This document shows positions 1 through 31,744 of a stretch of 31,744 nucleotides of DNA, piece by piece. Origin of the DNA: a virus; the IMG/VR virus record IMGVR_UViG_3300010885_041112, positions 1 to 31,744 of that record, one strand, 5' to 3'. The notes beneath the pieces were generated by a model. That model did no database searches, was not told where the DNA came from, and saw only the letters and a list, made by a program, of their open reading frames with translations. Position 1 is the first letter of the stretch; every line of letters begins with the position of its first letter. A program made the position numbers and the translations under genes.

Positions 1-153
1 ACCATCGGTTGCTAAACCTTACAATCCCTTTTAGTCCCGTCACCGGGGTTATCTAATGACGCTAAGCCGCCAATACCGTTGACCTAATTCCTTGAGAGGG
101 GAAATGGTCTTATTCAAAGAACGTTGTCGGTTTTGAGTATTATCCGACTTTTT
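1..153 (-). ncRNA. Candidate structured non-coding RNA, leftward
   Basis: This stretch is clearly richer in G+C than its surroundings, and all three leftward frames are broken by stops, so it does not look coding. A strong Bacteroidetes-type promoter (160-190) points into it, with a predicted start near 152. The transcript can form GTCGG/CCGAC near its 5' end and a stem of CGTCA with TGACG further on, flanked by TTAG/CTAA. I could not match it to tmRNA, RNase P, 6S, tRNA or a group I intron core. It runs off the left edge, so the 3' end is unseen. Bases 191-283 are A/T-rich with no gene; they hold the -35 flank, a TATTTAT box and the 3' end of the next gene's spacer. Confidence 0.35.
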
Positions 154-159
154 GGACTA

Positions 160-190
160 CAAAGATATAAAACCTTTTTCATCCCGTCAA
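160..190 (-). promoter_or_regulatory. Bacteroidetes-type promoter driving the 1-153 transcript
   Basis: On the minus strand the -10 box TATCTTTG (167-160) matches the Bacteroidetes TAnnTTTG consensus. TTGAC (190-186) lies 18 nt upstream. A very good fit, with no protein-coding start downstream before the window edge. Confidence 0.6.
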
Positions 191-224
191 GTGTTTTTTT
201 GAAATTTTTTTTGGATTAGTTTTT

Positions 225-231
225 ATAAATA
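225..231 (-). promoter_or_regulatory. TATTTAT box upstream of the left-edge RNA
   Basis: Minus-strand TATTTATAAAAAC. It matches the box that precedes many operon starts here and may be a second, later promoter for the same leftward transcript. Position and sequence only; A/T-rich context makes chance matches possible. Confidence 0.25.
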
Positions 232-283
232 TTCCGTTAAATCCAAAAATCTCAATCAACACTACAAAATTATAAACTTTTTT

Positions 284-718
284 TCATTTTGTCAAGATGT
301 TTTTCAAAATTTCTTTGTTTTCTTGAAGACATTTGTAATGTAGTTGGTCAGCCAATACTCTAGCCTCAATCTCAAACGGATGATTTTTATACCCATGAGT
401 CTTATATAACCTCTTATACTTGGTAATAACAGGTTGCATAGAATGAACATATTCATGAATTATAGTTTGAATTAAATCACCCAACGTATTATGTAAGTTA
501 TACGACAATCCAATGATATTATCCTCGGGATCATACCACCCAAAAGTACGACTACCATCATTCTCAACACGACCCTTAATACAAAGGTGTGTTATCGGAC
601 TTTTTCTACGTCTATTAACTCCCAAGTTAACCTTACACCAATCAATTACCATCTCAGCAATCTTTTCAGTCCTTTTAATACCAATTCTCTTAACAGATGT
701 TGTAGGATTTATAATCAT
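284..718 (-). CDS. SprT-like zinc metalloprotease family protein
   Basis: A 144-residue protein with the zinc protease motif HEYVH at residues 88-92 (HExxH) and a downstream HPFEIEA segment (113-119) that could supply the third metal ligand. This pattern fits SprT-like or related small metallopeptidases; substrate unknown. The frame stays open to an ATG at 748, but that longer start would overlap the promoter -10 box at 723-730. The predicted transcript begins almost exactly at the ATG at 718, so I chose 718 and expect a leaderless or nearly leaderless mRNA. It lies alone, divergent from the transglycosylase gene. There is no signal peptide, so it should be cytoplasmic. Confidence 0.7.
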   Translation of the reverse strand: MIINPTTSVKRIGIKRTEKIAEMVIDWCKVNLGVNRRRKSPITHLCIKGRVENDGSRTFGWYDPEDNIIGLSYNLHNTLGDLIQTIIHEYVHSMQPVITKYKRLYKTHGYKNHPFEIEARVLADQLHYKCLQENKEILKNILTK

Positions 719-722
719 ACCA

Positions 723-754
723 CAAAGATAATGATAAAATCCGAACATACAAAA
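723..754 (-). promoter_or_regulatory. Bacteroidetes-type promoter of the SprT-like gene
   Basis: Minus strand TTTTG (754-750), exactly 19 nt, then TATCTTTG (730-723). This matches the TTTG / TAnnTTTG consensus known from Bacteroides and Flavobacterium. The predicted start site falls at about 716, on the ATG at 718. Confidence 0.7.
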
Positions 755-900
755 GTGTTAAAGACACATTTTCACAAAAACCCGATAAATCCACGTTAAC
801 CACATCAAAAACAACAAAAAACAGAAAATAACCAATAAAATGAAAAGTTAATGATATCTTAACAAGAAGTACAAAAGTTCATTTTATACAATTCTTTTTT

Positions 901-907
901 TATTTAT
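901..907 (+). promoter_or_regulatory. TATTTAT box before the transglycosylase gene
   Basis: TATTTATTGATATG lies 26 nt upstream of the ATG at 934, in a gene-free A/T-rich spacer. It fits the second promoter-like motif class in this window. No TAnnTTTG box is visible here. Confidence 0.35.
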
Positions 908-933
908 TGATATGACTAAACATTTTTTTACTT

Positions 934-1473
934 ATGAAAACACTTTTTACACTACTATTTTCATTTCTTTTTATTTCATTTTCTGTCGCAAAAACAAATA
1001 AACACTATGGAACAATAAAATCACAAAAACTCTACGAAAGTATTGAAAAGTACTCAGATGAGTATAACGTTCCCAAACACATCGCGTATAATATCGCATA
1101 CATGGAAACTGGTTATAGAGGACCGAACCATAATAACTACAACCCACACAGAAGATCAAGATGTGGAGCGGTAGGACCAATGCAAATCATACCCCGATAC
1201 GCAAAAAAGTTAGAAAAGAAAGTAACAAACAAAATTCTAATGTATGATATTGATAAGAATGTAAGAATATCAATGAAGATGTTAAAAATTCATTACTTAA
1301 AATATCGATCTTGGGATAAAGCGGTTGCCTGTTATCACAAAGGAAACCCAAAATCAAACAAATACTCAAGGTTTGTTACAACTAATTACGACTATGATCG
1401 TAAATGGCGTCGGTCCAAACGGATTGATTACCCGAAATGTGATACGACAGAAATAATATTAGCAAGTAAATGA
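934..1473 (+). CDS. Secreted SLT-type lytic transglycosylase
   Basis: A 179-residue protein with a clear signal peptide (Lys at 2, hydrophobic 4-17, likely cut after SVA near residue 19), so it is exported. The mature part has SLT lysozyme-fold landmarks: AYMETG with the catalytic Glu at 58, GAVGPMQI near residue 80, and ACYHKG near residue 130. Such enzymes cleave the glycan strand of peptidoglycan between MurNAc and GlcNAc. In a phage it may act in lysis or in opening the wall at entry; a signal peptide favours periplasmic lysis. It converges on the leftward lysis operon, with a shared hairpin terminator. The stop codon is the first base triplet of a TGAAAA repeat tract. Confidence 0.8.
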   Translation: MKTLFTLLFSFLFISFSVAKTNKHYGTIKSQKLYESIEKYSDEYNVPKHIAYNIAYMETGYRGPNHNNYNPHRRSRCGAVGPMQIIPRYAKKLEKKVTNKILMYDIDKNVRISMKMLKIHYLKYRSWDKAVACYHKGNPKSNKYSRFVTTNYDYDRKWRRSKRIDYPKCDTTEIILASK

Positions 1474-1520
1474 AAATGAAAATGAAAATGAAAATGAAAA
1501 TGAAAATGAAAATGAAAATG
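1471..1520. repeat. TGAAAA hexanucleotide microsatellite, eight units
   Basis: Eight perfect TGAAAA units followed by TG. The first TGA is the stop codon of the transglycosylase, so every second in-frame codon thereafter is a spare stop. Because units are 6 nt, slippage changes only the distance between the stop and the terminator hairpin. No other microsatellite of this length was seen in the window. Confidence 0.9.
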
Positions 1521-1540
1521 GGGGTCAGTGACCCCCATTT
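1516..1540. terminator. Bidirectional hairpin terminator between convergent genes
   Basis: A perfect 12-nt inverted repeat (AAATGGGGGTCA, one-base centre, TGACCCCCATTT) lies between the convergent transglycosylase and GIY-YIG genes. Five G:C pairs form the core. A/T arms supply short U-runs in both directions. Confidence 0.8.
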
Positions 1541-1543
1541 CTA

Positions 1544-2218
1544 TTAAACTAAATCATAAACTCTATAACGTTTTTTAATTCTATAACCATCTTTTTTAGC
1601 CATCCTAACTAAATTATCTTTAACTCCTAAATATTTTGCAAGTTCTTTAGAATTTATAAAAATTTTTTCATCATTAGTTTCTAAATCAACAACAATTAGT
1701 GGTTTTTTACTATTAGATATTTTTTGTTTATTCAAATACTCATCATTTAAGAATTTACCACCATAATTGGGATTATTAACGCCTTTACTAGCTTCAGATA
1801 TTTTTTTCAAGGAGTCTTCTGAATGTTTTTTACCAAAAAAACCATTATTCACACCTTTAGATTTATCTGACATTATTTTAATAGATTCCATTGAGTGTAT
1901 TTTTTTCTTATCATTGGTACTAGTATAGTGACAATTAAGACCATCAGTTACTGAATTAAAGAATTCCTGCCAATATCTTTCTCTTTCGTATAACAACTCC
2001 AAGTCACATAATTCTAAAATTGTAATTTTGTGTGACTCTTCACCATATTTACTCAATGAGTTGAATATTTTTCTTTGTCCCTTAATACGATTTTTATTGA
2101 GGTAGTAACTACATCTTATCTTCAAGTTAATTGCTTCTCCAATATAAATTTTATTGGTTGGTGAAGTTATCATATAGATACCTGACTCCTCGGGAAATTC
2201 TTTAATTTGTTCTTTCAT
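1544..2218 (-). CDS. GIY-YIG homing-type endonuclease
   Basis: A 224-residue protein. GIY appears at residues 14-16 (SGIYMI) and YIG near residue 25 (KIYIGEA), with the usual Arg (LKIRC) and a downstream Glu-rich helix (ERERYWQEFF). Next come two NUMOD3-like Asn/Gly motifs (NNGFFGKKHSE and NNPNYGGK), and then a C-terminal helix-turn-helix-like DNA-binding region (SKELAKYLGVKDNLVRMA). This is the layout of phage-borne, site-specific nicking or cutting nucleases such as the SegA/I-TevI group. It is free-standing, not in an intron. Its ATG overlaps the stop of the upstream lysis gene by one base (TAATG), so it is probably translated by re-initiation from the lysis transcript. Confidence 0.85.
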   Translation of the reverse strand: MKEQIKEFPEESGIYMITSPTNKIYIGEAINLKIRCSYYLNKNRIKGQRKIFNSLSKYGEESHKITILELCDLELLYERERYWQEFFNSVTDGLNCHYTSTNDKKKIHSMESIKIMSDKSKGVNNGFFGKKHSEDSLKKISEASKGVNNPNYGGKFLNDEYLNKQKISNSKKPLIVVDLETNDEKIFINSKELAKYLGVKDNLVRMAKKDGYRIKKRYRVYDLV

Positions 2219-2808
2219 TATTTAATGTCACTACTTTCAATTAAAGTATATGTGAATGAGTTAGAGTGTTTATCTCTAGCATTTCTCATAATACCCATAA
2301 ACTCATTAAAATCAATCTCTTTTTTAAACACCTGGCAACCTTCCGACCACGAGTTGATTAGAGTTGAGTCAACCCCAGCTTTATGAATGTTAATACCAAA
2401 AACCCCTTCTTGGATTTTGTTTTCATCGTATTGCATGTCTTTATCCGCATCACGATAAACTTTTACGTTCTTAGCCTGTCTTAACGCCTCATACTTACCT
2501 TGATGTAATCCAATCATGTGGGATCCTCTATATTGACCCTCAACCAATCTTGCAACACCTGCTGCGTTATGGTACTCTAACATCGCCTTTCTACCAGGAT
2601 CAGTGGTAATAACCCATTCATGGTATTTCCATTGACCTCCAAGTTTATATGATACTGTGATAGTATCATCAAACGCATTGGTAACTTTATCACCTGTTGC
2701 AGAATTTCTAACTCCAACGATATTAACATCGTAATCAGTATCAGAATCAAACCATTTATATCCTTTTGATTCAACCGCCTTTTGAATTTTCTCTCTACTG
2801 TACAACAT
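2218..2808 (-). CDS. L,D-transpeptidase (YkuD)-like peptidoglycan enzyme
   Basis: A 196-residue protein without a signal peptide. Its C-terminal half has the YkuD-type active-site layout: GINIH with His142, then SEGC with Ser155 and the putative nucleophile Cys158. The first 130 residues are not recognised. Known family members make or cut peptidoglycan cross-links. Directly downstream of a holin gene (TAATG overlap), the likeliest role is endolysin, released through the holin. This is inferred from context: a transpeptidase fold used as a lysin is plausible but unproven. An alternative is modification of the host wall during infection. Confidence 0.65.
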   Translation of the reverse strand: MLYSREKIQKAVESKGYKWFDSDTDYDVNIVGVRNSATGDKVTNAFDDTITVSYKLGGQWKYHEWVITTDPGRKAMLEYHNAAGVARLVEGQYRGSHMIGLHQGKYEALRQAKNVKVYRDADKDMQYDENKIQEGVFGINIHKAGVDSTLINSWSEGCQVFKKEIDFNEFMGIMRNARDKHSNSFTYTLIESSDIK

Positions 2809-3062
2809 TACCCTTCAGTCTCCTCATCTTTTTTAGGTTTTTTAGGTGCTGCAAAGTTATCCAACGATGTTCCAAATAAACATGCAATTGTAACATACTC
2901 TACCGCACTTACCAACTCAGCAGATGGTTTAATTTCTTCGTGAGAAAATGAATTAACAATCATAGTTCCTGCTAAAGCAAGAAAACCAATGAAAGCAATT
3001 ACTCTCTTTGAGCTCACATCACCAGATGCCGAACTCAACATTGATTTGAAAAATTTCTTCAT
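2808..3062 (-). CDS. Putative holin
   Basis: An 84-residue protein. It has a charged N-terminus, two hydrophobic segments (about residues 24-42 and 50-68), and a strongly charged Lys/Glu C-terminal tail. This is the size and layout of a two-helix phage holin, which forms holes in the inner membrane at a set time. It leads the operon holin, L,D-transpeptidase-like enzyme, GIY-YIG nuclease. AGGAT upstream of the ATG is one of the few Shine-Dalgarno-like sites in the window. A TATTTAT box lies 17 nt upstream. The identification rests on topology and neighbours, since holins share little sequence. Confidence 0.6.
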   Translation of the reverse strand: MKKFFKSMLSSASGDVSSKRVIAFIGFLALAGTMIVNSFSHEEIKPSAELVSAVEYVTIACLFGTSLDNFAAPKKPKKDEETEG

Positions 3063-3079
3063 AATATCCTGTTTTATGA

Positions 3080-3086
3080 ATAAATA
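3080..3086 (-). promoter_or_regulatory. TATTTAT box before the lysis operon
   Basis: Minus-strand TATTTATTCATAA, 17 nt upstream of the holin ATG. This is the only promoter-like signal between the Nudix gene end and the lysis operon. Confidence 0.4.
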
Positions 3087-3096
3087 TCTTCAAAAA

Positions 3097-3486
3097 TTAA
3101 ATTCTACTTAAAAAATCTATAAAGGATTGTGTCATAGGTCTCGGTAGATCATCCAAATCAAAAAACCCACACTCTGTGTGTTCAAATCCATCCTGAGCCA
3201 TATCTAAATCAATATCAATCATTTGATCAGATTCATGTAAAAACATATGAATAACTTTTTCAACCTCACCTCTAATAAAAATTCTTCCAAGATAAATAAC
3301 ATCTCCCTGTAAATCATATCCCGTTTCTTCAAAAAACTCTCTGAAGGCACCTTCAGGTGGTGATTCGTAATCTTCAACGTGACCCGATGGTATTGACCAA
3401 TAACCTCCAAGAGATTGACCCATAGATCTTTTACATAAAAGAATCTCATTTCCAACTTTATATATAATTCCCGCAATTTCTTCCAT
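3097..3486 (-). CDS. Nudix hydrolase
   Basis: A 129-residue single-domain protein. The Nudix box spans about residues 35-57: SGHVE at the start, then REFFEETGY with the metal-binding Glu cluster at 50, 53 and 54. Nudix enzymes hydrolyse nucleoside diphosphates linked to another group. Phage members may clear damaged nucleotides, cut dinucleoside polyphosphates, or decap NAD- or diphosphate-bearing RNA. The substrate cannot be read from sequence. The start codon is only 10 nt from the divergent DUF192 gene, so both promoters must overlap the opposite coding sequence or be extremely compact. Confidence 0.85.
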   Translation of the reverse strand: MEEIAGIIYKVGNEILLCKRSMGQSLGGYWSIPSGHVEDYESPPEGAFREFFEETGYDLQGDVIYLGRIFIRGEVEKVIHMFLHESDQMIDIDLDMAQDGFEHTECGFFDLDDLPRPMTQSFIDFLSRI

Positions 3487-3492
3487 ATTTAT
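3486..3492 (+). promoter_or_regulatory. TATTTAT box 4 nt before the DUF192 start
   Basis: CATATTTATAAGTATG occupies the whole gap between the divergent Nudix and DUF192 start codons. Used as a -10 box it would place the transcript start at or inside the ATG, implying a leaderless mRNA. Confidence 0.35.
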
Positions 3493-3496
3493 AAGT

Positions 3497-3856
3497 ATGT
3501 TATATCCAGTTAAAATAAGAATAAATGATCAGGTTTTCAAATGTGAAGTAAGACATTCAATGAGAGACCTGGAAAAAGGTATGATGGGTAAAAAATTCCC
3601 ATACCCTAATAATGGTATGTTTTTTATTATGCCCACTAAAAAAGAACAATCATTTTGGATGAAAAATTGTATCCAATCGTTGGATATCCTTTTCATATCA
3701 GGTAATAAAATAGCAACAATCCACAGAGATTGCCCTCCATGTGAAGAAGAACCCTGTAAAACCTACCAAGGATATGGTGGATTTGTCTTAGAATTAAATG
3801 GTGGTGCTTGTGATGAATACGGAATAAGTGAAGGTGATATAATTGAGATTATCTAA
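3497..3856 (+). CDS. DUF192 family protein
   Basis: A 119-residue protein matching the DUF192 core: RHSMRDLEKGMMG near residues 19-31, GMFFIM near 40, the hallmark SFWMKNC and SLDILFI at about 53-66, and a C-terminal GDIIEI. Cellular DUF192 proteins usually carry a signal peptide; this one does not. The molecular function of the family is unknown. The CPPCEEEPC insertion (near residues 78-87) could bind metal. It overlaps nothing, ends one base before the convergent ferritin-like gene, and lacks a visible terminator. Confidence 0.8.
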   Translation: MLYPVKIRINDQVFKCEVRHSMRDLEKGMMGKKFPYPNNGMFFIMPTKKEQSFWMKNCIQSLDILFISGNKIATIHRDCPPCEEEPCKTYQGYGGFVLELNGGACDEYGISEGDIIEII

Positions 3857-4225
3857 TTACTTCAGTGTCAATAGATATTTCAACTTATTGAACTCCGCCA
3901 TCATCTCATCTCTAATATTCAATAAATCACTATCCGTGGTTTCATAAACATCATTTAATGAAATTAAGAAATCCACACAAGAATTAACATAATCATCAAT
4001 ACTCAATTCATCAATATCAATAATCTCAATATTCATAACACCATCTGTTAATCTAGGTCTTCCATGTTTTCCCATACAAACCTCAACGAATTTATCAATT
4101 AAATCGTTCAATTCATCATAAATACCACCAAACGCTTGGTGTTGTGAATAACTTGTTGTTTGCCAATGCAACATTTTAACTTGTTGTTGCATCTTCATCA
4201 TATTTTCTATTATTTCTACTTGCAT
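3857..4225 (-). CDS. Ferritin/Dps-like helical phage protein
   Basis: A 122-residue all-helical protein. The N-terminal segment MLHWQTTSYSQHQAFGGIYD, followed by ELNDLIDKFVE, has the spacing of His, His, Asp and Glu seen in Dps/ferritin-like proteins (LHW..., H, D/E pairs). It resembles short ferritin-like proteins of unknown function found in phages. If metal is bound it could sequester iron or protect DNA, but only half of a normal ferritin four-helix set of ligands is obvious. It follows the 333-residue gene after 1 nt and is probably cotranscribed. Confidence 0.55.
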   Translation of the reverse strand: MQVEIIENMMKMQQQVKMLHWQTTSYSQHQAFGGIYDELNDLIDKFVEVCMGKHGRPRLTDGVMNIEIIDIDELSIDDYVNSCVDFLISLNDVYETTDSDLLNIRDEMMAEFNKLKYLLTLK

Positions 4226-4226
4226 A

Positions 4227-5228
4227 TTATATAAAATTAATTAGTTTACCAAAAAAGTCATCAATACCACCACCACTCTTTACTGGTGTTGTATCAATTT
4301 GAGTTGTTTGCGGTGTGGTTTCTATAGGTTTAGTTGTCTTACCACTCATTTCATCTTTAAATAATTGATCACCTTCTCGAGTGTTTGAAAATTCCTCCAT
4401 CTTCTCTTTAATCGTTTCTTCTCCGTATTTGTTAACAAGTTGTTCAGGTGTTGTAAATTTAGTAATTCCCATATAATCCAAGAATCTACCCCAAAACTTG
4501 GTTTTTAAAATCAACTTACTTAGTTGTGGATTTCTCCACCAACCAATATTTCTGAAAAATTTTGTTATTTTACCCATTTTATCAACATTAAAATCCCTAA
4601 ATAACCTAACTGAAGATGATGTTTTTCCAGCAACTGAAGCTTCTTTGGCTCCAGCAGTGAATAATTTAATCCAATCTGATATTAAATTGAAAAATCTACC
4701 TATCAATGGAATCCTTTTACCCTTTTCCAATAAATTTATAAGTGGTTGAGCCCATTTTGATGTACTATTGGCCAATGTTTTGACCGCTTTATCACCTTTA
4801 AGTATTTCATTTGCTACTTTTGTTGTTTTACCCGTAGCCATAGCGACTTCCAAACCTTTTACACCTTTACTAGCCATAGCATATCCTTTTATTGGTTTAG
4901 CTATCGCATCACCAATATATGGAATTGCTGAAATCATAGATAATATACCAAAGAATTTTTGACCTCTTGAGAAATATATCACACCATTAACCAAATCAAC
5001 AACACCTGTAGGATCAAATATCCCAATGACATCACCAGCTGTTTGAATCCAATCCATAGCACTTTCATTTAATTCGATAGTGTTATTAGGATATAAAATT
5101 TTTAAGTATTCAACAACTGCCAATTTAGCTTCATCATCAAATGATTCAACAATTTTTATAATTCTTGAATATTCATTGTTTTGGAACACTAAACTTTTCA
5201 TTTGTGATTCACTCAATTGTACATTCAT
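4227..5228 (-). CDS. Unknown protein with toxin-like hydrophobic segment and LSESQM tag
   Basis: A 333-residue basic protein. Residues 1-15 carry LSESQMKSLV, a tag also present in unrelated proteins here. Residues about 57-125 are a Gly/Pro-punctuated hydrophobic region (DVIGIFDPTGVVDLVNG, then SMISAIPYIGDAIAKP). That arrangement resembles the pre-toxin or membrane-insertion segments of polymorphic toxins. The middle is Lys-rich and helical with more amphipathic segments. The C-terminus has a Thr/Pro-rich linker and a short conserved-looking end (GGGIDDFFGKLI). I do not recognise the family. A virion protein delivered with the genome is one reading. A TATTTAT box lies 18 nt upstream. Confidence 0.6.
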   Translation of the reverse strand: MNVQLSESQMKSLVFQNNEYSRIIKIVESFDDEAKLAVVEYLKILYPNNTIELNESAMDWIQTAGDVIGIFDPTGVVDLVNGVIYFSRGQKFFGILSMISAIPYIGDAIAKPIKGYAMASKGVKGLEVAMATGKTTKVANEILKGDKAVKTLANSTSKWAQPLINLLEKGKRIPLIGRFFNLISDWIKLFTAGAKEASVAGKTSSSVRLFRDFNVDKMGKITKFFRNIGWWRNPQLSKLILKTKFWGRFLDYMGITKFTTPEQLVNKYGEETIKEKMEEFSNTREGDQLFKDEMSGKTTKPIETTPQTTQIDTTPVKSGGGIDDFFGKLINFI

Positions 5229-5246
5229 AAAAACATTTTATTTATA

Positions 5247-5253
5247 ATAAATA
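5247..5253 (-). promoter_or_regulatory. TATTTAT / TATAAATA box before the 333-residue protein gene
   Basis: Minus-strand GGTATTTATTATAAATAAAA contains both TATTTAT and the T4 late-type box TATAAATA, 10-18 nt before the ATG at 5228. Confidence 0.45.
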
Positions 5254-5262
5254 CCTATAAAA

Positions 5263-5285
5263 ACAAAAAAAGGGAATATCTTCCC
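5263..5285 (-). terminator. Intrinsic terminator after the 21-residue ORF
   Basis: Minus-strand GGGAA, loop GATA, TTCCC, then seven T and more T-rich sequence. It separates the acidic microprotein from the downstream gene and implies that the latter uses its own promoter. Confidence 0.7.
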
Positions 5286-5294
5286 ATCATTTTT

Positions 5295-5360
5295 TCACGA
5301 CTCAATGTCGTCTTCCGCATAAGCACCCTCATCTTCTTCGGGTTCATAATAGTTTTTCAT
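5295..5360 (-). CDS. Acidic 21-residue microprotein
   Basis: ATG at 5358-5360 and TGA at 5295. The peptide is MKNYYEPEEDEG followed by AYAEDDIES, with ten acidic residues out of 21. It has its own TATTTATAAATA box 11 nt upstream, and is bracketed by two intrinsic terminators. So it forms a complete small transcription unit of about 100 nt. That independent packaging argues for a real gene or small regulatory RNA rather than chance. No homologue is known to me. Confidence 0.45.
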   Translation of the reverse strand: MKNYYEPEEDEGAYAEDDIES

Positions 5361-5366
5361 ATTGTT

Positions 5367-5378
5367 TATTTATAAATA
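5367..5378 (-). promoter_or_regulatory. Palindromic TATTTATAAATA box
   Basis: A perfect 12-bp palindrome containing TATAAATA in both directions. Leftward it serves the 21-residue ORF. No rightward gene follows, since a terminator begins 3 nt away. The identical 12-mer recurs at 24339-24350. Confidence 0.5.
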
Positions 5379-5380
5379 CA

Positions 5381-5406
5381 AAAAAGTGGAACCGAAGTTC
5401 CACTTT
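5381..5406 (-). terminator. Intrinsic terminator with UUCG tetraloop
   Basis: Minus-strand AAGTGGAAC, loop TTCG, GTTCCACTT, then a T-run. The C(UUCG)G tetraloop is exceptionally stable. It ends the transcript of the 227-residue gene just upstream. Confidence 0.85.
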
Positions 5407-5416
5407 CCAATATTAA

Positions 5417-6100
5417 TTAAAAGTTAAAATAAACATCAACATCATCAACATCAACCATTTCTTCAGTGTTCCAACTATGTTCTATGTAATATTCTTTCTC
5501 TATAGTATCTATAGTGATTGTTCCTGAACTACCTTCATTTATTTCCCAACCACCATATTCTCTTTGTAATATTTTGTAGGCATATTCATAAAAAGCTACC
5601 ATATTACCACCTACACCATCAAAACGCCCTTCATCGTTTTCGTCAATATAACCACTATCACCACCACCACTATAAGTACAAGTAAAAATACCAACACCAC
5701 CTAATTTTTCTAAAACATCATCAGGTATGCTACCACTAGCCTCAGACTCTTCAGTTCCGTAATCTTGATATGCACCATCAAACCATACTTTTCTCTCATC
5801 TGGATTTATATATACATTAACTCTTGAATAAGAGTCAAAGTGTGTATCACTAAATATTTTATCGTGAAGTTCGCCATCTTCAAATAACTCAGATAAAATA
5901 ACATCAGTCTTAAAAATATTATCTTTTACAGTTTCACCATTTTTTGGAAACCAATGATTATCAACATACTCAGGAATATTTCCATCGTAAAAATCAATTT
6001 GACAATAAGCAACATCAACTCTTTTAACCATTTTCAAATAAAGAGCAAATCCCTCAAACGTTTTTCTATCGTTTTCATCCAAAGTAATTTTATATTTCAT
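5417..6100 (-). CDS. Unknown acidic protein with YSGGGDSGYI motif
   Basis: A 227-residue, strongly acidic protein. Residues near 143-153 read TYSGGGDSGYID, and the C-terminal third has YGGWEINEGSSGTI followed by beta-type segments. This recalls the uncharacterised DUF6878-type proteins with a GGGDSG motif, but I am unsure of the assignment. No catalytic residues are known. It ends at a UUCG terminator and follows the DUF6915-type gene after 21 nt. The acid-rich, tyrosine-rich surface suggests a soluble cytoplasmic protein. Confidence 0.6.
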   Translation of the reverse strand: MKYKITLDENDRKTFEGFALYLKMVKRVDVAYCQIDFYDGNIPEYVDNHWFPKNGETVKDNIFKTDVILSELFEDGELHDKIFSDTHFDSYSRVNVYINPDERKVWFDGAYQDYGTEESEASGSIPDDVLEKLGGVGIFTCTYSGGGDSGYIDENDEGRFDGVGGNMVAFYEYAYKILQREYGGWEINEGSSGTITIDTIEKEYYIEHSWNTEEMVDVDDVDVYFNF

Positions 6101-6121
6101 ATAATCTTTTAATATTAAATA

Positions 6122-6475
6122 TTAGTCTTCTATGTTTAAGTCCATTGTCCTGATCATCCACATAGGTTTTTGTTTATCCTCAAAAGCCTTAACCCATTCC
6201 TTTGCCGATGGTATATAATTGGAACAATCTTCCCTAACGTGTTGTTCCCCAACATATCTAGTATAAATAGTTTTACCATCAGAGTTAACAAAGGATTCTC
6301 CGAATACCTTTTGACACTCAAATATACCTTCACTATGATGACGAAATATCCTGTGATTAGAATGTCCCAACCATCCCTTGGTCTCATCAAACCAATTATG
6401 GATGTGGATATAATCTTCAACAGATCCACCAAACTTTTTTACAGAAGATTTAGCATGTAATAATGGATGTGCCAT
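6122..6475 (-). CDS. DUF6915-type protein
   Basis: A 117-residue protein starting MAHPLLHAKSSVKKFGG and containing IHNWFDETK, HRIFRHHSEGIFECQ and YVGEQHVREDC. This His-rich pattern is typical of DUF6915, a small family of unknown function in phages and bacteria. Clustered His and Glu residues (HRIFRHHSEGIFE, EQHVRED) suggest metal binding, by inference. The start is fixed by the conserved MAHPLLHA. It may be cotranscribed with the 227-residue gene downstream. Confidence 0.75.
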   Translation of the reverse strand: MAHPLLHAKSSVKKFGGSVEDYIHIHNWFDETKGWLGHSNHRIFRHHSEGIFECQKVFGESFVNSDGKTIYTRYVGEQHVREDCSNYIPSAKEWVKAFEDKQKPMWMIRTMDLNIED

Positions 6476-6506
6476 AATAAATATATTAATTATTTTTTAA
6501 TAAAAA

Positions 6507-6522
6507 TAAACAATATTGTTTA
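6507..6522. promoter_or_regulatory. 16-bp perfect palindrome, possible operator
   Basis: TAAACAATATTGTTTA lies in the short gap between the DUF6915-type gene and the gene upstream of it. It has no U-run, so it is not a good terminator. It could bind a dimeric regulator controlling the leftward DUF6915 unit. Confidence 0.3.
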
Positions 6523-6536
6523 GTCTGTTCCATGAT

Positions 6537-6989
6537 TTATCTTCCAAGTACATCAACTTCAACAACCTCCTCAGAAGTACCTCTAAGGTATTCTATCTTT
6601 CCCTTAACTGTATGATGTAACCATCCATTATCTACAGTATGTTGTAGGAAAGCAATGAAGTTTTCAACACCGGCATCGTTCAAACTTTCCTTTAGAACTT
6701 CAATAGACTCTGGGTTACGTTCGTAACAACCTCTGAGGAAAAATTCAGAATCCCAATACTCTGTTGTCCAATCTCTCCCGTTTGTCTTATCAGTCACTTC
6801 AATATCCATACCAATGATAGAATATTTAGGTAGTTGTGTTTCAGGATCGATTAACATACTTGCTTTAAAACAATAATCCCCATCTTCATACACAATAGAC
6901 TGATAGTGAGCGACTTCTACTGAGTGTGGGTTTGTGGCTGGTTGTTCCTTGACATACCATACACCATTAATTTGAATTCTGTCTTCCAT
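6537..6989 (-). CDS. Unknown protein
   Basis: A 150-residue acidic protein with a mixed alpha/beta composition. It has an N-terminal IQINGVWYV, a central GMDIEVTDKTNGRDW and a C-terminal helix FIAFLQHTVDNGWL. No family is recognised. The gene starts 3 nt after a 26-residue hydrophobic ORF, and both sit under a TATCTTTG promoter at 7094-7101, so an early or host-polymerase-driven role is likely. No signal or membrane segment. Confidence 0.6.
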   Translation of the reverse strand: MEDRIQINGVWYVKEQPATNPHSVEVAHYQSIVYEDGDYCFKASMLIDPETQLPKYSIIGMDIEVTDKTNGRDWTTEYWDSEFFLRGCYERNPESIEVLKESLNDAGVENFIAFLQHTVDNGWLHHTVKGKIEYLRGTSEEVVEVDVLGR

Positions 6990-6992
6990 AAC

Positions 6993-7073
6993 TTATTTTT
7001 TATTTATTCTCTTAACGTTCTTGTCTATGTTGGCCAAACCAATTAACACAAAAATTAACAATAGTATTACCAT
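6993..7073 (-). CDS. 26-residue single-helix membrane microprotein
   Basis: ATG at 7071-7073. The peptide begins MVILLLIFVLIGLANI and ends in a basic tail (KNVKRINKK): one membrane helix with a positively charged, inside-facing end. The predicted transcript from the TATCTTTG box at 7094-7101 begins about 11 nt before this ATG. The stop is 3 nt from the next gene's start. The longer open frame back to 7181 would run through the promoter, so I reject that start. Function unknown. Confidence 0.5.
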   Translation of the reverse strand: MVILLLIFVLIGLANIDKNVKRINKK

Positions 7074-7093
7074 AGTTTTTTTATTTAACACCA

Positions 7094-7101
7094 CAAAGAT
7101 A
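7094..7101 (-). promoter_or_regulatory. TATCTTTG -10 box, leftward
   Basis: Minus-strand TATCTTTG matches TAnnTTTG. A clear -35 box is not visible, as the upstream region is a long A/T tract shared with the divergent promoter at 7155-7162. It drives the 26-residue ORF and the gene at 6537-6989. Confidence 0.55.
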
Positions 7102-7154
7102 CAAGAAAAAAAATAACTTATGAATTTTTTTTTCAAAAAAATAAAAAAAGTCAT

Positions 7155-7162
7155 TATCTTTG
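7155..7162 (+). promoter_or_regulatory. TATCTTTG -10 box, rightward
   Basis: Plus-strand TATCTTTG, divergent from the one at 7094-7101 across an A-tract. Predicted start near 7169, giving a leader of about 39 nt for the HsdS-like gene. A TATTTAT box (7197-7203), 4 nt before the ATG, could be a second promoter. Confidence 0.5.
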
Positions 7163-7207
7163 TGTCGTTGATGAACAACAAAAATAAACCCTAAACTATT
7201 TATAAAC

Positions 7208-7501
7208 ATGAGACTTAAAGATTTATGTACATTTTCGGTGAATAATCCCGATGCTGATTTTTGGTTAATCCGTAAAGGATCTGCCGATGTTGTTGGAACC
7301 CCAACTAAAGAATTCTCACCAGAACATATTGGAGTGAAGATAGATAGAACCGACATTTTAGTCCCCGATTATTTATACTACGTTTTTCAATACTTAGTAA
7401 TGTCAGGTAGAATAAAAGCATTGTCTCACGGTACTACTAACCTACAAAATATCAGAATCTCCGACATTGGTAACATTCCTGTAGGTACTGATAAAGAATA
7501 A
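7208..7501 (+). CDS. HsdS-like target-recognition fragment
   Basis: A 97-residue protein that looks like part of a type I restriction specificity subunit (HsdS). DILVPDYLYYVFQYL, then SGRIKALSHGTTNLQNI, then RISDIGNIPV follow the order seen at the end of a target-recognition domain: a strand, the G-x-x-x-N-I contact segment, and a conserved I-x-x-IPV exit. A full HsdS has two such domains joined by long helices, about 400 residues. Here only half of one remains and no helicase or methylase is nearby. It may be a recruited DNA-binding protein or an anti-restriction decoy. Resemblance only; function is inferred. Confidence 0.55.
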   Translation: MRLKDLCTFSVNNPDADFWLIRKGSADVVGTPTKEFSPEHIGVKIDRTDILVPDYLYYVFQYLVMSGRIKALSHGTTNLQNIRISDIGNIPVGTDKE

Positions 7502-7517
7502 GATTATCCAACTAATA

Positions 7518-7552
7518 AAAAAAATGGGAGTTATTTACTCCCATTTTTTATT
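7518..7552. terminator. Bidirectional terminator nested in a gene end
   Basis: ATGGGAGT, short loop, ACTCCCAT flanked by A-runs and T-runs, so it works both ways. One arm is coding sequence for the last residues of the DUF3310 protein, whose stop codon lies in the loop. Confidence 0.85.
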
Positions 7553-7773
7553 TCCTTAATGTTGTCAATCTTTCTTTGTAAATACCACATCGCCTTGGTT
7601 AAATCCTCCAACTCTTTGGTCGGATCTTTCTTCCCCGCTCTTGCAATATACTTCACCGTATTACCCATGTGAAAGTCTAGATCCCAAGCCTCAATAACTT
7701 TAATCACTTCATACTTATCACCATTCCCAAATTTATAATGATCTGGGTGATTAACCATTTCTTTTTCTTTCAT
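7531..7773 (-). CDS. DUF3310 protein
   Basis: An 80-residue protein with the DUF3310 signature: NHPDHYKFGN (8-17), YEVIKVIEAWDLDFHMGN, then VKYIARAGKKD and LTKAMWYLQRKI. This domain is common in phages and forms the C-terminal part of the T7 gp1.7 nucleotide kinase region; alone it is probably linked to nucleotide metabolism, but its activity is not established. It is the last gene of the leftward run from 10680 and ends inside a terminator. Confidence 0.85.
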   Translation of the reverse strand: MKEKEMVNHPDHYKFGNGDKYEVIKVIEAWDLDFHMGNTVKYIARAGKKDPTKELEDLTKAMWYLQRKIDNIKEIKNGSK

Positions 7774-7784
7774 AATACTATCAG

Positions 7785-8102
7785 TTAATTTTTAATCAAA
7801 ACAAAATAATCCTTACCATATTTACTCTCCTCAATAACACCCTCCTCAATCAAACCAATTAAATATTCTCTAGTTTCCCATTCACTCTTTTTCAAAAGAT
7901 ATTTAGCAATGAAACCAATATGTAATGGTTGCGTCAATTTTTTCAAAAGTTTCCCATCAATGTTATCCATATCATTTTTTTCATAAAGATACTGGTTAGT
8001 TTCCACTTCGTCAATAACTTTTTCACGAATAATTACCGCACCATCAAAATCCTTATAATCTTCATATTCTTCAGGTGTTATAATGATAAAACGATGTGCC
8101 AT
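7785..8102 (-). CDS. Unknown protein with winged-helix-like C-terminus
   Basis: A 105-residue protein starting MAHRFIIITPEEYEDY. The frame stays open to 8219, but that extension lies inside the neighbouring gene and the ATG at 8102 is only 5 nt past that gene's stop, so I take 8102. The C-terminal 50 residues (IGFIAKYLLKKSEWETREYL, then IEEGVIEESKYGKDYFVL) look like a small winged-helix or recognition-helix fold. It may be a regulator, but this is weak inference. It is in the operon with DUF3310. Confidence 0.55.
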   Translation of the reverse strand: MAHRFIIITPEEYEDYKDFDGAVIIREKVIDEVETNQYLYEKNDMDNIDGKLLKKLTQPLHIGFIAKYLLKKSEWETREYLIGLIEEGVIEESKYGKDYFVLIKN

Positions 8103-8107
8103 ATAAA

Positions 8108-8845
8108 TTACGCATTTAGTTGTAATGTCTTTGTAGATTGGATCGTATGGTTCATTAGTTTTCTTTTGAATAAAGGTAACAAAGAATTCTCTATGGGTAA
8201 ATTTTGGGATGAGATACATTCAAATATCGGAAACTTTGAATCAGATATTTGATCTATCAATTTTGAATACCTGTCAGATTGTTCTCCCTTATATATTCTC
8301 TCAACATCACATTTGGTTTCCTCGGCATCTTGTCTAATCTTTTTGATTGAATATTTCCAAATGTAGTTTTCTTTATTGAAAATGTCTTGATAGATAAAGA
8401 ACCCAGCTCCGAAATAAACGTGATCCCCATTCTTGATTGGATTAGTTGCAACTGACTGGTAACCGATCTCCCATACAGATTTTGCAACCACAAAATATTC
8501 TTTTAATTTCTCAAGAGCCGTTACCGCACTAACCCTAATGTCTTTATATTCTTTGTCTGTGAATTTTTTTCTACTTTTGACATTCTTAATCTCAAATAAC
8601 ATTATCTCATCGTCAGGAGTAGTAAATGTCTTATCCAAACCTAATAATAAACCATCTTCAATATATGCCCGACAAACCGCTAAATGTAATGCTAATTCTG
8701 AAAAATATGGATAAATCTCACCTCGACTTAATGCATCTTCAACCTTTTTGATAAATGACATAATGATATACTCATTATATTCAACATCAACCGGCTTTCT
8801 CAAAAACCAATCCGTCGGCATTAACAATTTTATTTCTTTTTCCAT
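8108..8845 (-). CDS. Conserved-looking phage protein of unknown function
   Basis: About 245 residues, beginning MEKEIKLLMPTDWFL. I prefer the ATG at 8845, with GGAGA just upstream, over the ATG at 8869. It is mostly helical. Segments such as EYIIMSFIKKVEDALSRGEI and IYPYFSELALHLAVC recall a recurring uncharacterised family in T4-like phages. The part near residues 75-110 contains DDEIMLFEIKNVKSRKKF. No catalytic motif is recognised. It follows the 600-residue WCT protein after 32 nt. Confidence 0.55.
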   Translation of the reverse strand: MEKEIKLLMPTDWFLRKPVDVEYNEYIIMSFIKKVEDALSRGEIYPYFSELALHLAVCRAYIEDGLLLGLDKTFTTPDDEIMLFEIKNVKSRKKFTDKEYKDIRVSAVTALEKLKEYFVVAKSVWEIGYQSVATNPIKNGDHVYFGAGFFIYQDIFNKENYIWKYSIKKIRQDAEETKCDVERIYKGEQSDRYSKLIDQISDSKFPIFECISSQNLPIENSLLPLFKRKLMNHTIQSTKTLQLNA

Positions 8846-8877
8846 ACTCTCCAAAAATAAACATAACATTCATATTG

Positions 8878-10680
8878 TCAATTATACCTGAAAATACTGA
8901 ATTCTGTATCTAAATAATCTTCTTCATTTACAACACCATCATAAGGAGCCATAACTTCAACACCATCAGTATCAACAACACCCTGTGCAACCTCATCAGC
9001 ATCAACGTAGTCACTAATTTTGAAGTCATACTCTTTGAGGAACCCGAGAGGATCACTCATTGCATCATCAACTAATTCATCAATCTTTTCTTCAATCATA
9101 TCATCAGGATAATCACCATCAGGGTTTTCTTTAATATCCTCAATCTCATATTCCAAATCACTGATTTCACTCTCTAAATCACTAATTTGACTTTCAATAT
9201 CATCAATACTATCTTGATCCCATTCATCATCATCTCTACCTTCCAGTTCTTCTAATTCTTCTTTCAGGTTTGAAATGGATTCTCTTTTATCCTCAATTTG
9301 AGCTTCAATACTATTTATTGCCTCTTCTTGGTTTCTTGATAATTCTTTATCAGATTCATCAAAATATGAATCGGGATCATCATAAACCCAACTATTATAT
9401 ATTTCACGAGCAGTGTCCCTAACTTTATCTTCATCAATATAATCCGACAAAAAAGATTCATTAAACCCTTCTAAACCCATATCATCAATGAGACCTTTCT
9501 GATATTCTACCGCAGCTTCTTCAATTTCACTAGTTAAACCAACAACCCATTCTTGAGAACTTTCAAGAATTTCAAACACCTTCAACCCATAAAAGCCATA
9601 ACTCGTCGGTATAAGGTAATAAATGTCAGGTGTTTCCAAGTACTCGGAAATAAGTTCATCTATCTCATCAATTCTCTCTTCAATTTCAGATTCACGTTCC
9701 TCTCCCACACCAGATGATAATTCATCATTTAATTCATCTCTTTCATTTCTAATACGATAATATTCTAAAATTTCATCTTCATCATGACCATCAAATTCAC
9801 CATTATTAACCAAATACAAATATAGAGCCCAAGCATATTCCGCCTCACCATCTTTCACACCATATTCAAAATAATTATTTTGTCTTCGTTCATCAGCTTC
9901 CTCCATTTTTTGTCGGATAATATTTCGTTGTCTTTCTCGTTCAATTCTTTCCTTCTCCTCTCTTCGTCTTTTTTCATCCGCAAATATCTCAAGTTCGTTT
10001 GGATATTTTGATTTCACATATTCATCAATCTTCTCTAAGATGCCATTTAAATAATCAGTACCAATTAACCAACCTTCATTGAAGCTGTTATCAGGTGCAT
10101 CGTAAAACTCGTCTTTACCTCTTTCAAAACCATAAACATATGCAACTTTGTAAAACTTATCAGATGTTGGTTTTTTCTTATCCAAGAAATAAAATAACTT
10201 ACCCTCATTATTGTATTTGTTAAAGTGACTTGAGGAATCTTTAGACGCTGTACACCACTTAGTACCCTTACCATAATAACAGGACGCTTCGTATGTATAA
10301 GGAGCAACAACCGTAAAATTTTCATCATCATATACCACATCAGAACCCTCAACAGTTTCAACCGTTCTTCTAACCCTATTTTGATATTCATCCAAAGTAT
10401 TCAATAGGTCCTCAATACTTTGATATTTTTCAATTTCTTTTCTTTCCAATTTATTAGATACCTCATAAAACCTATTCAACATAACGTTTAACTTCTCCAA
10501 AGCACCATCAAAATTAGTTGGGTCCAAAACATTACCCAACCACATAAGATACTTGTTATTACCTGGTAAATCTTTAGATAACTCAATAATCTGTGAAAGT
10601 TGATTCTGAGAAAACTTACTTGCAAACTTCTTAGCAAAGTCCTCAACCCTACCTTCCTGTAATAAATTCATAAATTTCAT
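8878..10680 (-). CDS. WCT-motif protein with long acidic coiled coil
   Basis: A 600-residue acidic protein. Start taken as ATG at 10680; a TTG lies two codons upstream. Layout: tag-like N-terminus MKFMNLLQEGRVEDF; helical region to about 105; a WCT core at about 120-200 (VVAPYTYEASCYYG, then KGTKWCTASKD with WCTA at 142-145, then LFYFLDKKKPTSDKFYKVA); a charged helix (RRREEKERIERERQ); acidic helical segments; a heptad-type acidic coiled coil at about 455-520; and a C-terminal tail with YDGVV. The core also occurs in the two LRR proteins at 14232-17995. Conserved Cys, Trp and Thr suggest a binding or catalytic site, activity unknown. Promoter at 10736-10743. Confidence 0.65.
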   Translation of the reverse strand: MKFMNLLQEGRVEDFAKKFASKFSQNQLSQIIELSKDLPGNNKYLMWLGNVLDPTNFDGALEKLNVMLNRFYEVSNKLERKEIEKYQSIEDLLNTLDEYQNRVRRTVETVEGSDVVYDDENFTVVAPYTYEASCYYGKGTKWCTASKDSSSHFNKYNNEGKLFYFLDKKKPTSDKFYKVAYVYGFERGKDEFYDAPDNSFNEGWLIGTDYLNGILEKIDEYVKSKYPNELEIFADEKRRREEKERIERERQRNIIRQKMEEADERRQNNYFEYGVKDGEAEYAWALYLYLVNNGEFDGHDEDEILEYYRIRNERDELNDELSSGVGEERESEIEERIDEIDELISEYLETPDIYYLIPTSYGFYGLKVFEILESSQEWVVGLTSEIEEAAVEYQKGLIDDMGLEGFNESFLSDYIDEDKVRDTAREIYNSWVYDDPDSYFDESDKELSRNQEEAINSIEAQIEDKRESISNLKEELEELEGRDDDEWDQDSIDDIESQISDLESEISDLEYEIEDIKENPDGDYPDDMIEEKIDELVDDAMSDPLGFLKEYDFKISDYVDADEVAQGVVDTDGVEVMAPYDGVVNEEDYLDTEFSIFRYN

Positions 10681-10690
10681 AAACAATAAT

Positions 10691-10764
10691 TTACAATAAA
10701 TATTTAATAATTTTTTTAACTCAATTATCTTTCAACAAAGATAGTGAAAAACTATTTATTGTAA
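10691..10764. repeat. 12-bp inverted repeat spanning a divergent promoter region
   Basis: TTACAATAAATA (10691-10702) and its exact complement TATTTATTGTAA (10753-10764) face each other. Between them lies a second palindrome, TATCTTT-CAAC-AAAGATA (10726-10743). Each outer arm contains a TATTTAT box pointing at the adjacent gene, so the symmetry probably reflects paired divergent promoters. Confidence 0.6.
10736..10743 (-). promoter_or_regulatory. TATCTTTG -10 box for the WCT coiled-coil protein gene
   Basis: Minus-strand TATCTTTG, inside the 10726-10743 palindrome. Predicted leader about 49 nt to the ATG at 10680. The -35 region is not a good TTTG match. A TATTTAT box at 10696-10702 lies closer to the gene. 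Confidence 0.45.
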
Positions 10765-10792
10765 TAAATAAACCTAATTAAATTTTAAAAAT

Positions 10793-10939
10793 ATGGCAGG
10801 ATGCGGATGTAAAGGTAATCAACCACCTCAACCACAAAACCCACAACCGGTTCAAACTCCGGTTCAACCACAACAGAGTAATAATACGGTTCAAAACGCA
10901 ATCAAAAGAACCATTCAAAAATACTACTCAAAAGGTTAA
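10793..10939 (+). CDS. 48-residue Cys/Gly and Pro/Gln-rich small protein
   Basis: ATG at 10793. The peptide begins MAGCGCKGNQPP, continues as a Pro/Gln-rich spacer (repeated PQPQ and PVQ), and ends in a basic helix IKRTIQKYYSKG. The CGC cluster near the N-terminus could bind metal. It has its own TATTTAT box 33 nt upstream and its own intrinsic terminator at 10957-10985. That makes a complete rightward unit and supports the call despite the small size. Function unknown. Confidence 0.6.
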   Translation: MAGCGCKGNQPPQPQNPQPVQTPVQPQQSNNTVQNAIKRTIQKYYSKG

Positions 10940-10956
10940 TTTTTATGTACTAATTT

Positions 10957-10985
10957 GAAAAAGGGAGATATGTCTCCCTTTTTTT
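10957..10985 (+). terminator. Intrinsic terminator after the 48-residue gene
   Basis: AAAAAGGGAGA, loop TATG, TCTCCC followed by eight or more T. The A-run on the left would also let it work leftward, but no leftward gene reaches it. Confidence 0.85.
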
Positions 10986-10995
10986 GTTTAACTAG

Positions 10996-11002
10996 TATTT
11001 AT
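10996..11002 (+). promoter_or_regulatory. TATTTAT box 5 nt before a start codon
   Basis: TAGTATTTATGTATTATG sits between the terminator at 10985 and the ATG at 11008. It is the only promoter-like sequence in that 22-nt gap. A transcript from it would be nearly leaderless. Confidence 0.4.
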
Positions 11003-11007
11003 GTATT

Positions 11008-12012
11008 ATGAAAGGACTTGATTACGCAATTGATAAATTCAATAATGGTAATATTGATTTTATTGAAAAATTCTTTGTCAGTATCGAAAAGTTTGTTGAT
11101 TTTGTAAGTAAGAATAATAGATTATTTGAATTAAAACCTGACCCATTAGAATTAAATTCATCGGACTATAATTCTATGATGAAACATATTATTGATAGTT
11201 CAACGTTGGAACAGAGAAAAATCATTGTTGATAATATAATATTCGATTACTTAACTGATGTTGTAAAAATTGATGATAACACCTATAGATTTAGATTTGA
11301 TAGAGAAGATTTATCACAATATTTCAAAGACTACTCTCGAGACACTTCCCCTAGAGATGTTGCCAAGTCTGTTTTCTCTGATGATCATTGGGAACCATTT
11401 GATGATACTTGGCATAAAAAATATGAATTGGTTGAAGAACTAGATACCGACACATTAAATTACGTAATTGGTTATATTGTCAGTACATATAAAACTTTAG
11501 ACTTATCAGATTTTGAAACTGATTTGTCTGAAGAACTAAAGGAAAGATTTGGGTCACCAATAATTACTTTAACACCTGAAATAACTAAAGAGATTTTAGA
11601 TAATGATGAACTAACTTCAGAATTATTTAATTCTGAATGGTATGATCTATTTTTGGAACTATCAAGTGCACATTTTAGTGCTTATAATGACGCATATACT
11701 AACGAAATATATAATGAGGTTTTTTCAGAACTAAGAGGATTATTTGGATCGGATATCAAATGGAAAGATGATTCAGATAAGTCCCGCTCTGATAGTTATG
11801 TTGATTTACCATTCATTACTATTTATAATTTTCTATACGACTTTTTAACAGGTGGTGATGATGAAACATATAATGATAAAGGTAATTTACAAATAATATT
11901 ATATGAGTTACATAATAATAGTTATGATTGGTTAGATTTTAGAATACCAGATTATCCTGATTATAGTGATTCAATGAAACTTTATAACGAATATATTGGA
12001 AATTATATTTAA
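11008..12012 (+). CDS. Unknown acidic protein
   Basis: A 334-residue, strongly acidic, mainly helical protein rich in Asp and Tyr. One segment, DLSQYFKDYSRDTSPRDVAK, resembles in layout a piece of the 600-residue protein (FLSDYIDEDKVRDTAREIY), suggesting a shared small module. The rest (DTDTLNYVIGYIV, FSELRGLFGSDIKW, ITIYNFLYDFL) is not recognised. No signal or membrane segment. It is separated from the next gene by 43 nt. Confidence 0.55.
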   Translation: MKGLDYAIDKFNNGNIDFIEKFFVSIEKFVDFVSKNNRLFELKPDPLELNSSDYNSMMKHIIDSSTLEQRKIIVDNIIFDYLTDVVKIDDNTYRFRFDREDLSQYFKDYSRDTSPRDVAKSVFSDDHWEPFDDTWHKKYELVEELDTDTLNYVIGYIVSTYKTLDLSDFETDLSEELKERFGSPIITLTPEITKEILDNDELTSELFNSEWYDLFLELSSAHFSAYNDAYTNEIYNEVFSELRGLFGSDIKWKDDSDKSRSDSYVDLPFITIYNFLYDFLTGGDDETYNDKGNLQIILYELHNNSYDWLDFRIPDYPDYSDSMKLYNEYIGNYI

Positions 12013-12055
12013 TATGTAATTTTTTTCTCATATCGTTACATAAAATTATTAACAT

Positions 12056-12847
12056 ATGAGATTATATAATCCAAAATCAAAATCAGGAGCACATAATGTT
12101 CTTTTAGATTTTATCACGTTGAAAGTATCTGAAAATAATAAATTCACAACACTTTTAGAACTCGTTAATGTTGGAAACTTTTTAGTAGTAAAAGGAGAAA
12201 CTAACAATCCCGAAAAAACCCTATTATCCAAAACTTATGATGAGTTTTTAGATTGGTTCCCCGAATACTCAGATTTTTTTCCAACCAACTTTATTGATTG
12301 TATCAGATACGACGCGGTTAAAATAGATATCATATCACCTTACTTATGGAATCGTTTCTACAAGACTGAGAGACCCTTATATTCAAGTTTTCAGATTGAT
12401 ATATGGAATGAGTACGAAGGACAAACAAAATTCAACTACGTCGATGAAAATGATGTCTATTTGGAATTTGGTACAATTAAACCATCACAATTCACATCAT
12501 TAACATCACAATCAATAACACCATTTGGTTTATCCTTGGATTTAAGAACCCCTTACTATTATTCTGAAATGGTTGCAAATAATATGATGGAATTTGCAAT
12601 GGTTAGTGAAATTGAATTAGGTTTGGAATTATCAGTTTTAACCGACAAACCAGACATAATCATTAAAACAAACTCACCTTACACAAATAGTAAGTTATCA
12701 TCCTGTGCCATGGACGTATTTGACATAACCTTAACAGAATTTAATGAGATGATAAAAGACCATAATATGATGGACGATTCTCTCTTCCCCCTTCACGAAA
12801 AACCTTGGAATAAGATAAACAAAAAAAAGGAGTTAGTAATTTTCTAA
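12056..12847 (+). CDS. Unknown protein
   Basis: A 263-residue protein. The N-terminal part (NVLLDFITLKV, then LLELVNVGNFLVVKGET) looks like alternating strands and faintly recalls the N-terminal domain of S-adenosylmethionine synthetase. The nucleotide- and metal-binding residues of that enzyme are not visible, so I do not assign it. The middle is rich in Phe, Tyr and Asp, with IDIWNEYEGQTKFNYV. Its last codons form one arm of the terminator at 12821-12856. A short CTCATAT/ATATGAG repeat spans the start codon. Confidence 0.5.
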   Translation: MRLYNPKSKSGAHNVLLDFITLKVSENNKFTTLLELVNVGNFLVVKGETNNPEKTLLSKTYDEFLDWFPEYSDFFPTNFIDCIRYDAVKIDIISPYLWNRFYKTERPLYSSFQIDIWNEYEGQTKFNYVDENDVYLEFGTIKPSQFTSLTSQSITPFGLSLDLRTPYYYSEMVANNMMEFAMVSEIELGLELSVLTDKPDIIIKTNSPYTNSKLSSCAMDVFDITLTEFNEMIKDHNMMDDSLFPLHEKPWNKINKKKELVIF

Positions 12848-12856
12848 CTCCTTTTT
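12821..12856. terminator. Bidirectional terminator overlapping a gene end
   Basis: AAGGAGTTAG, 7-nt loop, CTAACTCCTT with A-run and T-run flanks. The left arm is coding sequence for the C-terminus of the 263-residue protein. It also ends the leftward glutaredoxin operon. Confidence 0.85.
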
Positions 12857-12859
12857 AAT

Positions 12860-13132
12860 TCATAGATTAAAATGTTTTTTAATGATCTCAATACCTTCAT
12901 CTATCTCATTGTAGTCTCGTTCAGGTGCATATAATTTAGCTTGACTATCTTCAGTAATTACCATAAATGCTGGAACAAAGTCATTACCTACCAATTCTTT
13001 AAACATGTTATATTCCGTCTCATTTTCTTCAATGTCAGCATCAACGAATTCAACACCAAGCTCATTTAACTTATCTTTCATTTCCACACAGAACGGACAA
13101 CCTTCCATAGTGAATAGTACTAAATTATCCAT
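12860..13132 (-). CDS. Glutaredoxin-like protein
   Basis: About 90 residues of one thioredoxin-fold domain with the CPFC redox motif (Cys12 and Cys15) and a cis-Pro loop (DFVPAFMV). Its likely role is to reduce disulphides, for example in ribonucleotide reductase, using glutathione or a thioredoxin reductase; Bacteroidetes often lack glutathione, so the electron donor is uncertain. ATG at 13132 shares one base with the thioredoxin stop (TGATG); a GTG one codon upstream is possible. Last gene of the redox operon, followed by a terminator. Confidence 0.85.
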   Translation of the reverse strand: MDNLVLFTMEGCPFCVEMKDKLNELGVEFVDADIEENETEYNMFKELVGNDFVPAFMVITEDSQAKLYAPERDYNEIDEGIEIIKKHFNL

Positions 13133-13437
13133 CACATAACCATTTTACCTACGTTTAGTAATTCTTCCCTCTGTAATACACCACTTTTTGAGAATACCTC
13201 ATCACCTGACTTATACGCCTTAATCGTCGGTACTCCACGAATACCTAAAGTTTTTACAAAATCAATATCACTATCAATATCAAACGTATAAAAATTAACT
13301 TCAGTCATCTCATGACTAACTGATTCATAAATAGGTTTCAACACCTTACATGGACCACACCAAGTACCCATGAAATCAACAACCATTGATTCCCCATCTT
13401 GGATTTTTTGTTTTAACTGATCAGCCGTTATTTCCAT
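13132..13437 (-). CDS. Thioredoxin
   Basis: A 101-residue thioredoxin with the classical WCGPC active site at residues 26-30 and the cis-Pro segment RGVPTIKAY near residues 70-78. Full length for a thioredoxin. Phage thioredoxins serve ribonucleotide reductase, or occasionally DNA polymerase processivity as in T7. It overlaps the upstream 114-residue gene by 17 nt and the glutaredoxin by 1-4 nt, so the three are translationally linked. Expressed from the TATCTTTG promoter at 13935. Confidence 0.9.
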   Translation of the reverse strand: MEITADQLKQKIQDGESMVVDFMGTWCGPCKVLKPIYESVSHEMTEVNFYTFDIDSDIDFVKTLGIRGVPTIKAYKSGDEVFSKSGVLQREELLNVGKMVM

Positions 13438-13765
13438 TTTTTATATTACTTTTCTTTTTTAGTTGATTATAGAAGAACATCATTTCGTCACTTTGTTCCG
13501 CCTTATATAGAATGTAAGTTGAATGATCGTAATAGTAAATATAAAGATTGTTCTTCAGTAAATAACACGCCTCGTTTATTCCAACCACACCCGAAGGTAA
13601 ATTTTCAAATGATTTTTTGAATATTAAAGTCGCATTATTTTTTAACTCATCCAACGATATTAACCCATTCATAATATTAAATGTTGAAAAAAGAACATTA
13701 TGTTCTTTCTCCAGCCAATTAACTAATTTACCATATGAACAATTTTTGTCCTGTAATTTATTCAT
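13421..13765 (-). CDS. Unknown protein in redox operon
   Basis: A 114-residue protein. It has a helical N-terminus with Cys (NCSYGKLVNWLEKEHNV), a central SGVVGINEACYLLKNNLYIY that looks like a two-strand element, and a Lys/Asn-rich tail (QLKKKSNIKNGN). No family is recognised. Its ATG overlaps the stop of the basic 47-residue gene (ATGA), and its end overlaps thioredoxin, so it belongs to the redox operon. A role linked to nucleotide reduction is a guess from context only. Confidence 0.55.
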   Translation of the reverse strand: MNKLQDKNCSYGKLVNWLEKEHNVLFSTFNIMNGLISLDELKNNATLIFKKSFENLPSGVVGINEACYLLKNNLYIYYYDHSTYILYKAEQSDEMMFFYNQLKKKSNIKNGNNG

Positions 13766-13905
13766 CGTCCCTGACCTCGATACTTTTTACGATAATTTTT
13801 AGATTTCTTGTTTTTAGAAGTCTTAGTCTTAGCATGAACACCAGGACGAGTTGTTTTACCGTGACCAACAAATGAGAAGGTCGATTGAGTTTTAGCCTTT
13901 GCCAT
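13762..13905 (-). CDS. 47-residue highly basic small protein
   Basis: ATG at 13903-13905, stop TGA overlapping the next ATG. The peptide MAKAKTQSTFSF... then KTKTSKNKKSKNYRKKYRGQGR is very rich in Lys and Arg and ends GQGR. It is a likely nucleic-acid-binding tail protein; the C-terminal repeat-like KxKxSKNKKSKN looks disordered. It leads the redox operon, 30 nt downstream of a near-consensus promoter. A ribosome- or DNA-associated role is plausible but unproven. Confidence 0.65.
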   Translation of the reverse strand: MAKAKTQSTFSFVGHGKTTRPGVHAKTKTSKNKKSKNYRKKYRGQGR

Positions 13906-13934
13906 TTTTAATTTAATTTAATTGTTTAACACCT

Positions 13935-13966
13935 CAAAGATAATACAAAAAATTTTATTTACAAAA
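13935..13966 (-). promoter_or_regulatory. Near-consensus promoter of the redox operon
   Basis: Minus-strand TTTTG (13966-13962), 19 nt, TATCTTTG (13942-13935): the same boxes and spacing as at 723-754. The leader carries a short AATTA-type repeat. Confidence 0.75.
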
Positions 13967-13972
13967 CTTTTT

Positions 13973-14224
13973 TTAATTAAGACACATCAATCCAAATTTT
14001 GTTCTAAAAAAAGGACCAATCATTGATGTTATTACATCTAACATCTGATTTCTAGTCATCTCATATTCTTTACCATTATCCAAGTTATTATAAACCTTAT
14101 CCCTAATTCTAGAGAAAAAAAGGGACTTGTCTAAGTCCCCTATTAGTGTTTTTAATTGTTCGGGATTATTATTGAAAAAATTAAACATGTTTTTCAAATA
14201 AATCTCAACATCAACGTTTTTCAT
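13973..14224 (-). CDS. Unknown 83-residue protein containing an internal terminator
   Basis: Starts MKNVDVEIYLKNMF at the ATG at 14224; a TTG two codons upstream is less likely. A helical N-terminal part (FFNNNPEQLKTLIGDLDK) is followed by FSRIRDKVYNNLDNGKEYEM and a final helix. No family assigned. The codons for GDLDKSLFFS form a canonical intrinsic terminator on the coding strand (14114-14139), so full-length message would need read-through or antitermination. It begins 7 nt after the LRR protein stop. Confidence 0.5.
   Translation of the reverse strand: MKNVDVEIYLKNMFNFFNNNPEQLKTLIGDLDKSLFFSRIRDKVYNNLDNGKEYEMTRNQMLDVITSMIGPFFRTKFGLMCLN
14114..14139 (-). terminator. Intrinsic terminator inside a coding sequence
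   Basis: Minus-strand GGGACTT, loop AGAC, AAGTCCC, then seven T. It has textbook form but lies about 85-110 nt into the 83-residue ORF, downstream of the two LRR genes. Confidence 0.65.
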
Positions 14225-14231
14225 AATCAAA

Positions 14232-16103
14232 TTATTCTATATCAAGGAACGCTGAGTTATTTGGATTTTCAAACCTTTCTTTAACTTCAGGAGATATCAC
14301 GAGATTAGGACTACAGTTTGATAATACCAATGCTTGTAGATTAGGTAATTTAGCAATAAATGGTGGAATAAAATCAAGATTAGGACAGTCATAAAATGAT
14401 AAAAAGTTAAGTGATTCCATTCTACCAATCACTTCAGGAATTTCACTAAAACAATTTTTGAAACAAAGAGATCGCATATTTTTTAATTCTGAAAACTCTT
14501 CAGGTAATACAATTTCAATAGGTGTGTTAGATTCGTTAAAAAAGTCAAGATTCTCGATAGTTTTAGGGATTTGATTGAATATTTCAGGAAATCCGTACAA
14601 ATCAATGAATTTACTAAGATTGTTGTTGGGATATTTAATAATCATCTCTTGTGAATTACCAGGTGTTTCTCCTATTTGGTTTCTTAAATCAGATTTACGT
14701 TCATTCTTTAATCCTTTTAATATTGGAGTATTTAATAAGGCAATGTCAGCATTTGTTAAATCCTTCAATGATTTATTTTTAAGACTTTCTTTTTTCTTAC
14801 TAATATAATAAGATAAACTAGAACTGCCTAGTGAAGAAATCATTTCTTTGGTTAAAATGTGACCTAATGCAATATATTTCTTTTGTAAGTTATCCGTTAG
14901 TTTGGCAAATTGTGCATCTTTAAGTTCTTTAGATGATACTTCCATCCAAATTTCAACTTCATTTTCACTACCTAATTCTTCTATAGGATTATCAGTATTA
15001 AGATTAAAATTTCGATACCTCCTAGCCAATTCCTGTTCTGAATCAGTTAATGGATTTGGTTTAAAAATATGTTTAAGATCTTTTAATTTAGGAATCTTAT
15101 TAACGATTTGTTCCCAAGGTAAGTTTTGGTGACCAGAATATTCGCCATCATTCGTACCATCAGCAAGTGCCATACTACCTCTTGGATCCACTAAAATTAC
15201 AACCGCATAATCATCATCCGAAAATGGTTTATCACCATCTATGATATAATAAAGAGTCCTTTCACGATCTAAACGATAATTGTAATACAGATTTGACCCT
15301 CCTTCTCTTGAAGTACACCATCTTCTACCATTTTTTAATTTAATACAATCAGGTTTATCCCTTGGTGCGTATATTTCAAGATTAGGTACTTCAGGTTCAC
15401 CCTTAGCTGGATAAACCATAGGAATATCACCATATTTTGTGTTAGAAGATTTTTCAGAATATCCTTTCTTAGCCTCAATACCATCAACAATGTGTTCAAT
15501 ATCTTGAAATGATAAATTCTTAAGTGGTGGTGTGTTAACTGGTACTTCAGTAATATTGTTTGTATAACTATTAGCATAAAACTGAATAATTTCATCAGAA
15601 GTCTCTGGAAATTTTTTCTTCATCGCAGTTATCAATAACTTCAAATAGTTTTTATTCAAAAACTCAACAATCTGAAGATAAGTCGACTTACCTAAATTCA
15701 TTTTATCTTTAGGTACTTCACCACTAATATCCATTAGTTGTCTAATCGAACGTCTAAGTGCCGCATCCTCAACTGGTGGTTCTCCAGCCTTTTTAGAATT
15801 ATCCTTTAATTGTGTAAAAAGATCTTTGGACGTTTTAGTTGATTCTTTACCTGATAAGATTTTTGAAAGTTCGGAATAGGTTAATCTAAACAAATCTCGT
15901 TTTTCCACAGGTAATTGATTTTTATATTTCTCGAACTCATTAACTTTATCGATAATATCCTGATCTTTAAGATTGCTATCTTCTTTTTTGAATTTGTCGA
16001 TTAACTGTTGAAGGACTTTCTTACTTACCTCCATTACTAACTTACTATCGCGTTTTCTTACATCTTCAACAATTACTGAAGATAAAACATTAACTAATTT
16101 CAT
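14232..16103 (-). CDS. WCT-core leucine-rich-repeat protein, copy B
   Basis: A 623-residue protein of the same length as copy A upstream. Layout: amphipathic N-terminus MKLVNVLSSVIVEDV; helical Lys/Glu-rich region to about 200; WCT core at about 243-345 (LEIYAP, then CIKLKNGRRWCTSREGG with WCTS at 262-265, LYYIIDGDKPFSDDDYAVVI, then LADGTN); helices at 385-480; three to four leucine-rich repeats at about 515-605 (IVLPEEFSELKNM, IPEVIGRMESL, IPPFIAKLPNL). LRRs usually bind proteins. No signal peptide or transmembrane helix. Likely cotranscribed with copy A after a 20-nt gap. Activity unknown. Confidence 0.7.
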   Translation of the reverse strand: MKLVNVLSSVIVEDVRKRDSKLVMEVSKKVLQQLIDKFKKEDSNLKDQDIIDKVNEFEKYKNQLPVEKRDLFRLTYSELSKILSGKESTKTSKDLFTQLKDNSKKAGEPPVEDAALRRSIRQLMDISGEVPKDKMNLGKSTYLQIVEFLNKNYLKLLITAMKKKFPETSDEIIQFYANSYTNNITEVPVNTPPLKNLSFQDIEHIVDGIEAKKGYSEKSSNTKYGDIPMVYPAKGEPEVPNLEIYAPRDKPDCIKLKNGRRWCTSREGGSNLYYNYRLDRERTLYYIIDGDKPFSDDDYAVVILVDPRGSMALADGTNDGEYSGHQNLPWEQIVNKIPKLKDLKHIFKPNPLTDSEQELARRYRNFNLNTDNPIEELGSENEVEIWMEVSSKELKDAQFAKLTDNLQKKYIALGHILTKEMISSLGSSSLSYYISKKKESLKNKSLKDLTNADIALLNTPILKGLKNERKSDLRNQIGETPGNSQEMIIKYPNNNLSKFIDLYGFPEIFNQIPKTIENLDFFNESNTPIEIVLPEEFSELKNMRSLCFKNCFSEIPEVIGRMESLNFLSFYDCPNLDFIPPFIAKLPNLQALVLSNCSPNLVISPEVKERFENPNNSAFLDIE

Positions 16104-16123
16104 ATTTTTTTATTTTAATCAAA

Positions 16124-17995
16124 TTATCTGATATAAATGAACTTTTTGCTATTTGGATCTTCAATCATTTGTTTAACTTCAGGAGATAACACGAGATTAG
16201 GACTACATTTTTCTATTACCAATCCACGTAGTTCAGGTAATTTAGCAATAAATGGTGGAATAAAATCAAGATTAGGACATTCATTAAATATTAAAAAGCG
16301 AACTGACTCCATTTTACCGATCACTTCAGGAACTTCACTAAGACAATTTTTGAAATTAAGATTTTCAATGTTTTTTAATTCTGAAAACTCTTCAGGTAAT
16401 ACAATTTCAATAGGAGAGTTAGATTCATTTTCAAACTCAAAAGTCGTAATAGTTTTAGGGATTTGATTAAATATTTCAGAAAATCCGTATAAATCAATGA
16501 ATTTACTAAGATTGTCGTTGGGATATTTAATGGTCATAATCATTGGATTATTTGGTGTTTGTCCTATTTGATTTTTTAATTCAGATTTACGTTCGTTCTT
16601 TAATCCTTTTAACATTGGAGAATTTAACAAATAAATGTCCGCATCTGTCAAATCTTTCAATAATCTAGTCTTAAGTTCTTCTTTTCTCTTACCAATATAA
16701 TAAGATAAAACAGAACTATTCATTGAGGCAACCATTCCTGCGGTTAATACATAACCAATAGCAATATATTTCTTTTGTAAGTCATCCGTTAGTTTAGCAA
16801 ATTGTGCATCATTAAGCTTTTCACCTGAAACCTCAATCCAAATCGCCGCATCATTTTCACTACCTAATTCTTCTATAGGATTATCAGTTCTAAGTTCTTT
16901 ATTTGCATACTTTCTGAGTAATTCCGTTTCCTGACTAGATAAAGGTTCTGATTTAAAAATATGTTTAAGATTTTTTAATTTAGGAATCTTATTAACGATT
17001 TGTTCCCAAGGTAAAATGGTCATACCCGCATAACTCCCAGTATTTGTTCCATCAGCCAATCTCATCCCTCCTTGTTTATCAACCAAGATAACGAACGCAA
17101 AATCAACATCCGAAAATGGTTTATCATAATCAATTCCATAATAAATAGTTAACTCATTAGATAAACGATAATAATAATAACGATTGGGACCACCTTCGTA
17201 TGATGTACACCATCCTCTACCATTTTTTAATCTAATACAATCAGATTTTCCTGTTGGTTTGTAAATTTCCAAATTAGGCACATCTGAATCACCTTCAACT
17301 GGATACACTTTAGGGATATCATCATAACTTTTAGTTGATTCTTTTTCTGAGTAACCTTTTTTAGACTCAATACCATCAACAATGTGTTCAATATCTTGAA
17401 ATGATAAGTTCTTAAGTGGTGGTGTGTCAATAGGTATTTCAGCCGCATTACTATAATAGCTATTAGCATAGAATTGGACGGTATCGTTTGATAAGTCTGG
17501 GAATTTTTTCTTCATCGCAGTTATCAATAACTTCAAATAGTTTTTATTCAAAAACTCAACAATCTGAAGATAAGTTGCCCTGCCTAAATTCATTTTATCT
17601 TTAGGTACTTCACCACTAATATCCATTAGTTGTCTAATTACTCGTTTAAGAGCCATATTCTCAACTGGTGGTTCTCCAGCTTTTCTAGAATTATCCTTTA
17701 ATTGTGTAAAAAGATCTTTAGATGTTTTAGTTGATTCTTTACCTGATAAAATATTAGATAGTTCCGAATAACTTAATTGGAATAAGTCTCTCTTATCAAC
17801 AGGTAATTGATTTTTGTATTTCTCAAAGTCATCAACCTTGTCAATTATGTCTTGATCTTTTAATGTGTTATCTTCTTTTTTGAATTTATCAATCAACTGT
17901 TGAAGGACTTTCTTACTTACCTCCATTACTAACTTACTATCGTGTTTTCTTACATCTTCAACAATTACTGAAGATAAAACATTAACTAATTTCAT
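16124..17995 (-). CDS. WCT-core leucine-rich-repeat protein, copy A
   Basis: The promoter-proximal paralogue, 623 residues, same architecture as copy B: amphipathic N-terminus, helical domain, WCT core (LRLKNGRG-type segment here CIRLKNGRGWCTSYEGG, WCTS at 262-265), KPFSDVDFAFVI, LADGTNTG, and C-terminal LRRs (ENLNFKNCLSEVPEVIG, VRFLIFNECPNLDF). Differences from copy B cluster in the LRR solvent-exposed positions and in the residues right after WCTS. That is consistent with different targets for the two copies. A TATTTAT box lies 17 nt upstream. Function not known. Confidence 0.7.
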   Translation of the reverse strand: MKLVNVLSSVIVEDVRKHDSKLVMEVSKKVLQQLIDKFKKEDNTLKDQDIIDKVDDFEKYKNQLPVDKRDLFQLSYSELSNILSGKESTKTSKDLFTQLKDNSRKAGEPPVENMALKRVIRQLMDISGEVPKDKMNLGRATYLQIVEFLNKNYLKLLITAMKKKFPDLSNDTVQFYANSYYSNAAEIPIDTPPLKNLSFQDIEHIVDGIESKKGYSEKESTKSYDDIPKVYPVEGDSDVPNLEIYKPTGKSDCIRLKNGRGWCTSYEGGPNRYYYYRLSNELTIYYGIDYDKPFSDVDFAFVILVDKQGGMRLADGTNTGSYAGMTILPWEQIVNKIPKLKNLKHIFKSEPLSSQETELLRKYANKELRTDNPIEELGSENDAAIWIEVSGEKLNDAQFAKLTDDLQKKYIAIGYVLTAGMVASMNSSVLSYYIGKRKEELKTRLLKDLTDADIYLLNSPMLKGLKNERKSELKNQIGQTPNNPMIMTIKYPNDNLSKFIDLYGFSEIFNQIPKTITTFEFENESNSPIEIVLPEEFSELKNIENLNFKNCLSEVPEVIGKMESVRFLIFNECPNLDFIPPFIAKLPELRGLVIEKCSPNLVLSPEVKQMIEDPNSKKFIYIR

Positions 17996-18012
17996 AAATG
18001 TTATTTTTTAAT

Positions 18013-18019
18013 ATAAATA
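18013..18019 (-). promoter_or_regulatory. TATTTAT box before the LRR gene pair
   Basis: Minus-strand GTATATTTATATTAAAA, 17 nt upstream of the ATG at 17995. It is the only promoter-like element in the 65-nt gap and would drive both paralogues. Confidence 0.4.
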
Positions 18020-18060
18020 TACCAAAAACAATAGTTGGATACACGAAAAATAAAAATTAT

Positions 18061-18210
18061 TCAATTGGTATTCAACCCCAATTGATAAACAACTTTTTTA
18101 CCCTCCTTACGAGAATAAACTTTTTTTGATTTTACCACTTGTTGACAAGTTTTACGACGAATGATTTGTTTAATATGTCGTTCAGATAAATCTGGTAATT
18201 TGTTTTCCAT
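18061..18210 (-). CDS. 49-residue basic small protein
   Basis: ATG at 18208-18210, TGA at 18061. The peptide starts MENKLPDLSERHIKQIIRRK, with a Lys/Arg-rich middle (VVKSKKVYSRKEGKKVV) and a single Cys. It has helix plus hairpin character and may bind nucleic acid or a host enzyme. A near-consensus promoter lies 20 nt upstream, which supports its reality. No homologue recognised. Confidence 0.6.
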   Translation of the reverse strand: MENKLPDLSERHIKQIIRRKTCQQVVKSKKVYSRKEGKKVVYQLGLNTN

Positions 18211-18230
18211 TGTTTCTTACTTTTGATACA

Positions 18231-18263
18231 CAAAGATATCAATATTTATTCCAATATCCAAAA
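18231..18263 (-). promoter_or_regulatory. Near-consensus promoter of the 49-residue basic protein
   Basis: Minus-strand TTTTG (18263-18259), 20 nt, TATCTTTG (18238-18231). Predicted start near 18224, leader about 14 nt. The promoter lies in the 54-nt gap after the dehydratase gene. Confidence 0.7.
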
Positions 18264-18264
18264 A

Positions 18265-19197
18265 TTATTTTTGAGAATATGTTTTTTCTAAAAAATCTAT
18301 CACGTCGTAATATGTTTTAACTATTCCTATTTTTTTATAATACTCATTTAATTTATAACAATTCAATGAATATTTTTTATCATGCCCAAGTCTATCACTG
18401 ACATATTTTACTTTAACATCTTTACCTAATATTTCAGATATCTTATTAACTAATCTAATGTTTGTATAATGATTACCAGAACCTATATTATATATCGTAT
18501 TAAGTACGTCATCATCAAACATTAAGTCAATTATTACATCAACATTATCGTAAACGTATATCCATTCTCTAATTTGTTTACCATCACCATATACTGGTAT
18601 AACATCATCATTTATTATACAATTATATATTTTAGATAAAAATTTTTCACTATTCTGATGTTCACCAAAGTTATTACAGGTTCTTGTTATTAAATACGGC
18701 AATCCGAACGTTCTATGAGCACTTTCAATTAACATGTCTGATGCCGCCTTTGTTACTGAATAATAAGAACTTGGTTTGAGTTCTTCCTCCTCAACCGAAG
18801 CGTGATTTATAGCAATATGGTCTGCCATATCACCATAAACTTCGTCAGTCGATATGTGTATGAATTTTTTTAGATTTTTATTTTTTCTTGCACACTCAAT
18901 CATGTTAAAAGTCCCTTCAATATTCGTTTTAATAAATGGTTTACCATCTAAAATTGAGTTATCAACATGGGATTCTGCCGCAAAATGAACTAAATAATCA
19001 TACGATCCAAGATCATCGGATGTTATGTCACAAATATCTTTACATAAAAAATTTACATCACATTTAATATTATTTATATCACCAGCATAGGTTAATTTAT
19101 CTATACAAAGTATTTCAATATTCGGATGTCTTTCGTTTAATCTATTAATAAATGCAGAACCAATAAACCCCGCACCTCCAGTTACTACTATTTTCAT
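18265..19197 (-). CDS. rfbB: dTDP-glucose 4,6-dehydratase-like enzyme
   Basis: A 310-residue extended short-chain dehydrogenase. NAD-binding TGGAGFIG at 6-13; HFAAESHVDNSI near 71; active-site STDEVYG with Asp118 and Glu119; YxxxK as Tyr146 and Lys150; RTCNNFGEHQ and REWIYVYDN for substrate binding. These are hallmarks of RfbB/RmlB, which turns dTDP-glucose into dTDP-4-keto-6-deoxyglucose on the way to rhamnose and other deoxysugars. The family averages about 340-360 residues, so this one is slightly short. A related sugar-nucleotide substrate is possible. Next to a glycosyltransferase, so virion or host-envelope sugar modification is likely. Confidence 0.85.
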   Translation of the reverse strand: MKIVVTGGAGFIGSAFINRLNERHPNIEILCIDKLTYAGDINNIKCDVNFLCKDICDITSDDLGSYDYLVHFAAESHVDNSILDGKPFIKTNIEGTFNMIECARKNKNLKKFIHISTDEVYGDMADHIAINHASVEEEELKPSSYYSVTKAASDMLIESAHRTFGLPYLITRTCNNFGEHQNSEKFLSKIYNCIINDDVIPVYGDGKQIREWIYVYDNVDVIIDLMFDDDVLNTIYNIGSGNHYTNIRLVNKISEILGKDVKVKYVSDRLGHDKKYSLNCYKLNEYYKKIGIVKTYYDVIDFLEKTYSQK

Positions 19198-19255
19198 ATT
19201 TTTTTACTTTTACCATTAAACTAATCTAAATTACAATAAATTTAAATAGATTTTT

Positions 19256-19870
19256 TTAAGAAAAGTTGTATTTTAAAACGTGATCGTAATTTACAAACCT
19301 GCGTTCAATATCACTATATGATGGTATTTGTCTCGTTAAATTTTTTATAGATGAATATACCGATAACTCATTTTGTAATTTAGCAAAAATTAAATCAACA
19401 TGATTTTTTTCATTGACAATACTATTAAAAATTAAATCAAAATTTTTAACCGAAAACCCAATACAATGTGTTGTTACAGTGTTGGATACTTTAATAACAT
19501 TTTCATTAACGATTTTAATTTCACACTCAGGTTTAGAAAAATGATTACCTCCAAAATAAATAATATCATAATCATTTGGTATCGTATTTAAAAATTTCAG
19601 AACCTGTGAACTAAATCCATCTTCAAAATCACAATCATCTTCAATTATTAAAAAATTATTATACTTTTTCTCTTGGACTATTTTAAATATGTTTATATAT
19701 GTTTGTCTAAGTCCTTCCCATCCAGGTTGATCAATGATTGATCCATCAACGGCTTTTATAACTTCATAATCAGAAACATTTATTTTACTTAAATTGGTCA
19801 AAATATTTTCAAGCCTATCCAATCTTCGTTCAAGATTAATAACAAATATCCTATCAAAAAAGTCATTCAT
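19256..19870 (-). CDS. GT25-like glycosyltransferase
   Basis: A 204-residue protein with the family 25 opening FVINLERRLDRLE (9-21), a middle WEGLRQTYINIFKI where the family has its conserved helix, and the metal/donor motif LIIEDDCDFED with EDD at 77-79. GT25 enzymes add galactose or related sugars to lipooligosaccharide or proteins. Phage versions could decorate virions or host receptors. Its ATG shares one base with the stop of the Cys-rich gene upstream (TAATG). The adjacent dehydratase could supply a deoxysugar donor. Acceptor unknown. Confidence 0.75.
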   Translation of the reverse strand: MNDFFDRIFVINLERRLDRLENILTNLSKINVSDYEVIKAVDGSIIDQPGWEGLRQTYINIFKIVQEKKYNNFLIIEDDCDFEDGFSSQVLKFLNTIPNDYDIIYFGGNHFSKPECEIKIVNENVIKVSNTVTTHCIGFSVKNFDLIFNSIVNEKNHVDLIFAKLQNELSVYSSIKNLTRQIPSYSDIERRFVNYDHVLKYNFS

Positions 19871-20031
19871 TATTTATAACAATTTTTATACGGACGACAA
19901 CTAGCCTTCTGACTAAACCCCATTTTATTACATGGAGTACTCTTACAATAAGATTTACCCATCTTACGTGGTTTCTTAAACTCTTTCTCCTCTATATATT
20001 TTTTCAGAACTTCTTTTATAATTTGTTTCAT
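19870..20031 (-). CDS. 53-residue Cys-rich basic small protein
   Basis: I take the internal ATG at 20031, giving MKQIIKEVLKKYIEEKE, then a basic stretch and SYCKSTPCNKMGFSQKASCR ending in CYK. A longer frame to 20100 would overlap the divergent gene. The N-terminal amphipathic helix resembles other tag-like N-termini here. Four Cys (YCxxxPC, SC, CY) suggest metal binding or a disulphide knot. A TATTTAT box lies 4 nt upstream of this ATG. The Cys motif recurs in small phage proteins I recall, but none with a known role. Confidence 0.6.
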   Translation of the reverse strand: MKQIIKEVLKKYIEEKEFKKPRKMGKSYCKSTPCNKMGFSQKASCRPYKNCYK

Positions 20032-20035
20032 ACTG

Positions 20036-20042
20036 ATAAATA
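20036..20042 (-). promoter_or_regulatory. TATTTAT box 4 nt before the Cys-rich gene
   Basis: Minus-strand TATTTATCAGTATG. It sits in the 16-nt gap between divergent start codons (20031 and 20048). Confidence 0.35.
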
Positions 20043-20047
20043 TTATT

Positions 20048-20197
20048 ATGGAAAAGAAAAGTAATTGTACATCCTGTAAACAAAAAGGGGGATATACCAA
20101 ACAAAATAAATTATTCCTTTGGTCTGGTTTTTTTATGTTATTAATTTTAGGTTATGGTCTTTATTCTTTAGTAAGAGATATCATTTCTCTCTTTTAA
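20048..20197 (+). CDS. 49-residue CxxC single-pass membrane protein
   Basis: ATG at 20048-20050. N-terminal MEKKSNCTSCKQKGGY carries one CxxC; then FLWSGFFMLLILGYGLYSLV forms one membrane helix. The last 17 bases overlap the 3' end of dnaJ on the other strand. The CxxC could bind zinc or an iron-sulphur centre or be a redox pair; a single pair would need a dimer. Divergent start 16 nt from the Cys-rich gene. Coding bias and composition look real, but there is no clear promoter. Confidence 0.5.
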   Translation: MEKKSNCTSCKQKGGYTKQNKLFLWSGFFMLLILGYGLYSLVRDIISLF

Positions 20198-21098
20198 ATT
20201 TAACAACACAATCAACATATAAATCACCAATCCCATGTGATTTAAATCCTTTATTTTTAACCCTTAAGGGTTTTGTTGTGTCAAAAGTTTCAGGCATTGT
20301 AATCGATAACTCACCATCAGGGTGTGGAATAGTAAATTTATCGTAACTTAATGATTCTAAGTCAAACTCTTTTCTATAAATTAAATCAATTCCACTCATA
20401 ATAAAACCATCTTGTTCCACTATATCAACTTTAATTAATAAATTACCATACACCCCGTTTGAAAAATCACCTAAATTAGTCATTCTTATAAACTGACCAG
20501 AATCAATACCTACAGGTATCTCAAATTTAATGGTCTTAATCTCTTGTTTAACAGATCTTCCAGAACAAGACGAACAAGGTCTAATAACAATTTTACCTCT
20601 ACCACCACAACTAGGACAGGTCTGTCTAATTGTTTGTTGGAAAAACCCACCACCTATTGTTTGAACGAAAAATCCTTGACCTTGACAAGTCCCGCATGTT
20701 TCAGTATCACCACCTGATGAATTACAACTAGAACATTCGATATTACGTTGATATTTAATCTCAACGGTTTTACCTCTATACGAGTCTATAACACCAATAT
20801 TGACGTTTATAACTTTATCAGGTACTTGAGGTTGTCGATTCCCACGATTGAACATCTGATCAAAAAAATCATCAACCCCTCCAAATCCATTAAAACCACC
20901 ATTCTTTTCCATCTCCCATTTCTGTTTCTTTTGTGGGTCAGTTAAAACATCATAAGCCTCAGCAATTTCCTTAAATCTGTCTCCACCATCAGGATTTATA
21001 TCAGGATGAAATTCTTTTGATAATTTTCGATACGCTCTCTTTATATCTTCTTCAGATGCGTTATTATTTATACCTAAGATATTATAATAGTCTTTCAT
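20181..21098 (-). CDS. dnaJ: DnaJ-type co-chaperone
   Basis: A 305-residue class A J-protein. J domain at 1-65 with the HPD motif at 31-33; a Gly/Phe-rich linker (GGFNGFGG) near 67-74; four CxxC zinc modules at Cys122/125, 135/138, 161/164 and 175/178; then the C-terminal substrate-binding beta domain ending near 300. Bacterial DnaJ is about 370-390 residues, so this is a shortened but complete architecture. No DnaK or GrpE is in the window. The protein would recruit host DnaK to phage substrates. Its promoter (21120-21149) lies inside the divergent gene, and its ATG shares two bases with that gene's ATG. Confidence 0.9.
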   Translation of the reverse strand: MKDYYNILGINNNASEEDIKRAYRKLSKEFHPDINPDGGDRFKEIAEAYDVLTDPQKKQKWEMEKNGGFNGFGGVDDFFDQMFNRGNRQPQVPDKVINVNIGVIDSYRGKTVEIKYQRNIECSSCNSSGGDTETCGTCQGQGFFVQTIGGGFFQQTIRQTCPSCGGRGKIVIRPCSSCSGRSVKQEIKTIKFEIPVGIDSGQFIRMTNLGDFSNGVYGNLLIKVDIVEQDGFIMSGIDLIYRKEFDLESLSYDKFTIPHPDGELSITMPETFDTTKPLRVKNKGFKSHGIGDLYVDCVVKFKREK

Positions 21099-21735
21099 GA
21101 ATTTTCACATTGTTTTATTCAAAAATAAAAAAAGAAAAAAAATTTTCAAGTCGTTTATCACCGCAAAACGAGCTAATGAGTTTTTTAACAAAATGATTGA
21201 GGAATCGGAATCAATTATTTTTGACATGCAAACAGAAAATGGTGACCCTTGTAAATTTGAAATTGGTATATTACAAAAAGGAAAGTTTTTGTTTGACAAC
21301 TATGCGACTGATGAACTTGGAAGAAATATTAGAGTTGAGTTAGAGAATGATGACTTTACTTTGTTAAACGTAAAACCATATAAAGTAGAAGAGGATCTTT
21401 ACGATCCTCAAACAAAAAATAGGATTTCTGTCCCTTATTTTTTAAAAACCTACTTATCAAAAGATGGTTTAAAAATGATATCCAAAATAAATAACAGAAT
21501 TGTTTTTCAAAAAGATGACGAAATTAAATTATTTTCGTTAAAAAGTGTTTCCGATGCTGATAGATTTATTGATATACTTCAAAATCGATTTTTATATCAA
21601 AAAAGGAATGATGTTCTTTTCGTTAAAGATGTATCAACATCTCAGAGAAATTATCTTTACAATTTGTTGGAACAATCAGGTTTTGAAAAACAATATTTAT
21701 ATCGAAAATTTACGACTCATCCATCAGGTAAATAA
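21097..21735 (+). CDS. Unknown protein divergent from dnaJ
   Basis: A 212-residue basic protein beginning MNFHIVLFKNKKRKKIFKSF. The first 60 residues look like a small alpha/beta domain (ITAKRANEFFNKMI, then IIFDMQTENGDPCKFEIGIL). The rest has repeated helix-strand elements (DADRFIDILQNRFLYQKRND, then QRNYLYNLLEQSGFEKQYLY). Likely DNA- or RNA-binding by charge, but no family is assigned. Its ATG overlaps that of dnaJ. It ends 26 nt inside the convergent 73-residue gene with no terminator. Confidence 0.55.
   Translation: MNFHIVLFKNKKRKKIFKSFITAKRANEFFNKMIEESESIIFDMQTENGDPCKFEIGILQKGKFLFDNYATDELGRNIRVELENDDFTLLNVKPYKVEEDLYDPQTKNRISVPYFLKTYLSKDGLKMISKINNRIVFQKDDEIKLFSLKSVSDADRFIDILQNRFLYQKRNDVLFVKDVSTSQRNYLYNLLEQSGFEKQYLYRKFTTHPSGK
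21120..21149 (-). promoter_or_regulatory. Promoter of dnaJ inside the divergent gene
   Basis: Minus-strand TTG (21149-21147), 19 nt, TATTTTTG (21127-21120), matching TTG/TAnnTTTG. It lies within codons 8-18 of the divergent gene. Predicted start near 21113, leader about 15 nt. Confidence 0.5.
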
Positions 21736-21931
21736 ACTCAGTACCTGAAACATCTATTTTAAAACTTTTTGTGTCTTTATCTAACTCCCTAAATTTAGTA
21801 CCCATAGTATGAAATTCCATTTCACGTAATTCAAATATAACTGTTGTTTTACCCAAATATAATTCTTGGGTTAGTTCGGCAATCTGCGCTAATGTAGTTA
21901 AATATTTATCACTTTCTTCAATCTCTGCCAT
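21710..21931 (-). CDS. Unknown 73-residue protein
   Basis: A small acidic protein starting MAEIEESDKYLTTLAQIA, with a helical first half and a beta-type second half (FIYLMDES at the end). Its start overlaps the 63-residue gene by 34 nt, and its end overlaps the convergent 212-residue gene. The three leftward genes 22477 to 21710 form a tightly overlapping set. No family recognised. Confidence 0.5.
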   Translation of the reverse strand: MAEIEESDKYLTTLAQIAELTQELYLGKTTVIFELREMEFHTMGTKFRELDKDTKSFKIDVSGTEFIYLMDES

Positions 21932-22089
21932 ATTGTTAATTTTTCTGGTTTTGGAATTAAATCATCTTTATTTATACCCTTTAAGGTTTGAATTAGTCTT
22001 TGTTTTTCAATAGCTAACTCTTTTTGGAATGTTTTACGATCATTTTGAAGTTCGTCTAACTCTTGTTCAATTTCGTTCTTCGGAAGCAT
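21898..22089 (-). CDS. 63-residue coiled-coil protein
   Basis: A short helical protein starting MLPKNEIEQELDELQND. It has heptad-like Leu/Ile spacing, and a C-terminal PKPEKLTIWQRLKKVI that could be a peripheral membrane-binding amphipathic helix. Overlaps both neighbours in different frames (23 nt and 34 nt). No homologue named, but the KLTxWxxLKKV ending recurs in small phage proteins as far as I recall. Confidence 0.5.
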   Translation of the reverse strand: MLPKNEIEQELDELQNDRKTFQKELAIEKQRLIQTLKGINKDDLIPKPEKLTIWQRLKKVINI

Positions 22090-22477
22090 CTTCAGTTATT
22101 GTTTCAAGGTTTAATTCCTTTTCAATATCCATTTTTAATGTCATAAGATCATCTAATGAAGATTTTTCAAAGATTTTTTTAAGTTCTTTTACTTTATCAT
22201 TAAATAGTTTTTCTTTAGTTTCTTTATCTAAATTATATTTGATAATTCTTTTAATACCATCAATGGTATTAGTTAAATTTTCCTCGTTAGGTTCACAAAC
22301 AAAAGATACGATAATCTTATCATCAACATCATTCTGAGTATATTGAAGATCCTTCAACAAGGATTCGGTGAAAACCCACTTTTCGGGGAATATTAGATCA
22401 AAAGAGATATAAGATTTAATCTTACGAACACTATGTAGGTAAGGAAAAATAAGTTTAATAATTTCTATAAATTTCAT
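22067..22477 (-). CDS. Unknown 136-residue protein
   Basis: Begins MKFIEIIKLIFPYLHSVRKI, a hydrophobic, amphipathic N-terminus, then ISFDLIFPEKWVFTESLLKD and a long Lys/Glu helical C-terminus. Soluble overall. It leads the overlapping three-gene set. A possible tag-like or membrane-associating N-terminus is noted, but there is no function. Divergent from the small membrane ORF at 22499, with a 21-nt gap. Confidence 0.5.
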   Translation of the reverse strand: MKFIEIIKLIFPYLHSVRKIKSYISFDLIFPEKWVFTESLLKDLQYTQNDVDDKIIVSFVCEPNEENLTNTIDGIKRIIKYNLDKETKEKLFNDKVKELKKIFEKSSLDDLMTLKMDIEKELNLETITEDASEERN

Positions 22478-22498
22478 AATTTAATTAAATAAGTTATT

Positions 22499-22708
22499 AT
22501 GTATGACAAACTAATCCCATTAAGTAATAGTTCTCTCTTACTTAACTCCATTTTAATAGGATTTGTACTTAAGAGAGAACTAATAAACTTAACAATTGTC
22601 CTGATGAGGACAACTGATGAAAAGTTGAATAAAAAAAGAAATATGGTTGAGATATCAATCATTTTCTTGTTTTTTATGGTTCAATATTTCACCGCGAAGG
22701 GTTTGTAA
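22499..22708 (+). CDS. 69-residue two-helix membrane protein (strand uncertain)
   Basis: Two hydrophobic segments (about 11-25 LLLNSILIGFVL and 50-66 VEISIIFLFFMVQYF) around a charged loop (RTTDEKLNKKRN): a small hairpin membrane protein, size-wise holin-like. The opposite strand has a competing open frame (22474-22662) that is also hydrophobic. I prefer this one because its charge pattern is cleaner. It contains a 13-bp inverted repeat and overlaps the Hc1-like gene by 54 nt. Confidence 0.45.
   Translation: MYDKLIPLSNSSLLLNSILIGFVLKRELINLTIVLMRTTDEKLNKKRNMVEISIIFLFFMVQYFTAKGL
22528..22582. repeat. 13-bp inverted repeat
   Basis: TAGTTCTCTCTTA (22528-22540) and TAAGAGAGAACTA (22570-22582), perfect, 29-nt loop. 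No U-run. Lies in the first third of the small membrane ORF. Confidence 0.6.
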
Positions 22709-22834
22709 TAGAGTCTTCATGTCTTGACATGTTTTTCTAGCTCTAGTTCCCGCACTTTTGTTACCACTGTAAAATTTACCAGTGTCGGTTGATAATGTTT
22801 CCATCAACGCTTTCAATTGTTCTAATGTTTCCAT
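22655..22834 (-). CDS. Histone H1-like (Hc1-type) small protein
   Basis: A 59-residue helical protein. Its middle, FYSGNKSAGTRARKTCQDMK, matches the hallmark of Bacteroidetes/Chlamydia histone H1-like Hc1 proteins (GNKxAGTRARK followed by a helix with Leu-rich spacing). The cellular proteins have a Lys/Ala-rich tail; here it is replaced by a short HKKQEND end. It probably binds nucleic acid or a nucleoid protein. ATG at 22832-22834. The 3' end overlaps the convergent small membrane ORF. Too short for many gene finders. Confidence 0.65.
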   Translation of the reverse strand: METLEQLKALMETLSTDTGKFYSGNKSAGTRARKTCQDMKTLLQTLRGEILNHKKQEND

Positions 22835-22886
22835 ACATTTAATTTTAATATAAAAAATTTAGGTTTTCAATAAACAATAGTAAATA

Positions 22887-23372
22887 CTATTGTTTTTTAA
22901 TCACAAGGTTTTTATCAATACTTTTGTACAATTCAGTCATCATATCTAAATCTGATTTGGTAAATGGTTTTCTATCATCAAATAATTGTATGAAAAACTT
23001 TCTTAAACCATCTACAACTTTTTGATTTTTTTGTTTATAAAATATTTCTGTAAAAAAATTCTTGAGGAATGTCTTATGTTCACCATCTTCATTTATGTGA
23101 ATATTTTCTTTTTCAAAGTTTTCTAAAATTTTTCTCCAACACCAATCAAAATGATTACTTTGTTCCTCACTAGTCAATAAAACTTTTGTTTCACTAGTCA
23201 CATCCCTTTCCCCACCTAAATAAGTTGTTTCAACAACATCAGTGAGCCCAACACACAAATCACAAAACATTTCTCTTTTTTCAGAAATCATATTGTTGAT
23301 TTTGAACCAAGTATCCACTTCATCATTATTTAATGGTGTTGCTACCCATGAAAAAAAATTCCCCATATCCAT
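22887..23372 (-). CDS. Unknown 161-residue protein
   Basis: Mostly helical, acidic, Phe/Trp-rich (NFFSWVATPLNNDEVDTWF, then HFDWCWRKILENFEKE). Near residue 38 there is CDLCVGL, a possible metal-binding CxxC. The C-terminal half repeats Phe-rich helices (FFTEIFYKQKN, FFIQLFDDRK). The start could be ATG at 23372 or the second Met two codons later. No signal or membrane segment. Family not recognised; it precedes no obvious operon partner. Confidence 0.5.
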   Translation of the reverse strand: MDMGNFFSWVATPLNNDEVDTWFKINNMISEKREMFCDLCVGLTDVVETTYLGGERDVTSETKVLLTSEEQSNHFDWCWRKILENFEKENIHINEDGEHKTFLKNFFTEIFYKQKNQKVVDGLRKFFIQLFDDRKPFTKSDLDMMTELYKSIDKNLVIKKQ

Positions 23373-23411
23373 ATATGAGGAATTATAATAAAATTATGAA
23401 ATATTTGAATA

Positions 23412-24329
23412 TTACTGAGTTTTTTGATTATAAGAAATTAGTTTTGACATTTTACTTAGTTCTTCATTAATAACCATAGTTTTTTTATCATCACTTTCTT
23501 TTACATTCAATTTACCAAATAGTTTATTTAAACTATCAGCACCTTTTGTTTCACCAGCATTATCAACAGGTTGAGTAACTCTGTTATATGATCTATTCTT
23601 CTCAGCACCATATAAATTTTTCTTTCTCTTAGTGTTGATTTTTTTACCTAACCCTGTATCAACCGCATTTGCGTATTTTGTAGAGTTACCTGTTTTAGAT
23701 GAACCTTCAAGATTTGCCTCTAACCAATCATCATTTGGTTGTATTTCATCGTATTGTAGGTTTTCCATACCAGGGGAATAAGCAAAGTTCTCAATATATT
23801 CTTCAACAGCACCTGATGGTGTATATGCTTTTTTACTCATCTTACCTAACTCACCATTTCCCGCAGGGAAAATCTTAGGATCCATTTCGTATTTACCCTT
23901 AGACCCGTCTTTAAGATAATCTTTCATCTTTTTCTCCAAGTCTTTCATATATTGTTTATTTTCACTACCTGATTCCTTGTGTGATTTTTTATACGTTACC
24001 AAACCTGGAGGATCTGAAGCTTCATTAACCATATCCTCAATAAAATCAATTAACTCATGTTCAGACATTCTTAAAACATTCTCATCAACTTTTTTACATC
24101 CACAAGATTTGTAGTCTGAATTATTAACGTTTCTTAATTTTTTAGTTTTACCATCAAAGGTGAACTCAGTTTCACCAGCACAAATAGCTTTACATCTAGC
24201 ACCTGTAAATGCGTTACCTTCATCAACTTCTTTATGTTTTGAAATAGTTTTTTTAGCCATTTTAACACTCTTATCCGCAATCTTTTCGGATAACTCTCCC
24301 TTTAATAATTTATCAAAATAATTTCCCAT
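23412..24329 (-). CDS. Putative virion-associated protein with MSEHEL tag
   Basis: A 305-residue basic, low-hydrophobicity protein, with no membrane segments. Near residues 50-70 are Cys-containing CKAICAGE and CGCKK; just after comes the shared tag VLRMSEHELIDFIEDMV-NEAS. The centre has FAYSPGMENLQYDEIQPNDD and GSSKTGNSTK; the C-terminus is helical. I recall similar uncharacterised proteins in marine T4-like phages but no role. The late-type box TATTTATAAATA, 10-20 nt upstream, and its place beside other tag-bearing genes suggest a structural or packaged protein (inference). Confidence 0.6.
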   Translation of the reverse strand: MGNYFDKLLKGELSEKIADKSVKMAKKTISKHKEVDEGNAFTGARCKAICAGETEFTFDGKTKKLRNVNNSDYKSCGCKKVDENVLRMSEHELIDFIEDMVNEASDPPGLVTYKKSHKESGSENKQYMKDLEKKMKDYLKDGSKGKYEMDPKIFPAGNGELGKMSKKAYTPSGAVEEYIENFAYSPGMENLQYDEIQPNDDWLEANLEGSSKTGNSTKYANAVDTGLGKKINTKRKKNLYGAEKNRSYNRVTQPVDNAGETKGADSLNKLFGKLNVKESDDKKTMVINEELSKMSKLISYNQKTQ

Positions 24330-24338
24330 TTTACTTTT

Positions 24339-24350
24339 TATTTATAAATA
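24339..24350 (-). promoter_or_regulatory. Palindromic TATTTATAAATA box
   Basis: Same perfect 12-bp palindrome as at 5367-5378, 9-14 nt upstream of the ATG at 24329. It contains the T4 late-type TATAAATA. Located directly between two putative virion genes. Confidence 0.5.
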
Positions 24351-25310
24351 TCATTTTTTATTGAAATGTTCCAAGAATAGTTTGTTAATTACCGATGGTG
24401 GTAATCCCATTTTTACACTAACACGATTAATTGTCTCGTTAATATCACTATCAATCAACTCAAGTGCATTCATATCACCTTGATTACAATATGGGAACTT
24501 CTTACACTTCTCCTTAACTTTAACGAACTTAGCACCAGGACCACCATATCTCGGAAACTTCTTGTCTTTAACCGCTCTTCCTTTATAAATGGTATCAGGA
24601 CCACCAATCTTCAAAGGATCTTTAACAAAACCAGGAAATGGGGCGTCGTATTGACCAGAGGATGATGCACCTGTAGCTTCCTTAGATTCAATCTTTTTCA
24701 ATTTGTCATAATACTTTGGATCTTCATACAAATGATCCATAGCTATCTCGGTTGCCTTTCGTTTATTATCGGTGTGTTCCATTTCTGTTTTAACACCTTT
24801 GGATAATTCTTTTTTCATGTCCATAATAGGTAGGTTATGTTTCTTAGCAAGGTCACTCAAACTTTTATTGTCAGCCTTACCACCTTTTAGTACCTCACCT
24901 TCCTTAACAAACATTTTATTCTTTTTTTCAGAAGCCCTATCCAAATAATCATAAGCTTTATCCCCATAAGTGTCGTACAACCTTTGAAAGATTAACGCAG
25001 GGTTTTTTCTCATATATCTAATAACATCTTCAGGTACTTCTCTGTAATATTTACCAAAAATATTATCTAAATCCATTTCTCTTGATTGAATAGTTCTCTC
25101 AGGATCTTGAGTAAATTCTTCACCTTTAGTTTCTTTAGTCTCTTTTTTCATAGGACCAAATAATGGACCACTATATTGTCCAGCACCTGAAGCCCCTGTC
25201 GCTTCAGTATTTTCAATTTTCTTCAAAAAATCATTTTGAGCTTCTAAGGATTTTGAACCTGAAGGTAATTCTCTAAAAGTTTTTTTCATACTATCTGATA
25301 AACTTTTCAT
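24351..25310 (-). CDS. Putative virion-associated protein with EATGAS repeats
   Basis: A 319-residue basic, mostly unstructured protein. Two copies of a short module: KKIENTEATGASGAGQYSG at about 30-48 and KKIESKEATGASSSGQYDAP at about 205-224. Between them are Lys/Glu-rich helices. A C-terminal part has KCKKFPYCNQGD and a helix INETINRVSVKMGLPPSVIN. The EATGAS...GQY module is something I associate with uncharacterised marine phage proteins. Gene order and composition suggest a virion or scaffold protein, unproven. Starts 1 nt after the 81-residue gene stop. Confidence 0.6.
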   Translation of the reverse strand: MKSLSDSMKKTFRELPSGSKSLEAQNDFLKKIENTEATGASGAGQYSGPLFGPMKKETKETKGEEFTQDPERTIQSREMDLDNIFGKYYREVPEDVIRYMRKNPALIFQRLYDTYGDKAYDYLDRASEKKNKMFVKEGEVLKGGKADNKSLSDLAKKHNLPIMDMKKELSKGVKTEMEHTDNKRKATEIAMDHLYEDPKYYDKLKKIESKEATGASSSGQYDAPFPGFVKDPLKIGGPDTIYKGRAVKDKKFPRYGGPGAKFVKVKEKCKKFPYCNQGDMNALELIDSDINETINRVSVKMGLPPSVINKLFLEHFNKK

Positions 25311-25311
25311 A

Positions 25312-25557
25312 TTAAGCGTTCTTTAATCTACTCTGCCAAACACTTCTCTGATTATACATAACTCCGTAAAATTCAGTAAAAAGTTTGACAATTATTTCCT
25401 TAACTTCATCATTTAACTTACCTTTTTTTAACTCCTTAAGGATTTCAGCCATTAATTTTTCCTCGTATTGTCGTAAAGTATTAGAACCCAAAAAGTCTTT
25501 AATTTCTTTTCGGATCATAATCTCAATTTCTTTCTGTTCTGATGATGTAAATGACAT
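25312..25557 (-). CDS. 81-residue helical phage protein
   Basis: Starts MSFTSSEQKEIEIMIRKEIK, then FLGSNTLRQYEEKLMAEILK and DEVKEIIVKLFTEFYGVMYN ending in QSRLKNA. Fully helical with charged heptads. The ending YNQRSVWQSRL is a pattern I recall in small structural-block phage proteins. No assigned role. Overlaps none; 1 nt from the next gene, 8 nt from the upstream one. Confidence 0.6.
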   Translation of the reverse strand: MSFTSSEQKEIEIMIRKEIKDFLGSNTLRQYEEKLMAEILKELKKGKLNDEVKEIIVKLFTEFYGVMYNQRSVWQSRLKNA

Positions 25558-25565
25558 ATATATAA

Positions 25566-26384
25566 TTATCTTAATAATTCTTTTATAGATCTAATTGAAT
25601 AACCAAAACTTAAATTTGGTCCCCAGGTTATCCCAAAACTATTTGCTGATCTCATATATCCAAACATAGGACCAAAACCAACATGTAATGCCAACCCATT
25701 TTGAAATACTTTCTTTGGGGGATCAATTACCACAGAATTTAATACGGGAATATCTAACAATTCTTTTTCAATTTTTTTATCTAAAACAACATTACCATCA
25801 ATATATTTCAGAGTATAAGGTGTTACAACAACTTTTTTTATCCCTTTTTCCTCAATAGTTGCCATTCCTAAACCAAATGTAAATTTTTCAGTTAACTTAG
25901 TCGGATTACCATTAAATTTAGGATATAACCCCAATGAATACTTTTCAACATATGTTGTATCATTAATTTTTATCGTATTACTTTCAAATAAAACATATGT
26001 TTCAGATCCAATACTTCTCACATCATTAGTGTCTGTAAAATATATTTTATACGTAGAATCATTAATTTTTTCTATTTGAGATCCGATATCAAAAGTGTGT
26101 TCATACTTAGGTGTTAAATAAGTCACCGTTGTGATTGTCTTACCTGGTAGTTCTTTGATTATTGTTTTAAAATTAACGTCTTGTTTTTCCGCTTCTTCCT
26201 TTGTTAGTTGGAACGCTGTTTTTTTATACTGACCTTTATAATACGTTATCGTATCATTCATTGCCAATTCATTCTGATTAGCCTTCTGTTCTAAATAATC
26301 TTTGTCTTGACAAGACTTCAAATTAGTGATAACCAAAAAAACAATTACTCCAAGTAATATTAAATTCAATATTTTATTATTCAT
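25566..26384 (-). CDS. Envelope protein with N-terminal membrane anchor or lipobox
   Basis: A 272-residue protein. Residues 4-21 are one hydrophobic segment followed by LKSC with Cys25, a passable lipobox, so either a lipoprotein or a single-pass anchor. A coiled-coil-like stretch (EQKANQNELAMNDTITYYKG) follows, then a beta-rich domain and a C-terminal Gly/aromatic part (HVGFGPMFGYMRSANSFGIT, then NLSFGYSIRS) that resembles outer-membrane beta strands. That inner-to-outer reach would suit a spanin-like lysis protein. This is inferred from topology, with no homology to known spanins. Start at 26384 overlaps the 210-residue gene by 8 nt. Confidence 0.5.
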   Translation of the reverse strand: MNNKILNLILLGVIVFLVITNLKSCQDKDYLEQKANQNELAMNDTITYYKGQYKKTAFQLTKEEAEKQDVNFKTIIKELPGKTITTVTYLTPKYEHTFDIGSQIEKINDSTYKIYFTDTNDVRSIGSETYVLFESNTIKINDTTYVEKYSLGLYPKFNGNPTKLTEKFTFGLGMATIEEKGIKKVVVTPYTLKYIDGNVVLDKKIEKELLDIPVLNSVVIDPPKKVFQNGLALHVGFGPMFGYMRSANSFGITWGPNLSFGYSIRSIKELLR

Positions 26385-27009
26385 TTTCAGGTATCGTTAT
26401 AGTTTTCTTTCTAACAGCTAACACTTTAGCCCATTTAGTTTTGAATTTTTGATAATAACTTTGAATTTGTTCAATGAACTTAACAAAATCATAATCGACC
26501 TTAATCATTGTACCATTAATATAAACCCCGTTAGATTCTCCAATACTATAGAAAAACTCCAAATCTTTATCAATAATACGTCCTGACCATTCCACGGTAC
26601 TTGCATATATATTCAGAGGATAAAAATCAACAAACTCGGAAACTTCAGTAAGGAATTCGTCCATAGTTTCTTGAAAAGCTGCTTTGTCTTCAGTTGTTAA
26701 TTGTAAATCTTGAGTATTCTTACCATGTACGACAATAACACCACCAGAAACTCTATATGCTTGTTGTTTGTCTCTTTTACTTTTTTCACCATCATCAATT
26801 CGATCTTCAATTGATTTAGCAATATTAGGTCTCGTATTTGAAATAGCGTTTGTACCTGCGGTTTCTCCCTCAAACGATGAATCTTGTTCCAAAATTATTT
26901 GAGAGAACAATTTATTTTCATTTAATTGACCATACTTTCGATCACTCACCATCTTTGACGATACCTTCAATAGGTTTTTTAATTCGTCGTACTCGTTTTT
27001 TTTCTTCAT
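26377..27009 (-). CDS. Unknown phage protein in envelope block
   Basis: A 210-residue mixed protein. A charged, helical N-terminus (MKKKNEYDELKNLLKVSSKM), then SSFEGETAGTNAISNTRPNI and a RVSGGVIVVHGKNTQDL strand region. The C-terminal part has SVEWSGRIIDKDLEFFYSIG-type segments, YINGTMIKVDYDFVKFI, and a final basic helix (KFKTKWAKVLAVRKKTI). I recall this C-terminus from uncharacterised phage proteins. It overlaps the amidase gene by 68 nt and is followed by the envelope protein gene. No function assigned. Confidence 0.55.
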   Translation of the reverse strand: MKKKNEYDELKNLLKVSSKMVSDRKYGQLNENKLFSQIILEQDSSFEGETAGTNAISNTRPNIAKSIEDRIDDGEKSKRDKQQAYRVSGGVIVVHGKNTQDLQLTTEDKAAFQETMDEFLTEVSEFVDFYPLNIYASTVEWSGRIIDKDLEFFYSIGESNGVYINGTMIKVDYDFVKFIEQIQSYYQKFKTKWAKVLAVRKKTITIPENE

Positions 27010-27595
27010 TTAATAATTCGTTAAATTTATCAAAGTCAAATGCCGGATTCACATCTGTGTATCGTTCTGAAAAATTACTTCGTGATATAATACCTTCGTA
27101 TTGTGAAACACCTGTAACTTTAACATTATGTCCAACACATCTGTTGTTTATTTTGGATGTATTGAATATTTCTTTACACAAATCAGCTAATGATATGTAT
27201 TGTTCATCAGTGTATGTCTGCCAAAATAAACAATCTCTCCACTTACGTTCAAAGACCTTTTTTTTATAAATACTTCCAATCCAGTTAATGTAATGTGATG
27301 ATAGAGGTAATCTATCTAACCAACCTAAATTTTCCAAAGCAATTACAATACCTGTATAATCTTCCGTTAAATCATATGATATGTCAGAACCTTCGTTCTC
27401 TTCCAAAAATTGAAATACCTCACCATCTTGCCCAATAAGATAGTGAGGTATCATTGTGTTTTTTTTATTTAATCGATATTCAAGACTATTGACATACTCA
27501 TCAAAAAATCTCTTAGTATCAATCAATATTATGTTTTTCTTAATTTCGTCAGTCTTAATACCATTAGATGATAAAATTTTATTGATTTTACCCAT
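26942..27595 (-). CDS. N-acetylmuramoyl-L-alanine amidase-like protein
   Basis: A 217-residue amidase_2-type protein. IPHYLIGQDGEVFQF with His51, GIVIALENLGWL near 82-93, then CVGHNVKV with His156 and ISRSNFSERYTDVNPAFDF with Asp181. T7-lysozyme-like amidases use two His and a Cys or Asp to hold zinc. His156 and Asp181 fit the last two, but the first His strand (IILIDTKRF at 22-30) has none. The enzyme may use another ligand, or be a binding-only derivative. No signal peptide. Possible baseplate or lysis role. Confidence 0.7.
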   Translation of the reverse strand: MGKINKILSSNGIKTDEIKKNIILIDTKRFFDEYVNSLEYRLNKKNTMIPHYLIGQDGEVFQFLEENEGSDISYDLTEDYTGIVIALENLGWLDRLPLSSHYINWIGSIYKKKVFERKWRDCLFWQTYTDEQYISLADLCKEIFNTSKINNRCVGHNVKVTGVSQYEGIISRSNFSERYTDVNPAFDFDKFNELLNEEKKRVRRIKKPIEGIVKDGE

Positions 27596-28265
27596 TTTTA
27601 CTATAAACCAACCTTTTTATTTTATTCTCAGAATTATCGGATTCTTTTGACATTTTCTTTAAAAAATTTTCAAGTTCTCCCATTTTTTCCTCAGAAAGGA
27701 CAACAGGTTCATCTATTGTCTCCATTTTTCCAATCTCTTTTGATAGTTCGACAATCTCATCTTCAGTCAGTACTTTCTTTTCTTCTTTCGGTGTTTCTTT
27801 ATCACGTTCAGAATAAACAATCAACATATGGGCGAATGTTAAAGATATAAATGGTAATAAACCACCAGTAAAAAACGCCAATATTCGTTTATGTGCAGCA
27901 ACATCAGTTGGTTCAATACCCATAGGTTCAAATACACCAGAAACCATCTCAATCCAAGTTTTGAATTCTTGGGACGATGTCTCAATAAATGAGAAGGAAT
28001 AAAAGAAATTACCAATAAATTGGATTAAGGTTACGATACCAAAAGGTATGTATATAAACTTCCCGAATTTTGCAGATACTCCCGCAAGTGCAGCAAGGGC
28101 CGCAATCTCAACCGCAACAGATAAAAATATCGCCCAAGACATCGGATTTGATAATCCATAAAATGTCACAACGTGAGATATTGAAACAAACGCAACCAAA
28201 AGTATTGGAATGATAAATGAGGTCACAATAATGGACCTCAAATTATCTTGTAACCACTTCTTCAT
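27588..28265 (-). CDS. Polytopic membrane protein with acidic cytoplasmic tail
   Basis: A 225-residue protein with at least four hydrophobic segments: about 13-35, 42-62, 66-90 and 128-148, including AIFLSVAVEIAALAALAGVS and FGIVTLIQFIGNFFYSF. It ends in a 70-residue charged tail with EIVELSKEIGKMETIDEP. Not a transporter or channel family I can name. Together with the single-pass proteins at 28267-28536 and 25566-26384, it makes a membrane-associated set around the amidase. The ATG is followed by overlap with the amidase gene (8 nt). Confidence 0.6.
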   Translation of the reverse strand: MKKWLQDNLRSIIVTSFIIPILLVAFVSISHVVTFYGLSNPMSWAIFLSVAVEIAALAALAGVSAKFGKFIYIPFGIVTLIQFIGNFFYSFSFIETSSQEFKTWIEMVSGVFEPMGIEPTDVAAHKRILAFFTGGLLPFISLTFAHMLIVYSERDKETPKEEKKVLTEDEIVELSKEIGKMETIDEPVVLSEEKMGELENFLKKMSKESDNSENKIKRLVYSKNG

Positions 28266-28266
28266 A

Positions 28267-28536
28267 TCAATTAGTGGTGTCTACCAAATTTTGGTTTTTA
28301 TAGAAATTAATCGGTACGTGATTCTTATCACTTAATTCTTCAATTTCTAAGTTCTTCCAAGCAGGAGTTTCATTGATGAGTTTAATCATCTCTTGTTTTG
28401 TAATCGTGTTTGATTTTAATTCTTGAACTTCTTTTTTCAATCGATTAACATCAGATCCTGTTCCACAACTTCTGAACAATAATAATACCAACACCACAAA
28501 CGATACAATTGGTAAATAAGATTTAATTTTTTCCAT
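28267..28536 (-). CDS. Single-pass membrane protein with coiled coil
   Basis: An 89-residue protein. Hydrophobic residues 7-21, then RSCGTGSDVN with a Cys at the membrane edge, then a coiled-coil helix (VNRLKKEVQELKSNTITKQE) and a short tail. It resembles the inner-membrane subunit of a two-part spanin in topology (i-spanin-like), though no sequence match is known to me. Late-type TATTTATAAAATA box 12 nt upstream. One nt from the polytopic gene. Confidence 0.5.
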   Translation of the reverse strand: MEKIKSYLPIVSFVVLVLLLFRSCGTGSDVNRLKKEVQELKSNTITKQEMIKLINETPAWKNLEIEELSDKNHVPINFYKNQNLVDTTN

Positions 28537-28548
28537 AACTTTTATTTT

Positions 28549-28555
28549 ATAAATA
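28549..28555 (-). promoter_or_regulatory. TATTTAT box before the membrane block
   Basis: Minus-strand TCATATTTATAAAATAAAAG, 12 nt upstream of the ATG at 28536. A good candidate start for transcription of the 28536-to-23412 envelope/virion set. Confidence 0.45.
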
Positions 28556-28559
28556 TGAA

Positions 28560-29363
28560 TTACATGTAATCAAACAAGGTTCCACTCTCATTTCTTAATT
28601 TTCTAAGAGCTTTTTCTTTAATTTGACGAACACGTTCTTTTGTAAGATTAAAATCATTTCCAATTTCTTCAAGAGTTTTTGGAGCATCTCCCGCAATTCC
28701 GAAGTAATCTTCAACAATAATTCTTTCTCTTTCATCCAAAATACCCAAAATTTCCATCATCTTCTCTTTTAGAATATTTTGAGTGTTGAATAAAACTTCA
28801 GGTAAATACCCATCAGGATTTTCGATTGTATCCAACAATGTATCACCCTCATCATTGATTGTTTGATCATAGTTAATCACCGATGGTAGAGACATCATCT
28901 TATCAGATAATTCACCACCCTTTTTACTAATCTCACGTTTTTCTTTATACAGGTCCTGAACAATATTAACTGGAAGTCGGATAGTTCTAGCATTCTCATT
29001 CAAACTTTGAAGGATAGATTGTTTAACCCACCATACAGCATATGATATAAATCTTAGGTTCTTACCCCAATCAAAGGTTTGAATTGCTTTCATCAAACCG
29101 AGATTACCTTCAGCAATCAAATCAGGTAAATCTAATCCTTGATTCTGATATTGTTTTGCAATGGTGATAACAAACCTTAAATTACCCTCCAACAATTCTT
29201 TGTCAATCTTATCCTTCTCCTCTTTTGTTAAACTACCATTCAATACCATGTTGGATAGTTCTCTCTCCCTCTCAACTGACATTACTTTTAATTTACGAAC
29301 ATCTTTCAAATAAGACGAAATCTCGTCTTGGTTCATAATAACAATTGCACTTTTGTCTTTCAT
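28560..29363 (-). CDS. Primary-type sigma-70 family factor
   Basis: A 267-residue sigma factor. Region 1.2-like DEISSYLKDVRKLKVMSVER near the start; region 2 with EGNLRFVITIAKQYQNQGLD, LPDLIAEGNLGLMKAI and FISYAVWWVKQSILQSL; RTIRLPVNIV for the start of region 3; region 4 with LEEIGNDFNLTKERVRQIKE and KALRKLRN as the recognition helix. This is the domain set of Bacteroidetes RpoD (about 290 residues), not the minimal late sigma of T4. It should combine with host core polymerase. A phage role in redirecting transcription to late genes is likely (inference). Stop overlaps a palindrome ATTACATGTAAT. Confidence 0.9.
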   Translation of the reverse strand: MKDKSAIVIMNQDEISSYLKDVRKLKVMSVERERELSNMVLNGSLTKEEKDKIDKELLEGNLRFVITIAKQYQNQGLDLPDLIAEGNLGLMKAIQTFDWGKNLRFISYAVWWVKQSILQSLNENARTIRLPVNIVQDLYKEKREISKKGGELSDKMMSLPSVINYDQTINDEGDTLLDTIENPDGYLPEVLFNTQNILKEKMMEILGILDERERIIVEDYFGIAGDAPKTLEEIGNDFNLTKERVRQIKEKALRKLRNESGTLFDYM

Positions 29364-29367
29364 AATA

Positions 29368-29904
29368 TTACTCTTGTGATTTTAATACGCTCTGTTCTAA
29401 TGGTGTTAATGATTCAATACCAAACTCATTGATTTTATCTAAGATCTCATCTACTGTGGGTTTCTTAAACCCCGCCTTATTCATTATCTCTTCAAATATT
29501 TTTTCATCAATCTCTTCATCAAATTGTTCATCCAATTCTTTGGCGGTCATACCTAATCCTGTTTTTTGAAGACCAAAGTTACGAGTGTTCAAATCAACAT
29601 CGGTATCTTTTTTATCTAAATCAAATAAATGTTCAAAAAGTGTTCTCGGTAACACCACTGACATGTTGTCAGTATATTCCATAATAAAATATTGTGGTGC
29701 CGCAGAGCTAATTGAAAATGATAAAAACTCTCTGAGTTCTTCAAAATTAACATTAGACCAAAAATGGATAATTACATTATAATCACCAAATAAAAATTTT
29801 ACTGATGGTGAGTCCGCAATTGGCGAAATACAATCAACAACATCTCGGATGACATTTTCACGTCCTGTAAAATCACCCATCATAAATAAAAGATATTTTT
29901 TCAT
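29368..29904 (-). CDS. Unknown partner gene of the sigma factor
   Basis: A 178-residue protein with an alpha/beta N-terminal half (YLLFMMGDFTGRENVIRDVV, then FLFGDYNVIIHFWSNVNF). The C-terminal part is acidic, with DEIDEKIFEEIMNKAGF, followed by a tail VDEILDKINEFGIESLTPLE. That tail matches the DUF6576-type motif of rhomboid-family proteins (LDKIxExGIxSLT). Four nt before the sigma gene and so co-expressed; an accessory or regulator of sigma is a guess. No membrane helix is present. Confidence 0.55.
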   Translation of the reverse strand: MKKYLLFMMGDFTGRENVIRDVVDCISPIADSPSVKFLFGDYNVIIHFWSNVNFEELREFLSFSISSAAPQYFIMEYTDNMSVVLPRTLFEHLFDLDKKDTDVDLNTRNFGLQKTGLGMTAKELDEQFDEEIDEKIFEEIMNKAGFKKPTVDEILDKINEFGIESLTPLEQSVLKSQE

Positions 29905-29937
29905 ACTCTTTAATTGAATTAGAACACAAAGTTCGGA

Positions 29938-29944
29938 TATTTAT
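29938..29944 (+). promoter_or_regulatory. TATTTAT box before the LTESQL protein gene
   Basis: GGATATTTATTTAAC, 20 nt upstream of the ATG at 29965, in the gap after the divergent gene at 29904. Confidence 0.35.
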
Positions 29945-29964
29945 TTAACAAAAACAAGACCAAA

Positions 29965-30255
29965 ATGAAGAAAATTATCAAACTAACAGAATCACAACTA
30001 GAAAATTTAGTTAAACACGTTGTAAATGAGTCAAAAAAAGAAGAAAACTTCATTCAAAAAGCTGTTGAAAAACAAGAAAAAAAAGGAACAACTGGTAAAT
30101 TTGGTGCTTGGTGTAAGAGAAATGGTTTAGCATCAGCCGATGGTGAGGTAACGATGAAATGTATTAACAAGGCAATGAAATCTGATGATTCATCTGTTGT
30201 TAAAATGGCTAACTTCGCTAAAAACATCGGTGGTTACAAAGGTTCTAAACACTAA
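29965..30255 (+). CDS. Small tag-bearing basic protein
   Basis: A 96-residue protein. N-terminus MKKIIKLTESQLENLVKHVV then NESKKEENF: the clearest copy of the shared tag, an amphipathic helix ending in Glu. The rest is a compact basic domain (GKFGAWCKRNGLASADGEVT, then MKCINKAMKSDDSSVVKMAN, FAKNIGGYKG). That domain recurs in phage proteins as far as I know, without a function. A single TATTTAT box precedes it. Its last 4 bases overlap the convergent 63-residue gene. Candidate for a packaged or DNA-binding protein. Confidence 0.65.
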   Translation: MKKIIKLTESQLENLVKHVVNESKKEENFIQKAVEKQEKKGTTGKFGAWCKRNGLASADGEVTMKCINKAMKSDDSSVVKMANFAKNIGGYKGSKH

Positions 30256-30443
30256 TCAACATTGTTTACATACTCAGTTAATTTGATAAGTGCATCATAC
30301 GCACTTTTCCATAAGTTTTCTGCGGTCTTATCCTCACAAGATATATTTCGTCCGTAATAGTGGAGGAGAGCATAACCCTCCCCCTCAGCTTCTAAACGAT
30401 ATCTCATATCTTCAATAGTGACCTCATGTGGTTTACTTTCCAT
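30252..30443 (-). CDS. 63-residue unknown protein
   Basis: Starts MESKPHEVTIEDMRYRLEAE, with an Arg/Tyr/Gly-rich GYALLHYYGRNISCED and a helical C-terminus. Its ATG shares one base with the gp46-like stop (TAATG), so it is translated from the recombination operon. The fold may resemble a small alpha/beta domain. No family recognised. Confidence 0.55.
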   Translation of the reverse strand: MESKPHEVTIEDMRYRLEAEGEGYALLHYYGRNISCEDKTAENLWKSAYDALIKLTEYVNNVD

Positions 30444-31744
30444 TATTGACTTACTTTAGATATGTTATCTGTTTTGGTAATTTTTACCGTGTTATTCGCC
30501 CACTGACTAACCAATGGATTGTGAGTGATTACAAAAATCTTCTCAAAATATTCTTTGATTTTAGAAAAGAATTCTCCAACCATCTCAAGATTCTCATTTG
30601 ATATCTTTCCGAAAACTTCGTCAAACACAATTATGTTCGGCTTTGGTAATGAACAAACCTTACTCAATACCGCCCTCAACGCTAATGATGCAATTGTTTT
30701 CTCATATCCAGATCCAGATACCATTAACTTCTCAACACCGGTACCATTATCAATCATCATGAATTCAACTTCATTCTTATCGTTAATTCTAACCTCCAAC
30801 TTGAAGTAGGAACTATCTTGTAGTAGTCGTTGTAACTCGGAATTGATAAGTGGCATCATTGTCTTCATAATCATTTTTGATATTCCGTTCTTACCAAAGA
30901 TCTCCAAGTATATCTTGTAGATTTTTTCCTTCTCAAACTCTTGAGCTATCTTACTAATTAGATCCCGATTTTTTTCAATCTTAAGTGTTAGAGAATTACT
31001 CTCATTGTCAATCTGTGATAAATCTCGTTCAATCTTACCTTTTTCCATTTTCAACTCATCTAATCTCATCGTAGCCTTCATAATCTGACCCTCAAGATTC
31101 TTATTCTCTTCAATCTTATTCTGAACATCATAAAACTTACCGAGTTTTTCTCTGGTTTGTTGGATCTTCATATCATAATTCTGAATCTCAACCTCATATT
31201 TTTCTCGGATTAACTTATTACGCTCATATTGATCAAACTCTCGTTTAAGTTGTTGGAATTGTTGGTCCCCGTTATTTAACTCAATCAATCTATTCTCATA
31301 ACCTGATAGTTGTTCTTTAAGACCATCCATCTGTTCCAATTTGGATTTTGTTAACTCTGCGTTTAATAGTTCAATACCACAGTGCTCACACTTAATACCA
31401 CCACTCACAGAACGAGCCAAGACTTCAAGATCCTTAAGTTTAACATTTACCTCAATTTTATTTGCTGTAACACCTTTAGAGTCTTCTCGGATTATATCAT
31501 GTTCAGTTTCATTATAAAACTGACTTGGTGGAATAATATTGATACCATCCATCAACTTCTTGGTCTCATCTCTCTTGTTTTGAAATATAAGGATCTCACC
31601 ATTCAAATTATCAGGATTGATTAATGATAGTTCCTTATCAATGTCTGTATGTTTCTTTAACATCAATTCATCACGGAATTTCTCACCACGAGATAAACGA
31701 TCACTAGTGTCCTCTAACTTACCATCCAAAACTAATTTTTGATC
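30443..31744 (-). CDS. gp46/SbcC-like recombination nuclease subunit, N-terminus beyond window
   Basis: At least 434 C-terminal codons are visible; the frame is open to the right edge, so the ATP-binding N-terminus (Walker A) lies outside. Seen: a CEHCG zinc-hook-like Cys pair near 31380-31395; long coiled coils before and after (QQLKREFDQYERNKLIREK and others); the ABC signature MVSGSGYEKTIASLALR; the Walker B PNIIVFDEVFG; and the D/H-loop FVITHNP. This is the SMC-like partner of an Mre11/gp47 nuclease, which with it resects double-strand breaks in phage recombination-dependent replication. In T4 the pair is gp46/gp47; a gp47 gene would be expected just outside the window. Confidence 0.9.
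   Translation of the reverse strand, partial: DQKLVLDGKLEDTSDRLSRGEKFRDELMLKKHTDIDKELSLINPDNLNGEILIFQNKRDETKKLMDGINIIPPSQFYNETEHDIIREDSKGVTANKIEVNVKLKDLEVLARSVSGGIKCEHCGIELLNAELTKSKLEQMDGLKEQLSGYENRLIELNNGDQQFQQLKREFDQYERNKLIREKYEVEIQNYDMKIQQTREKLGKFYDVQNKIEENKNLEGQIMKATMRLDELKMEKGKIERDLSQIDNESNSLTLKIEKNRDLISKIAQEFEKEKIYKIYLEIFGKNGISKMIMKTMMPLINSELQRLLQDSSYFKLEVRINDKNEVEFMMIDNGTGVEKLMVSGSGYEKTIASLALRAVLSKVCSLPKPNIIVFDEVFGKISNENLEMVGEFFSKIKEYFEKIFVITHNPLVSQWANNTVKITKTDNISKVSQ

Follow-up and report, generated by a model that had tools for sequence, protein, structure and literature searches.

The window analysed here (the whole stretch of 31,744 nucleotides, positions 1 to 31,744 of IMG/VR record IMGVR_UViG_3300010885_041112), whose source is most likely a T4-type myovirus infecting Bacteroidetes, carries two adjacent genes, A and B, which are recent copies of one gene and whose products have diverged at the exposed positions of a C-terminal leucine-rich repeat (LRR) solenoid. 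With somewhat more confidence than doubt, we regard these products as late head-packaged proteins, probably ejected, whose LRR would recognise a protein of the host or of its defences. The duplication, the domains, the pattern of selection, the CTS-like (capsid-targeting-like) motif and the shared TATTTAT element are shown directly; that the proteins are late, packaged, cleaved, ejected and bound to a target is what we infer. The features of the window are listed in Table 1.

Table 1. Positions of the features in the window, all on the minus strand.
Feature	Position	Remarks
Copy A	16124..17995 (-)	623 aa; ORF list, homologues, AlphaFold model
A residues 1-25, capsid-targeting-like propeptide (putative)	17921..17995 (-)	MKLVNVLSSVIVE-DVRKHDSKLVME; two candidate [IV]xE cleavage sites (VIVE13, LVME25)
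A WCT core, residues 241-330	17006..17275 (-)	accelerated in A: R266Y, N275Y, R282L
A LRR solenoid, residues 508-604	16184..16474 (-)	phmmer, AlphaFold, Foldseek, A/B divergence
Copy B	14232..16103 (-)	623 aa; paralogue lying downstream of A across a 20-bp gap; ancestral core kept
B residues 1-25, same putative propeptide	16029..16103 (-)	DNA nearly identical to copy A
B WCT core, residues 241-330	15114..15383 (-)	near family consensus
B LRR solenoid, residues 508-604	14292..14582 (-)	phmmer, A/B divergence
Copy C	8878..10680 (-)	second-family WCT-core protein, 600 aa; CTS-like N-terminus MKFMNLLQEGRVEDF
C WCT core, ~residues 113-205	10066..10344 (-)	core comparison
TATTTAT, candidate late promoter element	18013..18019 (-)	17 nt upstream of A
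TATTTAT, candidate late promoter element	10696..10702 (-)	upstream of C
Terminator-like hairpin and T tract	14120..14141 (-)	downstream of B; inside small downstream ORF

That the two genes encode paralogues of the same length, as the first-pass annotation had stated, is borne out: both open reading frames (ORFs) are intact, and 622 residues align without gaps at 75% identity. The N-termini had been described as nearly identical, and indeed residues 1-60 are 92% identical, with a single mismatch in the first 101 nt; identical tracts of this kind are a sign of gene conversion. The order of domains in A is a capsid-targeting-like (CTS-like) N-terminus, a helical domain, the WCT core, a second helical region and the LRRs; B has the N-terminus, a helical region, the core and the short LRR solenoid in common with it. 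The A/B family comprises at least 24 IMG/VR sequences.

The C-terminal LRRs proposed from the sequence are confirmed. For repeats of the form LxxLxLxxN at approximately residues 515-606, a phmmer search of the PDB returns LRR receptors at a significant E of 2e-11 (matches to LRR profiles are weaker), AlphaFold predicts a confident solenoid (pLDDT 86-95 over residues 515-623), and Foldseek matches LRR structures with probability 1.0 at an E of only ~0.01, the latter because the model is multi-domain. The LRRs had also been called unusual for phage proteins of this kind; in this clade they are the standard C-terminus of the family. Leptospira LIC12234/LIC10831, SHOC2, plant LRR receptors and NLRs resemble A and B in LRR motif and fold, but only the solenoid is shared; A and B are without NB-ARC, kinase or secretion domain. 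Matches to Xanthomonas XopAC/XopL/XopAE were likewise set aside: they reflect nothing beyond the LRRs, and their scores fall well short of the curated cut-offs.

A and B differ at 15 of the 20 exposed LRR strand positions versus 10 of 77 positions elsewhere in the LRR. The corresponding pN is 0.49 at exposed positions against a pS of 0.13 for the LRR (pN/pS ~4, p 6e-5), with a pN of 0.06, a sign of constraint, at the other LRR positions; neutral divergence spread evenly over the gene is excluded. With the solenoid forming as well, neither of the two outcomes that the first-pass annotation had named as refuting its proposal came about. Among orthologues, constraint is strongest in the core (values mostly of 0.01-0.15), and the LRR usually changes fastest (0.2-0.57 for the most part). 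Plant resistance genes classically show diversifying selection at the exposed strand positions of their LRRs, and the values obtained here fit diversifying selection on a putative LRR binding face. The earlier proposal of a duplicated effector whose targets have diverged is well supported as an evolutionary statement; the roles put forward with it (host takeover, superinfection exclusion, counter-defence) are candidates. A diversity-generating retroelement was considered as the source of the LRR changes because many of them cluster in codons, and is judged improbable: synonymous C/T changes are present, the adenine rule is not visible, and no reverse transcriptase was seen among the ORFs of at least 90 aa.

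Divergence had been described around the core as well, and was found there: the cores of A and B are 68% identical. Of the derived changes, 23 fall in A, the upstream copy, and only 4 in B, and residues that are invariant in the family are missing from the core of A. This non-equivalence of the two copies had not been noted in the first-pass annotation. The K-P-F-S-D motif (292-296) and the C-x8-WCT[S] segment (C253, W262-C263) are present in both. The description of the latter as invariant stands within the A/B family, but in the wider set invariance is limited to W and C. A metal site or disulfide formed by C253 and C263 was rejected because other WCT proteins have a different residue in place of the first cysteine (K in PA5oct, I in CcrBL9).

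The N-terminus, for which the first-pass annotation had offered no propeptide reading, has, as far as the sequence motif goes, the form of a targeting sequence of 10-20 residues that closes with a prohead protease site of the (L/I)xE type. An M..[LI]xE start, that is, a T4-type CTS-like sequence ending in [LIV]xE, occurs in 63 of 72 WCT proteins versus 97 of 648 other ORFs, so that the rule also fits ~15% of the latter; elsewhere within the same WCT proteins it matches only 6-19%. A looser rule covers 90 of 93 distinct WCT ORFs, in 5 of 6 clusters, and a small WCT subfamily (L027:734-1882, L032:7578-8528) is without a CTS-like start. In the AlphaFold model of A, pLDDT is below 50 for residues 1-20. 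The N-terminus of A and B is most likely the capsid-targeting propeptide of a late-expressed head protein.

The TATTTAT element lies upstream of 32/32 C-family and 15/18 A-family genes, where ~1.2-1.3 are expected by shuffling, and also of 143 of 666 other genes; in one relative (G005) it precedes the portal, a core/scaffold-like gene, the S77 protease and the tail sheath. We consider it a candidate late promoter element. The 20-bp gap before B has no TATTTAT, and the hairpin downstream of B is possibly the end of an A-B transcript.

Among phages with proteins of this family, the T4-type S77 prohead protease and the gp23-type capsid protein occur together in 6 of 17 records, the same six for both (G005, G008, G009, G010 (A family), G026 and G027). 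We infer the T4-type head from these more distant family members, since no head genes were found in the window or in its closest relatives (G001-G004), all of which are fragments. In G005 another WCT gene lies directly downstream of the major capsid gene. EST35_0205 of Pseudomonas phage PA5oct, which adjoins the terminase gene, carries the GenBank note 'structural protein, ESI-MS/MS'; mass-spectrometry support is confined to this one distant homologue and comes via that note, as no virion proteome turned up for the phage itself or for any relative from Bacteroidetes. PA5oct and its Wroclawvirus relatives (Paride, Callisto, MIJ3) are T4-like jumbo phages whose proteins share with A and B a CTS-like start and a WCT core; no LRR is seen in them, and the similarity (~25-28% to copy C) is limited to the N-terminal and core part.

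These results can be interpreted by analogy with phage T4, whose internal head proteins IPI, IPII, IPIII and Alt carry a capsid targeting sequence, and in which IPI*, of 76 residues when mature, inhibits a restriction enzyme (PMC3012670). As in A and B, where the site is a candidate one, a short N-terminal segment that closes with a protease site is conserved, and the bodies behind it are variable and diverged, in keeping with the logic of an arms race. Unlike the T4 proteins, A and B are ~600 aa long and contain a WCT core and LRRs, and their packaging, cleavage and ejection are argued from likeness; the searches run found no similarity between the bodies. Those of A and B are new, and what recalls T4 is the logic. 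The same propeptide/body pattern is found in gp53 and gp54 of the giant phage SPN3US, two head paralogues whose N-terminal propeptide segments are identical and whose bodies have diverged (PMC5694885); the SPN3US lineage is a different, phiKZ-like one. By this analogy, the N-terminal helix would target A and B into the prohead core, and the S77 prohead protease would then remove it by cutting behind [LIV]xE. What is left, namely the helical region, the WCT core and the LRR, would enter the head along with the genome and probably be ejected into the cell infected next. There the concave LRR face may bind a host protein, the most plausible candidates being defence or restriction factors, and the conserved WCT core would perform or scaffold a common activity. 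A tandem duplication in this phage may have been followed by divergence of the LRR faces under selection, with intermittent gene conversion keeping other tracts identical, so that a single late transcript would supply proteins with two specificities of recognition. If this is true, LRR immune receptors have their mirror image in these phages, which would inject recognition proteins whose LRRs diversify under selection, and the LRR face would offer a direct handle on the targeted host factor; the CTS-like and TATTTAT signatures moreover provide a simple means of listing candidate head-packaged proteins in the many uncharacterised T4-type Bacteroidetes phages. Our literature search found no paper on phage LRR head proteins.

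A late-type element common to head and tail genes, WCT genes adjoining those for capsid (G005) and terminase (PA5oct), and helical, coiled-coil-rich protein bodies would also suit late morphogenesis factors, in which the LRRs bind phage structural proteins as scaffold or chaperone in head/tail assembly, and LRR changes follow partners encoded by the phage and not a target in the host. We find this doubtful, as partners in the same virion co-evolve slowly, yet LRR pN/pS reaches ~4 between copies in one genome, and a single structural partner would not need two copies with different faces.

The diversifying LRR would also suit intracellular late effectors that are never packaged and act within the producing cell, for example in superinfection exclusion or counter-defence, their N-terminal helix serving to anchor them to a membrane or a partner, and [LI]xE is found near the N-terminus of other proteins of these phages too. 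Such effectors seem unlikely: the N-terminal motif and its conservation suit a propeptide better than an anchor, and the PA5oct homologue is annotated as a virion protein. That annotation, together with an LRR face under selection of the kind expected for receptor binding, could instead point to a component on the virion surface, either decorating the capsid or belonging to the adsorption apparatus, with an LRR that binds the host envelope and a pair of copies that widens host range. Receptor-binding proteins usually lie in tail-fibre modules and have no T4-type targeting sequence. A and B sit apart, in a block that also holds thioredoxin and glutaredoxin genes, and the G008 copies lie ~72 kb from protease and capsid; we therefore hold a surface role to be very improbable. 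Least credible of all is a redundant duplicate shaped by relaxed constraint, gene conversion and chance, to which the core losses in A and the identical tracts might point, as relaxation gives pN close to pS rather than a roughly fourfold excess at 20 motif-defined positions, neighbouring LRR positions are constrained, and both ORFs are intact.

Besides A and B, the window carries a third WCT-core protein, copy C, beyond the pair described earlier; it is without LRR and has a coiled-coil C-terminus. The A-family and C-family profiles match over the WC[TIS] core (probability 95%, E 3e-8), and are thus homologous there. PHROG 17056 and 28193 contain the WCT core and are matched by 15 of 19 diverse core sequences, A and B themselves giving no direct match to these profiles. 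We entertain, quite tentatively, the broader idea that WCT proteins are an undescribed class of virion-delivered effectors that combine a conserved core with exchangeable solenoid repeats (LRR, LRV/HEAT, DUF4116 and possibly ankyrin, the last in Marseillevirus relatives), diversified like plant NLR/LRR receptors; by diversifying the repeat face, phages would then field several anti-defence specificities per virion.

Searches with the core found no Pfam family, no PDB profile match (best E 0.95) and no structure match, so that any enzymatic activity is a guess. Kinship with PcfJ (PF14284), suggested by the motif spacing, was rejected: hhalign gave a probability of 2%, and the alignment covered no more than a WCTA that coincides by chance. 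Against the PADLOC defence models A and B gave nothing better than E 0.045; the best value for copy C (E 0.0018) falls over its coiled coil and was counted as no defence match. The strict core pattern, which overlooks divergent forms, matched only 2 MAG contigs among bacterial genomes of ~85,000 species, and the module therefore looks essentially viral. Scans of viral contigs with single protein sequences found nothing; hand-made DNA patterns retrieved members.

The two adjacent 623-residue reading frames reported in the first-pass annotation were found exactly as described, on the minus strand. Their products, A and B, carry the WCT core (a conserved segment with C-x8-WCT) and C-terminal leucine-rich repeats (LRRs), and align without gaps at 75% identity (81.6% for the DNA). 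Synonymous divergence (pS) between them is patchy: it is about 0.5 in the core, 0.14 in the LRR region and zero over codons 1–30. The longest stretch of exact identity is 74 nt, a length that none of 2000 codon shuffles reached. Together these features indicate gene conversion between A and B. Despite gene conversion, nonsynonymous divergence (pN) exceeds pS in the LRR. With four repeats placed in the standard LxxLxLxx frame (the textbook one; the alignment had been seen before the test was fixed), A and B differ at 15 of the 20 x positions that are exposed (pN 0.49) and at 10 of the 77 other LRR positions (pN 0.06), at an LRR pS of 0.13 (concave pN vs pS, p 6e-5); moving the frame by 1 to 6 residues lowers the count of differing exposed positions from 15 to 3–11. 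The divergence previously noted at LRR surface positions and around the core is thus upheld at both places, and the per-domain comparison of substitutions finds it unevenly spread along the gene.

Features of the window, with the G005 counterpart of one gene
Feature	Position	Strand	Remarks
B	14232-16103	minus	ORF, 623 residues
A	16124-17995	minus	ORF, 623 residues; upstream copy on the transcript
C	8878-10680		same core as A/B; 600 aa with the ATG at 10680 as start
Gene next after C	8108-8869 (G005, L166:8152-8883)		243-253 aa; function unassigned; window protein without match in Pfam or PHROG
Thioredoxin-like gene	13132-13437		between B and C
Glutaredoxin-like gene	12860-13135		between B and C
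TATTTAT element	18013-18019		upstream of A
TATTTAT element	10696-10702		upstream of C
97-aa ORF	7208-7501	plus	resembles a fragment of a type I restriction specificity subunit
Lysis/peptidoglycan-type gene	934-1473	plus	transglycosylase-like
Lysis/peptidoglycan-type gene	2218-2808	minus	phrog_3000/endolysin-like

Relative to the outgroup L110, there are 23 derived core changes in A and 4 in B. A has replaced R266 and N275, both invariant in the other 22 sequences of the family, and R282, kept in 21 of these 22. B retains the ancestral core; A may have become specialised or inactive. Comparison of orthologues shows the strongest constraint in the core (pN/pS mostly 0.01–0.15) and usually the fastest change in the LRR (mostly 0.2–0.57); of the position sets compared, the exposed ones of the LRR show the highest entropy.

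Searching IMG/VR with two degenerate DNA patterns yielded 26 and 77 stretches. Almost all of the 26 contain A/B relatives, most extending into the LRR end (phmmer). The resulting alignment of 24 sequences shows 37–58% identity once the B copy is set aside; its invariant residues include C253, W262, C263, R277, D289 and D306. Its profile and that of the family of C (34 sequences) share a homologous core (probability 95%, E 3e-8). The records nearest to the window, G001–G004, are 59–62% identical to A; since G001–G003 each hold a single copy and G004 one broken copy, the A/B tandem is specific to the window lineage, as far as sampled. The G004 homologue (L139 with L113) appears broken near the LRR end, by frameshift, sequencing error or decay, and a second match there has an internal stop. 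A shorter WCT-LRR paralogue (about 440–460 aa) adjoins the A-type gene in G007, G010, G014, G023 and G024, making the pairing of WCT-LRR genes a recurrent arrangement. Relatives in annotated phages are few: Wroclawvirus jumbo phages, Salicola phage SCTP-2, Caulobacter CcrBL9 and one 595-kb huge phage. SCTP-2 has at least six WCT genes in about 13 kb (L003 4876-17820), with mostly near-identical N-termini and different C-termini; this cluster is a separate expansion, similar in kind to A/B.

The AlphaFold2 model from the A/B family alignment has a mean pLDDT of 81 (below 50 for residues 1–20). Structure prediction and fold search bear out the LRR assignment made earlier, with pLDDT 86–95 in that region and LRR proteins as the best Foldseek matches. 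The model of C (pLDDT 87) has no significant match among PDB structures; in a viral structure library it matches the structural protein of PA5oct, a protein of CcrBL9, an LRR protein from a siphovirus record and two proteins of Marseillevirus LCMAC202, of which one is annotated as ankyrin repeat (BFVD A0A481Z016, matched by structure). Other WCT cores are fused to varied solenoids, with Pfam hits to LRV/HEAT in L103:7159-9261 (5e-30) and to DUF4116 in SCTP-2, L003:8592-9926 (3e-17). No Pfam family contains the core, which corresponds to PHROGs 17056 and 28193, unassigned in function there.

WCT proteins with different bodies have similar starts: MKLLNLLSKNIILE-VSEK in A, MDFLKLIQE-GRVDDF in C, MKFTSILKKVILE-QSRF in the short LRR paralogue, MKVKHITQYLFE-SYKD in SCTP-2 and MKLFEVFTLYE-DKAE in PA5oct. 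These resemble the T4-type capsid-targeting sequence (CTS). The rule M..[LI]xE holds for 63 of 72 core proteins versus 97 of 648 other ORFs, with a p-value (1.6e-36) that overstates independence because the sequences are related. A looser rule holds for 90 of 93 distinct WCT ORFs and in five of six clusters, one small cluster failing. A candidate site of this type, LINE-A, also stands where the conserved part of these phages' capsid protein starts. T4 internal proteins have only such a targeting sequence in common, their bodies being highly diverse (PMC3012670), and in the SPN3US paralogues gp53 and gp54 the N-terminal propeptides are identical but the bodies have diverged (PMC5694885).

The element TATTTAT lies upstream of 32 of 32 C genes and 15 of 18 A genes, where shuffles give about 1.2–1.3. 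In G005, a 190-kb relative with both A- and C-type genes, it also stands before the genes for the portal, the S77 prohead protease and the sheath, before a core/scaffold-like gene and before many tail-block genes (L157-L166). We read it from these positions as a candidate late promoter of this T4-type clade. TATTTAT is the reverse complement of ATAAATA, part of the T4 late box TATAAATA, and is inverse in orientation to it. The 20-bp gap before B has no TATTTAT, and B is probably co-transcribed with A. The order A, thioredoxin, C is common to the window and G005, with the thioredoxin-like gene in the same position.

Links to the virion or head come from two relatives. The PA5oct protein EST35_0205, recorded as structural by ESI-MS/MS, adjoins the terminase; Callisto and PA5oct have been classed with T4-like jumbo phages (PMC11079468). 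Of the WCT genes in G005, at least four in number, one lies directly downstream of the major capsid gene. The simplest account is that A and B would be made late in infection, directed by the CTS into the head, with cleavage, and packaged there, then probably ejected, whereupon the LRR would recognise a host factor; the second tandem copy would add another recognition face. The domains, the duplication, the selection pattern and the statistics of motif and element are observed here; the lateness, packaging, cleavage, ejection and target are inferred. A and B would then work like a T4 internal protein, of which, by analogy, they are candidate rather than proven members.

The S77 protease and the T4-type capsid protein gp23 occur together in 6 of 17 records; the remainder match neither family and may be fragments. 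The window contains TAnnTTTG-like promoter spellings; on these, and by analogy with T4-type lake phages of Bacteroidetes (PMC9723584), the host of the window phage would belong to that group.
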